A DNA stretch of 64,000 nucleotides from Lacipirellulaceae bacterium (GCA_040218535.1 JAVJRG010000008.1:1-64000); one strand, 5' to 3'. Shown: positions 1 through 64,000, numbered from the stretch's first letter. The notes: generated by a model from the sequence alone, not told the origin. Numbers and translations are program-made.

Positions 1-1724
1 AGATACACTGTCACATGCGGTAAACTTTGCGAATCGGCTGCTGTGGCTGGGAAGGAAGCGCTGCTCAGATACACTTGCCTTGCTGGTTGGTGTTTTGCCT
101 TACAGCTGTGGCTTGGAAGGAAGCGCTGCTCAGATACACTAGACACATGAGCTTCCCGCAGCGTCTCCACGCTGTGGCTTGGAAGGAAGCGCTGCTCAGA
201 TACACTAAGGGTACTGCCAGGGGGTAGCCGGTTGATGCTGTGGCTTGGAAGGAAGCGCTGCTCAGATACACTACCTCAAGATCAGCGTCGACGGCCTGGT
301 CGGCTGTGGCTTGGAAGGAAGCGCTGCTCAGATACACTCTCTTAATTACGCAACACCCTAGTCGAGTCGCTGTGGCTTGGAAGGAAGCGCTGCTCAGATA
401 CACTGCAACGTAGGGAAGTACGGCCCCTTGTTAGGCTGTGGCTTGGAAGGAAACGCTGCTCAGATACACTAGACTTTAATCATTCAATATCGAAATACGT
501 GCTGTGGCTTGGAAGGAAGCGCTGCTCAGATACACTTGGCGTTGAGCGGCGTCAATCACGACGTGCGCTGTGGCTTGGAAGGAAGCGCTGCTCAGATACA
601 CTCGGCTCGACCCCATAGGTGTCGTCTCCGCAGCTGTGGCTTGGAAGGAAGCGCTGCTCTGATACACTACTTACCGACGCAATGAACCGCGTGAAGGTGC
701 TGTGGCTTGGAAGGAAGCGCTGCTCAGATACACTCGCACTCACGATGCTGGCCAACGAAGCGAAGCTGTGGCTTGGAAGGAAGCGCTGCTCAGATACACT
801 TAATTGATGAGCCTGACACACCTTTAGTGGGCTGTGGCTTGGAAGGAAGCGCTGCTCAGATACACTGACTGACCAGGACTTCAGTGAGTACGATCCGCTG
901 TGGCTTGGAAGGAAGCGCTGCTCAGATACACTCGGAAGCTATTGACGATTGCCTAGAACAGATGCTGTGGCTTGGAAGGAAGCGCTGCTCAGATACACTC
1001 TCAACCACGCGCGAAACGTCCATGAAATGGCTGTGGCTTGGAAGGAAGCGCTGCTCAGATACACTCCCGCCCTTGCCTTTCCGACTCTGGCCGAGCTGTG
1101 GCTTGGAAGGAAGCGCTGCTCAGATACACTGAAATGAACCCAAAGCGTTTTGATGCGAGTGCTGTGGCTTGGAAGGAAGCGCTGCTCAGATACACTTGCA
1201 AGAGCTTCGCGTGCTGCTTCCTCGGAGCTGTGGCTTGGAAGGAAGCGCTGCTCAGATACACTACCCGTCCTCACCGTAAGTTTCGGTTCGTTGCTGTGGC
1301 TTGGAAGGAAGCGCTGCTCAGATACACTCATTCAGGGGCTCGTAAGTTCAATCAAGAAGCTGTGGCTTGGAAGGAAGCGCTGCTCAGATACACTCGACCG
1401 TCGTGATCAATCCGGCAGTCGCGCGCTGTGGCTTGGAAGGAAGCGCTGCTCAGATACACTGGTCCACATGACACTCAGGCCGCCGTATGAGCTGTGGCTT
1501 GGAAGGAAGCGCTGCTCAGATACACTCCGTGCAAGGTAGGATGCACGACCCGGCATGCTGTGGCTTGGAAGGAAGCGCTGCTCAGATACACTCGACATCG
1601 ACATCGACATCGGCTGCCCGGCGCTGTGGCTTGGAAGGAAGCGCTGCTCAGATACACTCGGTTGTCGTTGTGCCGCAGGCTGAGGAAGGCTGTGGCTTGG
1701 AAGGAAGCGCTGCTCAGATACACT
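1..1724 (+). CRISPR. Type II-C CRISPR array, 26 full repeats plus a partial one
   Basis: The array has a 36-bp direct repeat that begins GCTGTGGCTTGGAAGG and ends GCTGCTCAGATACACT. Complete repeats start at 40, 105, 171, 237, 303, 369, 435, 501, 567, 633, 699, 765, 831, 897, 964, 1030, 1095, 1161, 1227, 1293, 1359, 1425, 1491, 1557, 1623 and 1689. Positions 1-9 are the end of another repeat, so the array continues beyond the window. Spacers are 30 nt except 29 nt at 76-104 and 1066-1094 and 31 nt at 933-963. Variant repeats lie at 40 (T10G), 435 (G19A) and 633 (A28T); the repeats nearest cas2 are uniform. The tracrRNA anti-repeat pairs with the + strand transcript, so crRNAs are read left to right, opposite to the cas genes. 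Short reading frames across the array are repeat translations, not genes. Confidence 0.99.
40..75 (+). promoter_or_regulatory. In-repeat promoter for crRNA (example; present in every repeat)
   Basis: Within each repeat, nucleotides 9-14 read TTGGAA and nucleotides 31-36 read TACACT, separated by 16 nt. Each hexamer matches the sigma70 consensus at 4 of 6 positions. Starts would fall about 6-8 nt into the following spacer, leaving a guide of about 23-24 nt. This is the arrangement known from Neisseria type II-C arrays, where each crRNA has its own promoter. The copy at 40-75 has TGGGAA in place of TTGGAA and may be weaker. This is inferred from sequence only. Confidence 0.55.
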
Positions 1725-1726
1725 GC

Positions 1727-1746
1727 CTTCGCTTTAAACAGCGAAG
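1727..1746. other. 7-bp hairpin directly after the last repeat
   Basis: CTTCGCT (1727-1733) and AGCGAAG (1740-1746) are perfect complements around the loop TTAAAC. The hairpin starts 2 nt after the last repeat, between the array and the cas2 stop. No T-run follows on either strand, so it is not a standard intrinsic terminator. It could be a leader or trailer element used by the integration machinery, or a weak transcript end. Confidence 0.5.
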
Positions 1747-1774
1747 TCGTAGCAACTTGCGGCCACGGTCATAA

Positions 1775-2104
1775 CTAGAAAAGGAGCAATTGGTCGGGGA
1801 TTTCTTCCACACTTGTGCGATTTCTCCCAAGAAAAACTTCCATTTTGCCAAACTGACGATCGGTCACCGCCAGCAAGCGGACTTGGCCGTCGGGGGGAAG
1901 TTGCGCTTCGATCCGCCGACGGTACGAGTCGCTATGTTTCTCACTCACGCAGTATCGGGCATACACGGAAAATTGCAACATGCTAAAGCCCTCGCGCAGT
2001 AGCAACTTGCGGAACTGCGTGTAGCGACGGCGGGAGCGACGCGTTTTCACAGGCAGGTCGAACATCGCAAACAGCCACATCGCTTGGTACTCCGAAAGGG
2101 CCAT
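1775..2104 (-). CDS. cas2: CRISPR-associated endonuclease Cas2
   Basis: Cas2 forms the spacer-integration complex with Cas1. The product is 109 aa, the usual Cas2 size. Near the N-terminus it has FAMFDLPV, with the conserved aspartate at residue 16 after the first beta strand, followed by a basic stretch (TRRSRRRYTQFRKLL) typical of type II Cas2. I chose the ATG at 2104, 4 nt after the cas1 stop; an upstream in-frame start at 2128 would overlap cas1 and add eight residues unlike the family. The tight spacing indicates co-transcription with cas1. The gene ends about 50 bp from the last CRISPR repeat. A 14-nt stretch, GTAGCAACTTGCGG, occurs both inside this gene (1999-2012) and just past its end (1749-1762). 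Confidence 0.95.
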   Translation of the reverse strand: MALSEYQAMWLFAMFDLPVKTRRSRRRYTQFRKLLLREGFSMLQFSVYARYCVSEKHSDSYRRRIEAQLPPDGQVRLLAVTDRQFGKMEVFLGRNRTSVEEIPDQLLLF

Positions 2105-2108
2105 CAGT

Positions 2109-3023
2109 TTACACCTCGGGCAGCACAATTTTTTCGCGCTCCCCTAAAAAGACTTCGGCAAGGGAACTGGCCGTTCGAGCCATCGCGTCGAACACCGTCC
2201 GCTGCTCGCCTTCAAGTTTCGCCCGTACGAGAAGCGACTTGATCAAACGCTGCTTCACCGCTGGCGTCAGTTCGCACTGCGGTCCTTCGTCAACGAGCAG
2301 GCCCACCACCTCGCGATCCACCAACGGTCGCACCGGTTCCATCAGATCGTCCGCCAACGGATAGGTGGCATACTTGTTGTGATGATGCACGCCGAGGGAC
2401 GGATGCAACCCGGCGGCACAGATCGCCCGGGCGACAATCGCCCGCAGCACGGTGTATCCGTAGTTGAGCAGCGCGTTGCCATCGTCGAGCGACTGATCAC
2501 GGCGGAACCCTTTCGAGTCAGCCCCCGTCAGTCTTGGGTCAGCGAACAACTGTTGCCAGTATCGCCGTGCCGCGCGGGCTTCGACATTCGCGGGATCGCC
2601 GGAGCGGACCTGACTGACCAGTTGCCCAAGCCCCGCATCATTGCCACGAAGTTCCGAGAGTAAGTTCGATTGAGCGGTGATCTTCGCCCGCACGATTTGC
2701 CGCCAGACGCGTTTGCGCACCGGCAACTTCGCGGAGGCCTGGGCGGCGAAGCGTTCGACCTGGGCAAAGTGCGCGGCCAGCGGCAACAACATGCCGATCG
2801 GCAAGTGCTTGCCATCGCAGGTGATGAACACGCCACCCGCCGAAGCGATCCCCGCAAGAACCGCATGCGTGTAGTGGACCTGTGGATGCGACACGACCAG
2901 CACCGCCACGTCGACCAGCGGCAACCGCGCGGGCGTTTGATCCTTGGCCTCAACCACCAGATTCGCATCCCGCACAAATAACTTCGCGGGCGACTGCGAC
3001 AGGTCGAGGATGCGGTTGTTCAT
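2109..3023 (-). CDS. cas1: CRISPR-associated endonuclease Cas1, type II
   Basis: Cas1 is the metal-dependent integrase that inserts new spacers with Cas2. The product is 304 aa, the normal length for type II Cas1. Putative metal ligands are visible: the glutamate in VEARAARRYW (E148), the histidines of GVHHHNKYA (H213-H215) and acidic residues in LADDLMEP shortly after. The N-terminus, MNNRILDLSQSPAKLFV, fits family starts. No Shine-Dalgarno lies directly before the ATG; an AGGAGG further upstream is buried in a hairpin (3026-3061). The gene lies between cas9 and cas2 on the same strand, separated from cas9 by 180 bp that contain a degenerate CRISPR repeat. No csn2 or cas4 is present, which supports subtype II-C. 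Confidence 0.97.
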   Translation of the reverse strand: MNNRILDLSQSPAKLFVRDANLVVEAKDQTPARLPLVDVAVLVVSHPQVHYTHAVLAGIASAGGVFITCDGKHLPIGMLLPLAAHFAQVERFAAQASAKLPVRKRVWRQIVRAKITAQSNLLSELRGNDAGLGQLVSQVRSGDPANVEARAARRYWQQLFADPRLTGADSKGFRRDQSLDDGNALLNYGYTVLRAIVARAICAAGLHPSLGVHHHNKYATYPLADDLMEPVRPLVDREVVGLLVDEGPQCELTPAVKQRLIKSLLVRAKLEGEQRTVFDAMARTASSLAEVFLGEREKIVLPEV

Positions 3024-3025
3024 GA

Positions 3026-3061
3026 GGCCAGGAATGAGAACGAGGGAATGCCCTCCTGGCC
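3026..3061 (-). promoter_or_regulatory. Stem-loop immediately upstream of the cas1 start codon
   Basis: On the minus strand GGCCAGGA pairs perfectly with TCCTGGCC, with an inner GGG/CCC pairing, and the stem ends two nucleotides before the cas1 ATG. The 5' arm contains AGGAGG, the only strong Shine-Dalgarno-like sequence nearby. Folding would hide that site or bring it close to the start codon. A role in limiting Cas1-Cas2 translation is an inference. Confidence 0.5.
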
Positions 3062-3130
3062 GACGGGAGTCCGGTTTTGTATCTATTTCGCAGGATAATT
3101 GGCGAGCAAAGCCGGTGCAAAGAAAAATGC

Positions 3131-3166
3131 GGCGTGGCTCGGCGGGATTCGCTGCTCAGTTACACT
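3131..3166 (+). repeat. Degenerate CRISPR repeat between cas9 and cas1
   Basis: Aligned without gaps to the array repeat, 28 of 36 positions match, including the whole 3' part GCTGCTCAG and TACACT. It has the same orientation as the array. The -35-like hexamer has decayed to TCGGCG while the -10-like TACACT is kept. Read on the minus strand it resembles an anti-repeat, but no hairpins or terminator follow. It may be a fossil repeat or a source of a crRNA-like regulatory RNA. Confidence 0.8.
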
Positions 3167-3203
3167 ACTTTGCGCTGTTCGCTGCTAGCGTGGCGGCCAT
3201 ACT

Positions 3204-6200
3204 TTAATCACTCGCCTGACTTACTTCGCCGAGTGGGCCAACCGTAACTTTCTGGCACCCTTCTTTGAATAATGCATTAGCACTCTTGCGAATCCGCGCC
3301 CCGGGCTCTTTCTTGCGGACGGTTATTGGGCGGGCGTCGCTGTGGAGGACTAGCTCGACTTGGCTGCCGGAAATCACCGTCACGCGGCAAAGCCGTTCAT
3401 TTTCCGTGCCCGGCTCTAGCAGCACATGTTCGCCGCCGGCGAGGGAGAATTTGAATTTACGCTGCTTGCCGTGGTCGCGTTGGATGATCGGCTCCTGGCG
3501 GGCTTTGCGTTGCATCGCCTCGAAGCGGGAGACGAGCACGCCTTCCCATTTTTTCTCCTTGCCGTTCTTATCCAGCACGGCGACGACCTCCAGGTGATGG
3601 TTCGAGCCGGGGTTCACGTAGCGGCGTTTGCTTCCCTTGCCGATCGGCATCGGGTTGTCCGACTTGCGGATGCGGGCGCGGTGGATCGGCACAGTGCGAC
3701 CGTTCTTGCCGTGCAGCGACGGGTGGTTGTTCTTGTCGGCGAACGCTTTCTGCGGCGTGCCGCCGATCGCTTTGAGTTGGGTGAGAACCGCTTCGCGCAC
3801 GACCGGGTCGATGATCGCCTCCACTTCACCCTTGCTCATCGCTTCGAGCGGCTTACGGACGGCGTGAAAGGTTTCCGGCTGTTCGGAATCGTCATCCGCT
3901 TCGGGACGAGGCTTGCTGAGGATCGTCTCCTTGTGCAACGGGCCGTTGAGCTTTTTGCTGACGCGAGAAGAGACGTTGATCGCGGGAACCAATTCGCGGG
4001 CTTCGCTAACCAGTTCGTTGAACGGGTGATCGACCTCGGCGAACAGCTTGTGCTGATCCGGCCCATAGCGTTCTTCGGCTTCTTGTGCCGCTAGGCTTAG
4101 TTGTTGGACCGCGCGGGCATCGGTGAGGCCGATAACGATGGCATCAATGGCGTGGTGACGGTGGTCCTCCCGGTCCTTATCGTCAGAGTACCCGATGATC
4201 GAGTTCAGGTTCCAGCGTTGCCGCAGGTAGGAGGTCGCGCGACCGGGGCTGACCTGCACTTTGAACTTGCCGAAGCCGAGCTCGTCGCGTTCGATCTTTC
4301 CGCCGTAAAGCAGGCCCAAGTATTCCGTGGCGAGCTTGGCGATGTAACGGGTGTCGCTAAGTTGCTTTTTCGTGAACTCGTCCTGCTCGGGCAGTTCCTC
4401 AGCCAGAAAGCGTTGCAGCTTGATGCCGCGGGCGTCGCCGCGGAAGCGTTTGACGCGGGCGATCATCTCGTCCCAGTAGTCGGTGCCGTGGTAAGCCTCC
4501 CACGGCATGCGATTTCCTTTGCGGGCGTTCTCCTCGTGGTAGCAAAGCGTTTTGTTCGTGAACGAGTTATCCAGCGAACGGCTGAAGGGGATGATGTGCT
4601 CGATCTGGAATTGCGATTCGTTTCCGACTAATTGCTTCATGTTGATCGACTTGCCGGAGAACGGGCAGACCCAGCCGCACTCCTCGGCGAGACGCACTTT
4701 TAAGACATTGTCGCGGGTGCAGTAGTTTTCGTGCCCCATCTCGCGGAGGATTTTCTCGTACGCTTCTTCGCGGGACTTGGTGTTTTGGTTGCGGCGGTCG
4801 GTCAGGTCTTGGCGACGTTTGCGACTGTGCTTCAAGTCTCGGGCCATTTCGACGCGAAACGCCCACGGTTTGTGCTTCGCTTTTTTGAGGATCGCGTTAA
4901 TCACCTTGCGGAATTCGCTCATCGCCCGTTCGACCGCCGGGTTGCGTAACTCGGGGAAGGCTCCTTCCTTGTGGTAGCCGGTCGGGCGAACCGGGGGTAG
5001 CTCGTCGAGCGGCTCAATTGTGGCGAACGTCTCCGGATCGAGTTCCCGCCGGATGGTTTGTAGCGCGAACCCTTCGCGGAGCTTTAGTAAATAACGCTCA
5101 ATCGTGTGACGGGAGTAGGCCGCGTAGGCATCTTCCAGCTTCGCCCCAGCAGCCGCTTTGGCACGGTCCGCGGGGATGCCTAACTCCGTTTCCAAACGGT
5201 TGGCGAGTGCTTGCTCGTTGTCGAACTGAAGGATTTCATCAACGAGAATGTCCTGGTCGTTGGCGGAAAGCTCTGTCCACGATTCGCCCAGCGCGTCTTC
5301 GAGCTTTGCGTAAGTGCGGTTGCCGATGAGTTTCTTGTCGCCCGCTTTCTCGAAGTTGAACTCCCAGTGGCGACCGTAATCTTTGGACTTCTTCATGCCA
5401 AGCAGCTTCTTGATTGCCGCCCAGGAGAGGCCGTCGGTTTGCAATAGCTCCGTGGCGAGCTGTTGTTTTTGCTCCTCGGTCAGATCGACAATCTCCCCAT
5501 CGGGAGCGGTGACACGCAAGTCGTTCACCCGCTGCAAGACGCGGAACTCCTGAAACGGCAGACAAGCCGCCGGAGCACGGCGTTTCGTGGGATCGATGCT
5601 GCAACGCCCGATTAAGTGTTTTTGCGATTTAAGTGGCCGCTGGAAGAAGATAGCCGCGTGGATTTCTTCTTTGAGTTCGTCGGTGAGTTCCTTATGGTGT
5701 TCTGCTTGGGCGTTCCAAATCGCTTCGAACTCTTCCCAAAACATGTGACGGCTGGTCCAGCGGGAACGAATTCTTTGTTCTTCGGGATCCAGCGTAGTGA
5801 AGTACGAACCGATGGTTGGAACATCCGCTTTGTCCATGAGCTTATAGAGGTCAGCGATGCCAGATTTCACTTTGCCGGTTTCTTCCTCGTCACCCCCCGC
5901 TTTGCGATTGGAGAGAAACCCGCGCCGCTGAGCGAGTTGATAGAGGGCACGCCCGACCGCGTGCAACGGGAGCTTCTCGTCGAGAGCGCGTTTACGGAGT
6001 TCATAAGGCAGCAGTTGATCGCTGACGCGGTCGCCGCCGAGGCCTAATTCCTCGCGCAGCTTCTGATCCACTGCCAATAGATGTTCATGCCGTTGGTCGT
6101 TCTTGGCGGCTTCGCAAGGCGGCAACAAACCGTTACGGCAGAGTAAATTGAACAGCTTCTTCATCCGCCGCCGCCGCCGAAAATTCTGCCGGCGCGGCCC

Positions 6201-6419
6201 CCGCGCATCACGCCGAGCCGTGGCACGGCTTTCATCCTTACCCTTCTCAATATCGCCGAGGACGCCCGCCTCGAATCGTCGGACGCCACTAGCCACTAAG
6301 CCGAGCGGGTTCCCTTTGTCATCGCAAGCGATCACTGCCCAGCCGACTGATGACGGGCCGAGGTCGATTCCCACGAGATAAGGTTGCCCGTCTTGCAGGT
6401 GCTGCCAGGTGTATTTCAT
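3204..6419 (-). CDS. cas9: CRISPR-associated endonuclease Cas9, subtype II-C
   Basis: Cas9 is the RNA-guided double-strand DNA nuclease of the locus. The product is 1071 aa, in the compact II-C range. RuvC-I is GIDLGPSSVGWA with D19. An arginine-rich bridge helix (ARGPRRQNFRRRRRMKK) follows near residues 60-80. RuvC-II is FRVEMARD with E524. The HNH core is QIEHIIPFSRSLDNSF with catalytic H608 and a later ENARKGN asparagine. RuvC-III is HHAIDAIVIGL with H756 and D759. All nuclease residues are present. The C-terminal third should hold the wedge and PAM-interacting domains; the PAM cannot be read from the sequence. I chose the ATG at 6419. A longer frame from 6533 would translate the anti-repeat and lacks family similarity. 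A promoter embedded in the reverse strand of the anti-repeat probably drives the gene. Confidence 0.98.
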   Translation of the reverse strand: MKYTWQHLQDGQPYLVGIDLGPSSVGWAVIACDDKGNPLGLVASGVRRFEAGVLGDIEKGKDESRATARRDARGPRRQNFRRRRRMKKLFNLLCRNGLLPPCEAAKNDQRHEHLLAVDQKLREELGLGGDRVSDQLLPYELRKRALDEKLPLHAVGRALYQLAQRRGFLSNRKAGGDEEETGKVKSGIADLYKLMDKADVPTIGSYFTTLDPEEQRIRSRWTSRHMFWEEFEAIWNAQAEHHKELTDELKEEIHAAIFFQRPLKSQKHLIGRCSIDPTKRRAPAACLPFQEFRVLQRVNDLRVTAPDGEIVDLTEEQKQQLATELLQTDGLSWAAIKKLLGMKKSKDYGRHWEFNFEKAGDKKLIGNRTYAKLEDALGESWTELSANDQDILVDEILQFDNEQALANRLETELGIPADRAKAAAGAKLEDAYAAYSRHTIERYLLKLREGFALQTIRRELDPETFATIEPLDELPPVRPTGYHKEGAFPELRNPAVERAMSEFRKVINAILKKAKHKPWAFRVEMARDLKHSRKRRQDLTDRRNQNTKSREEAYEKILREMGHENYCTRDNVLKVRLAEECGWVCPFSGKSINMKQLVGNESQFQIEHIIPFSRSLDNSFTNKTLCYHEENARKGNRMPWEAYHGTDYWDEMIARVKRFRGDARGIKLQRFLAEELPEQDEFTKKQLSDTRYIAKLATEYLGLLYGGKIERDELGFGKFKVQVSPGRATSYLRQRWNLNSIIGYSDDKDREDHRHHAIDAIVIGLTDARAVQQLSLAAQEAEERYGPDQHKLFAEVDHPFNELVSEARELVPAINVSSRVSKKLNGPLHKETILSKPRPEADDDSEQPETFHAVRKPLEAMSKGEVEAIIDPVVREAVLTQLKAIGGTPQKAFADKNNHPSLHGKNGRTVPIHRARIRKSDNPMPIGKGSKRRYVNPGSNHHLEVVAVLDKNGKEKKWEGVLVSRFEAMQRKARQEPIIQRDHGKQRKFKFSLAGGEHVLLEPGTENERLCRVTVISGSQVELVLHSDARPITVRKKEPGARIRKSANALFKEGCQKVTVGPLGEVSQASD

Positions 6420-6465
6420 CGTTGAGAATCCCAAAGAACAGGTTAGGAAAGTGAGGAAAGCAGGC

Positions 6466-6493
6466 TTGTCAAAAGAGAAGAAGGAGATACGAT
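6466..6493 (+). promoter_or_regulatory. Predicted tracrRNA promoter
   Basis: TTGTCA (6466-6471, 5 of 6 to consensus) and TACGAT (6488-6493, 4 of 6) are separated by 16 nt. The predicted start is near 6500, the first base of the anti-repeat. The position relative to the tracrRNA is the main support. Confidence 0.6.
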
Positions 6494-6500
6494 TGCTTTT

Positions 6501-6528
6501 AGTGTATCTGAGCAGCGTTTGCCTCCAA
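6501..6528 (-). promoter_or_regulatory. Predicted cas9 promoter inside the anti-repeat
   Basis: On the minus strand the anti-repeat keeps the repeat's promoter elements: TTGGAG (complement of 6523-6528), 16 nt, TACACT (complement of 6501-6506). The predicted start is near 6494, giving a 5' UTR of about 75 nt before the cas9 ATG. This promoter faces the tracrRNA promoter head-on and overlaps its start. Confidence 0.5.
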
Positions 6529-6583
6529 GTCATAGTAAGGCTTTCGCGAGCCGCCAGGCAATGTTCCCCGGAACAACCTGTGA

Positions 6584-6608
6584 CGCCCCCCAGCGGGGCG
6601 TTTTTTTT
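6584..6608 (+). terminator. Intrinsic terminator of tracrRNA
   Basis: CGCCCC and GGGGCG form a GC-rich stem around CCAGC, followed by eight T (6601-6608). A G-rich tract with two G6 runs follows directly (6609-6626). Confidence 0.92.
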
Positions 6609-6656
6609 GGGGGGAGGAGAGGGGGGCCGCCTTGAATTCTTGGAACAGCGGCATCA

Positions 6657-7667
6657 CTATTCTATCGAACCTGTGGCCCTTGCGGCAGAGGCTCTAAGGT
6701 GGCCTAGGTTAGAGGCGAGGTGCTGATACTGCCTAGCTACCATCGTTCCGTCCACGTGGCCCATCAGTTGCCCCAGAGTGATTGGGTCAACTCCATTAAG
6801 CAAACCCTGCGTCGCGTAGGAGTGCCGGAAGCTATAAGCACAGAGCCCAGGTAGATTCATCAGTTTCTGGAACCTTGTAAATCGACATTTCATTGCATCT
6901 TTCGTCCACGGCCGATTTCGGAGGTTTCTAAAAAGGGTTCCATCGGGATTCACCCGAGCGTATGACTCTACAATTGCTTGCGCTTTTTCGTTTAGAATGA
7001 GAATACGACGACGACGCTGTCCTTTGGATTGGGCCATCGGAAAGATTGCAATTCCATTGGCAAAATCGCAGTATCGAGCTTCTAGTGTACGCGCTTCGAT
7101 TGGGCGACAGCCCGTCTCCCAGAGAAAAATGAGAAGGTCCCGAAAGCGGGGCTCCTTGAGATGCGTCTGAAGCTCTTGCCAGTCGGAAGGTGATAGGACA
7201 ACCTCGCGGCGCTGTCTTGGAGGTTTCTCCTCAATGTACATAAGCGGATGAGTATGCAGGAGATTCCTCTTTACTGCCCACGAGAAAGCTCGTTGCACAT
7301 GGCCAATTGCCTCGTGGCGAGTAGTATTTCCCCACGTAGACTGTCGAGAGATCCACCCTGAGACATGGTCAGGAGATATATCAGCGACTCGAAGACGAGA
7401 GCCAACACTCTTGGCAAACGAGCTTAGATAGAAGCGACAAGCGTCGTATGTAGTTGCTGCGCGGTGTGTCTTTACCCAAGCGAGATACGAGTTCAGAAGC
7501 TCTTGGACACCCGTCACATAAGTCTTTGTTGCCTCAGAACTCGCCATGAGCTGATGGTATTTGGCGAAAGCAGCTTCCTTGTCCTTTCCAAGGGGAATCT
7601 GCTTCCCAGCGATCTGAACGTACCAGCTACGTGTGAATTTTCGATAGAAAGGCTTTGGTTGACGCAT
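6657..7667 (-). CDS. Tyrosine recombinase / phage-type integrase
   Basis: The protein (336 aa from the chosen start) is a tyrosine-type site-specific recombinase. An N-terminal SAM-like DNA-binding region (about 60-140) is followed by the catalytic domain. Visible catalytic residues are R188 in ETGCRPIEAR, R281 with H282 in SFRHSYAT, the histidine of LMGHVDGT and the nucleophile Y314 in VARQYQHL. The usual histidine three residues before the second arginine is replaced by tyrosine (CAYSFRH). I chose the ATG at 7667 because GAGG lies 6 nt upstream; in-frame starts at 7679 and 7799 are possible. It lies 173 bp from the 3' end of a tRNA-Pro gene, with cas9 and tracrRNA on its other side. That is the usual layout of an element integrated at a tRNA, though it could also be a resident recombinase. 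Confidence 0.9.
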   Translation of the reverse strand: MRQPKPFYRKFTRSWYVQIAGKQIPLGKDKEAAFAKYHQLMASSEATKTYVTGVQELLNSYLAWVKTHRAATTYDACRFYLSSFAKSVGSRLRVADISPDHVSGWISRQSTWGNTTRHEAIGHVQRAFSWAVKRNLLHTHPLMYIEEKPPRQRREVVLSPSDWQELQTHLKEPRFRDLLIFLWETGCRPIEARTLEARYCDFANGIAIFPMAQSKGQRRRRILILNEKAQAIVESYARVNPDGTLFRNLRNRPWTKDAMKCRFTRFQKLMNLPGLCAYSFRHSYATQGLLNGVDPITLGQLMGHVDGTMVARQYQHLASNLGHLRASAARATGSIE

Positions 7668-7839
7668 TGCGAACCTCATAGGAAGGAGTCGAAACCACTG
7701 CGAAGCGGATCGATAGGTTCGCGCCTGAGACCTGACTTGGTGGGTCCCTTCAGTGCAGATTACGCGGGGAAGCCCCCAATTGTTCTGCAAACTCTGCAAT
7801 TATCTCTGCAATCGGACATTCGAATTGACGTAAGTCCAG

Positions 7840-7914
7840 TCGGGCTGAGAGGATTTGAACCTCCGACCTCTGCGTCCCGAACGCAGCGCTCTAGCCAAGC
7901 TGAGCTACAGCCCG
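7840..7914 (-). tRNA. tRNA-Pro (anticodon CGG)
   Basis: The acceptor stem CGGGCTG/CAGCCCG is a perfect 7 bp. The D arm contains GCTCAGCTTGGCTAGAGC. The anticodon stem CTGCG/CGCAG encloses TTCGGGA, giving anticodon CGG. The T arm reads GGAGGTTCAAATCCTCT. The discriminator is A and CCA is not encoded. A TATACT box lies about 50 nt upstream on the minus strand. The 3' end faces the integrase gene. Confidence 0.96.
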
Positions 7915-8085
7915 ATGGAGTGAGGCTTCGGCGAAAACTTTCGCCTCGCAAAGCCACCTCTTGAAGTATAGAGGTCGGGGAATTCTCGGGGAAGATGGCG
8001 GTAACGGCCCTTAAGCCCTGAGATTCTTTGGTGCCGCGGCCTCTCCTGTTGACGGAATGAGAGCGTTCTCAGCGGCCTGTGTATC

Positions 8086-9987
8086 TTGTACGATGATACT
8101 TCGCTCAAGGGCCTTCCATTTGGGGACACGGTTGCGTTGTACGCTTATCTTACGTTACTAACTGGTCGTCGTTCGGGAACGAATTTTTCGTTGGACCCGT
8201 CTCGCGAAACCCTCATCGGGCGGGGCAGTGATTGTCATATCACGCTGCTTGATCCCAAGTGTTCGCGGGTGCACGCGGCTGTGCGATCTACCGATGAGGG
8301 GTGGGAGATCGTCGATAAAGAAAGCCGCAACGGCATCGCGGTCAACGGTCAAAAGGTTCGACAGGCGACTCTGGGCGAAAGCCATCACATTCACCTGGGG
8401 TCCAGTGAGTTCGCATTTCATCTCAGCGACGATCCGCCGACGGCCGAAGCCACCGACCCGCTGATGGTCCAGACGATTGTGCAGGATTTGCCAATCGCCG
8501 TTCAGCAGACCAACGAGGAACTCCTCGAAGCGTTACCCACGCCAGAGCAAGTGCAAGAGTTGGTGCTGCTCTATCAACTAAGTATTCAATTGCTCGGGCG
8601 CGAGGAACCTGATCAAGTCGTGCAAGTGGCGCTCGGTCTGCTTGCTGAGCGAACCAAGGCGGCCGTGGTGGCGTTTCTTTGGGTGGATGATGGAGGCCAC
8701 CTTCGCCCGCAGGAAGTCTTGCCTCCCGAGAAAGCTGATCGAGTCACCCTAAGCGAGAGTCTCACCGAGCTGGTTCTGCAACAGGGCCACGCCATTTGGG
8801 TCGCGAATCAGCCTGCCGAGCAGCAAACGGCAACTTCCACGGTCAGCGAATACGCTGATGCGGTTTGTGCTCCGCTGGTAAAGAAGAGCCGCGATGGGGA
8901 ACGCAATACCTTGGGGGCTCTTCATGTCTATCTCGAAGATGGTCGATTTCGGCAGTCTGATTTCGACTTTATCATCGCGGTAGCAAATCTGCTTACGATT
9001 GCCCTTGTGCGAGCCCAAGCCAAGAAACGTTTGCAGTCGGAACACGATCGACTCGTTTCCACCTCACCAGGTTACGAGGACTTGATTGGCGAAAGCAAGC
9101 CGATGGTTTCCCTGAAAACCAAAATCGAGAGAGTTGCGAAAGCTCCCGGAGCGGTGCTCATCCGCGGCGAGAGTGGTGCCGGGAAGGAACTGGTAGCGCG
9201 GGCGATCCATCGTCTTAGCCCGCGGTGCGAACAGCCGCTCGTGTCAGTCAACTGCGCTGCGATTCCTGCGGATCTCATTGAAAGCCAACTATTCGGGCAC
9301 AAGCAAGGTTCTTTCACGGGCGCTGACCGCGATCACATTGGCTATTTCCAACAGGCCAACCTTGGGACGCTCTTTCTTGATGAAGTAGGTGAACTCCCGC
9401 TGGAAGGGCAGGCCAAGCTGTTACGGATTCTTGAAGGGCACCCCTTCTTGCCGGTTGGCGCTACCCAAGAAGTTTCCGTCGACGTTCGGGTGGTTGCTGC
9501 AACAAATCGCGATCTGCAGGCGTTCGTTCGGGAGAAAAAATTCCGTGAGGACCTCTACTACCGCTTGAGCATTTTCGAGCTTCAGATTCCTCCGCTAAGG
9601 GAACGCGGGGATGACATTGGTCTGCTCATTGATTTCTTCCTGCAGCATTATCGTCGGGAGCGAGGGCGACCGAATCTTCAACTTGATGAGAAAGCTCGCA
9701 ACAAGCTTGTCAGCTACCATTGGCCGGGTAATGTGAGGCAGTTGCGCAACGTCATGGATAGTGCCGTCGTTTTGGCCGAGGGCGATGAAATCCTACCCAA
9801 CGATCTTGGCCTCCGCGATAGCGGCCAGCCCGAGCTAGAAACCCTGGAAATCGAAGCCTGGGAAAAGAAGCTTATTGTCGAAGCTCTCAAACGGACCGAT
9901 GGCAACGTGCCCGACGCGGCTAAGCTGTTGGGCATCGGCAGAGCCACGCTTTATCGCAAGATCGAGACTTACCATATTGAACGCTGA
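8086..9987 (+). CDS. Sigma54-dependent transcriptional regulator with FHA and GAF domains
   Basis: This 633-aa bacterial enhancer-binding protein should activate sigma54 promoters. An N-terminal FHA domain (about residues 25-115; LIGRGSDCHI and NGIAVNG motifs) would bind phosphothreonine and so couple it to Ser/Thr kinases. A GAF-like sensor follows (about 160-310). The AAA+ domain has Walker A GESGAGKE (about 361), a GSFTGAD loop for sigma54 contact (about 408) and Walker B LFLDEVGE (about 429). A Fis-type helix-turn-helix (DAAKLLGIGRATLYRKI) closes the protein. The start is a TTG at 8086 and is uncertain, because no ATG precedes the FHA domain in frame. There is no receiver domain, so input is probably via FHA and GAF. 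It stands alone, with the tRNA upstream and a palindromic element downstream. Confidence 0.93.
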   Translation: MYDDTSLKGLPFGDTVALYAYLTLLTGRRSGTNFSLDPSRETLIGRGSDCHITLLDPKCSRVHAAVRSTDEGWEIVDKESRNGIAVNGQKVRQATLGESHHIHLGSSEFAFHLSDDPPTAEATDPLMVQTIVQDLPIAVQQTNEELLEALPTPEQVQELVLLYQLSIQLLGREEPDQVVQVALGLLAERTKAAVVAFLWVDDGGHLRPQEVLPPEKADRVTLSESLTELVLQQGHAIWVANQPAEQQTATSTVSEYADAVCAPLVKKSRDGERNTLGALHVYLEDGRFRQSDFDFIIAVANLLTIALVRAQAKKRLQSEHDRLVSTSPGYEDLIGESKPMVSLKTKIERVAKAPGAVLIRGESGAGKELVARAIHRLSPRCEQPLVSVNCAAIPADLIESQLFGHKQGSFTGADRDHIGYFQQANLGTLFLDEVGELPLEGQAKLLRILEGHPFLPVGATQEVSVDVRVVAATNRDLQAFVREKKFREDLYYRLSIFELQIPPLRERGDDIGLLIDFFLQHYRRERGRPNLQLDEKARNKLVSYHWPGNVRQLRNVMDSAVVLAEGDEILPNDLGLRDSGQPELETLEIEAWEKKLIVEALKRTDGNVPDAAKLLGIGRATLYRKIETYHIER

Positions 9988-9990
9988 TTT

Positions 9991-10148
9991 TTGAACCACG
10001 GAGATACGGAGAACACGGAGAGAAACTAAAAAGCTACCGTGAACTAGAAAATATCCTCTGCTGAGATTTACCTATTTTTAATGCGCTGAGCTTTATGCAC
10101 CGAATCAATAGAAACCCCTCCGTGTTCTCTGTGCCCTCTGTGGTTCAA
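9991..10148. repeat. Paired-arm intergenic inverted repeat (CACGGAG family)
   Basis: The left arm 9991-10022 (TTGAACCACGGAGATACGG and onward) is near-complementary to the right arm 10118-10148 (ends CTCTGTGGTTCAA). The right arm runs into the first codons of the beta-propeller gene. The same family recurs at 11401-11540. Confidence 0.8.
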
Positions 10149-11384
10149 ATCCTAGCGTATCCATTCATCTGCAGCTTCACGTTGCTCTTGACTTTAGGTA
10201 GTCCGTGCATAGCCCAAGAGTGGTCGCGCTTTCGTGGGCCCAACGGCTCGGGGGTAGCAGAGAACGTCAGTTTTCCTGCCGAATGGACTGAGGACGACTA
10301 TCTATGGAAAGCGGAACTCCCCGGCAAAGGGCACGGGTCGCCCATCGGTTGGGGGGACACGATCTACGTCACCGCCGGCGACTCAGAGAGTGGGGACGTA
10401 AAACTACTCGCACTGGACGTGGCGAGCGGTGAGCCCCGTTGGACAGAAACGTTCCCGGGCTCCACGTATCGCATGCACCAGGCGAACAGCTATGCTTCCT
10501 CCACTCCCGCGGCAGACGAGCAGCATGTTTACTTGAGCATTGGTCAGGGAAGGCAACTTGTTGTGCACGCGGTGACACATGACGGTAAGCCGGTTTGGAA
10601 ACGCAACCTCGGCGAGTACGCCGGGGTGCACGGCTTTGGTGTTTCACCCGTTGTCGCCGATGGTGTCGTCTGCGTGCAGTGCGATACGGCAGATGGTGGC
10701 TTTCTGTCAGGGCTCGATGCGGCAAGCGGAAAGTTGCTCTGGAAGATCGAACGACCGCCGGGGAAGGCGTCCTATGCAACGCCTTGCGTTTATGAAACAG
10801 CCGAGCAGGGCAGGGCGTTTGTTTCCTGCAGTATGGAGGGGGGGATGCAAGCCATTGAGGTCAGTAGTGGAAAGCTGCTGTGGGAATTTCCGAGAGTCTT
10901 TCCAGCGAGAACCGTTAGCTCGCCGCTACTCGCGGCCGGTGAAGTCTTCAGCCAATGTGGTGGCGGAGGGAATGGCAAACAGCTCGTCTCGGTTCCGATC
11001 CCAGGCAGCGGTGACACTCAGCCCGCTAAGCCTGCGATTTTCAGTCGCAACATCCCCTACGTTCCCACCCCCGTCGTGGTCGAAGATCGGATGTACCTGT
11101 GGCACGACCGGGGCAAAGTGAACTGTTTAGGCCTGCTGACCGGAGAAAGTCTCTGGGTTGAAAGGGTAGGAGGTAACTATTTCGGCTCCCCGATCGTTGC
11201 CGGGGACAAGATTTATTGTATGAGTGTCGATGGTGAAGTGGTCGTCATTTCCGCGGGAGAGAAGTTTGAGGTACTGGGGCGAAACGCTCTCGACGAACCA
11301 ACTAATGCAACTCCAGCGGTATTCAAAAAGAAGTTGCTTCTGCGAACCGAGTCAAAATTGTTCTGCCTACCTGATAACGGATAA
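10095..11384 (+). CDS. Secreted PQQ-like beta-propeller repeat protein
   Basis: The protein (429 aa) has a hydrophobic signal segment (ILAYPFICSFTLLLTLGS) with likely cleavage after CIA, then EWSRFRGPNGSG. That start is characteristic of planctomycete outer-membrane-biogenesis-like quinoprotein propellers. Repeats of the type ALDVASGEPRW, GLDAASGKLLWK, AIEVSSGKLLWE and LLTGESLWVERV show a PQQ/BamB-type eight-bladed propeller. The catalytic residues of true PQQ dehydrogenases are not evident, so an enzymatic role is unproven. The first residues (MHRINRNPSVFSVPSVV) are encoded by a repeat element arm; either that arm supplies the start codon or translation begins further in. It is monocistronic between two palindromic elements. 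Confidence 0.85.
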   Translation: MHRINRNPSVFSVPSVVQILAYPFICSFTLLLTLGSPCIAQEWSRFRGPNGSGVAENVSFPAEWTEDDYLWKAELPGKGHGSPIGWGDTIYVTAGDSESGDVKLLALDVASGEPRWTETFPGSTYRMHQANSYASSTPAADEQHVYLSIGQGRQLVVHAVTHDGKPVWKRNLGEYAGVHGFGVSPVVADGVVCVQCDTADGGFLSGLDAASGKLLWKIERPPGKASYATPCVYETAEQGRAFVSCSMEGGMQAIEVSSGKLLWEFPRVFPARTVSSPLLAAGEVFSQCGGGGNGKQLVSVPIPGSGDTQPAKPAIFSRNIPYVPTPVVVEDRMYLWHDRGKVNCLGLLTGESLWVERVGGNYFGSPIVAGDKIYCMSVDGEVVVISAGEKFEVLGRNALDEPTNATPAVFKKKLLLRTESKLFCLPDNG

Positions 11385-11400
11385 TCGTTTCCCTTTTATT

Positions 11401-11540
11401 CACCACAGAGGCACGGAGGACACGGAGATGAATTCTGACAGGATTTACGAGATGAACAGGATAAACACTCCAAAATAATCCTGCCGATCCTGTAAATCCT
11501 GTCAAAAAACCTCCGTGCCCTCTGTGTCTCCGTGGTTCAA
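11401..11540. repeat. Nested intergenic inverted-repeat element
   Basis: Outer arms CACCACAGAGGCACGGAGG (from 11401) and a right arm ending CTCCGTGGTTCAA (11540) are complementary. An inner pair, GACAGGATTTACGAGATG (11437 onward) and ATCCTGTAAATCCTGTC (about 11488-11503), nests inside. The whole would fold into one long hairpin. It fills the gap between the beta-propeller gene and the AMP-binding gene. Confidence 0.85.
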
Positions 11541-11568
11541 TACAACAGGATGAACCAAATACTAGACT

Positions 11569-12870
11569 ATGCGTGGCTCACTCGAAAACCGCCGACGGAC
11601 CGAATCGCTCACGCGCAATGCGCTTGAAAAGCACCAGCTTACAAGACTCAACGAACTGCTGGCAGCGATTCTGCCGACGAATAAGTTCTACGCGGAGAAA
11701 CTGCGTGATATCCAGTTACCTCTGCGGAGTCTCGACGAGTTCTTCAAGCTGCCGATGACGGTCAAGGACGAGCTTGCCAGTGAAAAGAAAAGCCGTGAAA
11801 AGAAACAAGGTGAAGAACTAGCCCGGCCGGAGAATCTCACTTGGCCTCTCCAGCAGTACGTTCACTTTCATCAGACTTCGGGAACTCACGGAAAGCCTTT
11901 GGGAGTTTTCGATACAAGCGAGGATTGGCAGTGGTGGATTGACTGTTGGCAGTATGTGCTTGACGCTGCGGAAGTGACCTCAGAGGACAGGGCTTTCCTG
12001 GCTTTCTCGTTCGGACCGTTCATCGGGTTTTGGAGTGCGCACGATGCTTTGGTGGCACGGGGAGCGCTGGTGGTGCCTGGGGGTGGGATGAAGACCCTCG
12101 CGCGGCTCGATCTCATGCAACGCACGGCAGCGACGTTACTCCTCTGCACACCGACCTACGCAATGCACTTGGTCGAGGTGGCTGAGGAGCACAAAATCAA
12201 CTTGGCGAAGTTTGCCGTCAACAAAATCATTGTCGCCGGCGAGCCCGGCGGATCCGTGGCAAACGTTCGCGAGCGAATCGAGACGGCCTGGGATGCCCGC
12301 CTGATTGACCATGGCGGTGCCAGCGAGATCGGCCCGTGGGGCTACGGCGATACCCAGGGACGGGGACTCCATGTCTTAGAGAGTGAATTTCTGGCGGAGT
12401 TCGTCTCCTTAGAGCATGGTGGTCAGGCGCGGCCGGGCGAACTTTCTCAGATGGTGATCACCGCTTTGGGACGCTACGGGATGCCAATCATCCGCTATCG
12501 AACCGGCGACATGGTACGTCCTACTTGGTTGGAAGACGGCACGAATCGATTCGTTCTTCTGCGAGGTGGTGTTCTCGGGCGGACTGACGACATGATGGTC
12601 ATCCGCGGTGTGAATATCTTCCCCAGTTCCATTGAGCAAATCATCCGCAGTTTCCCCGAAGTGCTAGAATATCGACTCACCGTCCGAAAGCGCGGGGAAC
12701 TCGACGAACTGGTCGTCGAAATCGAAGATCGTTTGCAAGAACCGACGCGTATCGCGGAGGAATTGAGTCTACGACTGGGCCTAAAAGTTGAGGTCCGCCT
12801 TGCCCCCATGATGTCGCTCCCCCGTTTCGAAGGGAAGGCAAGGCGATTCGTCGATCTTCGTCGCGAGTGA
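11569..12870 (+). CDS. Phenylacetate-CoA ligase family protein (AMP-binding)
   Basis: This 433-aa member of the ANL adenylate-forming superfamily should activate a carboxylate to acyl-AMP and then acyl-CoA. The nucleotide-binding P-loop is HQTSGTHGKPLGVF (about residues 103-116). GGASEIGPWG and RYRTGDM (about 306) are the downstream core motifs, and GRTDDMMVIRGVNIFP (about 336) marks the hinge to the small C-terminal domain. The length matches PaaK. The substrate is unknown: no phenylacetate catabolic genes lie nearby. The only close neighbour is a DUF971 gene on the same strand, 55 bp downstream. The ATG at 11569 follows a repeat element, and no strong Shine-Dalgarno is visible. Confidence 0.88.
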   Translation: MRGSLENRRRTESLTRNALEKHQLTRLNELLAAILPTNKFYAEKLRDIQLPLRSLDEFFKLPMTVKDELASEKKSREKKQGEELARPENLTWPLQQYVHFHQTSGTHGKPLGVFDTSEDWQWWIDCWQYVLDAAEVTSEDRAFLAFSFGPFIGFWSAHDALVARGALVVPGGGMKTLARLDLMQRTAATLLLCTPTYAMHLVEVAEEHKINLAKFAVNKIIVAGEPGGSVANVRERIETAWDARLIDHGGASEIGPWGYGDTQGRGLHVLESEFLAEFVSLEHGGQARPGELSQMVITALGRYGMPIIRYRTGDMVRPTWLEDGTNRFVLLRGGVLGRTDDMMVIRGVNIFPSSIEQIIRSFPEVLEYRLTVRKRGELDELVVEIEDRLQEPTRIAEELSLRLGLKVEVRLAPMMSLPRFEGKARRFVDLRRE

Positions 12871-12925
12871 TTCGATAATGAATCGCTGAGGGTGGCTTAG
12901 GACGAGCAGCAAAGGCAACATAAAT

Positions 12926-13240
12926 ATGCAACCTGTTTCATTGCAGTTGATTGACGACGACCACTTGCAGATCGTCTGGAGTGACAGCGTCGAGCACGCC
13001 TACCCGCTTCGGACGTTACGCGAACGTTGCCCATGCGCGAGCTGCAACGAGAAAAGAAAAGCGCCAGAGCCCGATCCGATGCAATTGACCGTGCTGAAGC
13101 CCGAGGAAACCCAGCCGCTGAAGATCACCAAAATGGAGCCGATGGGCCGGTATGCCTACTCGGTTCATTTCAGCGATGGCCACGACACGGGGCTGTTCAC
13201 GCTGGAATTCCTGCGTGCACTAGGCGAAGAACTCCAGTAA
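12926..13240 (+). CDS. DUF971 domain-containing protein
   Basis: The 104-aa protein matches DUF971, which is also found as the N-terminal domain of gamma-butyrobetaine hydroxylases and next to iron-sulfur proteins. The hallmark is LRERCPCASCNEKRK, with three closely spaced cysteines that may bind metal, and the C-terminal HFSDGHDTGLFTLEFLRAL. It lies 55 bp after the AMP-binding gene on the same strand and may be co-transcribed. The biochemical function is not established. The gene ends two bases before a palindromic element shared with the end of the convergent DUF4340 gene. Confidence 0.88.
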   Translation: MQPVSLQLIDDDHLQIVWSDSVEHAYPLRTLRERCPCASCNEKRKAPEPDPMQLTVLKPEETQPLKITKMEPMGRYAYSVHFSDGHDTGLFTLEFLRALGEELQ

Positions 13241-13242
13241 CT

Positions 13243-13380
13243 CCACGCTCCGCGTGGAAGAAAACTTGGAAGCGGATTCCCAGTCCTTATGGTTTCCTAT
13301 GAGCAGCCAGCGCTGATTGCGGAGTGGAGATTTTGAGCTAGAAGGTTTTCACCCCTACGCCAACCACGCGGAGCGTGGTT
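13243..13380. repeat. Paired palindromic element between convergent genes (copy 1)
   Basis: CCACGCTCCGCGTGG (13243-13257) and CCACGCGGAGCGTGG (13364-13378) are each near-palindromic and are reverse complements of each other. They bracket about 106 bp. The element fits exactly between the stop of the DUF971 gene and the stop of the DUF4340 gene. A related copy lies at 25702-25808. Confidence 0.85.
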
Positions 13381-15114
13381 TTACTGTTCCTGTCCTGGTA
13401 GGCTCGGCAGCCCCGAAAGAGGATTCGCCGGAGCTTCATCAGACTCCTCATCCTCAGCTTCTTTCTTCACGACCAAGTCTTTGCGGCTTAAACGGATTTT
13501 CTTGTAGACGCTATTGTCGATCACGTAGTACCAATCGCCGAAACGCTCGTTCAAATCCTTGACCCGCTGTTTTGCTTCTTTGATCTTGTCGTTGTACTCG
13601 TCCCGTTTCCGTTGATTCTCTACCTTGATCCGAGCACGTTCCGCTTTGATTTCTTCCAGAGAAGGTTCTTCTGAAGCAGTGTCGTCGCCCTCTTCGTCTT
13701 CTTCAGGCTCAGATGCCTCGGGTGCGGATGCTTCATCATCGCTTCCCGCGGCCACATCAGTCGATTCTTGTTCTTCTTCCTCCTCTTCCTCTTCGACAGT
13801 TTCGTCAACCGGCTCATCAGCTTCGGTTCGTGCGTCTTCCGCCGATTCAGTTTCTTCTGATTCGCCGCTTGTGTCTTCTTCTTCAGTGCCGGAAGGCAAG
13901 GGAGGGAGCTTCTCGTACTCGGGCTCTTCGATCACGTCCTCGTTCAGTCGCGCTGTGACGAACAAGTAGCGATGCACTCCTTCAGTGCCTTCCTCAGCCG
14001 GTTCCCCGTCTAACTGCAGGCCGCCGAAGCGGAGCAAGTATTCGACACCATCGTTCATCGTGACGATGATTTCTCCTTCGCTGGAGAGAATCTCGATCGG
14101 TCCGCCCGGGACGAGCCGCTTAGGAGCGTAGCCGCGGCTCATCAGGTTCTCCATGGCGGCTTGGCTTTCCAAAAGAAGTTCGCCCGCTTTTAATGAGGCG
14201 CTAATCCCCTTAGGCTTCCGCTCGACGTCGATAATCTTGAGATCGTCCAGCGCCTCGGCGAGCTCTTTGAGAGCATCCTGGTTGAGCTCCTCATCCTCAG
14301 CTAGCTCAACCTCTTCGATCTTACGAGCTTCAGTGTTGATCGCCCGAATGTTCTCAACGGCCCACTCCGCTTCCTTGCGATCGTAGCTGAACGTCATTTG
14401 TTCCCGTCGCTGGAAATCGGTAATGTCGCGGCTCAGTCCCCCCTCGGTCAGCACCATGCCAAGCTCAATCGAGTAGTCATTCATGTCGAGCTGCTTGATG
14501 TCAAACGCATTCAGCTTTAACAGATCGTCCTCGATCCAGTCCGCAAAGTTGGTCGTCAAGTTCTCGGCACTCGCTTCGACCACGTAGACGATGTCTTGAG
14601 TTCCTTTGCGAACATAACGCTGCTCGGGAGTGCCCTTCACCTCATCGCCGATGATTAGGTCGATCAGTTTCTCATCCTTGTCATCCATCATGGTGACCCG
14701 GATGCCAACTCCCTCGCTCTTGGCGTTGAGCCCTTTGGAAAGCGGATCGACGACGCCGAACTTTTCGTGATCTTCCTGCGAGCTAGCCGCAATTCTGAGC
14801 ACTTCGAGCCCCACCAGTCCTGTGGCCGCATCGGCCATCTGTTCTGCAGCGTCGGCGGGGTAGCCTTCTTTCGAGGGGATGGTCCAAAGATTGTCTTCCT
14901 CGGCAACTTCGAACTCGCGAGTCTCGGTGGTAGCTGGGTCAAACTTGATGATCTGCAGCCGCTTTGGCGCTTCGACATCGAAATCGGCCGTCAGTTCGTC
15001 TCCAACCAATTGGGCTGGGTCGAATGCTTCCTCAACTCCGCTGCCAAAATAGCCGGCGCCGAGGCTCACGATCGCAATGGCGAGAAAGATCAACGTCTTT
15101 GCAGATTCAGTCAT
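13381..15114 (-). CDS. DUF4340 domain-containing protein
   Basis: This 577-aa protein is the last gene of a three-gene ABC transporter operon. It has an N-terminal membrane anchor (TLIFLAIAIVSLGAGYFGSG), a DUF4340 beta-rich region (about 50-350) and a strongly acidic linker (about 415-490, runs of Glu, Ser and Asp). A Lys/Glu/Arg-rich helical tail follows. DUF4340 proteins usually accompany Gld-type ABC systems with a periplasmic GldG-like domain, as here. The substrate is unknown. It starts 70 bp after the permease stop on the same strand. The acidic linker is unusual in length. Confidence 0.85.
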   Translation of the reverse strand: MTESAKTLIFLAIAIVSLGAGYFGSGVEEAFDPAQLVGDELTADFDVEAPKRLQIIKFDPATTETREFEVAEEDNLWTIPSKEGYPADAAEQMADAATGLVGLEVLRIAASSQEDHEKFGVVDPLSKGLNAKSEGVGIRVTMMDDKDEKLIDLIIGDEVKGTPEQRYVRKGTQDIVYVVEASAENLTTNFADWIEDDLLKLNAFDIKQLDMNDYSIELGMVLTEGGLSRDITDFQRREQMTFSYDRKEAEWAVENIRAINTEARKIEEVELAEDEELNQDALKELAEALDDLKIIDVERKPKGISASLKAGELLLESQAAMENLMSRGYAPKRLVPGGPIEILSSEGEIIVTMNDGVEYLLRFGGLQLDGEPAEEGTEGVHRYLFVTARLNEDVIEEPEYEKLPPLPSGTEEEDTSGESEETESAEDARTEADEPVDETVEEEEEEEEQESTDVAAGSDDEASAPEASEPEEDEEGDDTASEEPSLEEIKAERARIKVENQRKRDEYNDKIKEAKQRVKDLNERFGDWYYVIDNSVYKKIRLSRKDLVVKKEAEDEESDEAPANPLSGLPSLPGQEQ

Positions 15115-15183
15115 AACAAATTGAAGTAATCAGTGGTGGAGAATGCAAACTTGGTTACGAAGCACAAAGGTGGACCGAGGGAG

Positions 15184-17940
15184 CTACCGCAATCTTTCCT
15201 TCGCCACGCCCAGGCGTTCCTGCTCTCGGCGATGGAAGAAGACGGCCGTCGCTAGAAGCAATGGTGGTACGAGTGGGATGAACAGGCCGAGCAGTTTGTA
15301 CTTGAGTTTGACTCGGTCGATTTGGTTATCCATATCGTTCTTCAGTTCTTTCGCTTTCCGCGTCCGCTCGTTCTCAATTGCCGTTTGCTCTGCGATTAGC
15401 TTCTTCCTCGCACGTCTATAAACCTGTGCTGTCTTTTGGTCTTTCTCGTTGCGAGACAGACCCTCGGCTTGTTCGATCTTGTCGACCTGCTCCTGAAAAG
15501 CCTTCTGTGCCGCCTCGTCCTGTTCGTCCAGGTCTTCGTTAAAGTCCTTTTGCGTCTTCTCGGCTTTGACCATGTACTCCATCGTCGCGTTCTCAATATC
15601 GGTGAGCCGCTTCAGCGGGCGAGTCCTTTTGCGAATATTGATGAACCGATCATCTCCGGCCAATTGGTCGAGGACGTTTAGCATCAGCGTCACGTTTTGG
15701 GTCGAGGGCAGGAAGTTTTCCAAGCCGCGGGCGCGAATATCGAAAAAGTCAGGCAGTGTCAGATCAATGTCGGCGACGACGACGACATTGATTTCCTTTT
15801 CCTCTTCTTCCTCCGACTCCTCTTCGCGGTCGGCCGGATCGGTCTCGTCGGTGAACTCTTCTTCCAGCACGGCTTCTTTTTCCGCAGGCTTTCCAGAAAT
15901 CTGGGCCGCGACAATATAGGCATACGTGTTGGCTGGGCCCAGTTCGCTGGTGTCACGCCAAGGCTCCTGATCCCCGCGCTGCTTACCCCTCACGGGCGTT
16001 GTTCCGGAGAGCTTCGCGCTGGTGGTTGCCAGCGGCTCGAACTTCAGTTCCGAAGTGCCGTTGCCTGCCTCTTCATCCTGTCGTATCGAACCGGGATAGA
16101 GCAGCATGACTTGATTCAAGCCAGAGGTAATGTCGTTATCGTCGTTGAACGGTTCGACCGTATCGTTCCCTTCATCAATGAATACCCAACCGAGGGTTTG
16201 AATTCCCCAGGCGGTGAAGTCAGGACGGTAGTTCTGCCAGACAACGCTTGCCGGGTTGAAACTGACTTCGAGCAATTGCCACAGTTGATCAATGTCGCCC
16301 TTGGGAATCGGCTGGCCGCCACCCATCCCCATCATCCCCATTCCGCCGCTGACGCGCGGTTCGCCGGTTCCAGGAACCATTTGCCCAGGGAAAAAGAACG
16401 GAAACGGATCCTCGAAAATAGCCGTTGGAATTCCCGAGCGAATCGCGTCGATAAAGTTATCCATCTCCGCAGGGCCTAGCATGGAAGGCTGCAAGGCGAG
16501 CAAGCAGTCGTACTTCCCGACGATCGGCTTGCTTGGGTCAACGGGCTTAAGCTCATACTGCTTGTCGAGTTCTTCGATCAGCGCGTATCGCCCACGACCC
16601 CCCTCGTTCAAGTCGATGTCCATGAACGGCAGGTCGGTGTCGACAATGCCTAGCACTTTTCGCTCTGACTGAGCGACCGTCAGGATTGACCGCACCAGTT
16701 CATACTCGACGGGGATGCCTGTATTCACAAAGGGGACGGTCACCTTGTCGAGTCCCGAGGTGAAGCCCACGCCCAAGAAAAAGTCCTGGCTCTCCCCACC
16801 CTCGGGCGGCGTGTATTCCTGTGGCGTGATGCCAAAGTTCTTCTCTGCTTTCTCTGCATCGGGGCCGAAGTTGGGAATGCGATGCAGCACGACGCTAATC
16901 TTGCCCTCGCCCAAGGCTCGCAGTTCTTCGAGCGTCGTCAGCAAATTGCGCTTGGTCGTCGCATACTCGTCGGGGACATCGGGGCTGATGTAAGCGTCGA
17001 TTTTGATTTTGCTAACTTCGTCGTTGTCACGCAGCTCAGAGATCAGTCGCACGGTATCAGCAGAGAGCGAGTTCAAGTCCTCGCTTGTCGCGTCGATTCG
17101 CGCGAAGTTGTGTTCCTGAACGAACATCGTTATGCCGATGGCGGCAGCCCCCAGACAAAGCGTGCGCACCAAAAAGTGGCCTGCCATGCCGGAGGTCTCC
17201 TCCCCAGCGCGCCAATGACGGCGACCAATGAGCACCATGCTGAGATAAATCATCACCGCGGCGATACTCAGGAAGTAGACGACACCGCCAATGCTGAGGA
17301 CACCGCGCTCGAAATCCTTGAACTGCTCGATCGCACTCCATTGCCGCAGAGCGTCAGCGATCTTGGGGAAGTCTTTGAACACCCAATCCGCCACACCAAA
17401 GATTGCCAGCGGCAGGTTGAATAGCGTTCCAAGAATAAATCCAACGGTCAGATTATCCGTCAAGAAAGAGGCCACCATGCCTACCGAAATCATCGCAATG
17501 CCAATGAACCAGTAGCCAATAAACGTGCTGACGTAGAGCCCGGGGTCAGGGTTCCCTAAGCCGTAAAGAAACACGACCATAATCGAGAAGGCCGAGAACA
17601 GCAGCGACACCGTGAAAATCGCCACGCCGGCGAGGAATTTTCCCAGAACAATGTCGATGTCATTCGCGGGCACGGTCAGCAGAAGTTCATCCGTCCCTTG
17701 GCGGCGCTCTTCCGCCCAGATGCTCATTGTGATCGCCGGAATAAACACAAGCATAATGAACGGCAACCAGCGACTCAGTTGATCGAGGTTTGCTAGATTA
17801 CGCGTGAAGAACTCAGGCGACCAAAAGGTTGCTAGTCCGCTCAATACGGCAAAGACGCAGATAAAGACGTAGCCTGTTGGGCTCGAAAAATAGCTGACGA
17901 AATCACGCTTAAAAACAGCTTTGAGAACGGTCCAGTTCAT
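15184..17940 (-). CDS. Fused ABC-2 permease and GldG-like periplasmic protein
   Basis: The 918-aa protein joins two parts. Residues 1-260 are an ABC-2 permease with about six membrane segments (e.g. VFICVFAVLSGLATFWS and VFIPAITMSIWAEERRQGTD), the GldF type. The rest resembles GldG/IFT52-like ABC-type uncharacterised transport domains, with a new membrane segment near 262-282, a large extracytoplasmic domain, a charged coiled-coil region (about 790-890) and a C-terminal membrane segment (LLGLFIPLVPPLLLATAVFF). In Bacteroidetes GldF and GldG are separate; fusions like this are frequent in planctomycetes. A methionine/glycine-rich stretch (GGMGMMGMGGGQP) sits near residue 535. It is preceded by its ATPase gene (47 bp) and followed by the DUF4340 gene. 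Confidence 0.9.
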   Translation of the reverse strand: MNWTVLKAVFKRDFVSYFSSPTGYVFICVFAVLSGLATFWSPEFFTRNLANLDQLSRWLPFIMLVFIPAITMSIWAEERRQGTDELLLTVPANDIDIVLGKFLAGVAIFTVSLLFSAFSIMVVFLYGLGNPDPGLYVSTFIGYWFIGIAMISVGMVASFLTDNLTVGFILGTLFNLPLAIFGVADWVFKDFPKIADALRQWSAIEQFKDFERGVLSIGGVVYFLSIAAVMIYLSMVLIGRRHWRAGEETSGMAGHFLVRTLCLGAAAIGITMFVQEHNFARIDATSEDLNSLSADTVRLISELRDNDEVSKIKIDAYISPDVPDEYATTKRNLLTTLEELRALGEGKISVVLHRIPNFGPDAEKAEKNFGITPQEYTPPEGGESQDFFLGVGFTSGLDKVTVPFVNTGIPVEYELVRSILTVAQSERKVLGIVDTDLPFMDIDLNEGGRGRYALIEELDKQYELKPVDPSKPIVGKYDCLLALQPSMLGPAEMDNFIDAIRSGIPTAIFEDPFPFFFPGQMVPGTGEPRVSGGMGMMGMGGGQPIPKGDIDQLWQLLEVSFNPASVVWQNYRPDFTAWGIQTLGWVFIDEGNDTVEPFNDDNDITSGLNQVMLLYPGSIRQDEEAGNGTSELKFEPLATTSAKLSGTTPVRGKQRGDQEPWRDTSELGPANTYAYIVAAQISGKPAEKEAVLEEEFTDETDPADREEESEEEEEKEINVVVVADIDLTLPDFFDIRARGLENFLPSTQNVTLMLNVLDQLAGDDRFINIRKRTRPLKRLTDIENATMEYMVKAEKTQKDFNEDLDEQDEAAQKAFQEQVDKIEQAEGLSRNEKDQKTAQVYRRARKKLIAEQTAIENERTRKAKELKNDMDNQIDRVKLKYKLLGLFIPLVPPLLLATAVFFHRREQERLGVAKERLR

Positions 17941-17987
17941 AGGTGGATTCAGTACTCTGAAGTTGGTAGATCGGTGTACGGTTGCGT

Positions 17988-18782
17988 TTAGGTAGTCTCG
18001 ACAGCGCCGGTGAGTTCGTGGAATCGTTCGTCGAGGTTGGGTTGCTCAACCGTCAATTCCTCGGGTGTGCCATCGAATACCAAGCGGCCTTCGTTGATGA
18101 ACACCACGCGATTACACATCGCTTGAACTTCCTGCAGGATATGCGTCGAGAGCAAGATTGTTTTCGTTTCTCCTAACTCGCGGATCATGCGACGGACCTC
18201 GCGAATCTGATTCGGGTCGAGACCCGCCGTTGGTTCGTCGAGGATCAGGACGTCAGGGTCATGCAGCAGGGCTTGAGCCATGCCAACACGTTGACGATAA
18301 CCTTTCGAGAGCTTGCCTATCGGTTTGCGGATGACGCTTGAAAGGTTACAGGTATCAACAACCGCATCCATTCGAGTTTCAAGCTCGCGCCCCGTAAGGC
18401 CACGAGCCGTTCCGAAAAATTCTAGCAGGCTATGCGGAGACATGTCCGGGTAGAGCGGGCCGTTTTCTGGCAAGTATCCCAAATGACTTGCACCAGCGAT
18501 GCGGTCGCTGGCCATGTTGTGCCCAGCAATCCAAGCGGTTCCTGTAGAAGGAGCCAGATACCCGGTCAGCAGTTTCATCGTGGTGCTTTTGCCGGCACCA
18601 TTGGGTCCCAGAAAGGCCGCAACCTCGCCCCGCTTGATTGAGAACGTTACGTTTCTACTGGCTGCGAAACTTCCGTAGAACTTCGAAAGCCCACGGGCTT
18701 CGATCATGGCTTCGGAGCCCGTGGCTTCCGCTCCGCCAAGGCTTGCCTCAGGAGCAGTTTCTGGAGTCGTTGTCATCATCAT
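17988..18782 (-). CDS. ABC transporter ATP-binding protein (GldA-like)
   Basis: This 264-aa ATPase subunit has Walker A LGPNGAGKST (about residues 57-66), signature LSKGYRQRVGMAQALL (about 158), Walker B VLILDEPTAGLDP and the switch histidine in LLSTHILQEV. The first 25 residues are a low-complexity tail before IEARGLSKFYG; the true start may be the internal ATG before that. It heads the operon with the fused permease/GldG protein and DUF4340 and probably powers that complex at the inner membrane. The substrate is unknown. Confidence 0.93.
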   Translation of the reverse strand: MMMTTTPETAPEASLGGAEATGSEAMIEARGLSKFYGSFAASRNVTFSIKRGEVAAFLGPNGAGKSTTMKLLTGYLAPSTGTAWIAGHNMASDRIAGASHLGYLPENGPLYPDMSPHSLLEFFGTARGLTGRELETRMDAVVDTCNLSSVIRKPIGKLSKGYRQRVGMAQALLHDPDVLILDEPTAGLDPNQIREVRRMIRELGETKTILLSTHILQEVQAMCNRVVFINEGRLVFDGTPEELTVEQPNLDERFHELTGAVETT

Positions 18783-19092
18783 CCCGTCTTGAGAGTTGTC
18801 TCATGGCCGATCGGCGGGCACTACAGGTGGCAGAACAAGGTTCTGTGACCAAACTGGCTCAGGACCGTCCCAGTGTAGATCCTGTTGAAGATACGGCCAG
18901 GAAGCACAAGTCGTTACGCCTCAACAACTTGTAATGCCTCATAGCTGTCACCTGAAAATGACCGCCCAGGCTAGCCTAGCAGCGTAACCTTGCCTAATCG
19001 GACTGTCTATACCCGCAAATTACGCGGTTATCGCTTATAAATTCGCCTACGCGGACCGAATGGGATTGGTTCGGGAACAGAGGAAAAAAAGT
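18783..19092. other. Intergenic region, no gene recognised
   Basis: The space lies between the start of the ABC ATPase gene and the stop of nadB, both on the minus strand. It should hold the promoter of the ABC operon, but I see no convincing -35/-10 pair. Short frames here lack any family features. Confidence 0.5.
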
Positions 19093-20718
19093 TCAACCCC
19101 TCGAATCAGTCGCATGCCGCCGCCATGTCTCGTCGTCACGTTCGGGGAAATCGCTCCGATAGTGGACGCCTCGCGATTCCGTCCGCCGGAGGGCCGCGTC
19201 GATCATCACGCCGGCGACCGTGAGCATGTTCTGCAATTCCCAGCCTCGAGGATCATCGAGTTGCTGGGAAAGGACATAGCGCTGCCAGCCAGCGATCGTA
19301 TCCGCGGCTTTCAATAGACCTTTCTCATCACGTCGCACGCCAACCGAGCGCCACATCAGGCTCTTAAGAGAGTTTCGCACATCTCCCAAATCGAGTATTT
19401 GAGAAGGTTTGTCGTTGGTAGGATTCTCTAGCGGGATCGCTTGGAACGTGTCTGACTGTTTGAGCGCTGCCTCGGCGGCGCAGGCACCCGCCCGTGCTCC
19501 GTACACGAGACCTTCGAGCAGGCTGTTCGAGGCCAGACGGTTCGCACCATGCAGACCGCTGCTGGTCACTTCGCCAGCAGCCCAAAGTCCCGGCAAGCTT
19601 GTCGCACCGTTCTCATCCACCTCAACGCCACCAATCATATAGTGGGCACCGGGCCTCACCGGAATGCGATCTTTCGTGATGTCGATTCCGAATTCTTGGC
19701 ACTTCTTGGCGATCCCCGGGAATCGACTTAGCACGTGCTGGGGATCAAGGTGGCTTAGATCGAGATACACGCACGGCTGACGTGTTTGCTCCATGTGATT
19801 GACAATCGCCTGGCTGACAATATCGCGAGGGGCGAGTTCGGCGCGTTCGTCAATCGCCGGCATGAAGCGTTCGCCCGATTCGTCCACGAGGTGCGCGCCC
19901 TCGCCACGAACCGCTTCGGTGATGAGGCTACGACCACTGCCCGCGATATAGAGTACCGTTGGGTGAAACTGCATAAATTCCATATCACGCAGTCTCGCAC
20001 CAGCACGAAACGCCGCGGCGTGGCCATCCCCTGTGGCAACCATCGGATTGGTCGTTTCACGATAGACCTGCCCGACGCCTCCCGTGCAGAGAATCGTCTG
20101 CTTTGCCCAGACGAAAGTCTTTCCGTGATGAGGATTCCATACTAAGGCACCGACACAAGCGTTGGTGTTCGTTGAGTTGGGATGCGTCAGTAAGTCGATG
20201 GTGAACGTGTTCTGCCAAATCTGGGCTCCGAGTTCCACGCGAGCACGGCTAATCATCGCTCGCATGATCTCCTTCCCTGTTGCATCACCAAGAGCATGCG
20301 CGATGCGCCGCACTCCATGTCCCCCCTCGCGACCAAGGAGCAGCTCGCCATCGTCCTCCGTATCAAACGAAGTTCCCCATTCGATGAGCTGTCGGATATG
20401 CCCCGGTGCTTCGCGGACGACCATTTCAACAACTTCACGGTCGCAGAGGTTGGCTCCAGCAACCAGGGTATCTTCGATGTGATCCTCAAAGCGATCTTCA
20501 GGCGCAAGCACGCCTGCGATACCTCCTTGAGCGTAGGTAGAATTCGATTCCTTCAACTCGTCCTTGGTGACAACCAGGGCAGACAGCGAAGGATCAATCG
20601 CCATCGTCGCCCGAAGCCCAGCGATGCCGCCACCAACGATCAGCACGTCTACAAAGTGGTGAGGTATTCGCTTCGGATGAAAAGGGACGAGGTACTGGGG
20701 AAGAGAGTCCATGCTCAT
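19093..20718 (-). CDS. nadB: L-aspartate oxidase
   Basis: NadB oxidises L-aspartate to iminoaspartate, the first step of de novo NAD synthesis, in the cytoplasm. The 541-aa length is normal. The N-terminal FAD-binding motif is VLIVGGGIAGLRA, and SNSTYAQGGIAGVL is the flavin/substrate region shared with succinate dehydrogenase flavoproteins. HPT in QFHPTVLY and the arginine in TEAVRGEGAHL fit active-site residues. GGVEVDENGATSLPGLWAAGE is the second FAD contact, and LASNSLLEGLVYGARAG is diagnostic of NadB. The start is the ATG at 20718 or 20712. No nadA or nadC is adjacent in the window. An inverted-repeat element lies just upstream. Confidence 0.95.
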   Translation of the reverse strand: MSMDSLPQYLVPFHPKRIPHHFVDVLIVGGGIAGLRATMAIDPSLSALVVTKDELKESNSTYAQGGIAGVLAPEDRFEDHIEDTLVAGANLCDREVVEMVVREAPGHIRQLIEWGTSFDTEDDGELLLGREGGHGVRRIAHALGDATGKEIMRAMISRARVELGAQIWQNTFTIDLLTHPNSTNTNACVGALVWNPHHGKTFVWAKQTILCTGGVGQVYRETTNPMVATGDGHAAAFRAGARLRDMEFMQFHPTVLYIAGSGRSLITEAVRGEGAHLVDESGERFMPAIDERAELAPRDIVSQAIVNHMEQTRQPCVYLDLSHLDPQHVLSRFPGIAKKCQEFGIDITKDRIPVRPGAHYMIGGVEVDENGATSLPGLWAAGEVTSSGLHGANRLASNSLLEGLVYGARAGACAAEAALKQSDTFQAIPLENPTNDKPSQILDLGDVRNSLKSLMWRSVGVRRDEKGLLKAADTIAGWQRYVLSQQLDDPRGWELQNMLTVAGVMIDAALRRTESRGVHYRSDFPERDDETWRRHATDSRG

Positions 20719-20731
20719 GGTTTACCAAATG

Positions 20732-20851
20732 TGTCATTCCGACGGGAGGCTCGCCGACCGAGGAATCCGGTTTATACTCTCATGAGAGTAAAGAACCTTA
20801 TAGAGATTGAAGCTTGATTCCTTGGTTGCCGGGTCTCCTCTCGGAATGACA
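20732..20851. repeat. Intergenic inverted repeat with TCATTCCGA ends
   Basis: The left arm (20732-20767, starts TGTCATTCCGA, ends GGAATC) and the right arm (20816-20851) are imperfect reverse complements. A perfect 14-bp palindrome, ACTCTCATGAGAGT, lies at 20776-20789 in the middle. It separates nadB from the upstream low-complexity protein gene. Confidence 0.75.
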
Positions 20852-20869
20852 TGCGATAGAATTCGCACT

Positions 20870-23800
20870 TTACTTATCTCCAGCCGCACCTTTGACGTAA
20901 GCTCGCACTCGATCGCGATACTTGAGCGGTGCCTGGTTGCGATACGCCTCATTAAGGTTGCGAAGCTTGTCTTTGTTGATGTTTGATTTGAAACGCTTGG
21001 GGCCATTGTTTCCCAGCCCCAGACTACGGAGCGCCTCGTTGAGTTCCGTAGCCGCTTCACCTGCGTCATCCCCAGGACCTGCCGCTCGCTCCTTGAGGTT
21101 TTTCCAACGGTCGACGAAACGTTGCAACTCATTCTGATCCCAACCGAGCTTATCGAGCATCTTTTCATCGACTTTTTTCTTGGCAAGCTGATCTTCCAGT
21201 TTTTCGAGAACCAAGTCGGTCTGCTTCTGTGCGAACTCCAGGTTGGCTGCGTCGCCCGGCTCAGTCTCGCCCTCAGGCGGAGCGCCGTCGCTGGCGTTGC
21301 CTTGCGAGGCATTGCCACCCTGAGGTGTACCGTTTGGGCTGCCTGCTTGATTTGAATCGCCTTCAGGCGATTCGGACTTGTCGCCTTGATTCTGTTCAGA
21401 AGAGGGTTCGCCGGGAGGTTGCTGACCAGGTGGTGGCGATCCTTGCTCACCTTCTTGGGGAGCATTACCCTCGGGTTGCGCGCCTTGAGGACCGTCCTTC
21501 TGGCTGGACTCGCCCCCAGCTTGATCGCCTTGTCCGTCCTTTTGTTCGGAACCTTCGCCCGCCTGATCGCCGCTGGACTCGCCGGTTTGTTTGTCGGCGG
21601 CTGTGCCGTCGCCCGCTTGTTCGCCGGTTTCACCTTCGCCGGTCTCATTGGCCGCATTGGCTCCTTCGTCGGCAGCGGTGTTTTCGCCGGCTCCACCCTT
21701 GCCTTGGTCGTCCGCTTGCTGGCCGGCGCCTTCTTGTCCTTCGCCGCTTCGGTCGCCGCTTTGGCTGCTTTCGGTATCTGACTCTTGCTTGTCGCGAGAT
21801 TCGGACGGCTCCTCACTACCAGCTTCCTGGCCTTCCGCCTGGTTGTCCTTTTCCCGCGATTGCTTTGCGCTGGCTTCGGGGGTGCCTTGTTCTTCGCCGG
21901 GGTTTTCCCCTCCGCCGGACTCGCTTTGATTGCGATTCGGGTCGCTATCGGGGCCTTCCGAAGGTTCGCCTGCGTTTTGCTTCTCCATCTCGCTATCCGG
22001 TTTCGGCTGAGCGGCATCGGGCTGCGCTCCATCCGGTTGCTGGCCCCCTTCGCCAGCAGGCTGTTGTCCCTCAGCACCTTGCTCCTGAGGCTGAGCACCG
22101 TTTTCTTTCCGTCCTTCGCCTTCTTGAGGTTTTGCTTGCTCACCCTGAGGATTTTGCGGTTGCGATTCGCCCGCTTGAGATTGGCCACCTTTCGGTTGAT
22201 CACCTTCAGGCTTGCCCTCTTGAGTTTGCCCGGGTTGATTCTCTCCCGACTCACCCTCACCGTTTGGCTGATTCTGTTGCTGTCCCTCTTGCTCATTCAG
22301 ATGATCAGCGATTCGTTCAAACGCTTCGCCGTCGTCAGAACCATCTGAGGCCACGGGTTCCTGGTTTTGTTCTCCCTCTTGACCACCTTCCTGTGGGTTC
22401 GGATTCGGTTGACTTGGTTGATCACCGTTTTGCTTGTTGCCTTGCTCACCCGGTTGTTGTTGACCTTCTTGCGGCTGGTTCGCACCGCCGCCCTCATTTA
22501 AGCCATTCGGTTGGCCCTGTTTGGGATTGTCGCCGTTGGGTTGTTGGCCTTCGCCCCCTTCACCACCTTCGCCGGGTTGGGCCTGATTTTCCTGATTGCC
22601 TTCGCCACCTTCTCCCGGTTGTCCTTCACCGCCATTCTCAGCAGTCTTCTCACCAGCTTGGCTACCCTCGCCGCCGGCACCTTCTTGGCCCTCAGCGCCG
22701 CCTTCGCCGCCACCTTGATTTTGCTCGCCCTCACCGTTCTGCTCGTTCGGGTCTTGTGCCTGTTGGTCTTGATTGGGAATGTCGGGACGCTCAGCGGGAC
22801 CAACGATTTTCATGCGGCGGTGTTCGCTAACTCCGAGATTGGCTTCAGGCCGTCGATTGTCGCGAGCCGTCGCCCAATACTCCAGCACGTCGCCCGGCTT
22901 GAGACCGACTGATTCAGGCGTGAAAGGCAGACCGCCGGTGAACTTGCCAGTGAAATCTTCATCCAAGAGTCGACCAATCTGAATATCGCGTTCGCCGGAA
23001 AGCCCCACCAACGAAACACGACTCACGGCAAAGTCAGGATCGCGTGCTTCGGCTTCGATCCGAATCGTTTCGTCAGATCGCACCTCAATCTCCGGCTCTT
23101 TAGGGCTGACGACGCTGACTTCGGGGGCGTAGTCCGGAGTGACCTCGATGCGATACTTGGCGGGGTCGCTGTTCTCACGGCCTTCGGTCGAAATCATCCG
23201 CAAGGCGTAGCTTTTGTGCTTCGGCGTGCGGCGATCCTCTTGCAACGCCAACGTGAAGCTAACCGTTGCCCGATCTCCGTTGACGCTCATCGCAAGGTCT
23301 CGGCGACCATCAGCGGCGAAATCAACGTGGGCAGATTTGAGGGGCAGATTCGAAACGGCAGAAATCGTCACTCGGGTGCCCTCAACGCCACGAACATCAC
23401 CCGTGTCGGCAACCGTTTGCGAGGGAAAACCTGTATAGGAAGGATACTCGTAGCGAACCCCAGTCACGACGATCGTCGGTCTGGAGTAAACCGTAATCTT
23501 GTGCTCTCGGCTACGAGCGTCGCCAGCCGTGATCCAGTAGATCAAGTCCTGCTGGATTCCGCGTTGAACGCCCCCTTTCTGGCTACCTCGCCGTTTGGCT
23601 GGCATGGAAACCGCATAGCGATCAGTTTCCCCTTGACGGGTCATTAGCATTTGCGAGTCGATGATTTGCTTATCAACCGACGAGTAATGCAACTCGACGG
23701 GCTCTTCCTCACCGAGGCCAAGTATCTCCGCCGAGACCTCCAGACGTTCGCCTCGGGCAAGACTTGTGTCACCCGGCGCGATGTTTGCGATCTGCACTCG

Positions 23801-24448
23801 GCTCGGCGCTGCAATATCTGACCAGGGAGCAAGGACTCGCCCGACGGTCGCCGTGGGATCTTTCGGAGAGAACACTCGGTAGAGCGCACAGAGTGCGACG
23901 ACCGCAACAAGTACGTATCCGAGACGGATGACCGAGGAACGGTCAATCACGCTCGCCATCGGGGATTCGTTCAGTCGATCAGCGGTCTGCTTTTGAATCG
24001 CCTGATAGACTTGTGAGGCCATCGGTTGCTTCCGACCGCGGAACAAGAGCAAGCTGAGCAGACTGTTCTTGAGTGTCGGGCTGTTCGACTCAATCGTTTG
24101 TGCTGCATAGATCGGATTGATCGGTCTCAGCAGCGGCAGAAACGACCGCCAGACGTGCCAGGCGAGCCCCGCAAGAAATCCAAAGAACAACAGCGAACGT
24201 CCAGCAATGCCCAAACCTCCCGGGACGACCCAGTGATCGAGGATTGCCGCTGTCAGTAAGAACAGAAGGATACCGATCAGCATCGTGATGATCCCGGCGG
24301 TCAGGTCGACCGATTTCAACCCGCGCCGCGTTTTCTGGATCTGCTGGTCGATCAACTGCTGATCTTGCTGCGGCAAGCTGCCTTTCGCAGACTCAGCAGG
24401 AGGTGGCGGTGCAACGGTAGGCATGCGCGAGAGGTAGAGATTCGACAA
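20870..24448 (-). CDS. Large membrane protein with giant low-complexity region (DUF4175-like)
   Basis: The 1192-aa protein has two or three N-terminal membrane segments (IITMLIGILLFLLTAAIL; SLLFFGFLAGLAWHVW; LGYVLVAVVALCALY, ending near 190). A beta-rich extracytoplasmic part (about 200-545) follows, with several Ig-like repeats (e.g. ITVYSRPTIVVTGVRYEYP). Residues from about 550 to 1070 are almost only Gly, Glu, Gln, Asn, Pro, Asp and Ser. A helical C-terminal domain (about 1070-1192) ends it. The layout resembles DUF4175-type proteins of planctomycetes; the function is unknown. The repetitive region produces long open frames on both strands that are not genes. The protein is not obviously operonic: the next gene upstream, lpxK, is divergent. 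Confidence 0.8.
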   Translation of the reverse strand: MSNLYLSRMPTVAPPPPAESAKGSLPQQDQQLIDQQIQKTRRGLKSVDLTAGIITMLIGILLFLLTAAILDHWVVPGGLGIAGRSLLFFGFLAGLAWHVWRSFLPLLRPINPIYAAQTIESNSPTLKNSLLSLLLFRGRKQPMASQVYQAIQKQTADRLNESPMASVIDRSSVIRLGYVLVAVVALCALYRVFSPKDPTATVGRVLAPWSDIAAPSRVQIANIAPGDTSLARGERLEVSAEILGLGEEEPVELHYSSVDKQIIDSQMLMTRQGETDRYAVSMPAKRRGSQKGGVQRGIQQDLIYWITAGDARSREHKITVYSRPTIVVTGVRYEYPSYTGFPSQTVADTGDVRGVEGTRVTISAVSNLPLKSAHVDFAADGRRDLAMSVNGDRATVSFTLALQEDRRTPKHKSYALRMISTEGRENSDPAKYRIEVTPDYAPEVSVVSPKEPEIEVRSDETIRIEAEARDPDFAVSRVSLVGLSGERDIQIGRLLDEDFTGKFTGGLPFTPESVGLKPGDVLEYWATARDNRRPEANLGVSEHRRMKIVGPAERPDIPNQDQQAQDPNEQNGEGEQNQGGGEGGAEGQEGAGGEGSQAGEKTAENGGEGQPGEGGEGNQENQAQPGEGGEGGEGQQPNGDNPKQGQPNGLNEGGGANQPQEGQQQPGEQGNKQNGDQPSQPNPNPQEGGQEGEQNQEPVASDGSDDGEAFERIADHLNEQEGQQQNQPNGEGESGENQPGQTQEGKPEGDQPKGGQSQAGESQPQNPQGEQAKPQEGEGRKENGAQPQEQGAEGQQPAGEGGQQPDGAQPDAAQPKPDSEMEKQNAGEPSEGPDSDPNRNQSESGGGENPGEEQGTPEASAKQSREKDNQAEGQEAGSEEPSESRDKQESDTESSQSGDRSGEGQEGAGQQADDQGKGGAGENTAADEGANAANETGEGETGEQAGDGTAADKQTGESSGDQAGEGSEQKDGQGDQAGGESSQKDGPQGAQPEGNAPQEGEQGSPPPGQQPPGEPSSEQNQGDKSESPEGDSNQAGSPNGTPQGGNASQGNASDGAPPEGETEPGDAANLEFAQKQTDLVLEKLEDQLAKKKVDEKMLDKLGWDQNELQRFVDRWKNLKERAAGPGDDAGEAATELNEALRSLGLGNNGPKRFKSNINKDKLRNLNEAYRNQAPLKYRDRVRAYVKGAAGDK

Positions 24449-24472
24449 TAGAACGTTTGAAGTGGAAAGATT

Positions 24473-24496
24473 GAGCCGCGAGGCGTAAGCCCGCGG
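24473..24496. repeat. Single arm of the GAGCCGC...GGCGTAAGCC repeat family
   Basis: GAGCCGCGAGGCGTAAGCCC (from 24473) differs at few positions from the arms of the 29-bp perfect inverted repeat at 62444-62513. It lies in the divergent space between the low-complexity protein gene and lpxK. Confidence 0.7.
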
Positions 24497-24623
24497 ATAG
24501 TCACTTCATTATACGCGAGAAACCTCGAAAAGTGAGACGCTCAAGAGAGTGAAAAAGTTCCCCGAGTCTGCTGGGCTAGGCGGACGTAACGATTTGCTCG
24601 ACAATTCGGTTTTTGAACCGCGA

Positions 24624-25724
24624 ATGATCGAGAAGAAGTTGCTTTCCCCAACGGCATGGCGTGAACTTGTGAGTGGCCGGCGTCGCGGCCTCATTGCCAT
24701 TTTGCTGCGCTGCTGTCTCCGCGTGCCAGAACTCGGCTACTCTATGGCAACGTGGTGGAGGAATCGGCAGTACGATCTCGGCAAGAAAGCGATCCACCAA
24801 GCGGAAGTCCCCGTAGTTTGCATTGGGAATCTTACGGTAGGCGGAACGGGAAAAACGCCGATGGTGGAGTGGATAGCTCGACAGTTCCGCAAACGCGACG
24901 TGCGTGTCGCAATCCTCAGTCGCGGCTACGGGGCAGAGCAGGGGGCTAAGAATGATGAAGCATTGGAGCTCGAACTTGCGCTGCCCGACGTTCCCCATTT
25001 GCAGAATCCCGACCGGGTTGCCTCAGCAAACGTGGCTGTCGAAGAACTTGCGAGCCAACTGTTGCTGCTTGATGATGGCTTTCAGCATCGACGCTTAGCA
25101 CGAGACCTCGACATCGTTCTGCTCGATGCGAGCGAGCCGTTTGGCTACGATCACCAACTCCCGCGTGGAACATTGCGGGAATCGCTAGCCGGCTTGTCGC
25201 GTGCGCAAGTCATGATTCTAAGTCGTGCTGACATGCTTGGCTCCGCTGAGCGGCAACAGGTTCGTACCCGTGCACTCGAGTATGCACCTAACGCGACTTG
25301 GTGCGAGGTCGTCCACAGTCCAGCAGCGTTGGTGAGTGCAACGCAAGGAGTGGACCCAATCGGAGACTTAAGCACCAAACGTGTCGTGGCGTTTTGTGGA
25401 ATCGGCAACCCGTCCGGGTTTCGCCATACGCTCAAGTCTCTCGCCTGCGAGCCCGTAGGCTGGCACGAATTTCCTGACCATCACGGCTACACACGAGAGG
25501 ATGTCGAACTGCTCGCCGAGCTTTGCCGCTGTTCAGACGCAGAACTCTTGCTGTGTACTCGGAAAGATCTCGTGAAGCTGCGAGTCGACCACATTGGCGA
25601 AACTCCGCTACGAGCGGTGGGCGTAGAACTTGAGTTTCAAAGCGGCGAAGAGGAGTTAGTCGCGATTCTCGCAGCGCTAGTTCACCGAGCATTCAGTAAA
25701 TCCACACTCCGTGTGGATGAGTAG
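24624..25724 (+). CDS. lpxK: Tetraacyldisaccharide 4'-kinase
   Basis: LpxK phosphorylates the lipid A precursor disaccharide at the 4' position at the inner membrane, which implies lipid A synthesis in this organism. From the ATG at 24624 the protein is 366 aa. The N-terminus has the family pattern SGRRRGLIA...RNRQYDLG. The Walker A is [16 protein letters not shown], followed by ILSRGYG and [26 protein letters not shown] at 24549 would add 25 residues that do not fit family starts. The last residues (STLRVDE) and the stop are encoded by the left arm of a palindromic element (25702-25716), so the element defines the C-terminus. Confidence 0.93.
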
Positions 25725-25808
25725 CTCGGGAGAGTTTACTTTTTCTTGTGGGCGTATGCCCTCATAGTTTCCAACCAAACACCTTCGCCTACCACACGGA
25801 GTGTGGTT
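25702..25808. repeat. Paired palindromic element between convergent genes (copy 2)
   Basis: CCACACTCCGTGTGG (25702-25716) and CCACACGGAGTGTGG (25792-25806) are the same family as 13243-13380, with compensating G/A and C/T changes inside the palindrome. A core containing ATAGTTTCC is also similar to the other copy (ATGGTTTCC). It lies between the convergent lpxK and BON-like genes. Confidence 0.85.
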
Positions 25809-25818
25809 ATACGATTGG

Positions 25819-26244
25819 CTACCGTGCTCGGTGGACGACGATTTCGTTCACGACCTGGCTGTCTCCCACCAGGAGCATCGCCTCGTGTTGGGCCACTTGC
25901 TTCGCGTGGTAGCTGATGCAGTTGCCTTCAAGCACATAGTGATGATCATCGTTCACGGCCACTTGAAAGCTGCGTAGCGCTCCGGGAATTCTCGCGGCGA
26001 CTTTCAATGCGATTTCTTCGGCGAGTCTTCGACGAAGTGCCGCTTCTTTCTGGGCGACTCTCAGCAAGGTTTGCAGACGGACGGCCTGATGCGGAGCTGC
26101 GCTGACCGTAGGCTTCTCGGGATTAGCGAGTTCCGTGGCGACTTCGGTCTCGGAATCGAGCGGGGCTGACTTCTTGAACGAACGGCTTGTTGTCACATTC
26201 GCTTCGTTATGGCTCGCATCATTGCGGAGCAAACTGCTGGTCAT
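25819..26244 (-). CDS. BON-like domain protein
   Basis: The 141-aa protein has a disordered N-terminus (1-55), a helical segment rich in Arg, Ala and Glu (about 55-85) and a C-terminal alpha/beta domain. The domain (IPGALRSFQVAVNDDHHYVLEGNC, then HEAMLLVGDSQVVNEIVV) resembles BON domains, which bind phospholipids or polymers in envelope proteins. No signal peptide is visible. A perfect 8-bp hairpin (TCTAGGGC/GCCCTAGA, 26277-26298) lies in the upstream region. The assignment rests on fold-like pattern only. Confidence 0.65.
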   Translation of the reverse strand: MTSSLLRNDASHNEANVTTSRSFKKSAPLDSETEVATELANPEKPTVSAAPHQAVRLQTLLRVAQKEAALRRRLAEEIALKVAARIPGALRSFQVAVNDDHHYVLEGNCISYHAKQVAQHEAMLLVGDSQVVNEIVVHRAR

Positions 26245-26473
26245 CTCGACCTCCTTGAATCCCTCCCCAGGGACTTTCTAGGGCGGTCAAGCCCTAGAAA
26301 AATTACGCGGCAGTTCGCCACGACCATCTGCAATCCCTTAAGCGTTGTGAGCGAACTTAGCCTTGCCGCAAGTACCAGGCTATAGACGCAACTTATCCCG
26401 AACTTCTTATGACCGTCAACCTGAGTATGTATTCACGGGCGGACAGCTCTTGCGAAAATGACTGCCAGCAGTG

Positions 26474-27151
26474 CTAGCTGGCGGAGAGCTTGCCGCGGGC
26501 GACTAATGCCTCGACGACTTGTGACGCCAACTCTTCGGGGGTTCCGTCGCCGCCGGGCAACGTAATCTCTGCGTTGAGGGGCGCTTCGTAAGGGGCGTCG
26601 ATTCCCGTGAAGTTTTTGATTTCTCCGGCTCGCGCTTTCTTGTAGAGGCCTTTCGGATCGCGTGACTCGCAAATCTCGATGGGCGTGTCGACAAAGACTT
26701 CGATGAATTCGTCTCCGGTCGCTTCGCCCGCGTTGACGGTAGTTCGGACCGAGTCGCGATCTTTTCGATAAGGACTAACAAACGCGGTAAGCGTCACAAG
26801 ACCAGCATCGGCCATTAGTCGGGCTACCGCCCCTACGCGACGGATGTTCTCTTCCCGATCTTGCTGACCAAAGCCCAGACCGAACCGTTCGCCGAAAGCC
26901 TCGTCGAATTGCTCAGCCAACATCGCTGGCGTTGCGTTCAATCCGTGCCGGACATTGTCGCCGTCAAGCACGTACGTACGCACGCCCCGCTCGTGAAGCA
27001 ACCGATCCACGGCATTGGCGACCGTGCTCTTGCCGCTCCCGGAAAGTCCGGTAAACCAGACAACACAACCGCGGTGACCGTTGAGCTGCTCACGCTGCTC
27101 GCGAGTCACGGACGATTGGTGCCAGACAACGATGGGGTCTTCTTTACTCAT
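26474..27151 (-). CDS. cysC: Adenylyl-sulfate kinase
   Basis: CysC phosphorylates adenosine 5'-phosphosulfate to PAPS for sulfate assimilation or sulfation. From the ATG at 27151 the product is 225 aa. The P-loop is GLSGSGKST (about residues 36-44), then [11 protein letters not shown] and [10 protein letters not shown], both family motifs; [21 protein letters not shown] is the lid region. An upstream in-frame ATG (27214) would overlap the previous gene. It begins 14 nt after the stop of the acyl-CoA dehydrogenase-like gene, so the two are probably co-transcribed. Confidence 0.95.
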
Positions 27152-27164
27152 ATTCAACTTTTCA

Positions 27165-28265
27165 TCAATAAGACTCAGCGAGTCCTGCCAGTTCGCAGAG
27201 GTTTGCCGACACAACCGGTTCGGGGCAGCTCCATACGAGGAAAAACAGCGCCTCGCGGCACCATCGGCCTACCGGGTGGCCTGCAACGTAGCCTGCTCCC
27301 TTGGCGGCGGCTAGGGCGGCTTGGGTGCTGCGAAGTGCCAAACTATTGACTCTCGTGCGAAGTTGTTCGTTAGAGCAAATCGGCGCGCCATCTAAGGCGG
27401 ATAGCAGCGCTGAGATGGACTGTTCGTAGTCAGCTTCGAGTGCATCGAGCGGCGTTTGGAGGTTGTCTCGTTTGATCGTCTCGTCGCGCAGGAACTTAAT
27501 CGCTGCTTGTGACAATCCAAGTGCGAGGGTCGAAGTTTGCAGTCCGCCGGTTTTGCCGCCGACGCCTTGCTTCATCACTTCTGGAACAGGACCAGCCAGC
27601 AGGTAACGCTCGTCGACCATGACGTTGTCGAGCTTGACTTGTCCCGTGTGGCTTGAAGTGAGGGCGACCAATTGGGCGTGAGGCGGGCAGCTGACTCCAG
27701 GCAGGTCGGTCGGAACGACGATCACGATTTGCTCTTCAGTAGCTACTCCCTCCTCGACGATCTGTGCACCAACGACAACATGCTCCGCGTGAGGTCCGCC
27801 GGTGACCCAGGGGCTCATGCCGTTGAGCAGAAATCCGTCGTCAGTTTTTTCGGCCCGCAGCAACGGCTCCTTCAGGTGCCGCCCGCTGGTGGTAAGGTGC
27901 GAGATGCCCACCGTTGCGAACGAATCCCCTTTGCCGAGGGCGGGCAACAACTCTGCTTTCAGAGCTTCGTTCTGAGAAGACTCGATCCGGCGGCACGCTC
28001 CGGTGCGCTGGGTCAAAATAAAGGTCGACGTCAGGCAAGCGGCACTCAGAGCCAAGTGCCCGCGGGTGATCATCCCCTGATCCCAAGCCTGCCCGCCATA
28101 CTCCGTGCCGATGAACCACTCGAACACACCATACTCGCCGCACAGGCGAAGTTGTCCGGTGGGCCAGTCGCCCGAGCCGTCAAGCTCGCGAGCCAGCTCA
28201 GCAAGCTTCTCGCACAGCTCAGTGAGGGCAGGGTCTTCAGGGGTGGTAATTCTGGTAGCGGGCAT
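27165..28265 (-). CDS. Acyl-CoA dehydrogenase family protein
   Basis: The 366-aa protein has the acyl-CoA dehydrogenase layout: N-terminal helices with [14 protein letters not shown], a middle beta domain ([35 protein letters not shown]) and a C-terminal helical domain ([16 protein letters not shown]). It is slightly short, and I cannot place the usual catalytic glutamate with confidence, so it may act on an unusual substrate. The coupling to cysC (14 nt between them) is unexplained by known pathways. The ATG at 28265 fits the family start. Confidence 0.8.
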
Positions 28266-28584
28266 ATCTTAGGGGCGAAATAAAAGACGTTGGACAAAAT
28301 GGCAGTGGTTGCCACGCGAGGACAATTCGCAAACCACTGTTTGGAAACGATTTGCAACTAGCAGCGACCGAGTTCTGTCGGCGGAATGGAACTTTCTGGC
28401 GAGAGAACTGGACAGAATGTCTTAGCGTGACATGCCAACAGAACGCTCACCATCACACATTTTACCGAACAGCGGTGCGTTGGGCAGGTGCTAGTTTTGG
28501 GCCATAGGACCAAGGCGAACTTTTAAGACGTGGTGGTCGAACACTGCACCGACACCCTCAAGGCTGAATCTACCTGGGTTTAGA
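28266..28584. other. Intergenic region, nothing recognised
   Basis: The space between the acyl-CoA dehydrogenase-like start and the DUF2442 stop contains no frame with family features and no clear repeat. Confidence 0.5.
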
Positions 28585-28845
28585 TTAGGATGATGTCGAA
28601 GTTGACGTTGAAGCGATCTGCTCGTACAAAAACTCGGGTGCAAAGTCTGCCCCATTGGGCCACGTTAACGTTTCTAGTTCGGGATGAACCTCGAATTTTT
28701 GGAACTCTTGCAGATCCCTCAGCGGTTCGAAGACGGGACCCCATAGCTCGTCGGCCAGGTCGACTGTGCCTGTTGTTCCATCTTGGAACTTCAGTTGGAT
28801 ACGGTACCCATCAATGTAATTCGCTTGGATGACTCTTGGGATCAT
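28585..28845 (-). CDS. DUF2442 domain-containing protein
   Basis: The 86-aa protein matches DUF2442 (YIDGYRIQLKFQDGTTGTVD, then FEVHPELETLTWPNGADFAPEFLYE). It follows a DUF4160 gene with a 3-nt gap. Such pairs are widespread and have been proposed as toxin-antitoxin-like modules, but the activity is not established. The serine/threonine-rich tail (STSTSTSS) is short and disordered. Confidence 0.85.
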   Translation of the reverse strand: MIPRVIQANYIDGYRIQLKFQDGTTGTVDLADELWGPVFEPLRDLQEFQKFEVHPELETLTWPNGADFAPEFLYEQIASTSTSTSS

Positions 28846-28848
28846 GCT

Positions 28849-29109
28849 TCACTCCAAGGGAGCAATTCGATTGAGTGGATGTCTGCTTCGGGCGAGATTC
28901 CAATCTTCCATGAGCTCATCAACATGAGCCTGCCGCCACTCCTCGACGAGTCTGAGTGCACGTCGATTTAACGAGCCTTCGGTCACTTCACCCGTTTGAA
29001 TATCAATGGCTGCATCTTGCCCCGCATACTTCGCATGAAAATGCGGTGGAGAATGATCATTATAGTAGAGCGCGATGACGATGCCAAAAAAGCGACTTAC
29101 TTCCGGCAT
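28849..29109 (-). CDS. DUF4160 domain-containing protein
   Basis: The 86-aa protein matches DUF4160: MPEVSRFFGIVIALYYNDH at the start, HSPPHFHAKYAG as the family core, and EWRQAHVDELMEDWNLAR near the end. It is the first gene of a two-gene unit with DUF2442, 3 nt apart. The histidine-rich core could bind metal or nucleic acid; that is a guess. Confidence 0.88.
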   Translation of the reverse strand: MPEVSRFFGIVIALYYNDHSPPHFHAKYAGQDAAIDIQTGEVTEGSLNRRALRLVEEWRQAHVDELMEDWNLARSRHPLNRIAPLE

Positions 29110-29150
29110 CTTAGCGCCCCCTTACATGCAGCAGCCAACGCTGATTTCGC

Positions 29151-31358
29151 CTACCGCACGCTCATGTCCGAGCTCAAACCACCCGCGGCAACCAAGTAAC
29201 CCTTCTCAACGTAGTCAGTCACCATGCGATGCGCGCTGAAGCGGGCAGCGAGCGTCGCGATGCTGTTGGTCATGTAATCAATCCACTCGCGGGGTAAGCC
29301 GTCGGCATCGCGACTGTAGAACAACGGGATGATGTCGTTCTCGAGTACTTCGTAAAGATGTTCGCCATCGCGGGCGTCGCCCGCTTCCACATCGGCGTGG
29401 GTGGTGCCATGGCCGATGGCGAAACCGTTCCTTCCGTTGTAGGCTTCGGCCCACCAACCGTCGAGAACCGAGAAGTTCAATCCGCCGTTGAGTACGACCT
29501 TCTCACCGCTCGTGCCGGAAGCTTCCAGCGGACGGCGCGGATTGTTCAGCCAAACATCCACACCCTGCACCAAGTGGCGGGTGACGTTGATGTCGTAATC
29601 CTCGACGAACACAACACGCCCGGCGAAGCGGGGATCGTGCCGTAGGTTGGCAATGTTTTGGATCAGTTTCTTACCGGGCTCATCCGCCGGATGCGCTTTA
29701 CCTGCGAAGATGAACTGCACGGGACGATCTTCGGCGTTGACGATATCTGCCAAACGATCGAGGTCGTGCATGAACAAGTCGGCTCGCTTGTAAGTGGCGA
29801 AGCGACGAGCAAAACCGATGGTCAGTGCGTTCGGGTCGAGGATATTTCGTGAGGCCTCGACGATGGACTCGTCCTCATTGCGGCGGCGGCTCTGGCGGCT
29901 CACGCGGCGACGGACGAACTCGATTGCACGGTTTTTGAGCGCGTTATGCGTTTCCCACAATTCACCTTGGTCGACGCCGAAGATGGGCTGCCAAGTGTCT
30001 GGGTCGCCCATTTTGTGGACCCAGCCGCTTTCGAAATACTTGTCGTACAGCAGGTGCATCGGATAGGCGAGCCACGAAGGGATGTGGACGCCGTTGGTGA
30101 TGTGGCCAATGGGGACTTCTTCTTCCACACGCCACGGCCAGAGGTGGGCCCACATGCGGCGGCTGATATGGCCGTGAAGCGAGCTAACGGCGTTGGCGCG
30201 CCGCGAAAGCTTCAAGCCGATAACCGTCATGCAGAAGGTTTCGGCTTCGTTCTGCGGCTCGACGCGGCCCAAGCCCATGAGCTGTTCGTAAGAGATGCCC
30301 AGCTTCTCGCGTAGTGGGCCTAAATGCTCTTCGATCAGTTTGCCATCGAAACGATCGTGACCGGCAGGCACTGGCGTATGGGTGGTAAAGACCGTGTGCG
30401 AGGCGACTTCGCGAAGTGCGTCGTCGAAGGTCAATCCATCGTCGGTCATACGCTCGCGAATCACTTCCAGCGGTGCAAACCCGCTGTGACCTTCGTTCAA
30501 GTGATAGACACCAGGCTTGATGCCCAGCTCGCGAAGTGCTTTCACACCGCCGACGCCAAGAACCAACTCTTGGCGGATCCGTGTGCGGGTGTCGCCACCG
30601 TATAGTCGGGAAGTGAGTTCGCGATCTTCCGGCTTGTTGCCGTCGACATCGCAGTCGAGCAGGAAGAGCGAGACGCGGCCCACGTTCATCTTCCAAAGCT
30701 TTGCTTTGATGACGCTATCGCGCGTTTCGACCTCGATGGTGATCGGGTTACCCTCGGGGCAGAGAGCTTGCTCCATCGGCAGGTTCTCAACCTTGGTGTC
30801 GAGATACTCTTCCTCTTGCAGGCCTTCCGAGTTGAGGTGCTGCTTGAAGTAACCTTGATCGTAGAAAAGACCAATGGCTACCAAAGGTACGCCCAGTCCA
30901 CTGGCAGACTTGATGTGGTCGCCAGAGAGGACACCCAAGCCACCGCTGTAAATCGGGGCTGACTCGTGAATGCCAAACTCGGCAGAGAAATAGGCGACCG
31001 GTTTGCTACCCAGGACGCCAGCGTTACGGGCACCCCAAGTGCTTTGAGTGTTCTCAAGATAATCCTTCAGCCGGCGATGGGCCTGATTGATGCGGGTGTA
31101 GAGAACCATTTCTGACGCCCGTTGCGAGACCTGCTCGGGGGTCATTTCCGAGAGCAACGCAATTGGGCTGTGGTCAAGCTGTCGCCAACGCACTGGATCA
31201 AGGTCGCGGAAGAGGTTGATCACCTCAGGGTGCCAGCTCCACCAAAGGTTGCGAGCCAAGGTCATGCACTTGTCGTACAACGCCTGTGGGGTGATTTCGG
31301 TCCAGTTGGCACGGTCGAGGTTGGTTGCGGCGGCAGGGGGGAGTTGAGTTTGGCTCAT
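29151..31358 (-). CDS. glgP: Alpha-glucan (glycogen) phosphorylase
   Basis: The enzyme releases glucose-1-phosphate from alpha-1,4-glucans. From the ATG at 31358 the protein is 735 aa, typical of the shorter GT35 branch. YFSAEFGIHESAPIYSGGLG is the family N-terminal signature. EASGTSGEKVVLNGGLN carries the PLP-binding lysine. HNEGHSGFAPLE-like and FTTHTPVPAGHDRF motifs are present (HLNEGHSGFAPLEVIRER here). An in-frame start at 31583 would add 75 residues without family features. No other glycogen genes are in the window. The start is preceded by GGGA at about 8 nt. Confidence 0.95.
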   Translation of the reverse strand: MSQTQLPPAAATNLDRANWTEITPQALYDKCMTLARNLWWSWHPEVINLFRDLDPVRWRQLDHSPIALLSEMTPEQVSQRASEMVLYTRINQAHRRLKDYLENTQSTWGARNAGVLGSKPVAYFSAEFGIHESAPIYSGGLGVLSGDHIKSASGLGVPLVAIGLFYDQGYFKQHLNSEGLQEEEYLDTKVENLPMEQALCPEGNPITIEVETRDSVIKAKLWKMNVGRVSLFLLDCDVDGNKPEDRELTSRLYGGDTRTRIRQELVLGVGGVKALRELGIKPGVYHLNEGHSGFAPLEVIRERMTDDGLTFDDALREVASHTVFTTHTPVPAGHDRFDGKLIEEHLGPLREKLGISYEQLMGLGRVEPQNEAETFCMTVIGLKLSRRANAVSSLHGHISRRMWAHLWPWRVEEEVPIGHITNGVHIPSWLAYPMHLLYDKYFESGWVHKMGDPDTWQPIFGVDQGELWETHNALKNRAIEFVRRRVSRQSRRRNEDESIVEASRNILDPNALTIGFARRFATYKRADLFMHDLDRLADIVNAEDRPVQFIFAGKAHPADEPGKKLIQNIANLRHDPRFAGRVVFVEDYDINVTRHLVQGVDVWLNNPRRPLEASGTSGEKVVLNGGLNFSVLDGWWAEAYNGRNGFAIGHGTTHADVEAGDARDGEHLYEVLENDIIPLFYSRDADGLPREWIDYMTNSIATLAARFSAHRMVTDYVEKGYLVAAGGLSSDMSVR

Positions 31359-31586
31359 AGTGAGTTTCCCAAGACTTCTAGTGATACTTGTATTATGCGA
31401 GTGGCAGTCATGCCTTTTCGTACAGGTTGAAATGCAGGCGTGGAATTCCAAGAGGTTTTCACGCCAGCAGCGGGCGATTATACCCCATTGACCAGAATCC
31501 GCGACGCCAAACCGTAGGGAAAAGCGGAATGTTCGGTTGTGGAAGTTGGCAAGCTGGGGCGAGTTCGTCGCCCGATTGCTCAATCG

Positions 31587-32348
31587 TTAGGCAACTCTGC
31601 GGCGTGTCCGCGCGTTCGCGACGGTTACAAGACTCATTAACCCTGCCAACAACAGGCTGGAAGGTTCAGGAATCGTCTGGGAAACGCGGGTGAAGGTTAG
31701 TCTAGCGATCGGTGGTATTAACTGCCCGCGGGAGGGAGTGTCTGTAACAAACACGCTTACTGCATCTCTTCCACCGACCCGAGTGATGGGTTCGTGGGGA
31801 TCACTTGCAGGGTTGTTCAAGGAGAATGCGGTCCCCTCCTCGGTACCTGCGTCGTAGAAGGAAGTGAACTCAAAGACTTGGCTTTCCACAAAGCCGGGGC
31901 CGCTTGGGTCTCGCAAATCGACATCGTGGATCCCAACGAACCAGTCGGGCGTGGGAGCGACCATTGTGAGGAACGTGACAAGCGGGAAATCATCCGAGAC
32001 ATTGATGGTTGGGTTTGATCCGGTGTGCCTTTCTATCGCGGAACCCGCTTGCTGTGCATTGAAGATTTCCCGTTGGATGTTTCTTGTGGAGCCGGTTTCA
32101 GCAACATTCTCGACCCCTAGAGTGGCCAATTCTCCAGCAGCCCAGAAGCTAACGCCCGCGTTGTGCACGGCCCCAACGACTGTCGAGAAGTGTGCGCCGT
32201 TGGGGTAGTTGAGCGGGTGGTCCGTTGCGTTCCAAAGGTCTTCGAAGAGAACTTCGTAAGTGGCTTCAGCAGCCACGGCGTCAGTCGGAGTGCTCAATTG
32301 GAGATGGAAAAACGTTGCAATGGTGAAACAAAAATAGAACCTGCGCAT
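31587..32348 (-). CDS. Spondin_N-like secreted protein with PEP-CTERM anchor
   Basis: From the ATG at 32348 (GGGAG 6 nt upstream) the protein is 253 aa. A signal peptide (MRRFYFCFTIATFFHLQL) leads to a Spondin_N-like domain: YEVLFEDLWNATDHPLNYPN, then HNAGVSFWAAGELATLGVE and FVGIHDVDLRD. The C-terminus is a PEP-CTERM signal: IPEPSS, a hydrophobic stretch and ARTRRR. Such proteins are exported and processed by exosortase, with a role in extracellular matrix or biofilm. No exosortase is present in the window. Confidence 0.85.
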   Translation of the reverse strand: MRRFYFCFTIATFFHLQLSTPTDAVAAEATYEVLFEDLWNATDHPLNYPNGAHFSTVVGAVHNAGVSFWAAGELATLGVENVAETGSTRNIQREIFNAQQAGSAIERHTGSNPTINVSDDFPLVTFLTMVAPTPDWFVGIHDVDLRDPSGPGFVESQVFEFTSFYDAGTEEGTAFSLNNPASDPHEPITRVGGRDAVSVFVTDTPSRGQLIPPIARLTFTRVSQTIPEPSSLLLAGLMSLVTVANARTRRRVA

Positions 32349-32481
32349 GGGTAGCTCCCGGCGGGGGGAATGAGTACGAATCGTGAACTGATCAATAGAG
32401 AGCGGAACCACCAGTTGGTCCCAGCGAGCGGAATGCTTTGGATCAGATTCGTTAGCTACTCAGCAATTCAGTGAGAATGCA

Positions 32482-33840
32482 TTAAGTCAGATTGATTGCA
32501 CGCGTGCTGTCTGCTACCGAGTTTACCCGGACCCCGGCGGTTTGCAACAAGCTCAGGTGCAGATTCATCAGTGGCGTCTTGCCCTCGAAGCGGCGATGGA
32601 CACCACCGCGAACATGTCCGCCCCCGCCACCGGCTAGCACGATGGGCAAATCGTCGTGCGAGTGGCGGTTACCGTCGCTGATACCGCTGCCGTAGAGAAC
32701 CAGCGACTGGTCGAGCAGCGTTCCATGTTCATCAGAAATTGAGTCGAGCTTCTGCAAGAAGTAGAGCAACTGCTCGACGTGGTAGCGATTGATCTTGGCG
32801 ATCTGTTCGAGGTTTTCTTTCTTGTTCTTGTGATGGGAGAGCGAATGATGACCTTGGCGAACGCCGATAGGTTCGTAGTTAATGTTACTCCCCGCCCGAC
32901 CGAACATCAGCGTGCCGACGCGTGTCATGTCCGTCTGAAAGGCGATAACGAGCATGTCGGTCATTAGCCGGAGGTGTTCCGCGTAGTCCTCGGGAACGCC
33001 TGCAGGACGTTCGAAACCATCGCCTGTCCAGATGCCCGTCCGGGTCTTCGAGGTGGAGTCGAGACGGCGCTCGACGCTGCGGACACCTTCGAGATACTCT
33101 TCGAGCTTGTAACGATCGGCACCGCTAAGCTTGCGTTCGAGCCCTTTGGCGTCCTCTTGGACCAAATCGAGAACGCTTTGCTTCCGCTGTTGTCGTAGAT
33201 GTTTTGATTGGGCTTTGTCCGCTGGCGTGCCGGTATCGAATAAGCGATCGAAAACCAATTGTGGGTTGGTTTCTTGAACGGTCGGCGTGTTGGGGGTTCG
33301 CCATGAAATGTTGTGGCTGTAGGCGCAGCTGTACCCGCTATCGCAGTTGCCCGCGTTTTTGCCCTTTTCGACACCAAGTTCGAGCGAGGCAAATCGTGTT
33401 AGACCTTGGAAGTATCGAGCGGCTATCTGATCAACCGAGATGCCGACCTGAATGCCTTTGCCGCTGGTCTTCTTCGGTTGCATGCCAGTGAGGAACGTCG
33501 ATGCGTTGCGTGCATGATCCCCTGGACCGTCGCCGTTTGGCCAACCAGCGTAGTTGTCGAGTCCCGAGAGGATTTGAACTTTCTCACGCAAGGGAGCAAG
33601 AGGCTCAAGTGTTGGCGACCATTTGAAATCAGCGCCTTCCCCTCTGGGCGTCCAGGTGGCCATGTCGGCGCCATTTGGAATGAACAGATAGGCGAGCCTA
33701 ACGGGCGCTTTAGCATTTTCTGTCGCCGCCCAAAGCTTGCGAGGCAGGGCGCTGGGCAACAGTGGCAGTGTCAGCGCGGTGCCAATTCCGCGTAGGAAAG
33801 TGCGGCGACTGGCGATCGATAGTTTCGCGGATTCGCTCAT
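32482..33840 (-). CDS. DUF1552 domain-containing protein
   Basis: The 452-aa protein matches the planctomycete DUF1552 family, related in fold to the DUF1501/sulfatase-like group. A twin-arginine-like leader (ASRRTFLRGIGTALTLPLLP) suggests Tat export. Conserved parts include LAYLFIPNGADMATWTP, LSGLDNYAGWPNGDGPGDHA and VLYGSGISDGNRHSHDDLPI. The start overlaps the stop of the DUF1592 gene by four bases, so they are translationally coupled. Pairs of DUF1592-type cytochromes and DUF1552 proteins are a planctomycete hallmark; the reaction is unknown. Confidence 0.93.
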   Translation of the reverse strand: MSESAKLSIASRRTFLRGIGTALTLPLLPSALPRKLWAATENAKAPVRLAYLFIPNGADMATWTPRGEGADFKWSPTLEPLAPLREKVQILSGLDNYAGWPNGDGPGDHARNASTFLTGMQPKKTSGKGIQVGISVDQIAARYFQGLTRFASLELGVEKGKNAGNCDSGYSCAYSHNISWRTPNTPTVQETNPQLVFDRLFDTGTPADKAQSKHLRQQRKQSVLDLVQEDAKGLERKLSGADRYKLEEYLEGVRSVERRLDSTSKTRTGIWTGDGFERPAGVPEDYAEHLRLMTDMLVIAFQTDMTRVGTLMFGRAGSNINYEPIGVRQGHHSLSHHKNKKENLEQIAKINRYHVEQLLYFLQKLDSISDEHGTLLDQSLVLYGSGISDGNRHSHDDLPIVLAGGGGGHVRGGVHRRFEGKTPLMNLHLSLLQTAGVRVNSVADSTRAINLT

Positions 33841-36248
33841 TCTCTTAGTCCATCCTCTCGCATTTGAAACGGTGCACTGTCAACCACAGCATGAATCATT
33901 GCAGCGAGTGTGTCGCCGTTCTGCTTCGTGGCTGCGGCGATTTCGTTGACCGCACACTCATCATGATACTCTAACCCTCGGCCCAGGGCATAAGTCAACA
34001 GTTGGGCAGCGAGAGCTTTACGGACGGCATCGAAATCTTCCAGTAGGACATCTCGTAGGCCCAACGCACCGACAAACTCCCGCCCGTCGGGCAATTTGCC
34101 ACTAGCATCGATCGGCAGATCGTTTTCTTTTTCGCGGAACTTGCCCAGGGCATCGTAGTTCTCCAAGGCGAAGCCCAACGGGTCCATTCGCTCATGGCAA
34201 ACGGTGCAACCAGGGGTTGAGCGATGCAGTTCCAGTTGCGCGCGGAGCGACTCAGGCTCCTCGCCAGCTTGCGTCGGTTCTAATTCGGGAACTCCTGGAG
34301 GTGGCTCGGGTGGCGGATCGGCGAGTAGGTGTTCGAGAATCCATTTTCCGCGAAGCACCGGCGAGGTTCTGTCCACAAGCGATGCCACCGAGAGCACGCT
34401 GGCGTGCGTCACTAACCCGGCGCGACGCTCGGGTGGCAACGTCATCCGTTGGAAAGATTCCGGCGACTTCCCCGCGGGCCACTCCAAGCCATAGTGCTTG
34501 GCGAGTCGCGCATCGAGGAAACTGTACTCAGCGGTGAACATCTCTTTGAGCGGCTTCTTAACGCTGAGCATGTGACGCAAGAACAAGAAGGTTTCGTCTC
34601 GCATGGACTGGGCGAGGGCGTCCTCAAATTCCGGGAAGACTTGCTTGTCTCGCTCCAGGTCTTCCAGCTTCCTGGTCTCTAGCCACTGCTCGCCGAAGTG
34701 GCGCAGGAAGGCATCGCTCTTGCCGCCCTCAAGCAGGCGATCGACTTGCGTGTGGAGTCCGTCGCGGAGTTTCCCCTGGCTGGTGACTTTACGAAGTTGT
34801 TCATCAGGCATCGAGAGCGTCAGGAAATAGCTTAGCCGGGTTGCCAGCTGATGATCGTCCAGGCGGTAAGTCGCCCCATTCTCTTCGGCTGTCGCTTCGG
34901 CTGGGGATTCGTCGCGGAAGAGAAACTTTGGGGACACGAGCGTTGCTTGCAGGACAAGTTGCATTGCCTGTTGATAGGTTTCTCCTCGAGTTCTTGCCGC
35001 GGAGACGAAATCCACGAAGCGGTCAATTTCTTGCTCAGTCGCTGGGCGACGGAAAGCGCGTGACGCAAGTCGATCAATTTGTTTGCGAGTCGGTGCTTGC
35101 CACTGGTCTGTTGAGGCCCACGCTTCGGTCGAGGGTTCCCAGCTCAGCAGGGATTTCGACGCCGCCAATCGCTGCTTGCCAACGGGCCCCACAACAGTCA
35201 GGGAAAGAACAAACAGATTGCGGTCGCGTCGTGACTTGTCTTTGGCTTTTGGCTCGTAAAGATCGTTAGTAAATGCAACAGCGACTTTTTGCTTGCCCTT
35301 TTCGGCATCAAGAGGAATGACATACGTGTGCGGGTCCTCTTCGTCGGCGGCGACGCCGAAAACGCTGAGCGATTTACCACCGAGTTCAATTCGCATTTCC
35401 GCCAGCTCATTCGGGTCGCCCGCCTGGGTTGCATAGCAGTTCACACGTAGGAAATAGCGTCCGGTCTTCGGAAAGTCGACCTTCGCTTCGATCGTTCCGT
35501 TTGCGTACAACAATCGCGTGTCGTCAGAAATGAGCTGTCCGCCGCGAAGTTGCTCAGCGGTGTAGCTGCGACTTGGTTCGAGGATCGACTCGGGCGCAGG
35601 GATCGCCTTAGCAGCAATCTCCTCGGCGGCGTCCAAGTACTTTTCCAGCAACAGGGGTGAAAGCGAAAGCACGTCGCCGTTGTTGTCGAAGCCGTGCCCC
35701 AGTTCGTCACGCGGCAAGAGCTCAGAGACATCGAGTTCGATGCCGGTGAGATCGCGTACCGTGTTGGCGTACTCCACGCGGTTGAGTCGCCGCATCGTGA
35801 CTCTGCCGGGCGATTGCGGTTGCGAGCAGTCGAGCGAATGCAGTTCGCTATCAAGCCACTTTGCGAGTTCAACTTTTTCGCGCTGGCTAGGTTGCTCCGC
35901 ATAGTCGGGTGGCATATCGCCCCTCTGCAGGCGGTTGAGCACCCGTAGCCAAGTCCGTCGTTCGTCGAGGAGCTTGCCGGCCTCGTTTAACTTTTCGAGA
36001 TCCATTCCTCCTTCTGAGGCCTCACCCATGTGGCATTCGAAGCAGTAGTTCTCCAGAAGCGGAGTGAGAATGTGCTCTCGCGTCGGGCGAGGTTCGAGGT
36101 CCTGCTCGGCAGTCGCCGATCGACTGCACGTGAGAAAGACAAGAACGGCGATGGAGGCACGAATCAACAAAGCGGGGCGTCTTGAGGTGGGATTCGGTGG
36201 GACGCAGGTGAGACAGTTTATTTTAGCGGAAAGGCTTACCACTTCCAA
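33837..36248 (-). CDS. DUF1592 domain-containing (cytochrome-type) protein
   Basis: The 803-aa exported protein has a signal segment (ALLIRASIAVLVFLTC) and one haem-type motif, CFECHMG (about residue 68), in a planctomycete cytochrome-like domain. It then has the module series DUF1587 (MRRLNRVEYANTVRDLTGIE), DUF1595, DUF1592 (LDDHQLATRLSYFLTLSMP), DUF1588 (RRAGLVTHASVLSVAS) and DUF1585 (ALAAQLLTYALGRGLEY). A second CxxC-His motif, CTVCHERMDPLGFALENYD, lies near 675. It is the first gene of a coupled pair with DUF1552. Electron transfer or polysaccharide-related roles have been suggested but are not proven. Confidence 0.93.
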   Translation of the reverse strand: MEVVSLSAKINCLTCVPPNPTSRRPALLIRASIAVLVFLTCSRSATAEQDLEPRPTREHILTPLLENYCFECHMGEASEGGMDLEKLNEAGKLLDERRTWLRVLNRLQRGDMPPDYAEQPSQREKVELAKWLDSELHSLDCSQPQSPGRVTMRRLNRVEYANTVRDLTGIELDVSELLPRDELGHGFDNNGDVLSLSPLLLEKYLDAAEEIAAKAIPAPESILEPSRSYTAEQLRGGQLISDDTRLLYANGTIEAKVDFPKTGRYFLRVNCYATQAGDPNELAEMRIELGGKSLSVFGVAADEEDPHTYVIPLDAEKGKQKVAVAFTNDLYEPKAKDKSRRDRNLFVLSLTVVGPVGKQRLAASKSLLSWEPSTEAWASTDQWQAPTRKQIDRLASRAFRRPATEQEIDRFVDFVSAARTRGETYQQAMQLVLQATLVSPKFLFRDESPAEATAEENGATYRLDDHQLATRLSYFLTLSMPDEQLRKVTSQGKLRDGLHTQVDRLLEGGKSDAFLRHFGEQWLETRKLEDLERDKQVFPEFEDALAQSMRDETFLFLRHMLSVKKPLKEMFTAEYSFLDARLAKHYGLEWPAGKSPESFQRMTLPPERRAGLVTHASVLSVASLVDRTSPVLRGKWILEHLLADPPPEPPPGVPELEPTQAGEEPESLRAQLELHRSTPGCTVCHERMDPLGFALENYDALGKFREKENDLPIDASGKLPDGREFVGALGLRDVLLEDFDAVRKALAAQLLTYALGRGLEYHDECAVNEIAAATKQNGDTLAAMIHAVVDSAPFQMREDGLRE

Positions 36249-36277
36249 ATAACGATAAACTAGAAGCCCCGTTTTGC

Positions 36278-36330
36278 CGCTGAGCTTGCTCAGCGCTCCT
36301 GACTTTCAATCGCTGAGCAAGCTCAGGAGC
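36278..36330. repeat. Palindromic intergenic repeat (CGCTGAGC family)
   Basis: CGCTGAGCTTGCTCAGCG (36278-36295) is a perfect palindrome around TT. A second arm, CGCTGAGCAAGCTCAGGAGC (36311-36330), is its partial complement. It lies between the divergent DUF1592 and metF genes. Confidence 0.8.
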
Positions 36331-36439
36331 CTAATCTGATGAAATATCAACGCAATTGCGGTTCGAAGCCATCAGGCTTAAAGTGGAGTTCCATCAAGAC
36401 TCATTTATCACAGAAAAACAGCGACTCTTACGATAACTA

Positions 36440-37315
36440 ATGTCACTCGCAAACGCATACGGCCCGACTCATTTCGGCCTCTCTTTCGAGTTATTCCCGC
36501 CCAAGACGGATGCTGGTGTAAAGGCCTTAGGTCGTCACGTCTCCGAGTTGATTGCCTTCAACCCGAGCTATATGACGTGCACCTACGGAGCGGGGGGCTC
36601 AACGCAAGATCGAACGCTGGAAATCATCGGCGACGTCCACAGGCAGCACAAAATCCCCGTCGCGACACATTTGACTTGCGTAGGGAGCACCCGCGACGAG
36701 TTGCGCGCCTATCTGCAACGGGCTCTCGGTGCGGGCGTTGAGAATGTCGTCGCGTTGCGAGGCGATCCGCCAAAAGGCGAGACCGAGTTCAAGCCGGTGG
36801 CCGGGGGATTCTCCTACGCGAATGAACTTGTCGAGTTCATCAGGGCCGAGTTCCCCGACATGGGGATCGCCGTTGGGGGCTACCCAGAGACTCATCAAGA
36901 GGCTCCCAGTCCAGAAGCCGACCTCAAAAATCTCAAACGCAAAGTCGACGCTGGTGCCGATGCGATCATCACACAGTTGTTTTATGACAACGCGGACTTC
37001 TTTCGCTTTCGCGATCGTTGCGAAGCCATCGGTATCAGCATTCCCATCGTTCCCGGTTTGTTGCCCGTAACTAACGGCAAGCAAATCCAACGAATCGCGT
37101 CGTTGTGCGGTGCCACGTTACCGACCGATTTTGTAGCCGCGTTAGAAAAACACGAAGAAGCTTCAGAAGGACAGTTTGAAGTCGGCGTCGAGTTTGCCAC
37201 GAAGCAAACCGCCGAACTCCTCGAAGCCGGCGTGCCGGGGATCCACTATTACGTTTTGAATAAGTCCGCAGCGACTAAGCGTGTCCTTGAGGCCGTCGAA
37301 GTGCCGGTGGGATAG
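36440..37315 (+). CDS. metF: Methylenetetrahydrofolate reductase
   Basis: MetF reduces 5,10-methylenetetrahydrofolate to 5-methyltetrahydrofolate for methionine synthesis, using FAD. The 291-aa length is normal. Motifs are FELFPPKTD (catalytic Glu region), TCTYGAGGSTQDRTLEI, THLTCVG, NVVALRGDPPKG, and GADAIITQLFYDN with FVPGLLP-like PIVPGLLPV. The gene stands alone, starting after a palindromic element. No folate or methionine genes are adjacent. Confidence 0.96.
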   Translation: MSLANAYGPTHFGLSFELFPPKTDAGVKALGRHVSELIAFNPSYMTCTYGAGGSTQDRTLEIIGDVHRQHKIPVATHLTCVGSTRDELRAYLQRALGAGVENVVALRGDPPKGETEFKPVAGGFSYANELVEFIRAEFPDMGIAVGGYPETHQEAPSPEADLKNLKRKVDAGADAIITQLFYDNADFFRFRDRCEAIGISIPIVPGLLPVTNGKQIQRIASLCGATLPTDFVAALEKHEEASEGQFEVGVEFATKQTAELLEAGVPGIHYYVLNKSAATKRVLEAVEVPVG

Positions 37316-37387
37316 GTAGAGGACACTAACAAACCAAAATGAGAATTTGTTTCGACAAATGCCTAATCGTCGAGGTATGATTAAGAC

Positions 37388-37642
37388 ATGGTCACTGCGA
37401 ATACGATCGATCGCTTTCTTGGGTTCGATACCCAGAAATTTTCTCCGGATATGGCGAATGCAATTCTTGCATTTCAAGCCACGAACGAAGTGCAGCAGCG
37501 GGTTCAAGAGCTAGCCGAGAAGGCCAACTTCGGGACTCTCACAGAGGAAGAACGCAGCGAGTATTTCCAGTACATCGAACTCGACGAAGTACTCATGATA
37601 GCGAAGGCTCGAGCTCGAAAATATCTAGCCAAGCAAGTGTGA
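37388..37642 (+). CDS. Small helical protein upstream of an HNH endonuclease
   Basis: The 84-aa protein is mostly charged helix (ATNEVQQRVQELAEKANFGT, then LTEEERSEYFQYIELDEVLM and IAKARARKYLAKQ). It has no signal peptide or known catalytic motif. It ends 3 nt before the GTG start of an HNH nuclease gene. Small proteins of this type commonly precede such HNH genes, which suggests a cognate partner or immunity protein; this is inference. Confidence 0.8.
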   Translation: MVTANTIDRFLGFDTQKFSPDMANAILAFQATNEVQQRVQELAEKANFGTLTEEERSEYFQYIELDEVLMIAKARARKYLAKQV

Positions 37643-37645
37643 CCG

Positions 37646-38026
37646 GTGGATGCAGCAACTCAGGCTCGAGTTCGTGAGCGTGCTAACGGGCAATGTGAGT
37701 ATTGCCGTCTGCCCGACCTCTTCACCACGATTCCATTTCATGTGGAACACGTCATCGCGCAAGTTCACCAGCCGAAAGATAGCGAATCGAATCTGGCATG
37801 GGCTTGCCCTCATTGTAATTGGAATAAAGGCCCTAATCTCTCGACGCTCGATCCCGAGACCAAAGAGAAAGTTGACTTGTTCAATCCAAGGGTTGACCAT
37901 TGGAGCGAGCATTTTGCGGTCAAGGATTACGAGATCATTGGGCTTACACCCACGGGTCGTGGCACTGTAGAACTGCTGAAAATGAATCGCCCAGAAAGGA
38001 TTGAGGTTCGTCGGCAAGTTCTGTAG
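37646..38026 (+). CDS. HNH endonuclease
   Basis: The 126-aa protein begins at a GTG 3 nt after the previous stop. It has a complete HNH fold: a zinc pair CEYC (residues 16-19), VEHVIAQVHQP (the catalytic His after Glu) and SNLAWACPHCNWNKG with the second zinc pair and final Asn. No DNA-specificity domain is attached. An ATG four bases downstream is in another frame. It is tightly coupled to the upstream 84-aa gene and is 30 bp before a Ser/Thr kinase gene. Confidence 0.9.
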   Translation: MDAATQARVRERANGQCEYCRLPDLFTTIPFHVEHVIAQVHQPKDSESNLAWACPHCNWNKGPNLSTLDPETKEKVDLFNPRVDHWSEHFAVKDYEIIGLTPTGRGTVELLKMNRPERIEVRRQVL

Positions 38027-38056
38027 CTCGCCAAGACTCTCGCTCATTTTGTACTC

Positions 38057-39580
38057 ATGACAGACCTCACCGGCAAAAACTTGGGCGACTACTGCGTTTT
38101 GCGACGCTTAGGTGCTGGGGGAATGGCCGAGGTTTATCTGGCCAGTCAGGAATCGCTCGGACGGCAAGTGGCGTTGAAGATTCTTCAGCCTTCGCTCGCT
38201 GGTGATGGGAACTATGTGCAACGCTTCATGAACGAAGCCCGGGCGGCTGCCTCGCTGGTGCATGCTAACATCGTGCAGATTTACGAGGTCGGGAAGTCAG
38301 AAGGCATTTACTTCATTGCCCAAGAATATGTGGCAGGGAAAAACCTCTCTGAAGTCTTGCAGCGTCAGGGCGCGCTGCCACCGCGGTTGGTGCTGAATGT
38401 GTTACGGCAAGTTGCTGCCGCACTGCACAAGGCGGCAGAGCAGGGGATCGTGCATCGCGACATCAAGCCGGAGAATCTGCTGCTCAACAACAGCGGCGAA
38501 GTGAAGGTTGCCGATTTTGGCTTGGCACGCGTGCGAGATGCGGGCAATCAGTCGCTCACACAGGCCGGCGTGGCGATGGGTACGCCGCTGTACATGAGCC
38601 CTGAACAAATCGAAAGCCGTGGCGTCGATCTACGGAGCGACCTCTACTCGCTGGGCGTGACCGCCTACCACCTGCTTGCCGGTCAACCGCCCCACACCGG
38701 CGAGACGGCTTTAGCGATTGCCGTGCAGCACTTGAATGTTGCCCCAAAGCCGCTCTCGGAAGTGCGCGATGATATTCCCGCGGGGCTTGTCGAGGTGGTT
38801 GAACGTCTAATGGCAAAGTTACCCGAGGAGCGTTACGCTTCACCCGGCGAACTGCTGACGGACTTGCGAGAACTGGCCACCGCCGCCCAAGGCGAGGGTT
38901 GGGGCGACGGGCCGGAGAATTGGCCACTTGCTGAATGGATCACCGGCCCCAACGGAACGGTCACTCCCAGCGGCAACGCCGCCACGGTCGCTTCGACACG
39001 CAGTACGACACGCAAGTTGAATGCGGCAATGAAAACCCTGGCGATGCTCCAGCCGCCAAAGAATAGTCGACGTCGAAAAGTAGCGATTATCGCCGGCGCA
39101 TTAATGGCCGGCTTTATCCTGAGTATCGTCACACGCCCGCGCAACTATCTACGCGAACGCGAGCCCTCATCCGTCGTCAAACGCGACACCGCCTGGGCGC
39201 AAATCTACCAGGCCAACCTCGCCCCCAGCGAAGAAGCGTGGCTCGCCGTGGGAAAGAACTTCCCAGATGCCGACCCTTACGAGAAGCTACTCGCCGACCA
39301 GGGCTTAGTGCGCTATTACCTGCTTCTCGACGAGAACAACAAAAAGGCGCTCGCCAAGCTACGGGAACTAGACAGTCAAACCCAATCCGCCGACACGCGA
39401 CTCTCCACCAAGGCGTTCATCAAAGCAGCCTTGGTCGTTACGGAGCATCGCCTCGGCAACGCCACCGCGGCCCGTACCGAGCTGGGCAAACTGACGCCGC
39501 AGATGTCGGACCTCTTGCGTGAGTCCGACCGGCGGCTTTATGAGTTACTGCAAACGACGCGGGGCGAGTTGGGGCAGTGA
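38057..39580 (+). CDS. Membrane-anchored Ser/Thr protein kinase
   Basis: The 507-aa Hanks-type kinase has a glycine loop (LGAGGMAEVY), VALKI lysine, the catalytic loop VHRDIKPENLL (about residue 133), VADFGLARV (about 153) and GTPLYMSPEQI. All active-site residues are present. After the kinase domain (about 10-280) comes a linker, one membrane segment (VAIIAGALMAGFILSIV, about 343-359) and a helical extracytoplasmic part that looks TPR-like. It follows the small protein/HNH pair by 30 bp and may be read through from it. Its targets are unknown; FHA proteins such as the regulator at 8086 are possible readers. Confidence 0.93.
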   Translation: MTDLTGKNLGDYCVLRRLGAGGMAEVYLASQESLGRQVALKILQPSLAGDGNYVQRFMNEARAAASLVHANIVQIYEVGKSEGIYFIAQEYVAGKNLSEVLQRQGALPPRLVLNVLRQVAAALHKAAEQGIVHRDIKPENLLLNNSGEVKVADFGLARVRDAGNQSLTQAGVAMGTPLYMSPEQIESRGVDLRSDLYSLGVTAYHLLAGQPPHTGETALAIAVQHLNVAPKPLSEVRDDIPAGLVEVVERLMAKLPEERYASPGELLTDLRELATAAQGEGWGDGPENWPLAEWITGPNGTVTPSGNAATVASTRSTTRKLNAAMKTLAMLQPPKNSRRRKVAIIAGALMAGFILSIVTRPRNYLREREPSSVVKRDTAWAQIYQANLAPSEEAWLAVGKNFPDADPYEKLLADQGLVRYYLLLDENNKKALAKLRELDSQTQSADTRLSTKAFIKAALVVTEHRLGNATAARTELGKLTPQMSDLLRESDRRLYELLQTTRGELGQ

Positions 39581-39658
39581 AGCAGGTTGAGCCGCCGCTG
39601 AGTCAGCTCGACAAGCAAAGAATACTTGCGAAGAAGCTCTTAGAAGGCAATGAGAGAT

Positions 39659-39982
39659 CTACTCTGTCACTGTAGAGTAGAGAATTGGTTTTGCTCCGAG
39701 TGCGTTTTCCAAAGCTGAAACGAGTATGTGAGGCTGCTTCTTGAATTCGACTATGATTTGGAAGTTGACTCCAGGAGGACAGTCTTCCATCCATGTTTCT
39801 ATAAGGTGGTTTTCATGGCACTTCGTGACATTGAAACCGATGCCGCTGGCTCTCGAAAACGCGAACCTCCAAGAATCGTGCGAGTCGTACTCAAAATCTG
39901 GCAAATCGTAGTTGAGTTGCAGGGCTGTGCATACAGACTCAAGGCGAGCATCTGAATTAGTGGCAAAGTACGCGACAGTCAT
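39659..39982 (-). CDS. Hypothetical protein
   Basis: The 107-aa frame from the ATG at 39982 (in-frame alternative at 40018) begins TVAYFATNSDARLESVCTAL. It has mixed charge, a DFEYDSHDSWRFAFSR segment and ends with IIVEFKKQPHILVSALENAL. I recognise no family. The composition is protein-like and it fills a gap between two clear genes, but the lack of a Shine-Dalgarno leaves doubt. It sits directly beside the left inverted repeat of a RAYT element. Confidence 0.55.
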   Translation of the reverse strand: MTVAYFATNSDARLESVCTALQLNYDLPDFEYDSHDSWRFAFSRASGIGFNVTKCHENHLIETWMEDCPPGVNFQIIVEFKKQPHILVSALENALGAKPILYSTVTE

Positions 39983-40040
39983 TGAACCGAAAGATTGAAA
40001 AAACGACGAGAATTCCACTATTCTTTTGAAATCAAATAAT

Positions 40041-40744
40041 GGGTGGCTGGGGACGAGCCCCGCGAGCCCCCAGTTCTTCAGTGACTGCGAGCATTTGCTA
40101 GCTTCAACTCAAGATACACCATCCAACCACGCAGCCGGAATGGTATCTAGTATCAACGGCACATCCCGCACGCCCGCAAACCAAGCGGCGCTGGACCATT
40201 TCCATTCCTCGGGCCTCTCGACCAGCCCGCGTCTAACGGGGTTGAGGTGAATGTAATCAATCATTTTCAGTAGCGTTCCACCAAACGTGACGTTTCGATC
40301 GTAGCCACCTCCTGATTGCCAAAACAGTCGTTCGGTTTTACTACCACGTTTACGCGAGATTCTGGGAATCCAATCGGGTGCCTCAAGGGCTAAGTATTCA
40401 ATTGCCTTCCTGGCGACGGGGGCTTTGATGGCCCCGCGAATAGCTGCGATGTCATAAAGGGTTGCGTTGGGATGAATGATCAAGTGAACGTGATCTGGCA
40501 TGAAGACATAGGCCCAGACTTGAAAGTTCAGCTCACTTCGCGCTGATTCGATAGATTCTGCCATCCACTGGCAGGTTCGTTCTGCCTGAAGGAACTTGAA
40601 GCTTTGGTAGCAGGAGAATGTTAGGGCGTGCGCGTGTCCGGGGTCGTTATAGTTGCGACGATGGGTTCGCTTTTGAGTCATCATGAAATTCTAGAGCTTG
40701 TTTTTGCTTCTCTGGGGGCTCGCGGTGCTCGTCCCCAGCCACCC
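40041..40744. mobile_element. RAYT element bounded by 33-bp inverted repeats
   Basis: The left end 40041-40073 (GGGTGGCTGGGGACGAGC and onward) and the right end 40712-40744 are reverse complements at 32 of 33 positions. Each end is itself imperfectly palindromic (CTGGGG ... CCCCAG). They bracket one transposase gene of the REP-associated tyrosine transposase type. The unit is 704 bp. Confidence 0.85.
40109..40684 (-). CDS. REP-associated tyrosine transposase (RAYT, Y1_Tnp family)
   Basis: The 191-aa protein is an IS200/IS605-type single-strand HUH transposase of the RAYT branch. PDHVHLIIHP holds the HUH metal site (H-V-H) and GGGYDRNVTF has the candidate nucleophilic tyrosine. IDYIHLNPVRRGLVERPEEW and KWSSAAWFAG are family hallmarks. 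There are two possible ATGs, at 40684 and 40681. Proteins of this type bind and cut REP palindromes, and matching palindromes flank the gene at both sides. The catalytic motifs are intact. Confidence 0.93.
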   Translation of the reverse strand: MMTQKRTHRRNYNDPGHAHALTFSCYQSFKFLQAERTCQWMAESIESARSELNFQVWAYVFMPDHVHLIIHPNATLYDIAAIRGAIKAPVARKAIEYLALEAPDWIPRISRKRGSKTERLFWQSGGGYDRNVTFGGTLLKMIDYIHLNPVRRGLVERPEEWKWSSAAWFAGVRDVPLILDTIPAAWLDGVS

Positions 40745-40771
40745 TGTCACGGAGTTACTGTAACCCCTTGC

Positions 40772-42400
40772 TCAGCTCAACTGATCAAGCCAGCGACGGC
40801 AATCCTCGAACGTATCAAACACCAACTCCTCAGGCACGAGGCCGGGGATTAGTTCGATGCGGTTGAGCATGTCAGATGGTTGCTCTTTTAAGCCAGAGAA
40901 GGCGATCCGTTTGCCCGCCTGGGAGAGTTGTAAGACGGTGTCTTCTAGGGCGTAGAGTCCGGATTGGTCGATGTACGGCACGCGCTCCATTCGAATGACG
41001 ACTGTCTCTGCTTCCTTGGGCAACGTTGCCGTGAGGGACCGTAAACCAGAGCTAAAGCCGAAGAACAGCGGGCCGTAGAGATGCTTGACGAACACTTTGG
41101 GCTCGACGACGACGGAGGTCGGCTCGTCGTCCCAGGTGGGCTCGGGGTCGAGTGGCTTGATGGTTGATTCGGCCTCTGCCAGATCGCTGGCTTGCTTCAT
41201 GAACAGCAGGCTCGCGAGGATGACACCTGCACCGACCGCGTAGATAAGATTTCCAAAGATGGTGCAGAGCAACACCACGATCATGACAAACGCATCCGCA
41301 CGCGGGATATGCTTGAGGTGGCGGATGCTCTTGTAGTCGATGATGGCGACGCCAACAGAAATCAACAGACCAGCTAGCACACTCAGCGGGATGTAGTACG
41401 CCAAGGTTCCTGCCCCCAGCAAGGCGGCCAACTGGAACAGTCCGTGCGTGATCCCGGCAAGTCGTGTCTTCGCGCCGGCGTTGATGGCAACGACCGTTCC
41501 CTTCGTGGCACCAGCGCCAGGGATGCCGCCGAAAAACGAAGCGATGATGTTGCCGATGCCTTGGCCAATCAGTTCCAACTTGCTATTGTGCTGCCCTTTC
41601 GTCAGGTTGTCCGCGATGACTGAGGTCAGCAGTGAGTCGATCGAGCCGAGTAGTGCTAAAGTAAAGCCGGATTTGACGATAAATCCGTAGTATTCCGAGG
41701 GGACTTGAAAAATGGTGCCGATCTGGATGGAAGGGATTCCTGTGGGAATGTCTCCAATGGTGGGCACGTCCAGGCCGAGAAAGATGGCAGCCCCGGTTCC
41801 TACTAGCAGTGCCACAAGTACCGAAGGGACCTTCTTGGTCACTTTCGGAAAGGCGTAATTCACGACGAGTGTGAGGACGCCCAATCCGACAGCCGCCCAA
41901 TTCAATGAGGCGAGCGGCTCGCTGATTCGCGTCAGAACTTGGACCGTGGACTTGGGAGAAGAGCTCCCCATCAAAGGCCACAATTGTAGCAGAATGATAA
42001 TGAGTCCCACGCCACTCATGAATCCTGAGACGACAGGGTAGGGGAAGTACCGCACATACTTTCCGACGCCGAGCAGACCAAGGGCTACCTGAGGCACACC
42101 TCCCACGAAGAAGCTCGCCAGAATGATCCCAAGGCCAGCTTCCAAACTTCCGGTCGCGTCAATCGCGTAGACAACGATCGATGCAGAGACAACCGTCATC
42201 GGACCCGTGGGACCTGATGCTTGTGTCGGCGTACCGCCAAACAGGGCGGCGAACACACCGACCGCAATCGCTCCGTAGAGCCCAGCCTCAGCGCCTAGGC
42301 CCGACTGCACTCCGAAGGCAAGTGCTAACGGCAAGGCAATGATTCCCGCGACAAGCCCGCCGCTGAGGTCACCCTTCAGATGTTTCAAGTCGAAACCCAT
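40772..42400 (-). CDS. SulP family anion transporter with STAS domain
   Basis: The 542-aa inner-membrane protein has about ten to twelve hydrophobic segments (GGLVAGIIALPLALAFGV; FMSGVGLIIILLQLWPLM; GAATKGTVVAINAG region) and the SulP signature around TPTQASGPTGPMTVVSA. A cytoplasmic STAS domain occupies about 430-540 (AETVVIRMERVPYIDQSGL). Family members carry sulfate, bicarbonate or dicarboxylates, and the substrate cannot be read here. No carbonic anhydrase or sulfate genes are adjacent; cysC is 14 kb away. Confidence 0.92.
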   Translation of the reverse strand: MGFDLKHLKGDLSGGLVAGIIALPLALAFGVQSGLGAEAGLYGAIAVGVFAALFGGTPTQASGPTGPMTVVSASIVVYAIDATGSLEAGLGIILASFFVGGVPQVALGLLGVGKYVRYFPYPVVSGFMSGVGLIIILLQLWPLMGSSSPKSTVQVLTRISEPLASLNWAAVGLGVLTLVVNYAFPKVTKKVPSVLVALLVGTGAAIFLGLDVPTIGDIPTGIPSIQIGTIFQVPSEYYGFIVKSGFTLALLGSIDSLLTSVIADNLTKGQHNSKLELIGQGIGNIIASFFGGIPGAGATKGTVVAINAGAKTRLAGITHGLFQLAALLGAGTLAYYIPLSVLAGLLISVGVAIIDYKSIRHLKHIPRADAFVMIVVLLCTIFGNLIYAVGAGVILASLLFMKQASDLAEAESTIKPLDPEPTWDDEPTSVVVEPKVFVKHLYGPLFFGFSSGLRSLTATLPKEAETVVIRMERVPYIDQSGLYALEDTVLQLSQAGKRIAFSGLKEQPSDMLNRIELIPGLVPEELVFDTFEDCRRWLDQLS

Positions 42401-42830
42401 GGCAATTAGATGTAGAGAAGTTCAACTGGAGTACTTGCGACACGCTTAGTCGGCGCAATGTCAGATTCGATTTCTGGCAAGACGCTAGTTTTCATGGGAA
42501 CCTGTTTGAAAACAAGTCCCGCCAAAGATGAAGGCGTCCTCGTCGCAAGTGACCTGCCGCCACATTCCATTGCAAAGGAATGGCGAAGCAATTCTCAGAC
42601 TCCAAAGCACCCTTGCCCAGCGGTTTCGGAAGCGCCCCAGAGGACAGGAAAGCCGTGGAAAACAAGCTGTTCCGCGGGCAGCAAAAATACCTGAATGAAT
42701 ACTGAACAAACGTATAGTTTTTGGCCACCTTTTTTGCTAGTTTTATGTCTGTGCGGCAAAGGGTGCTAGCTGACCCTGCTGCCGTTCGGTGCTTATTTTT
42801 AAGGCAATTTGCAAGCAAAGGGGACTATCC
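42401..42830. other. Intergenic region between sulP and a small gene
   Basis: The 430-bp divergent space contains no frame with recognisable features. One 78-residue + strand frame (42458-42694) has unnatural composition. A T-rich stretch (TTTTTTGCTAGTTTTATG, about 42729-42747) could hold promoters for either gene, but I cannot define boxes. Confidence 0.5.
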
Positions 42831-43010
42831 ATGGACCAATCGCGACAGGCAGGCTCAGATCACGGTGGGCGGGTGAACAGCGGCCGACAAGACCGCGATT
42901 TCGACATCTTTCTCGCCTCGGAACACGACCCCGAACCCCAGCCCGAGCCGGGCGATTTTTGGATCGAGAATCCAACCTGCGAAGACGACGGCTGGGACGA
43001 AGCGGCATAG
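42831..43010 (+). CDS. Small acidic protein
   Basis: This 59-aa product from the ATG at 42831 has GGGG about 9 nt upstream. The C-terminus is strongly acidic (SEHDPEPQPEPGDFWIENPT and CEDDGWDEAA). No family is recognised. The next gene on the same strand, 80 bp away, encodes an HTH/zinc-ribbon protein, so the two might form a unit. An in-frame start at 42789 is less likely because it lacks the Shine-Dalgarno. Confidence 0.6.
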   Translation: MDQSRQAGSDHGGRVNSGRQDRDFDIFLASEHDPEPQPEPGDFWIENPTCEDDGWDEAA

Positions 43011-43027
43011 GGAACCACCAAATCTTT

Positions 43028-43072
43028 CTCAACCACCTCTCTGTTTCCTCTGTTATCTCCTGTTCATTACTT
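43028..43072. repeat. Single arm of a CTCTGTTTCCTCTG-type repeat
   Basis: CTCTCTGTTTCCTCTGTTAT and CTCCTGTTCA resemble one arm of the inverted repeat at 52567-52637. No partner arm is found nearby. Confidence 0.5.
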
Positions 43073-43090
43073 CTACGGAGTGCCGCTTCG

Positions 43091-43390
43091 ATGCTGTCGC
43101 GTGAAATCGTCTTGGAAGTGAAACGGTTGCTCGACGAGGGAGGGCTATCGCAACGCCGGATTGCGAAACTCTTGAAAGTCAGCCGCGGGACCGTAGGGGC
43201 CATCGCGAGCAACAAACGCGGTTTGCACGGTCGCGAAGAATTGCCGTACGTTTCACTGCAACTTTTCGCGAAGCTGCCTTCGCGCTGTAAGAAGTGCGGC
43301 GGGTACGTTTACGCGCCTTGTCTGCTGTGCCGAGCGCGAGAGTATCGCCGACGTGAAGAGAAGATAAGACGTTTCGAGAAAGTTGCCTAA
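43091..43390 (+). CDS. HTH DNA-binding protein with C-terminal zinc ribbon
   Basis: The 99-aa protein has an N-terminal homeodomain-like helix-turn-helix (LLDEGGLSQRRIAKLLKVSR, residues about 12-32, like those of resolvases and IS30/IS3 transposases). A compact zinc-finger-like part follows (CKKCGGYVYAPCLLCRARE, two CxxC pairs at about 68-85) and a basic tail. There is no catalytic domain, so it is likely a regulator or a transposase-derived factor. The ATG at 43091 was chosen because the extended frame upstream is arginine-rich and unnatural. It is downstream of the small acidic protein. Confidence 0.8.
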   Translation: MLSREIVLEVKRLLDEGGLSQRRIAKLLKVSRGTVGAIASNKRGLHGREELPYVSLQLFAKLPSRCKKCGGYVYAPCLLCRAREYRRREEKIRRFEKVA

Positions 43391-43410
43391 CTCATCCTGC
43401 AAAGTTGTTT

Positions 43411-43488
43411 GCAGCCACGGATCGCACGGATTTCACGGATGATATCTTTCTAACTAAAAATTCGTGTCATCCGTGCGATCCGTGGTTA
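43411..43488. repeat. Inverted repeat between convergent genes (CACGGAT family)
   Basis: GCAGCCACGGATCGCACGGA (from 43411) and ATCCGTGCGATCCGTGG (about 43469-43485) are complementary arms around about 25 bp. The element lies between the HTH gene and the convergent GH88-like gene. Confidence 0.85.
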
Positions 43489-43492
43489 AAAG

Positions 43493-44890
43493 CTAAAGCT
43501 TGTCATTGAAGAAAGTATAGTAGTGCTCTTCCCTCGCCACTCGCTGAACGTACAAAGCCGCTTCCAGCAAGTGATAGTCGCCCCACATGCAGGATTCGCC
43601 ATAGGGAATCTTGGCACCGTCGGGAATGTAATCCCAATTGCGAGGTCGATGATAGATCGTGTGAAGCAATAGGCCATCGTGCGCTGGGTCGGTTGCCAGG
43701 TAGGGTTCGTCAAGGAGAGTCCGCAACACGGTGAGTCCCGCTTGCCAATATTTCTCTCCGCTTGCGTCTTCGCCGTGATTGCTGAGCCACCGTCCTAACC
43801 TGAGCAAACCTTGGCAAGCAATCGCCGCGGCGGAACTATCGACCGGTTCGTGGTCGTTCATGGGCTCAGCGGGTCGATCGAGATAGTCCCCCAGATGGAC
43901 CAGTCCCGGCGATCCCGTGTCCCAGTAGGGAATGCCATCGGTGGGCGTTTCACACAGGTAGAAGTCGCAAGTCGCCTCTGCGGCCTTTTGCATGAAAGCG
44001 ACAATGCTCGCTCGACCACCTTGTGCTTCTAACGATTCGTCGGGCACGGTATCCAAGAATTCCAACTGCTCTGCGAAGCCGAGCATCACCCAGGCAAGTC
44101 CGCGCGTCCACGTCGTAAATGGCGAGTAACCCTGCTGCGTGCTTGGGCACCGATAACGGCCATCGTTGGGGTTGAAAATGCTCTCGTGGACGACACGTCC
44201 GCGGATGTCGTACGCGTCGCGAGGTTCTTCTGAATCCTCACCGTAGTAGACGTTCCACTGAGCTGTTGCGCGCGCGTGCTCGATCAGACGCGCGATCAAG
44301 TCGACCGGCTCGTCGTTCTCGCTCAGCACCCGATGGCCAAGCTGGTGCCCGAGGGCCAGCGAACGCAGCGACCGAATCGTGTCCGAAAACAGCGAGTGCG
44401 GACCGTTAAAGGAATAGATATACCCGCCTCCCTCATGCGTCCGGCTCCAACGCATCGCTTGCACGGCAGCGGAGGCTTTCAAGGCAACTTCAAAGGCGTG
44501 AAGCTGGCCCTCGTCGCGGGGCGTTTTTCCTTCGAGCATCAAGCGGCGGAGATTGCCATAGGTGCTGACGTTATTGAAACCGTGATCATGCACGCCAAAG
44601 TGTGTGACGTGAGCGGGCATCGCTTCACGCGTGCCGCGGATGCCGATGTCCAGCAGTTCTTCGTTGCCGGTCGCCTCAAACGCTAGGATGGCCGATCCGT
44701 ACTGAAAACCTTGTGTCCACTCGGTCCAACCTTGTGCTTCATACTTGCCAGCACGCGTGATGACCGGGGTCGGGGATCCAGGTGTGAAGCTTCTGGCGAT
44801 GCGCGGTATCTTCTCCGTGGCCAGTTGCCACAGTGTCTGGCACTTAGGAAGTAGGTCTGCAGGAACGAGTTTAGAATCGACGTTAATCAT
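43493..44890 (-). CDS. GH88-like unsaturated glucuronyl hydrolase
   Basis: The 465-aa protein has the (alpha/alpha)6-barrel signature of GH88/GH105 enzymes, which cleave unsaturated uronic acid ends produced by polysaccharide lyases. FGVHDHGFNNVSTYGNL corresponds to the active-site HDxGF motif, and LFSDTIRSLRSLALG gives the second conserved Asp. FTTWTRGLAWVMLGF and SSAAAIACQGLL are also conserved. There is no signal peptide, so it probably acts in the cytoplasm on imported oligosaccharides. No lyase or transporter is adjacent. Confidence 0.88.
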   Translation of the reverse strand: MINVDSKLVPADLLPKCQTLWQLATEKIPRIARSFTPGSPTPVITRAGKYEAQGWTEWTQGFQYGSAILAFEATGNEELLDIGIRGTREAMPAHVTHFGVHDHGFNNVSTYGNLRRLMLEGKTPRDEGQLHAFEVALKASAAVQAMRWSRTHEGGGYIYSFNGPHSLFSDTIRSLRSLALGHQLGHRVLSENDEPVDLIARLIEHARATAQWNVYYGEDSEEPRDAYDIRGRVVHESIFNPNDGRYRCPSTQQGYSPFTTWTRGLAWVMLGFAEQLEFLDTVPDESLEAQGGRASIVAFMQKAAEATCDFYLCETPTDGIPYWDTGSPGLVHLGDYLDRPAEPMNDHEPVDSSAAAIACQGLLRLGRWLSNHGEDASGEKYWQAGLTVLRTLLDEPYLATDPAHDGLLLHTIYHRPRNWDYIPDGAKIPYGESCMWGDYHLLEAALYVQRVAREEHYYTFFNDKL

Positions 44891-45014
44891 TGAGCATGAC
44901 TGAAAGAGTGACAGACTGGGCGAGTAGTTCTTGATGAGTTACTATGACTCGCAGAGGCGGTCTCGGCAACGGTTATACTTTCCTGGCATTATCAGCCTAT
45001 CTCACGTGATCAAT

Positions 45015-45767
45015 ATGCCGCATTTGCCGAAGTCGCTGCAGAAAATCGAGAACTATGCTCGTAGCTTCTCGCATCTCGAATGGGCACCTCTATTAGCGTT
45101 GTTGTTGGCCGCTTGCTTGACTTGGGGATTTATCGAATTGGCGGACGAAGTGAGCGAAGGGGAGACCGCGTCGCTTGATGAGCAAATTTTGCTCGCGATG
45201 CGTAATCCGGCGAACTTGAATGATCCTATTGGACCGGAGATTGCTGAAGAAATCGGTCGTGATTTGACCGCCCTAGGTGGAATCGCGATTCTTGGGTTGC
45301 TCACCGTTTCGACGGTCGTGTTCCTTTTCCTTCTGCCTATGCCCAGGGCGGCCATTTATGTGGCTCTCGCAACCACCGGCGCCGTGGGGATCAGTCTCGT
45401 TATGAAATCCGCCTTCGCTCGCCAGCGGCCTGACTTGGTTTCACACGGCTCGCACGTCTATACATCTAGCTTTCCTAGTGGCCACTCGATGATGGCCGCA
45501 GCGGTATATCTAACGCTGGGTATGTTGCTTGCCCGCATGTTAGCCAAACGACGTTTGCAGATTCTCGTCGTATCCATTGCCGTACTGTTAACCGTGGGCG
45601 TTGGAGTCAGCCGTGTTTATTTGGGCGTGCATTGGCCCACCGACGTCATTGGTGGCTGGGCGGTCGGTGGAGCGTGGGCGCTCGTCTGCTGGTACCTTGC
45701 TGGCTGGCTGCAGAGCCGCGGGCAGCTCGAACGCGAAGTCGAAGTGCAGAAAAAAACAACGGAATAG
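45015..45767 (+). CDS. PAP2 family phosphatase
   Basis: The 250-aa integral membrane phosphatase has about five to six hydrophobic segments and all three PAP2 motifs: KSAFARQRP, FPSGHSM and SRVYLGVHWPTDV. Members dephosphorylate lipid phosphates such as phosphatidate or undecaprenyl diphosphate. The ATG at 45015 is preferred; an in-frame ATG at 44931 would add 28 residues without family features. The gene converges with the anti-sigma factor gene, 15 bp apart. Confidence 0.93.
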   Translation: MPHLPKSLQKIENYARSFSHLEWAPLLALLLAACLTWGFIELADEVSEGETASLDEQILLAMRNPANLNDPIGPEIAEEIGRDLTALGGIAILGLLTVSTVVFLFLLPMPRAAIYVALATTGAVGISLVMKSAFARQRPDLVSHGSHVYTSSFPSGHSMMAAAVYLTLGMLLARMLAKRRLQILVVSIAVLLTVGVGVSRVYLGVHWPTDVIGGWAVGGAWALVCWYLAGWLQSRGQLEREVEVQKKTTE

Positions 45768-45782
45768 CGGTCGTGAAACTGC

Positions 45783-46586
45783 TCAGCCTTTCACCGGTGC
45801 GAGCAGCGGTAACCGCTCGCGCGAAGAGACAACCACGCCACCGGGACGCTCAACGGTAATCGCAAAGAGTGTTGCCTCGTTGACGGGCACACGAGCATCA
45901 ATGGGAATAAGCGTGTCGGCATTCGCATCGGCGATGTCGAACACCCCACCGTCGACCGGGTGGGCTTCATTCCGGTCGGCGTCAAAAATCCAAAGTTGGT
46001 ACTGTTCTTTCGTGGGGTCGTTCTTCGCCAGGCCGTGGAAGCGCATGATGCCTTGTTGCGTTTTGGGATCCCAGAGGACTTCCCCTTCCGCAGTCTTAGC
46101 CGTTTCGTCGGCTCCGCGAGTCCAACTCACGCGAATGACTTGCGAGCCAGCTTGCTTCTCCGCGGCGGTCAAACTGGCTTGGAGCTGCTCGGGGGAAAAC
46201 GACTGAGCTTGCGGAGCGGGTCGCAAGATGAACGCAGCGAACAGAATTGATGCCGCCAGCAGCATCAAACCGGCCCAGTTCCTACTGCTTGGCTGCGAGC
46301 TTGGCAAGGCTAGGGTTGCTGGCGAATCTGTGCTAGGTGTCGCACTAGAAGCTGCCAGGATTCGCTCTCGCAGCGAATCCGACAAATCTTCGTCTGCCGC
46401 AACGGTCGACGCGAGCTGTACCTCGGTCGCGACAATATCGTACTCGTCGCCTGTGAGGTCGCTCTCTAAGAGTAACGCATCAAGTTCAGCTTGTTCTGCT
46501 TCCGACAAACCAAAGAGTGCTTGATCGGCGAGGAGGTCATCGAGGCGATCGCTAGTGGGGCCGTTATCACGATAGGAAGTAGTCAT
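45783..46586 (-). CDS. Anti-sigma factor (RskA-like)
   Basis: This 267-aa protein has a cytoplasmic N-terminal part (LSEAEQAELDALLLESDLTG) that should hold the sigma factor. One membrane segment follows (NWAGLMLLAASILFAAFIL, about 127-145). The extracytoplasmic RskA-type domain (YQLWIFDADRNEAHPVDGGV, then LFAITVERPGGV) is the sensory part. Its start overlaps the stop of the ECF sigma gene by four bases, the normal pairing. The signal sensed is unknown; the nearest upstream gene is a fasciclin protein. Confidence 0.93.
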   Translation of the reverse strand: MTTSYRDNGPTSDRLDDLLADQALFGLSEAEQAELDALLLESDLTGDEYDIVATEVQLASTVAADEDLSDSLRERILAASSATPSTDSPATLALPSSQPSSRNWAGLMLLAASILFAAFILRPAPQAQSFSPEQLQASLTAAEKQAGSQVIRVSWTRGADETAKTAEGEVLWDPKTQQGIMRFHGLAKNDPTKEQYQLWIFDADRNEAHPVDGGVFDIADANADTLIPIDARVPVNEATLFAITVERPGGVVVSSRERLPLLAPVKG

Positions 46587-47176
46587 GACGAGACGCCTCC
46601 CATCGCGTTAGGCTCACCCAATAACCGTCGCAACTGTTGGAGGCCGCGACGGGCATTGGTTTTGACCGTGCCGAGCGGCATGTCGAGTTTCTGACTAATC
46701 TCTGATTGCGTCAGACACGCGTTCAATGCGAGGTCAAGAACCTGTTGTTGTTGGTCGGGTAGTTGATTCATTGCATCACGGGCACGAGCGGCTTCGTCGC
46801 TAAGCAGGGCTTGTTGGGCCGGGTCGGTTTGTCTCGGTTCTCCGCTGAGGGAACGGTCGTCGGTTTCAATCTCGCGGTCGGTTGCCGAGTCGATTTCCTG
46901 TCGTGTGGTCAAGCGGCGACGATGATCAATCAAACGCCGGCGAGCAATCATCGCAACAAAGGTCGTCTCTGCTGCCACGTCCGCGTCGAACCTTGCGGCA
47001 TACTTCCATAGTTGAAGGAAGATTTCCTGCGTCAAATCTTCCGCGTCGGCATTCCCGCGGCAATAACGACGTGCCAGCGACCAGACCAGCCCGCCATAGC
47101 GATCCATGCAGAGCTCCATCGCCGCGGATTCACCACGAGCAATTCTCGGGAGCAAAGGTTCGTTTATTTCCGACAA
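46583..47176 (-). CDS. ECF-type RNA polymerase sigma factor
   Basis: The sigma factor has region 2 (DAEDLTQEIFLQLWKYAARF) and region 4 (LTQSEISQKLDMPLGTVKTN) and no region 3. I chose the TTG at 47176 (SEINEPLLPRIARGE), giving about 197 aa. The open frame extends to 47293, but that part encodes a perfect hairpin (47228-47254) likely to be the terminator of the upstream gene. An ATG at 47119 is a further option. It is translationally coupled to its anti-sigma factor. Confidence 0.9.
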   Translation of the reverse strand: MSEINEPLLPRIARGESAAMELCMDRYGGLVWSLARRYCRGNADAEDLTQEIFLQLWKYAARFDADVAAETTFVAMIARRRLIDHRRRLTTRQEIDSATDREIETDDRSLSGEPRQTDPAQQALLSDEAARARDAMNQLPDQQQQVLDLALNACLTQSEISQKLDMPLGTVKTNARRGLQQLRRLLGEPNAMGGVSS

Positions 47177-47227
47177 CGGGGAGTCTTTCAAGGGAAAGAA
47201 GATGATCTTTCGCGAGAATCGGATTGA

Positions 47228-47254
47228 GGGCGGGGTCAGTGATGACCCCGCCCT
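47228..47254. terminator. Hairpin between fasciclin and sigma genes
   Basis: GGGCGGGGTCA and TGACCCCGCCC form an 11-bp perfect stem around GTGA. It sits 45 bp after the fasciclin stop. There is no T-run on the minus strand, so it may be an attenuator or a processing site. Confidence 0.6.
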
Positions 47255-47298
47255 CGTCCGTAAATCTTGCTTCAATAGTACGTGTGCAACCATGTAAC

Positions 47299-48372
47299 TT
47301 ATTGGGGTAGCAGCACGGCGTCAATCACGTGGATCACTCCGTTGGAACATTCGATATTGGCAATCACCACCTTGGCATTATTGATCATAATGCCTTTTTC
47401 ATTGGCCACGATCTTCACTTCTTGCCCAAGCACGCTTTTTGCACTGTCTAGCTTCACAACATCCTCAGCTCTCGCTTTTCCTGAGAACACGTGGTAGGTG
47501 AGGATGTCTGCCAACTTCTGCTTGTTCTCAGGCATTAGCAAGGTCTCGACCGTCCCCTTTGGCAGAGCGGCAAAAGCTTTATCGGTGGGGGCCAGTACGG
47601 TGAAAGGCCCTTCACCTTGTAGTGTGTCAACCAGACCAGCAGCCTTTACTGCAGCCACCAGCGTGTTGAAATCCTTGTTAGCGATGGCCGTCTCAACGAT
47701 GGTCTTACCGGCCTTTACAGGTGCTGCATTTCTGGCAGAGCCAGCATGTTCCTGTTTAGGCTCTGGCGGCAGCAACACAGAGTCGATCACATGGATCACA
47801 CCATTCGATGCGACGAGGTCAGCTTTGATGACCTTCGACTCATTGATGAATAGTGCGTCTTTATTTAGCGACAACTTAATTTCCGACCCCGCGACGGTCT
47901 TCGCCTGCTTGTGTTGCTTAGCGAGCCCGATGGCTTGCTCCGCACGCACGTCACCGGCGACGACGTGATACTTGAGAATTGTCGCCAGCTTCTGTTTATT
48001 CTCGGACTTCAACAATGTTTCGACAGTGCCCTTCGGCAGCTTGGCGAAGGCCTCGTCGGTGGGGGCAAAGACGGTTAGTGGACCTTTGCTCTGCAGCACG
48101 TCAACGAGCCCTGCCGCCTTTGCGGCTGCGACCAGAGTCTTGAAATTCTCTGCCCCGGCTGCGATTTCAACGATGTTGGGCTTCTCATGATGTTTGACTT
48201 GGAATCGAGTTGTCGCGGCATGCTCCTGATGAGCTACCGTCGTTTCATGAGCTGACGAACACTTATTTGCCGTCTGTTGCTTCGAGTAGGGGCATTCGCC
48301 AGCAACGCTTTGACTGGCAGTAAAGCCAATCAGCAGGACCGTTGAGAATGCTAATAGGTGGGAAGTCTTCAC
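47299..48372 (-). CDS. Secreted protein with two fasciclin (FAS1) domains
   Basis: The 357-aa protein starts at a GTG with GAGGAG 6 nt upstream. It has a signal peptide ([20 protein letters not shown]) and two FAS1 domains, about 70-205 and 220-357. Each has the [21 protein letters not shown]-type box ([36 protein letters not shown]) and the [13 protein letters not shown] or [13 protein letters not shown] end. FAS1 domains mediate adhesion. The two copies are very similar, suggesting recent duplication within the gene. The ECF sigma/anti-sigma pair follows on the same strand. Confidence 0.93.
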
Positions 48373-48534
48373 GGGAATCTCCTCAATTCATGTTTGTGCG
48401 TTAGAAAAAATCTTTGGGCACCCAGCCGACTGCCTCTTGCAGTGGCGTTACAAACATGGATTTCGCAGAAGGCGAAAGAGTGGATTCAGAAATTTGAGTT
48501 TTTTGGCTTTCGAACGCAAGCAGTGTAAGAGAGC

Positions 48535-50202
48535 TTATTGCTTGCCCAACCGTTGCCCGTCTTGAAGCAGGCGCTCGCGGAGTTGTTCGTAGGGGACTTC
48601 TTGAACGGTGAGATCGCCATCAATGGCCATCACCGCCGCGGTGGCAGCAGATTGCCCCAAGGTCATGAAGACCGGCTCCATGCGGATTGAGCCAAAGGCG
48701 ATGTGTGTTGCCGACAGAGCCCAGGGAACCAAAAGGTTTTCACATTCATCGGCTCGCGGCGTTAGTGCGCGGTAAGAGATGCGGTAGGGCGGGCCGTTCA
48801 GTCGGCTTTGAATGTCGCCCTCATTCTTCACCATGCCGTTGTGAACGATCCGTTGGGTGTTGTGTGAATCGAGGGTGTAAGCGCCCAAACCAACCGAATC
48901 GACGACCGGCAGTTTATTCCGACAATGTTTTTCGGTCATAACAAATTCGGAAGCCATTCGACGTGCTTCGCGCACATACAAGTTGTATGGCCAGTTGTCA
49001 TTGTCTGAGAATTCATCTTTGGCGAGTCCCCATATGGCGTGGGCTTTGCGGACGTTCTCTGGCACGCGTGGGTGATTCTGCACGGTCCAGACGAGTCCCA
49101 ACTGCCAATCGCGATGCTTTTCCGCGACTTCTTCTCGTTCCTTGTGATTGAGTGTGGCCCAGTTCCAATCCGGTCCGTAGTTCCCTGCGATCAAGTCGCA
49201 GGAAATCCCACTGGCGTTGTTCGAGTCCGTTTTGCGATTGGGCATGAGATTGGTCTCAAAGAACCGGCTATGCTGACCGACCTCGATTGCGCGAAAGAGA
49301 ATCTCGTAATCTGAGTCGTCATAGTTCGCGGGCTTCTCAATCATTCGGCGATTCGTCGGCACGTCGGTCAGCACCATACGGTAACAATACGCTTGAAAGC
49401 GATGATCGCCTGTGCCAACGGGACCACCCATCGTCGGGTTCACGCCTGGCAACAGGCCGCTGCTTGCATCACCGGGCATGACGTAAGGATCGATGCCATC
49501 GGGTAGCTGGCAGCCACGCAGCGGACCGGTGATACCGTTGCCAGCTTCGTCGAATTCGGAATTCGATTCCCGCCCCACGCGAAACGATACCTTGGCTGCC
49601 GCCATGAGATCGCCCTCGTAAGAAGCATCGATGAACATCTTTCCTTTGACTTTTTGACCATTCTCCAGGTGCAACGCGGTAATGCGTTTGCCTTCCATCG
49701 ACACACCCGTTTCCAGATCAATCCTTCCCAGAACGATACCGACGCCGGCCTCTTTAACGAGCTCGTCGAAAACAGCTTCGGCCACTTTGGGCTCGAACGT
49801 CGAAGCGAGCTGTCGCTCGTCGTCGAGTGCCGGGGGGCCTTGGCCTTTGTTGGCGAACTCTTCTTGCGGTTCGTGTTCCCAGGCTTCCGCTTGTTGGTAG
49901 TGCAAATAGACGCGGCGATAGAACTCGTGACTCAGCCCGCCCAGAATGTCCGTGTTGCCAATGTCGGTCCAACCAAGACCGCTGCTCGTCATCCCGCCGA
50001 GATGGCCGTATTGCGAAACGAGAATCACCGTCTTGCCCATCCGTGCCGCTTGCACGGCCGCGGTCACCCCGCCCGAGGCGTCGCCGTAGACGACGATATC
50101 AGCTTGTAATAGGCGATCCTCCTTTGCCGTGGCGGGTCGATCTCCGAAAGCGAAGAAGCAAACGCATAAGGAAAAGAGAAGCCGTGTCGGGTGATTCAAC
50201 AT
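48535..50202 (-). CDS. FAD-dependent oxidoreductase (FAD_oxidored family)
   Basis: The 555-aa protein has a signal peptide (MLNHPTRLLFSLCVCFFAF) and a flavin-binding start: ADIVVYGDASGGVTAAVQAA, with the motif GDASGG, then KTVILVSQYGHLGGMTSSGLG. It belongs to the exported FAD_oxidored group common in planctomycetes, where substrates are unknown and sugars are suspected. The C-terminal ALSATHIAFGSIRMEPVFMT with LGQSAATAAVMAI fits. The ATG at 50202 was chosen over 50259 because it starts the signal peptide. Confidence 0.88.
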   Translation of the reverse strand: MLNHPTRLLFSLCVCFFAFGDRPATAKEDRLLQADIVVYGDASGGVTAAVQAARMGKTVILVSQYGHLGGMTSSGLGWTDIGNTDILGGLSHEFYRRVYLHYQQAEAWEHEPQEEFANKGQGPPALDDERQLASTFEPKVAEAVFDELVKEAGVGIVLGRIDLETGVSMEGKRITALHLENGQKVKGKMFIDASYEGDLMAAAKVSFRVGRESNSEFDEAGNGITGPLRGCQLPDGIDPYVMPGDASSGLLPGVNPTMGGPVGTGDHRFQAYCYRMVLTDVPTNRRMIEKPANYDDSDYEILFRAIEVGQHSRFFETNLMPNRKTDSNNASGISCDLIAGNYGPDWNWATLNHKEREEVAEKHRDWQLGLVWTVQNHPRVPENVRKAHAIWGLAKDEFSDNDNWPYNLYVREARRMASEFVMTEKHCRNKLPVVDSVGLGAYTLDSHNTQRIVHNGMVKNEGDIQSRLNGPPYRISYRALTPRADECENLLVPWALSATHIAFGSIRMEPVFMTLGQSAATAAVMAIDGDLTVQEVPYEQLRERLLQDGQRLGKQ

Positions 50203-50370
50203 GATTCGGGTCAGCAAACGGAGGACGCAGGACGAAATCGCCAACCGTTTATAACACACCCTGCGGCATGAGATGAATTGCTGACAGAAAAACCCTCGTC
50301 CCCATCATGTGGTGAGCATGACGTGGCGAGGGCTCGGTTCTCAAGAGAACGTCAGTAGGGGACGCGGCCG

Positions 50371-52347
50371 TTACTTGCCTAACCTCGAACGTTTTGCCTT
50401 GAGTTGCTGAACTCCACCGCCAACGCTCCTGCGAAGGGATTGACTAGCGGACGGGCTCTGCACGCGGGAGCGTTGGAATTGCTGCCCGGTTGCCCGTTGC
50501 GTCGAGAAGTTCGAGGACGAACTTCGACCGCGGAACTGCTGCGGGAAGGATTGCCCGCTGCGATTGCTCGGTGGCGAGACAACCTTTTGCGAATTACCGC
50601 GCTGCGTCGGTATTTGCCAATTGCGATTCGTCGGCAGAGCGTTCTGGAAGGTACGACTCTGTGGCGTGCTGCCGATTGCTCGCGACTTGCCGGATTGCTG
50701 GACCGTGTTGGATGAACCCGCACGGGCTTGCTCGCGCAGCCGCTGCTGCTGATTCTGCAAGAAGTTGTTGATCGTCTGCTGCTTTTCGCCAAGGCGACGA
50801 TTCGTTTCTAACTGTTGGTTCGCTTGACCTCGGCTTTGCAAATCCAACTGACGACGAATCTGTGTCGCCTGAGACGTCGTCGCGTTCCGATTCAAGTCAG
50901 AACGACCCTGGCCGAGTACTTGTGTTTCGGCTCGCAATCGTTGCGTCGAGTTCGTCGTGATCGGCTTACCGGCTTGGTACTTCTCAGGCAAGCGAAGCGT
51001 GTCACGGACAAACTGACTGCCCTTCGCCTTACCTGCGTTGGTTGCTTTATGCAGCACTTCCTGCTGAGCACGGAGGCGAGCCAGGTTGCGAACACGATCG
51101 GAACCGCGAAGCGCATCGAGTTGCTGTTGTTGGCTGACGCGTTGCAGCTTTGCCTTGGTGTTGTTGTTCGAGGCAAACTGTCCCAGCGGCACTACCAAGT
51201 TGTTCAACTTGTTGGTGCTCGCTTGCAGCACGTTCTTGCCTTTAGGACCTTTGCCCTTGAGGACGATCTCGTCCGGCAGGCGACGATCGAAGTTGGGATT
51301 GGCACGCCCATCACGTGGGCCGACGGCTCCGGCACCCTTGCGGAGACCGTCGAAATGGTGTCGGTAATTGTCAATCCAGTGCGGATCGCGTCTTCCGTCA
51401 TGCCAGCGATGGTATGCGAAGAAAGGATCGTAAAAATGGCTGTGTCCGCGGTGCTTGCGGAGGTGAACGTCGTACCACGGTCGCAAACCGAGTTGCGTGT
51501 ACTTTGGGTGGAAGCCAAAGTAGTAGTGACGGTATGGTGAATTCACATAAAGGCTCGAAAGGAGCAGCGAGGAATTCACGACATGCCGAGGTGTGTACCG
51601 CAGGGTGTGCCAGCGATGGTGACCGTTCCAGAAAACCGGCGCGAACAACAGTCCACGTCTTGCCAGAGGGTAGTCCCAAAAACCGGCGACGTAAACGAAT
51701 CCCCGAGGCGTCCACACATAATGGTCGGGGGTCCAAATCCATCCCACCTGTCCTGCGTACCAATAGCCAGGACGCCAGACGTAGCGGGCTTGGTTCCAAG
51801 TCCAACAGCCGGGAATCCAAAAGTGCGAAGTACTCGGCGCTGGGGAAACGGGACCTTGTTCTAAGGTTTGCGGAGGTTGCGGCAAGAACTGCACTTCTTG
51901 TTGACCAGCCGCGGCCCAAAACCCGCTAACCCATTGGAAGCCACCAGGCACCTTTGACCAATGGCCGGGAACCCACTGACGTCCTGGAGGGATCTCGCGC
52001 CAGACGCCGCTGATCCAAATGAAGTCGTCTTGCTCAACCGAGAACATCCAGTAGCCAGAGAGCCACTGCACGTTGTTCCCCTCAGGTCGTACTTCGGGTG
52101 GCAGCTCGTCAATCGGCTCGGGCGGAGCGCGATCAATAATAGGAGCGTCGGCAGGATCGATATCCAAAGCGATCGGTTCAGCGAATGCTTCGTGAATCGG
52201 TCCGCGTTCTAATACGTTGAGGTCCTGTTGCGCATCAACTGCCTGCGGTGGTGCTGGCGGAGCTTGCGCGAAGACCGTCCGCGTGAGGAAGACGAGCGCC
52301 AGGCTGATCAGAGGAGCAATGACTAAAGTACGAGTAGGCCGTAGCAT
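50371..52347 (-). CDS. YXWGXW-repeat secreted protein
   Basis: The 658-aa protein starts at the ATG at 52347, with GGAGGT immediately upstream. After a signal peptide (TRTLVIAPLISLALVFLT) it has a series of Trp/Gly-rich repeats (WLSGYWMFS, WISGVWREIPPG, WVPGHWSKVPGG, WVSGFWAAA, FWIPGCWTWNQARY, WRPGYWYAG) that define the YXWGXW family. The C-terminal half is long, Arg/Gln/Asn-rich and likely disordered (about 350-655). The role is unknown; it probably acts in the cell envelope. The gene is monocistronic. Confidence 0.9.
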   Translation of the reverse strand: MLRPTRTLVIAPLISLALVFLTRTVFAQAPPAPPQAVDAQQDLNVLERGPIHEAFAEPIALDIDPADAPIIDRAPPEPIDELPPEVRPEGNNVQWLSGYWMFSVEQDDFIWISGVWREIPPGRQWVPGHWSKVPGGFQWVSGFWAAAGQQEVQFLPQPPQTLEQGPVSPAPSTSHFWIPGCWTWNQARYVWRPGYWYAGQVGWIWTPDHYVWTPRGFVYVAGFWDYPLARRGLLFAPVFWNGHHRWHTLRYTPRHVVNSSLLLSSLYVNSPYRHYYFGFHPKYTQLGLRPWYDVHLRKHRGHSHFYDPFFAYHRWHDGRRDPHWIDNYRHHFDGLRKGAGAVGPRDGRANPNFDRRLPDEIVLKGKGPKGKNVLQASTNKLNNLVVPLGQFASNNNTKAKLQRVSQQQQLDALRGSDRVRNLARLRAQQEVLHKATNAGKAKGSQFVRDTLRLPEKYQAGKPITTNSTQRLRAETQVLGQGRSDLNRNATTSQATQIRRQLDLQSRGQANQQLETNRRLGEKQQTINNFLQNQQQRLREQARAGSSNTVQQSGKSRAIGSTPQSRTFQNALPTNRNWQIPTQRGNSQKVVSPPSNRSGQSFPQQFRGRSSSSNFSTQRATGQQFQRSRVQSPSASQSLRRSVGGGVQQLKAKRSRLGK

Positions 52348-52566
52348 GGTGACCTCCATCAAATGGTGAATTTGCTTCGCGGGGCAATTGCCCGGTATTC
52401 AAGGTTGCAAGCAGCGTGCCGAAGCGATTTTGGCGGTTTTTCGCGGGTTTCTTAGCGAAACCAGAAGTCAATTTCGTTCTGGAGCGTTATCAGTTCGATC
52501 ACAGGAAAGTAGCCGAAGGCCGGTCGACGCAGTTACGCGGGTGCGTCAGAATCAGGGCTCGATTTT

Positions 52567-52637
52567 GAACAGGAGGTAGCAGAGGAAGCAGAGTAGAGTC
52601 AAAACTATGACTCTGCTGTCTCTGCTACCCCCTGTTC
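52567..52637. repeat. Inverted repeat upstream of the DUF885 gene
   Basis: GAACAGGAGGTAGCAGAGGA (from 52567) and TCTGCTACCCCCTGTTC (about 52621-52637) are complementary arms. The inner part GAGTC/GACTC extends the stem. It lies in the 327-bp divergent space between the YXWGXW gene and the DUF885 gene; nothing else is recognised there. Confidence 0.85.
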
Positions 52638-52674
52638 TAAACCAAATGCATAACACGCTAAGTAAATAGAACCT

Positions 52675-54444
52675 ATGTCGAAATATGCCTCATTGCTAAT
52701 CTTCGTTCTGCTTTTCAATTCCGCTGCTCCTGTCGCGCATGGCGACGCCAGCTCCGACTTCGCCAAGCTATTGGATGACTCTTGGGAATCGAACATCCAG
52801 GAGTACCCACTTTGGGCGACCTCCGCAGGGGACCATCGGTTCAACGATAAATTGCCGGCGATTTCAGTCGCCGATGCCAAGCGTCGTAGCGAGAAGACGC
52901 GCGGATTTTTAACGCGGTTGGAAGCGATTGATCGATCGCAGCTCAAGCTGGCAGATCAGACCAATTACGACATCTTTGCTCGCCAACTGAAGGAAGATCT
53001 CTCCGAGTTTCAGTTCGGGACTCACCTGGTGCCGATCAGCAATCGCACCGGCTTTCACATCGAGTTCCCCGAACTGCGTCGTGATGTGCCGTTGGAGAAC
53101 ACCAAGGACTACGAGAACTACATCGCTCGTCTAAATGGTTTCGGGCAATACGCAGACGGCCACATCGAATTGATGCGTGCGGGGATCGAAGCTGAGAAGA
53201 CGCTTCCTGCGGTCATTCTAAAAGGCTACGAGCCGACGATCGAAGCACATATCGTCGAAGATCCGAAGAAGAGTTTGCTGTATGAACCCATGAAGGAGTT
53301 CCCCGCGAATGTCCCCGAGAGCGAGCACGAGCGTCTGAGGGCTGAAGCCCGCACGGCGATTGCCGAAAGCGTCGTGCCTGGCTACCAACGTTTCGCAGAC
53401 TTCATGAAAAACGAGTACGTACTTGCGACGCGTGGTTCGATCGGAGCTTCGGCACTTCCCGATGGTCGTGATTTCTATCGTTATCGGGTTCGTCGGTTCA
53501 CGACGCTCGATCAGACGCCGCAAGAGGTCCACAACATCGGGCTCGCCGAGGTGAAGCGGATTCGTGCGGAGATGGATGACATCATTGAGGATGTCGGCTT
53601 CGAGACCCCGGAGGGGAAGGAAACGTTCGAAGCATTCACGGACTTTCTCCGCACTGACCCCCAGTTTTACGCACCCAACGCGGAGCAACTGCTCAAAGAA
53701 ACGGCAGCGATTCTCAAGCGGGCCGATGGCGAGCTGCCAAAGCTGTTCGGCAAGCTGCCTCGCACTCCCTACGGCTTGCGTCCCGTGCCTGATTACATCG
53801 CTCCGCGGACGACGAGTGCCTATTACCAACGCCCGGCGGGTGACGGTACGCGGGCCGGGTTCTTTTATATGAACACCTTCAACATCAAGAGCCGTCCGCT
53901 CTACACGTTGGAGGCACTTTCGCTGCACGAAGCGGTGCCGGGTCACCATTTGCAATTGGCACTGCAGCAAGAGATCGAAGGGATGCCGAAGTTTCGTCGC
54001 TTCTCGAACTTTACTGCTTACATCGAAGGTTGGGCGCTCTACTCAGAACGGCTTGGGCTGGAGATGGGATTCTACGAAGAACCCTACAGCGACTTTGGCC
54101 GTCTGACGATGGAAATCTGGCGGGCGAGCCGGCTGGTGGTCGACACCGGCATCCATTTCTTCGGCTGGACGCGCGGACAAGCGATTGAGTTTCTGCGGTC
54201 CAATTCGGCCATGAGCATGCACAACATCGAAGCAGAAGTCGATCGTTACATCGGCTGGCCCGGGCAAGCACTGGCGTACAAAACGGGCGAGTTGAAAATC
54301 CGCGCATTGCGAAAACAAGCGGAAGACGCGCTAGGAGACAAGTTCGACATCCGCAGCTTCCACGATATGGTGCTAGCCAGCGGAGCGATTCCGCTGGATG
54401 TGCTAGAGGGGAATGTGCAGCGGTGGATTGAGGAGCAGAAGTAG
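52675..54444 (+). CDS. DUF885 family metallopeptidase-like protein
   Basis: The 589-aa exported protein has a signal peptide (KYASLLIFVLLFNSAAPVA). The DUF885 zinc site is seen as SLHEAVPGHHLQLALQQE (about residues 418-435), with a downstream glutamate in FTAYIEGWALYSERLGLEMG. RPGDGTRAGFFYMN-like sequence (RPAGDGTRAGFFYMN) is also typical. DUF885 proteins are predicted peptidases whose substrates are mostly unknown. The gene converges on a small membrane protein gene. Confidence 0.92.
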   Translation: MSKYASLLIFVLLFNSAAPVAHGDASSDFAKLLDDSWESNIQEYPLWATSAGDHRFNDKLPAISVADAKRRSEKTRGFLTRLEAIDRSQLKLADQTNYDIFARQLKEDLSEFQFGTHLVPISNRTGFHIEFPELRRDVPLENTKDYENYIARLNGFGQYADGHIELMRAGIEAEKTLPAVILKGYEPTIEAHIVEDPKKSLLYEPMKEFPANVPESEHERLRAEARTAIAESVVPGYQRFADFMKNEYVLATRGSIGASALPDGRDFYRYRVRRFTTLDQTPQEVHNIGLAEVKRIRAEMDDIIEDVGFETPEGKETFEAFTDFLRTDPQFYAPNAEQLLKETAAILKRADGELPKLFGKLPRTPYGLRPVPDYIAPRTTSAYYQRPAGDGTRAGFFYMNTFNIKSRPLYTLEALSLHEAVPGHHLQLALQQEIEGMPKFRRFSNFTAYIEGWALYSERLGLEMGFYEEPYSDFGRLTMEIWRASRLVVDTGIHFFGWTRGQAIEFLRSNSAMSMHNIEAEVDRYIGWPGQALAYKTGELKIRALRKQAEDALGDKFDIRSFHDMVLASGAIPLDVLEGNVQRWIEEQK

Positions 54445-54472
54445 TCAGGCTATTGGTGGCGAATCAAATTGG

Positions 54473-55210
54473 TCATCCCGACCCGACCAAGGTGATTCCG
54501 CCGACAATCAAATACATCACCAGCAGCAACCACCAAGTAAACACGACCAGCCGGTTGGCTTCGTAGCCCAGGGCGTAGCAGACGAGTCCGCCGAGAGCGA
54601 CGAATGCCAGCAGCAGCGACATTGTCTCTCCGCCAAAAAGCCGACTGAACGCCAGCGTAAGCGCGGCGACGGTAAAAGCAATCAGCATCTGTTGCATCGA
54701 GAAGCGGATTTCCCAGCGGGGACGCTCAGTCGCTTGCGTTTCTGCTTTCATCGCGGCGATTTGTTCTGCGAAGCTGCCGGTATCGGAGGGGTCTGCCGCC
54801 TCGCCTTCCAGCATGGCTCGCAGCTCCGCCTTGCGGCGTTGGCGGCGTGCGATCAGTGCCCGCTCTTCTTTCATCACGAAGTACCAGCCCACAGCGACCA
54901 GAGTCACGAAGCCCCAAAACAGCAGATTACAGCCGCCCATTTGCGTGTAGACGGTCAACCCAATGGCCAGCACCGCGGTGAGAATCAGCAGGTGCTTCAT
55001 CGAGAAGCGAAACTCGGTCAGCCACTTCGCGTCGAGTTCGATCGGGGCAACCGTCTGCTCGTCGTAGACTTCGTTCACATCCACCGAGAGGCCGGCACGC
55101 TTGACTTGGTCCGCCGTGCGTCGCTTCTCATGCTCGAGAACCTCGGGATCAACCGGCTCCAGTTCGAGCTCAAAATCATCGTCGTCATCGTGAGGATCAT
55201 TTACAGGCAT
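54473..55210 (-). CDS. Hypothetical membrane protein with internal duplication
   Basis: The 245-aa protein has an acidic N-terminus (DPHDDDDDFELELEPVDPE) and about five membrane segments. Two of them start with the same pattern: FRFSMKHLLILTAVLAIGLT (about 67) and IRFSMQQMLIAFTVAALTLA (about 168). This FxFS...LL block is common in planctomycete membrane proteins of unknown role. The region between them is basic (LIARRQRRKAELRAMLE). No partner gene is apparent. Confidence 0.8.
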   Translation of the reverse strand: MPVNDPHDDDDDFELELEPVDPEVLEHEKRRTADQVKRAGLSVDVNEVYDEQTVAPIELDAKWLTEFRFSMKHLLILTAVLAIGLTVYTQMGGCNLLFWGFVTLVAVGWYFVMKEERALIARRQRRKAELRAMLEGEAADPSDTGSFAEQIAAMKAETQATERPRWEIRFSMQQMLIAFTVAALTLAFSRLFGGETMSLLLAFVALGGLVCYALGYEANRLVVFTWWLLLVMYLIVGGITLVGSG

Positions 55211-55294
55211 GGTGCTATTGTTGACAGAGAGTTAGGGTAATGACAAGCAGTGTCTATGGACCCGCCCTCCTTTCGATCGCCGTGTTTCCATCCA

Positions 55295-56545
55295 ATGCAC
55301 TTACTACTCACTGCTCTTGGCAGCTACGGCGATGTTCTCCCGATGGTGGGGATCGGCTCTGCGATGCGTTCTCGCGGCCACGAAGTGTCGATCATCACCA
55401 ACCCGCACTTTCGACCGGTTGTTGAAGGGGCCGGTCTTGAGCTGGTGCCAATTGGAACGAATGAAGAGTACGACGAACTAGTTGATCACCCCGCACTTTG
55501 GCAGCCGATTGCTGGGCCGAAGTTCTTGCTCGAGTTTACGGCAAGTTACCTTGGTGAGCTTTATGAATTGATCGAGGCAAACATTCAATCAGGCGAAACC
55601 GTGCTCGGCTCTCATGGGCTCGATCTCGCGGGGCGCATCTATTCTGAGAAGCATCTCGTTCCCCAGGCGACCATTCACTACGCCCCGCTCGCTCTGAGGA
55701 CGGTTTACGACACGCCGAATTTCATCGGAGCGTTCACCCAACCACCAACACCACGTTGGATGAAGCGATTCCAATTTTGGCTGGGCGATAAACTGATGAT
55801 CGATAAAGCGCTAGGCGGCGAAGTCAATTCACTACGGTCGGAACTTGGGCTCGCACCAGTGTCGCGTCTCTATCGTCAGTGGCACAACTCACCGCAGCTC
55901 ACACTGTGCCTGTGGCCTGAGTGGTTTGGCCCCCGCCAGCCCGACTGGCCTGATTCGGCGAGCTTGGTTGGGTTTCCGCTGTGGGATTCTGACGCTGGCA
56001 CAGAACTTTCCGACGACGTGGTCGATTTTCTTGAAAATGGGGACGCCCCGATCGTTTTCGCCCCCGGGTCGGCGAATACGCAGGCAGAGAAGTTCTTCGC
56101 CACGGCTGTCGAAGTCTGTGAGCGGCTAGCACAGCGAGGCATCCTGCTCACGAAGTACCCCGAGCAACTCCCGCAGAATCTACCCGCGACGATCCAACAC
56201 TTCAGCTTCGTTCCGTTTAGCAAGCTGTTGCCTAAAGTCGCCACGCTGGTTCATCATGGGGGCATCGGCAGTAGTGCGCAAGCTCTGGCAGCAGGCGTTC
56301 CGCAGCTCGTCATGCCGATGGCCTACGACCAACTCGACAACGCCACACGTTTGCAACGCTTGGGAGTCGGCGACTGGCTCATGCCCAAACATTTCAATGC
56401 TAACAAAGTCGCAAACCGCCTGGCCGTGCTGCTTCAGCATCCCGGCACCCGCAAACGTAGCAAGGAACTTGCACGCCGTTGCGCTGAGAGCAACTCTCTC
56501 GAAGCCGCTTGCGAACAGCTCGAGTTGCTTGCTCAGCATGAATGA
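55295..56545 (+). CDS. UGT/MGT-type glycosyltransferase
   Basis: The 416-aa enzyme has the GT1 (GT-B fold) layout. The N-terminal part starts MHLLLTALGSYGDVLPM, with RGHEVSIITN. The C-terminal donor site reads FAPGSANTQAEKFF, then VHHGGIGSSAQALAAGVPQL and YDQLDNATRLQRLG. Relatives glycosylate lipids or natural products. The acceptor is unknown. The ATG at 55295 is chosen; an upstream ATG (55250) would add an unrelated 15 residues. Confidence 0.92.
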   Translation: MHLLLTALGSYGDVLPMVGIGSAMRSRGHEVSIITNPHFRPVVEGAGLELVPIGTNEEYDELVDHPALWQPIAGPKFLLEFTASYLGELYELIEANIQSGETVLGSHGLDLAGRIYSEKHLVPQATIHYAPLALRTVYDTPNFIGAFTQPPTPRWMKRFQFWLGDKLMIDKALGGEVNSLRSELGLAPVSRLYRQWHNSPQLTLCLWPEWFGPRQPDWPDSASLVGFPLWDSDAGTELSDDVVDFLENGDAPIVFAPGSANTQAEKFFATAVEVCERLAQRGILLTKYPEQLPQNLPATIQHFSFVPFSKLLPKVATLVHHGGIGSSAQALAAGVPQLVMPMAYDQLDNATRLQRLGVGDWLMPKHFNANKVANRLAVLLQHPGTRKRSKELARRCAESNSLEAACEQLELLAQHE

Positions 56546-56725
56546 AAGTCGATCTATCTCCAACTTAGTCGGTCTGCGAAAGCGTTCCTTACAAGAAAAA
56601 CAATTCGCCCGTCTGTGAGTTTTCTCTCTATTCTCACGCAAGATTGCAGCAACAATAGTGACTAGGCTTGGGGTTCGAGGGACTTGTGATTGTCGCGGCA
56701 CCTGAAATCTCCTAGGAGCGATTCG

Positions 56726-57499
56726 ATGGCCAAAGTGATGACTAAAAGCAGGTGGGGATGCCTCATCGCGACTCTCTTCTTTCTGACTTCCGTAGGCTGC
56801 GAATCGCCTGAGCTGCCGGGTGTAATCGCTGATGATACCGAGACAGAACAAGTGGAAGCTGTCTCAGAAAAGACGGCGACAGCCGACGGCATGAAGCCTG
56901 ATGCAAACAACCCAAAGCCGCAAGACAAGCAGGTGGCCGCTCCGATGCCGATGATGATGAAGGCTCCCGATCCCGCCTCAATTGTCTTCAAGGATGATGT
57001 CTCTTCAAATGTTGAGCCACCAACGGGGCTTGATGGTTTGGTCTTCCTGGATCAGAAAGAAGAGCGAGTGCGGCTAAGCGACTACCTCGGCAAGAAGAAC
57101 GTGTTGCTGGTTTTTACTGAAGGGTTCTCGAAGATGTTGTGTCCTTTCTGCACAACACAGACCTCGCGGCTGATCGCGAATTACTCGAAGTTTGCCGAAC
57201 TGGATACGGAGGTGCTGGTCGTTTATCCCGGCACGCGGGATCACATTGACGAGTTTATTGAAGCCGCCACGAAGACCGAGAAGAAGCAAGTCGACCAAGT
57301 GCCGTTTCCGTTGCTCTTCGATGAGCAACTGGCCGCGGTTGGATTCTTCGGGATCGAGTCGAACCTGGCACATCCCTCTTCTTACTTGATCGACAAGCAA
57401 GGCAACGTGCGCTTTGCCTACGTGGGCGTCGATATGTCCGCCGATCGACCTTCAGTGAAGTTGCTACTTGAAGAAGCGAAAGCCGCCCAGGGAGAGTAA
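56726..57499 (+). CDS. Peroxiredoxin/thioredoxin-fold lipoprotein
   Basis: The 257-aa protein has AGGAG 8 nt before its ATG. A lipobox (LTSVGC, Cys at about 21) predicts a lipoprotein. A low-complexity linker (about 25-100) is followed by an AhpC/TSA-like domain: VFLDQKEERVRLSDYLGKKN, VLLVFTEGFSKMLCPFC with a CxxC (CPFC) active site, and SSYLIDKQGNVRFAYVGVD. It may reduce peroxides or disulfides in the periplasm. Confidence 0.87.
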   Translation: MAKVMTKSRWGCLIATLFFLTSVGCESPELPGVIADDTETEQVEAVSEKTATADGMKPDANNPKPQDKQVAAPMPMMMKAPDPASIVFKDDVSSNVEPPTGLDGLVFLDQKEERVRLSDYLGKKNVLLVFTEGFSKMLCPFCTTQTSRLIANYSKFAELDTEVLVVYPGTRDHIDEFIEAATKTEKKQVDQVPFPLLFDEQLAAVGFFGIESNLAHPSSYLIDKQGNVRFAYVGVDMSADRPSVKLLLEEAKAAQGE

Positions 57500-57537
57500 A
57501 TGCTTCTCAATAGATATCTTTCTTACCCTCACCCTAG

Positions 57538-57561
57538 CCCTCTCCCGCAAGCGGGAGAGGG
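57538..57561. repeat. Perfect hairpin CCCTCTCCCGC/GCGGGAGAGGG
   Basis: An 11-bp perfect stem with AA loop lies between the lipoprotein and kinase genes, preceded by ACCCTCACCCTAGCCC. This repeat motif occurs in many bacterial genomes. It could stop transcription of the upstream gene. Confidence 0.8.
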
Positions 57562-57600
57562 AACTTTGGATGGACGCTAAGCTTTTCTCAGGAGCAAGCC

Positions 57601-59553
57601 TTGTCAGAGTCCGTCTCGTCACAGGAGAAAGCTGCTCTGCTGGCTAAAGAGCGAGGGCTGCTCACTGAGGACAGTTTCAGGCAGGTTCAAGAGCGAGCTG
57701 ATCAAACGGGTAGCAGCGTCCTCGATGTTGCTGTTGAGCTTGATCTTCTGTCACCCGTGCAGGTTGATTGGCTCTCAGCACTTGCCGATCCGCAAAGTAT
57801 AGCGCCGGGATACGAGTTGCTCGATGTCTTAGGGCGGGGCGGCATGGGCGTGGTTTATTTGGCACGCCAGGAGAAGCTCAATCGCAAGGTCGCTCTGAAG
57901 GTGATCCACCTGGAACGCCTCAACAGTTCGAACGTGTTGGGGCGAACCCAGCGCGAGGCGCAGGTCACCGCCGGTCTGCGGCATCCGCATATCGTCGCGG
58001 CTTTCGACTTTGGCATGCATCAGGGGCGTGCGTTTTTGGCGATGGAACTGGTCGAAGGAGAGGATCTCGACTCGTACCTCACGCGGAGCGGGCGTTGCGA
58101 TGAGCGGGTGGCTTGGTCGATTATCCGCCAAGCCGCGTCCGCGCTGGCCTACGCAGCCGGGCAGGGCGTCGTCCATCGCGACGTCAAGCCGGGCAACATG
58201 CTGCTTACCGAACCGATTCCCGGGGTAGAAGTTGGCGAGGGAGTGCCGTTCGTGAAGGTCGTCGACTTCGGTTTGGCTTTCCAATCTGAAGAAGTCGACG
58301 CGACACGCCTCACTGCCGCTGGGGGAACACTCGGCACCCCGGCATATATGGCGCCTGAGCAACTCCAATCGACCGATGTCGATCAGCGGGCCGATATCTA
58401 TGCTCTCGGTGCAACAGCTTTTCATCTGCTTGCTGGAGAGTCTCCCTTTCAGGATTCAACGCCGATGGACGTGATGGTTGCCAAGACGACCGGCAACCAA
58501 TCCTGGCGTGAGAAACTTCCAGAAGATGTTTCTGAAGCCTCGCGAAAACTGGTCTTATCGATGACCGACCATCAACCTGCAAATCGCCCAGTCGATTATA
58601 GCGCGTTGCTCAGGTCGATCGATGAAGTGCTCGGCAAGGCTCCCGTAACGCGCTCTGACTTGTTGGCGACGCAAGTTCTTACGCCAAACCAAACGCGAGC
58701 AATCGTCGGGCCGTCCACCATGGCGACGGATACCGTGGCGGACGAATCGATCTCCTCGACAGTGGACACACCAGCTTCGAGATCTGCTGCAGGAAGCAAG
58801 AGCGGTATTCTCGTGGGAACGGTGGTCGGAGTCGTCGCGGCAGTTGGTGCGTTTCTGAGTGTACGCGCTTTCTTAGACGCTTCCTGGTCCGCTCCGGATA
58901 TGCCAAGTGCTGCGAAAAAAAAGGTTGAGCCTGAGTACGTTCTTTCGGACGAGGTGAGCATCCTGTTCAACGGTATTGACGCGCCTTTCGGGCGGGGGAT
59001 CAGCCCTGGCGGGACTTGGCGGCCTCAGCAGACCGAGGCTTTTGGCAACGTGCTCGTAGGGGACGAAGGTGCTTCTCTCGGTTATGATGTTTCTAAGTTG
59101 CTAGGTGCGAGATTTCAAAGTTCCTATCAACTGCAGTTACGCGTGGTGATAGATCAGGACGATGTCGCCGAGATTTCGCTAAACGGCTTACAGGACGTGA
59201 CGACTGGGAATATTCCCGCGGTTCGTATCTCGGCAGAGCACGCGCAGTTTGGCATGATCAATGAAAGATCGCGAGAATTCGCACCCACCAAAGAGCCGAC
59301 AGTCATCCAACTGAATGAGTATCAGGATGCCGCGGAGTCGCCCCAAGAGAATCTACTGAGAATCGCCAGCCATCAGGGGCATTGCTTTATCGAATTGAAT
59401 GGGCAACTCTTGCACACGTTACCTCGGAAAGGCGAAGCAGCGAAAGCTTCTTCCAAGGGTCGCCTTGTGGAAGTCGTGACTCTTTCGGTGAGGCAAGGCA
59501 AGCCCTTATTTGCGGATATGAAACTAATTGGGATCCAGCCAAGTCAGAAATGA
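57601..59553 (+). CDS. Ser/Thr protein kinase with membrane segment and beta-rich C-terminus
   Basis: The 650-aa protein starts at a TTG with AGGAG about 10 nt upstream. An N-terminal helical part (1-65) precedes the kinase domain (about 75-340): LGRGGMGVVYLARQ, VALKVI, VVHRDVKPGNMLL (about 189), VVDFGLAF and GTLGTPAYMAPEQL. All catalytic residues are present. A membrane segment (ILVGTVVGVVAAVGAFLSV, about 401-419) leads to an extracytoplasmic beta-rich domain (about 450-648) that resembles DUF1080/laminin-G-like folds. It is followed by a J-domain/LRR gene after 17 bp on the same strand. Confidence 0.92.
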   Translation: MSESVSSQEKAALLAKERGLLTEDSFRQVQERADQTGSSVLDVAVELDLLSPVQVDWLSALADPQSIAPGYELLDVLGRGGMGVVYLARQEKLNRKVALKVIHLERLNSSNVLGRTQREAQVTAGLRHPHIVAAFDFGMHQGRAFLAMELVEGEDLDSYLTRSGRCDERVAWSIIRQAASALAYAAGQGVVHRDVKPGNMLLTEPIPGVEVGEGVPFVKVVDFGLAFQSEEVDATRLTAAGGTLGTPAYMAPEQLQSTDVDQRADIYALGATAFHLLAGESPFQDSTPMDVMVAKTTGNQSWREKLPEDVSEASRKLVLSMTDHQPANRPVDYSALLRSIDEVLGKAPVTRSDLLATQVLTPNQTRAIVGPSTMATDTVADESISSTVDTPASRSAAGSKSGILVGTVVGVVAAVGAFLSVRAFLDASWSAPDMPSAAKKKVEPEYVLSDEVSILFNGIDAPFGRGISPGGTWRPQQTEAFGNVLVGDEGASLGYDVSKLLGARFQSSYQLQLRVVIDQDDVAEISLNGLQDVTTGNIPAVRISAEHAQFGMINERSREFAPTKEPTVIQLNEYQDAAESPQENLLRIASHQGHCFIELNGQLLHTLPRKGEAAKASSKGRLVEVVTLSVRQGKPLFADMKLIGIQPSQK

Positions 59554-59570
59554 AACGAGGGTGAGTTAGG

Positions 59571-60260
59571 ATGAGTTCCGAAGGTGAAAGTGCCGACTCG
59601 CTCGCTGACCAGGATCGTCCTGAGTTCATGGTCGTCCTCGGTTTGTTGCCGCCCTACACCGAGGAGGATATTCACAAGGCCTACTTCGAGAAGGCCAAAG
59701 CGGCACATCCTGACCATGGCGGCAGTACGGGCGACTTTCATCAGTTGCACGAGGCCTTCGAAAGTGCCATCCACTACATTGAGCATCGCACCGACAAACG
59801 CTCGTGGATTGCTTCGCAAGTCAAGAAATACATGCAGCAAGACATGGCGCTCCTTCGGCTGAGAGAGCTGGGAGTCGAAATCGAGTATGAGGTCATCGAC
59901 TGGCTGCGAAAGTCTTTCGGTGACTTCGCGGAACTGACGGAGAAGGTCATCCGAGTACGACTTGCCGATTCGACCGGCGGCAACGAAGTACTCGAATGTA
60001 TCGCTGAGAACGCCAAAGTTTTTCACGGGCTTCTCAGGCTAGAATTACCGAATTGCCAGGTCGCTGATGCCGCAGTCAGCGCTCTCTCAGGCTTGGAGCT
60101 TCTCGAACAACTCGACCTCAGCGGTAATCGCATCGGCAGAGCTTCTCTAGGTGTTCTGCTTGAGCTTCCCGAACTGAAGGAAGCGGTCGTGACCAACACG
60201 AACATCGGTTGGTTCGGACGCCGCAAGCTGGGGCGGCTGAGTGTCAAAAAACTGAGTTGA
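59571..60260 (+). CDS. J-domain protein with leucine-rich repeats
   Basis: This 229-aa protein pairs an N-terminal J-domain-like helix set containing the HPD motif (AAHPDHGGSTGDFHQLHEAF, about 45-64) with a C-terminal leucine-rich region. The LRR part reads LLRLELPNCQVADAAVSAL, then LELLEQLDLSGNRIGRASLG. J domains stimulate Hsp70 ATPases; LRRs bind proteins. The combination is unusual for bacteria. It starts 17 bp after the kinase stop, so both are likely co-expressed. Confidence 0.85.
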   Translation: MSSEGESADSLADQDRPEFMVVLGLLPPYTEEDIHKAYFEKAKAAHPDHGGSTGDFHQLHEAFESAIHYIEHRTDKRSWIASQVKKYMQQDMALLRLRELGVEIEYEVIDWLRKSFGDFAELTEKVIRVRLADSTGGNEVLECIAENAKVFHGLLRLELPNCQVADAAVSALSGLELLEQLDLSGNRIGRASLGVLLELPELKEAVVTNTNIGWFGRRKLGRLSVKKLS

Positions 60261-60273
60261 TCCGCGAATGGAC

Positions 60274-60528
60274 TTATGCAGGCTGAGGGACATCAGCTGC
60301 GTTGATTTCAACATGATCGACACGGTGGCCTGTAGATTTGACATTCATAATTGCGGACTGAATCGCTGATTCAAGCGACTCGGCCTCGCGATGAAAATCA
60401 ATGCTGAAAATCCCGTTGGAAGTACCAGGGGTCCCATCGTCGCAGCCTGCGGCGAAAAGCGCGTCAGCTAGTTCCTCGGTTAGTTCGACAGCGCCACTGA
60501 GTACGAGGCTAAATTCATATTTTGCCAT
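60274..60528 (-). CDS. Small protein, second gene of a two-gene module
   Basis: The 84-aa protein has an alpha/beta pattern: MAKYEFSLVLSGAVELTEEL, ALFAAGCDDGTPG and IDFHREAESLESAIQSAIMN. It lies 18 bp after a 75-aa gene on the same strand. I recognise no named family, but similar small pairs occur in other bacteria. A role as a cognate antitoxin or partner is inferred from size and arrangement. Confidence 0.75.
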   Translation of the reverse strand: MAKYEFSLVLSGAVELTEELADALFAAGCDDGTPGTSNGIFSIDFHREAESLESAIQSAIMNVKSTGHRVDHVEINAADVPQPA

Positions 60529-60546
60529 AGTTCATTGCCTTCCGCG

Positions 60547-60774
60547 TTACGATCCATGAGAGCAACGATTTACTGCCCGGCGGATGTCTTTCGCATGATC
60601 TTCCGGATTTCGCGGTGTTGAGTAGACGGCTTTCTTGCAACCATCGCGGCTCTGTTGTGGACAAAAAATCCTGCCCCAGACGTGTGCGCGCCCTGATGCC
60701 TTCAGTACTACCCAACCTTTGCTTTCCGCATAACTAATGGCAGCATGAATATGTTTGTTGGGATGTTTGGCCAC
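60547..60774 (-). CDS. Small basic protein, first gene of a two-gene module
   Basis: The 75-aa protein reads HIHAAISYAESKGWVVLKAS, then HVWGRIFCPQQSRDGCKKAV and PRNPEDHAKDIRRAVNRC. Conserved Cys, His and Trp residues and the short helix-strand pattern recall HicA-like RNA-binding toxins, but similarity is weak. It precedes the 84-aa gene by 18 bp. No promoter is evident. Confidence 0.75.
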   Translation of the reverse strand: MAKHPNKHIHAAISYAESKGWVVLKASGRAHVWGRIFCPQQSRDGCKKAVYSTPRNPEDHAKDIRRAVNRCSHGS

Positions 60775-60827
60775 AGAGTTAGCTCAAGCTGCTGCTACAG
60801 TTCAAAGCTTAAAGGTATTATACCCAC

Positions 60828-61481
60828 CTACAGGTTACGCTTACAGAGCAACAAGAGTCCACCACCCAAGGCGATCAGCAATGATGCAGGCTCAGGAACA
60901 GCGACGACCGAAAAATCAATATAGCCTGTTGTCCTAGCAACTCCCCCAGGGTTGAAGGCATCTGATCGTTGTATCTGGAGCTCAATACTGTAGTCTCCTG
61001 GCTCGAAAGAGCCTAACGAATGCAAATATTCGTGCGGGCCAAAAATAGTTGCGGTGGCGCTAAGTCCATACTCAATGGAAGCGATGACTTTAATGAGATT
61101 ACCATCTGTGGAATGCTCTACCTGGACGCTTGCGGAGGTTGGGAAGTGCGCCAGTTGGGGTAGTGTGAGGAGCAATGGCGCACCTGATGTTAGTTGGACA
61201 CTGTTTTGTGAAGGTGTCGCGGGTGGGTCCTGGAACGGTGGAAAGAACTTCCAATAGCGACCAACATCTTCAGGAAATTGCGGTCTTATTAAGGGTTGCC
61301 GACCGCCACTACCGTCGCTGGTGATGTTTCCTAATTCAGTTGGTGGGCAGTCTGTACAAGTCGGTACGAAAACCGTGTTTCCATCCGCATCTTGCTCGAT
61401 AACGAGGAGATTGGAGTACGCTACTGTGCTGTGAGAAAAGAGGACTGTCAAGATTACTTGGTACAGTAATTTCCAGCTCAT
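60828..61481 (-). CDS. PEP-CTERM secreted protein
   Basis: From the ATG at 61481 the protein is 217 aa. A signal peptide (SWKLLYQVILTVLFSHSTVA) leads to a beta-rich body with no recognised domain. The C-terminus is a PEP-CTERM signal (VPEPASL, hydrophobic stretch, CKRNL). The longer frame upstream (to 61697) overlaps the region near the TPR gene and is not used. It should be sorted to the outside by an exosortase not seen here. Confidence 0.82.
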   Translation of the reverse strand: MSWKLLYQVILTVLFSHSTVAYSNLLVIEQDADGNTVFVPTCTDCPPTELGNITSDGSGGRQPLIRPQFPEDVGRYWKFFPPFQDPPATPSQNSVQLTSGAPLLLTLPQLAHFPTSASVQVEHSTDGNLIKVIASIEYGLSATATIFGPHEYLHSLGSFEPGDYSIELQIQRSDAFNPGGVARTTGYIDFSVVAVPEPASLLIALGGGLLLLCKRNL

Positions 61482-61587
61482 GATTAAACCACTTTCGATA
61501 GCCTGGTACAAACGCCGTATTGCCTTTCTGGCCGAAAGTGAAACGCGATTGTCACTGAAAATCGACGAAATCTGTGAATCGATGCAC

Positions 61588-62331
61588 CTAATAGCGCACA
61601 ACAGGTTGCCATTGGCTGGCCGTGCGAGTGTCCCCTTGAGGGGTGACAATCGGAGGCGCGGCGGGAGCGACTCCGGCCGCTTGCAGCGAAGCAACACGAG
61701 TGGAGATCTCCGGCTGGAAACGATTGATCGTTAACGAACGTTGATAGTTGGCGAGTGCCTGTGCGTGATCGCCGGACATTTCGCGCAGGCGGCCCAAAGC
61801 TGTGAGCGCACGGCTATTCTGTGGTTCGATGGTGATCGCTTCGACAAGTTTCGTCGTGGCTTGTGGCAGTTGGTTGCTTTCCTCAAGCAAGCGCGCCAGT
61901 TCGATCCGCGGATCGGCTAGCTTCGGGCTCCGCTGTGCCCAACCTTCGAGCAATCGGAATGCAGCATCAGGGCGGTTGGTCTCGCTCAGGAGCACGGCCA
62001 GCCCGCGGTAACATTCCGTGTGATTGGGGTCGTATTCCAAGCACTGATTGTAGAGTTGCTCCGCCTGGGCCAGATTTGCCGTGTTGTTTTGCAGCTTGGC
62101 GGCTTTGTGTGTTGCCGCGGCCAAGTTGTAGTAGCTGGTGGCGTCTTTGGGATTGGTGGCCACGGCACGCTGGAACTGATCGGCCGCCTGCGCGTAGTTG
62201 CCGGACTGATACAGACGCACGCCCTCGGCATTCATCGCGTGGGTATTCATTTGCTGGCAACCTGAAGCAACCAGGCAGGGCAGAGCGGCGGCGAGCAATC
62301 GGGAAAGCGTCGAATTCGACATCACGGGCAA
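61588..62331 (-). CDS. TPR-repeat lipoprotein
   Basis: The 247-aa protein has a lipobox (LVASGC, about residues 20-25) and about four to five tetratricopeptide repeats (GVRLYQSGNYAQAADQFQRA; ATSYYNLAAATHKAAKLQNN; NSRALTALGRLREMSGDHAQ). TPRs mediate protein-protein contact, here probably in the periplasm. The start may be the ATG at 62331 or the next one at 62322. A perfect inverted repeat lies upstream. Confidence 0.9.
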   Translation of the reverse strand: MPVMSNSTLSRLLAAALPCLVASGCQQMNTHAMNAEGVRLYQSGNYAQAADQFQRAVATNPKDATSYYNLAAATHKAAKLQNNTANLAQAEQLYNQCLEYDPNHTECYRGLAVLLSETNRPDAAFRLLEGWAQRSPKLADPRIELARLLEESNQLPQATTKLVEAITIEPQNSRALTALGRLREMSGDHAQALANYQRSLTINRFQPEISTRVASLQAAGVAPAAPPIVTPQGDTRTASQWQPVVRY

Positions 62332-62443
62332 CGCGCGGAGCGTTCTCCTCGGGCGGTACAGTTAGTTCCGTCGCGGAGCGTAGCGAAGAGTTTTCAGAGC
62401 TGCAAGTTCGGCTCAAAGAGGTTGCTAGCAGTGGACTCCTCCT

Positions 62444-62513
62444 GAGCCGCCAGGCGTAAGCCGGCGGGTTGAACTCTCACTGGCTCAACCCGCCGGCTTA
62501 CGCCTGGCGGCTC
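62444..62513. repeat. Perfect 29-bp inverted repeat with 12-nt loop
   Basis: GAGCCGCCAGGCGTAAGCC and onward (62444-62472) is exactly complementary to 62485-62513. The element lies in the 385-bp divergent space between the TPR and histone-like genes. A single related arm lies at 24473-24496. Nothing else is recognised in this space. Confidence 0.92.
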
Positions 62514-62716
62514 ACGGGGCGTTGCAATCGTTACGGCCCTCACAAGTGCGACTTTCGCGTAAGTTTCCGCAGAATTCCAGGGTCGAATCCTTTCTCAGAT
62601 TTGCAATGTCGCCGAAATCGGGAATGTTTGCGTGACCTCCCAAGTCACTCATAAGCTAAGCTCCCCGCTGGCTCCCCTTCCCGCCTCGCGACCCCCTCGC
62701 ACAGGAGACTCCCACC

Positions 62717-63247
62717 GTGGCCAAGACTTCAACTGCACGCAAGACCAAGTCCACTTCGAAGAAGACCGCCAGCTCGACGAAGGCCAAAACTGCCTCAGCG
62801 AAGAAGCGTACCGCCAAAAAGCCTGCCGCCAAGAAGTCAGCCAAGCCGCGTAAGGCGAAACCTCCCGGTGAAGAAGAAGTGACCATCGACCGTCGCCGTG
62901 GTCAGCGTCGCGAAGAAGCGACAGATGCCGCACCGAAGGCCGAACGTCGCGATAAGGTGCAGCGTCGTCGCCAGATCGATCCCACCACCTGCGAGCGTGA
63001 TTATTCCGAAGCCGAAGTGGAATTCATGAACGCCATGGACGAATACAAACGGACCAGCGGCCGGATGTTCCCAACCTGCAGTGAAGTGCTGGAAGTGATT
63101 ACTTCCATCGGCTACGCCAAAGTCACGCCTGCTGAGCTAGCGATTCTCGGTCGTGCTCCCGTCGCACAGGAAACCGAAGAGGGAACTGTTGAGGAAGGAA
63201 ACGAAGAGGCTGGCGAATTCGCGGAAGAGGCTGAATTGGTTAGCTAA
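62717..63247 (+). CDS. Histone H1-like lysine-rich protein
   Basis: The 176-aa protein starts at a GTG with AGGAG about 10 nt upstream. Residues 1-55 are Lys/Ala/Ser/Thr-rich with KKTA and AKK repeats, like histone H1 tails and bacterial HctB-type proteins, and should bind DNA. The middle part has a basic [17 protein letters not shown] stretch. A conserved-looking domain ([20 protein letters not shown], then [20 protein letters not shown]) follows at about 93-130. The tail is acidic. Confidence 0.8.
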
Positions 63248-63310
63248 GCTGGAAGCGGAGAAGTGTCCAGGTTTTGAGAACGCCGTGGTGAGAGCCGCGG
63301 CGTTCTTTCG

Positions 63311-63577
63311 TTAAGGAAGGGAATCCGCAACGATGTCGCGTAACTCTTCGGGACTGACTTCACCGAGTTGCTTCCCACGTGCGTCGAGTTTCTCGTTGAC
63401 TTTGATGGCCGTCTCTTGCATCACGCCATGCGTCTCTTCCGAACCTCCGGCCAACACAAAGTTCTTGCCGCGCGTCAGGCGTTTATGGCCATCTTCGGCA
63501 TCAAAAGCCAACCCAAGTAGGGCAGCGTTTCTGTTGGGACCCTTTTCATCGGGCTTCTTGGGAAGTCGTGAACTCAT
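63311..63577 (-). CDS. Hypothetical conserved-looking small protein
   Basis: The 88-aa protein reads LLGLAFDAEDGHKRLTRGKN, then LAGGSEETHGVMQETAIKVN and LGEVSPEELRDIVADSLP. It is soluble, with no known motif. The composition is convincing. Similar proteins are, to my knowledge, frequent in planctomycetes, but I cannot name the family. Confidence 0.75.
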   Translation of the reverse strand: MSSRLPKKPDEKGPNRNAALLGLAFDAEDGHKRLTRGKNFVLAGGSEETHGVMQETAIKVNEKLDARGKQLGEVSPEELRDIVADSLP

Positions 63578-63676
63578 GGATGCTTCACTTTGGGTTGCAG
63601 TCGATGGCGGATCGTGACGGTCATTGCCGCTCGTACTATCCTAGGCACTGGCAGCACTGAGGCAAGTCGAGTGCTG

Positions 63677-63745
63677 TAGGACGGCCACTCCTGGCCGTCG
63701 CTGGGCACACCGCACTGTGGCTGACGGGCAGGAGTGCCCGTCCTA
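63677..63745. repeat. Paired palindromic element (GGACGGSCACTCCTGSCCGTC family)
   Basis: TAGGACGGCCACTCCTGGCC (from 63677) and a right arm (63723-63745, ending GTCCTA) match at 21 of 23 positions as reverse complements. Each arm is palindromic itself (ACGGCCA/TGGCCGT). It lies between two minus-strand genes. Confidence 0.85.
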
Positions 63746-63757
63746 AGCTGCGATCAA

Positions 63758-64000
63758 TCAGCGACGACGGCTCCAGGCCCGTAAGGCGTTCTCGGCTGCC
63801 TCGCGACTATCTTTCGTCGCGTCCTTTTTCGGAAGCGGAGGCAGCTTGCCGGGCTCTTTCTTCTTTTTCGAATCAGAAGCCTCATCGATGGACGAATCCT
63901 CTGGCGACTCTTCGTCTCTTACGTCGGCCGTGTCGAGGGCTATGGTTTCCGTCGGTTCGCTGGGCAGCTTGTCCTTTGGCAACGGAATAGCACTGGTCTC
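63758..64000 (-). CDS. Hypothetical protein, C-terminal part, cut by the window edge
   Basis: The frame is open to the window edge, so the start lies outside or at the TTG at 63982. The visible part is acidic and Ser-rich, then Lys-rich (DSKKKKEPGKLPPLPKKDA), and ends REAAENALRAWSRRR. No family is recognised. It looks disordered. Confidence 0.6.
   Translation of the reverse strand, partial: ETSAIPLPKDKLPSEPTETIALDTADVRDEESPEDSSIDEASDSKKKKEPGKLPPLPKKDATKDSREAAENALRAWSRRR

Follow-up and report, generated by a model that had tools for sequence, protein, structure and literature searches.

The locus at the start of this stretch raises the question of whether a type II-C CRISPR-Cas9 system that adjoins a tRNA gene and an integrase gene belongs to the resident chromosome, or arrived as the cargo of a mobile element. 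The genome (G000) comprises 5.36 Mb in 13 contigs, and the window, i.e. the whole 64,000-nucleotide stretch that was analysed, covers bases 1-64000 of contig C8. An earlier note on this DNA had treated the locus as an ordinary resident system, but the evidence points to cargo of a tRNA-integrated element; this enclosing 12,031-bp integrative element, which the note missed, is the larger finding.

The CRISPR-Cas9 locus

Base 1 of the window is the end of contig C8 and lies inside the CRISPR array, of which the 3' (cas2-proximal) part occupies 1-1724 (+) with 26 full 36-nt repeats (GCTGTGGCTTGGAAGGAAGCGCTGCTCAGATACACT) at 66-nt spacing, a pattern far above chance, and mostly 30-nt spacers. Contig C9 starts with the reverse complement of the C8 start, so that the two overlap for 176 bp at 93% identity through repeat-spacer units, with the differences sitting at both low-quality contig ends. 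The other 24 repeats lie on C9, giving a full array of 50 repeats and 49 spacers, and nearly all of the repeats are perfect. The putative C8-C9 join thus falls at low-quality contig ends, which was counted against the explanation preferred here. Since the array is cut by the contig end, the description of the locus as complete, with everything inside 6.6 kb, does not hold.

The cas genes are encoded on the minus strand. Cas9 (3204-6419; 1071 aa) matches TIGR01865 (2.7e-200) as well as HNH_4 and RuvC_III, and retains all catalytic residues (D19, E524, H608, N631, H756, and D759), while type II cas1 (2109-3023) matches TIGR03639 (4.6e-72) and cas2 (1775-2104) matches TIGR01573 (2.7e-20) and PF09827. 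The cas2 ORF reaches a TTG at 2128 (1775-2128), with the start probably at 2104. None of the three frames is interrupted and each matches a curated type II family; neither csn2, cas4 nor any further cas gene was recognised between the array and the integrase gene. Among solved structures, phmmer places the window Cas9 nearest to Cas9s of ~1083 aa, which we take to be of the Neisseria meningitidis II-C type. The Cas9 tree contains same-order Cas9 sequences only; clade members with a readable motif carry Glu-His at the HNH site (E607-H608 in the window), while the sister clade carries Asp-His. A complete-looking type I-C system is also present in G000, on contig C7 (L172:3536-12938), with an array, cas1, cas7, cas8c, cas5, and cas3.

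The tracrRNA (6501-6608, +) lies upstream of cas9 on the opposite strand and consists of an anti-repeat (6501-6536), hairpins and a terminator (6582-6608), the latter being GC-rich over 6582-6602 and followed by a T-run. The anti-repeat matches the array repeat and pairs along nearly its whole length, with a predicted duplex of -59 kcal/mol. This pairing fixes the direction of transcription, so that the crRNA is read from the plus strand, opposite to the cas genes. A promoter-like sequence (TTGTCA-N16-TACGAT; 6466-6493, +) is the sole sigma70-type match in 1725-6700, where about one match is expected by chance; the match therefore counts chiefly for where it lies and for being conserved, most of the relatives examined having similar hexamers ahead of the tracrRNA. 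From the tracrRNA alignment, RNAalifold recovered the terminator stem and nothing else.

The earlier description of an intact 1071-aa Cas9 with all RuvC and HNH residues, accompanied by cas1, cas2, an antisense array and a tracrRNA with terminator, is borne out by these features. Its assignment to type II-C stands as well, given the type II Cas1 with Cas2, the absence of csn2 and cas4, and a II-C-sized Cas9 nearest to the presumed Neisseria type, and is supported further by the antisense array, the opposite-strand tracrRNA upstream of cas9 and the -10-like repeat ends. The latter are seen in the repeats of the window (1-1724) and of related arrays of the clade, which end in TACACT, TATACT, TACATT or TATAAT, as would be expected for repeat-embedded promoters in II-C systems. 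The last repeat is separated from cas2 by a block that relatives share in part, and this fits the spacer acquisition at the 3' end that II-C arrays favour (PMC12638026).

The spacer search that had been suggested as a way to infer a PAM was run and returned no protospacers in the own genome, in phages and plasmids (first array half), in 396 same-order genomes (both halves) or in any of the fetched loci, nor did exact IMG/VR scans with four spacers. The matches were at chance level or chromosomal and partial only, with spacer 28 giving the best ones (26/30; several genomes), and therefore no PAM was derived. Likewise, no relatives of the Cas9 were found in genome_contigs and IMG/VR, and the exact CRISPR repeat was absent from IMG/VR.

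Between cas9 and cas1 lies a solitary degenerate repeat (3131-3166, +), which is identical to the array repeat at 28/36 positions, compared with a maximum of 23 over 200 shuffles. It sits in an insert of ~180 nt, also missed by the earlier note, while the stop codon of cas9 overlaps with the start of cas1 in all nine inspected close relatives that keep cas1 directly downstream, and a more distant genome (G050) has a short gap. That the repeat is functional, either as a repeat-mimic RNA that binds tracrRNA/Cas9 as a brake, or as an anti-repeat in the cas mRNA that pairs with pre-crRNA and thereby feeds back on cas expression, appears doubtful. It does retain predicted pairing with the tracrRNA (-43.7 kcal/mol) and with the pre-crRNA (-52.4 kcal/mol), a degenerate repeat is found at the same place, just after cas9, in G013 (a genome from another genus of the family), and solitary repeats elsewhere act as RNA anti-CRISPRs (PMC10651486). 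However, the sigma70-type scan of 1725-6700 gave no promoter match near it, the 9-13 nt upstream of it have one weak 9-mer as their only seed match in the element, its changes weaken the pairing with the tracrRNA, and the nine other relatives inspected lack it, their cas9 and cas1 overlapping. Guidance of Cas9 to the cas9 promoter was rejected, as no seed match was found there. With neither a promoter match nor a target, the repeat was most likely left behind by a rearrangement, and the insert could lower cas1 expression by breaking the usual cas9-cas1 overlap.

The enclosing element and its insertion site

Next to the tracrRNA, a tyrosine integrase gene (6657-7799, -; PF00589, 6.4e-16; phrog_1 integrase, 4.6e-48), whose true start may be internal to the ORF, adjoins a tRNA-Pro(CGG) gene (7839-7914, -) that serves as integration target and is left complete. 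The att core at the tRNA end (7838-7881, -) has an identical 44-bp copy on contig C9 (4327-4370, +). These exact direct repeats correspond to the 3' half of tRNA-Pro, lie 12,031 bp apart, and bracket the integrase, cas, and Rep genes. Within them were recognised the integrase gene, the tracrRNA-cas9-cas1-cas2-array block, an excisionase-like HTH protein (TIGR01764, 6.8e-12), a 439-aa protein (P0001) and a 162-aa HTH protein, and no further genes. GC3 ranges from 0.72 to 0.74 for the cas genes and is 0.51 for the integrase and 0.42 for the rep gene, compared with 0.60-0.64 for two neighbouring host genes.

An uninterrupted counterpart of the site is found in G015, from the same family, in which tRNA-Pro is joined directly to the sequence that lies beyond attR in G000 (79% over 174 nt). 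In G001, from the same genus, no Cas9 match was obtained, and the region examined contains one att copy; since this attB copy has a different flank, G015 was used as the empty site. In G015 the junction is followed by an intact integrase gene (L158:2318-3500), of which a 5' remnant remains just beyond attR in G000 (L031:4493-4630). This remnant of another tyrosine integrase marks tRNA-Pro as an integration hot spot, and the CRISPR element would appear to have entered between tRNA-Pro and the remnant. The same-genus genome also carries a prepilin-like ORF, of a kind known from planctomycetes. Away from its attB region, G001 has a relic of two degenerate repeats of the window's repeat family around a 30-nt spacer (L190:5129-5223), and a relic similar to this pair occurs in G525 (L195).

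A second instance is provided by G013, where an 11,593-bp element is flanked by 45-bp att repeats at tRNA-Met and contains an integrase, a relative of P0001, a DUF1580 protein, a Cas9 53% identical to that of the window, a tracrRNA, cas2, cas1 on the other strand, and an IS3-like insertion, while its array is reduced to one perfect repeat and one degenerate one. The two elements of G000 and G013 are the only Cas9 elements of such make-up that were found. The Cas1 of G013 (L066:11860-12780) and that of its Cas9 sister G197 (L120:3996-4895) fall into another II-C clade with 100/100 support and are encoded on the opposite strand, beyond the tracrRNA, with Cas2 still of the local lineage; the adaptation gene has thus been swapped.

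Mobility and alternative explanations

By sequence, P0001 has no direct family in Pfam, NCBIfam, PHROGs or PDB, and it was assigned via its homologs and its fold instead. Among 27 homologs, seven match Rep_trans and eight match Phage_CRI, and the AF2 model (pLDDT 86) finds the rolling-circle initiators 4cij (1.2e-10) and 4cwe as top matches in Foldseek, so that a rolling-circle-initiator (Rep_trans-like) fold is predicted. The Rep_trans family includes relaxases of mobilizable elements (PMC7563843); in the element, the modelled fold is found with no recognised mating-pore genes. In other genomes of the order, homologs of P0001 have integrases nearby, as well as an adjoining tRNA in two cases (L132 and L133), and L131 has 22-bp repeats of tRNA-Met sequence 7.3 kb apart. 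The Rep homologs near integrases in L131, L132 and L133 occur without Cas9 matches, which suggests a wider element family carrying other cargo.

It is therefore highly probable that an integrative and probably mobilizable element of 12.0 kb, inserted in tRNA-Pro(CGG) at the part running from the anticodon loop to the 3' end, carries the complete II-C CRISPR-Cas9 system as its sole recognisable cargo, a reading that draws, from sequence or structural model, on the gene content, the exact att duplication, the uninterrupted junction in a relative, the predicted Rep_trans fold and the tRNA-Met instance. In such an element, the integrase and the excisionase-like protein would excise the DNA as a circle, which the Rep_trans-like protein would nick, either for rolling-circle replication or as a relaxase. 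In the latter case, a conjugative helper would carry the element to a new cell, where it would re-integrate and supply adaptive immunity. Pre-crRNA would be transcribed from plus-strand promoters, some perhaps inside the repeats as in other II-C systems, and would pair with the plus-strand tracrRNA, so that RNase III and Cas9 yield guides with which Cas9 would cut matching invaders, while Cas1-Cas2 would add spacers, probably at the cas2-proximal end. On contig C12, G000 has a MobF/TrwC relaxase adjoining a TraD/TrwB coupling protein (L173:4823-10727), and this locus could act as conjugation helper.

An ordinary resident II-C locus, close to a tRNA and an integrase only by coincidence, with the tRNA fragment on C9 stemming from an unrelated event, is disfavoured and very improbable. 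CRISPR loci are often found near islands, C8 and C9 are separate contigs, and the remnant of the other integrase beyond attR, which makes the tRNA a hot spot, fits a resident locus. Yet C8 and C9 share a 176-bp overlap that runs through repeat-spacer units, the two att copies match at all 44 bp and enclose int, cas and Rep, the junction is uninterrupted in G015, and G013 repeats the pattern at another tRNA.

The other two alternatives concern what kind of element this is. That it is a decayed island, formerly mobile and now fixed, in which CRISPR-Cas was retained for the host, has a minor though appreciable chance: the solitary repeat and the insertion at the cas9-cas1 junction would agree with decay, as would the G013 copy with its IS3-like insertion and its one perfect and one degenerate repeat, but G000 has uninterrupted frames for int, Rep, xis, and cas, its att cores do not differ, and almost every one of the 50 repeats is perfect. 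It is unlikely, too, that the element is a phage satellite instead of one mobilized by conjugation. Small size, a tRNA att site and an excisionase-like HTH are compatible with a satellite, some Rep homologs match Phage_CRI, and the integrase scores best in PHROG integrase families; however, no capsid-remodelling, packaging, phage-hijacking or other recognised satellite gene is present among the element ORFs searched, the Cas9 query has no relative in IMG/VR, the Rep fold matches plasmid initiators, and the MobF relaxase/TraD locus offers a possible helper.

Relation to known systems

The locus resembles the II-C system of Neisseria meningitidis in the size and domains of Cas9 (phmmer 4.7e-62) and also in the cas9-cas1-cas2 order, the antisense array and the 36-nt repeat, but the Neisseria system is chromosomal, and the window Cas9 clade has Glu instead of Asp before the HNH catalytic His. 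CampyICE1 is likewise an integrative element with spacer arrays and a type II-C Cas9, yet it is a conjugative ICE of 70-129 kb with a degenerate system and Cas9 alone (PMC8743540), whereas the present element has 12 kb, includes cas1, cas2 and a tracrRNA too, and lacks conjugation genes. In Vibrionaceae, CRISPR-Cas systems on tRNA islands include a type II-B system at tRNA-Met, and thus a Cas9 on a tRNA-inserted island with an integrase; this one is of type II-B and has cas4, no Rep_trans protein is mentioned in the portion of the report drawn on here, and the V. natriegens island described there has 30 kb, a restriction system and three integrases (PMC6360697). The streptococcal Rep_trans (MobT-like) integrative mobilizable elements are also small and encode their own Rep_trans-family relaxase/initiator, but belong to Firmicutes, carry lsa(C) resistance in about half of the cases and reside mostly in ICE oriT (PMC7563843), in contrast to the CRISPR-Cas9 cargo, tRNA site and far diverged Rep family seen here. 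Precedents for Cas9 systems carried by tRNA islands and ICEs are already in the literature (PMC8743540; PMC6360697), and the present element is a compact variant of this kind.

It is a speculative and rather improbable extension that minimal mobile Cas9 elements of ~12 kb form a class of their own, which integrates at tRNAs, encodes an initiator/relaxase of Rep_trans fold and has a complete adaptive immune system as sole cargo. In this view, an RNA from the solitary repeat between cas9 and cas1 would tune that system, which would serve to exclude competing mobile elements. The distribution of type II-C Cas9 among genomes is scattered, and the movement of whole systems is seldom visible at base resolution. 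Since CRISPR-Cas9 is here the cargo of an element inserted at tRNA-Pro, a whole adaptive immune system was apparently acquired as one mobile package, and as both boundaries can be read, together with the uninterrupted junction and another such element at a second tRNA, the transfer of an entire Cas9 system becomes directly testable. A further question is whether it is the host or the element that benefits from the spacers.
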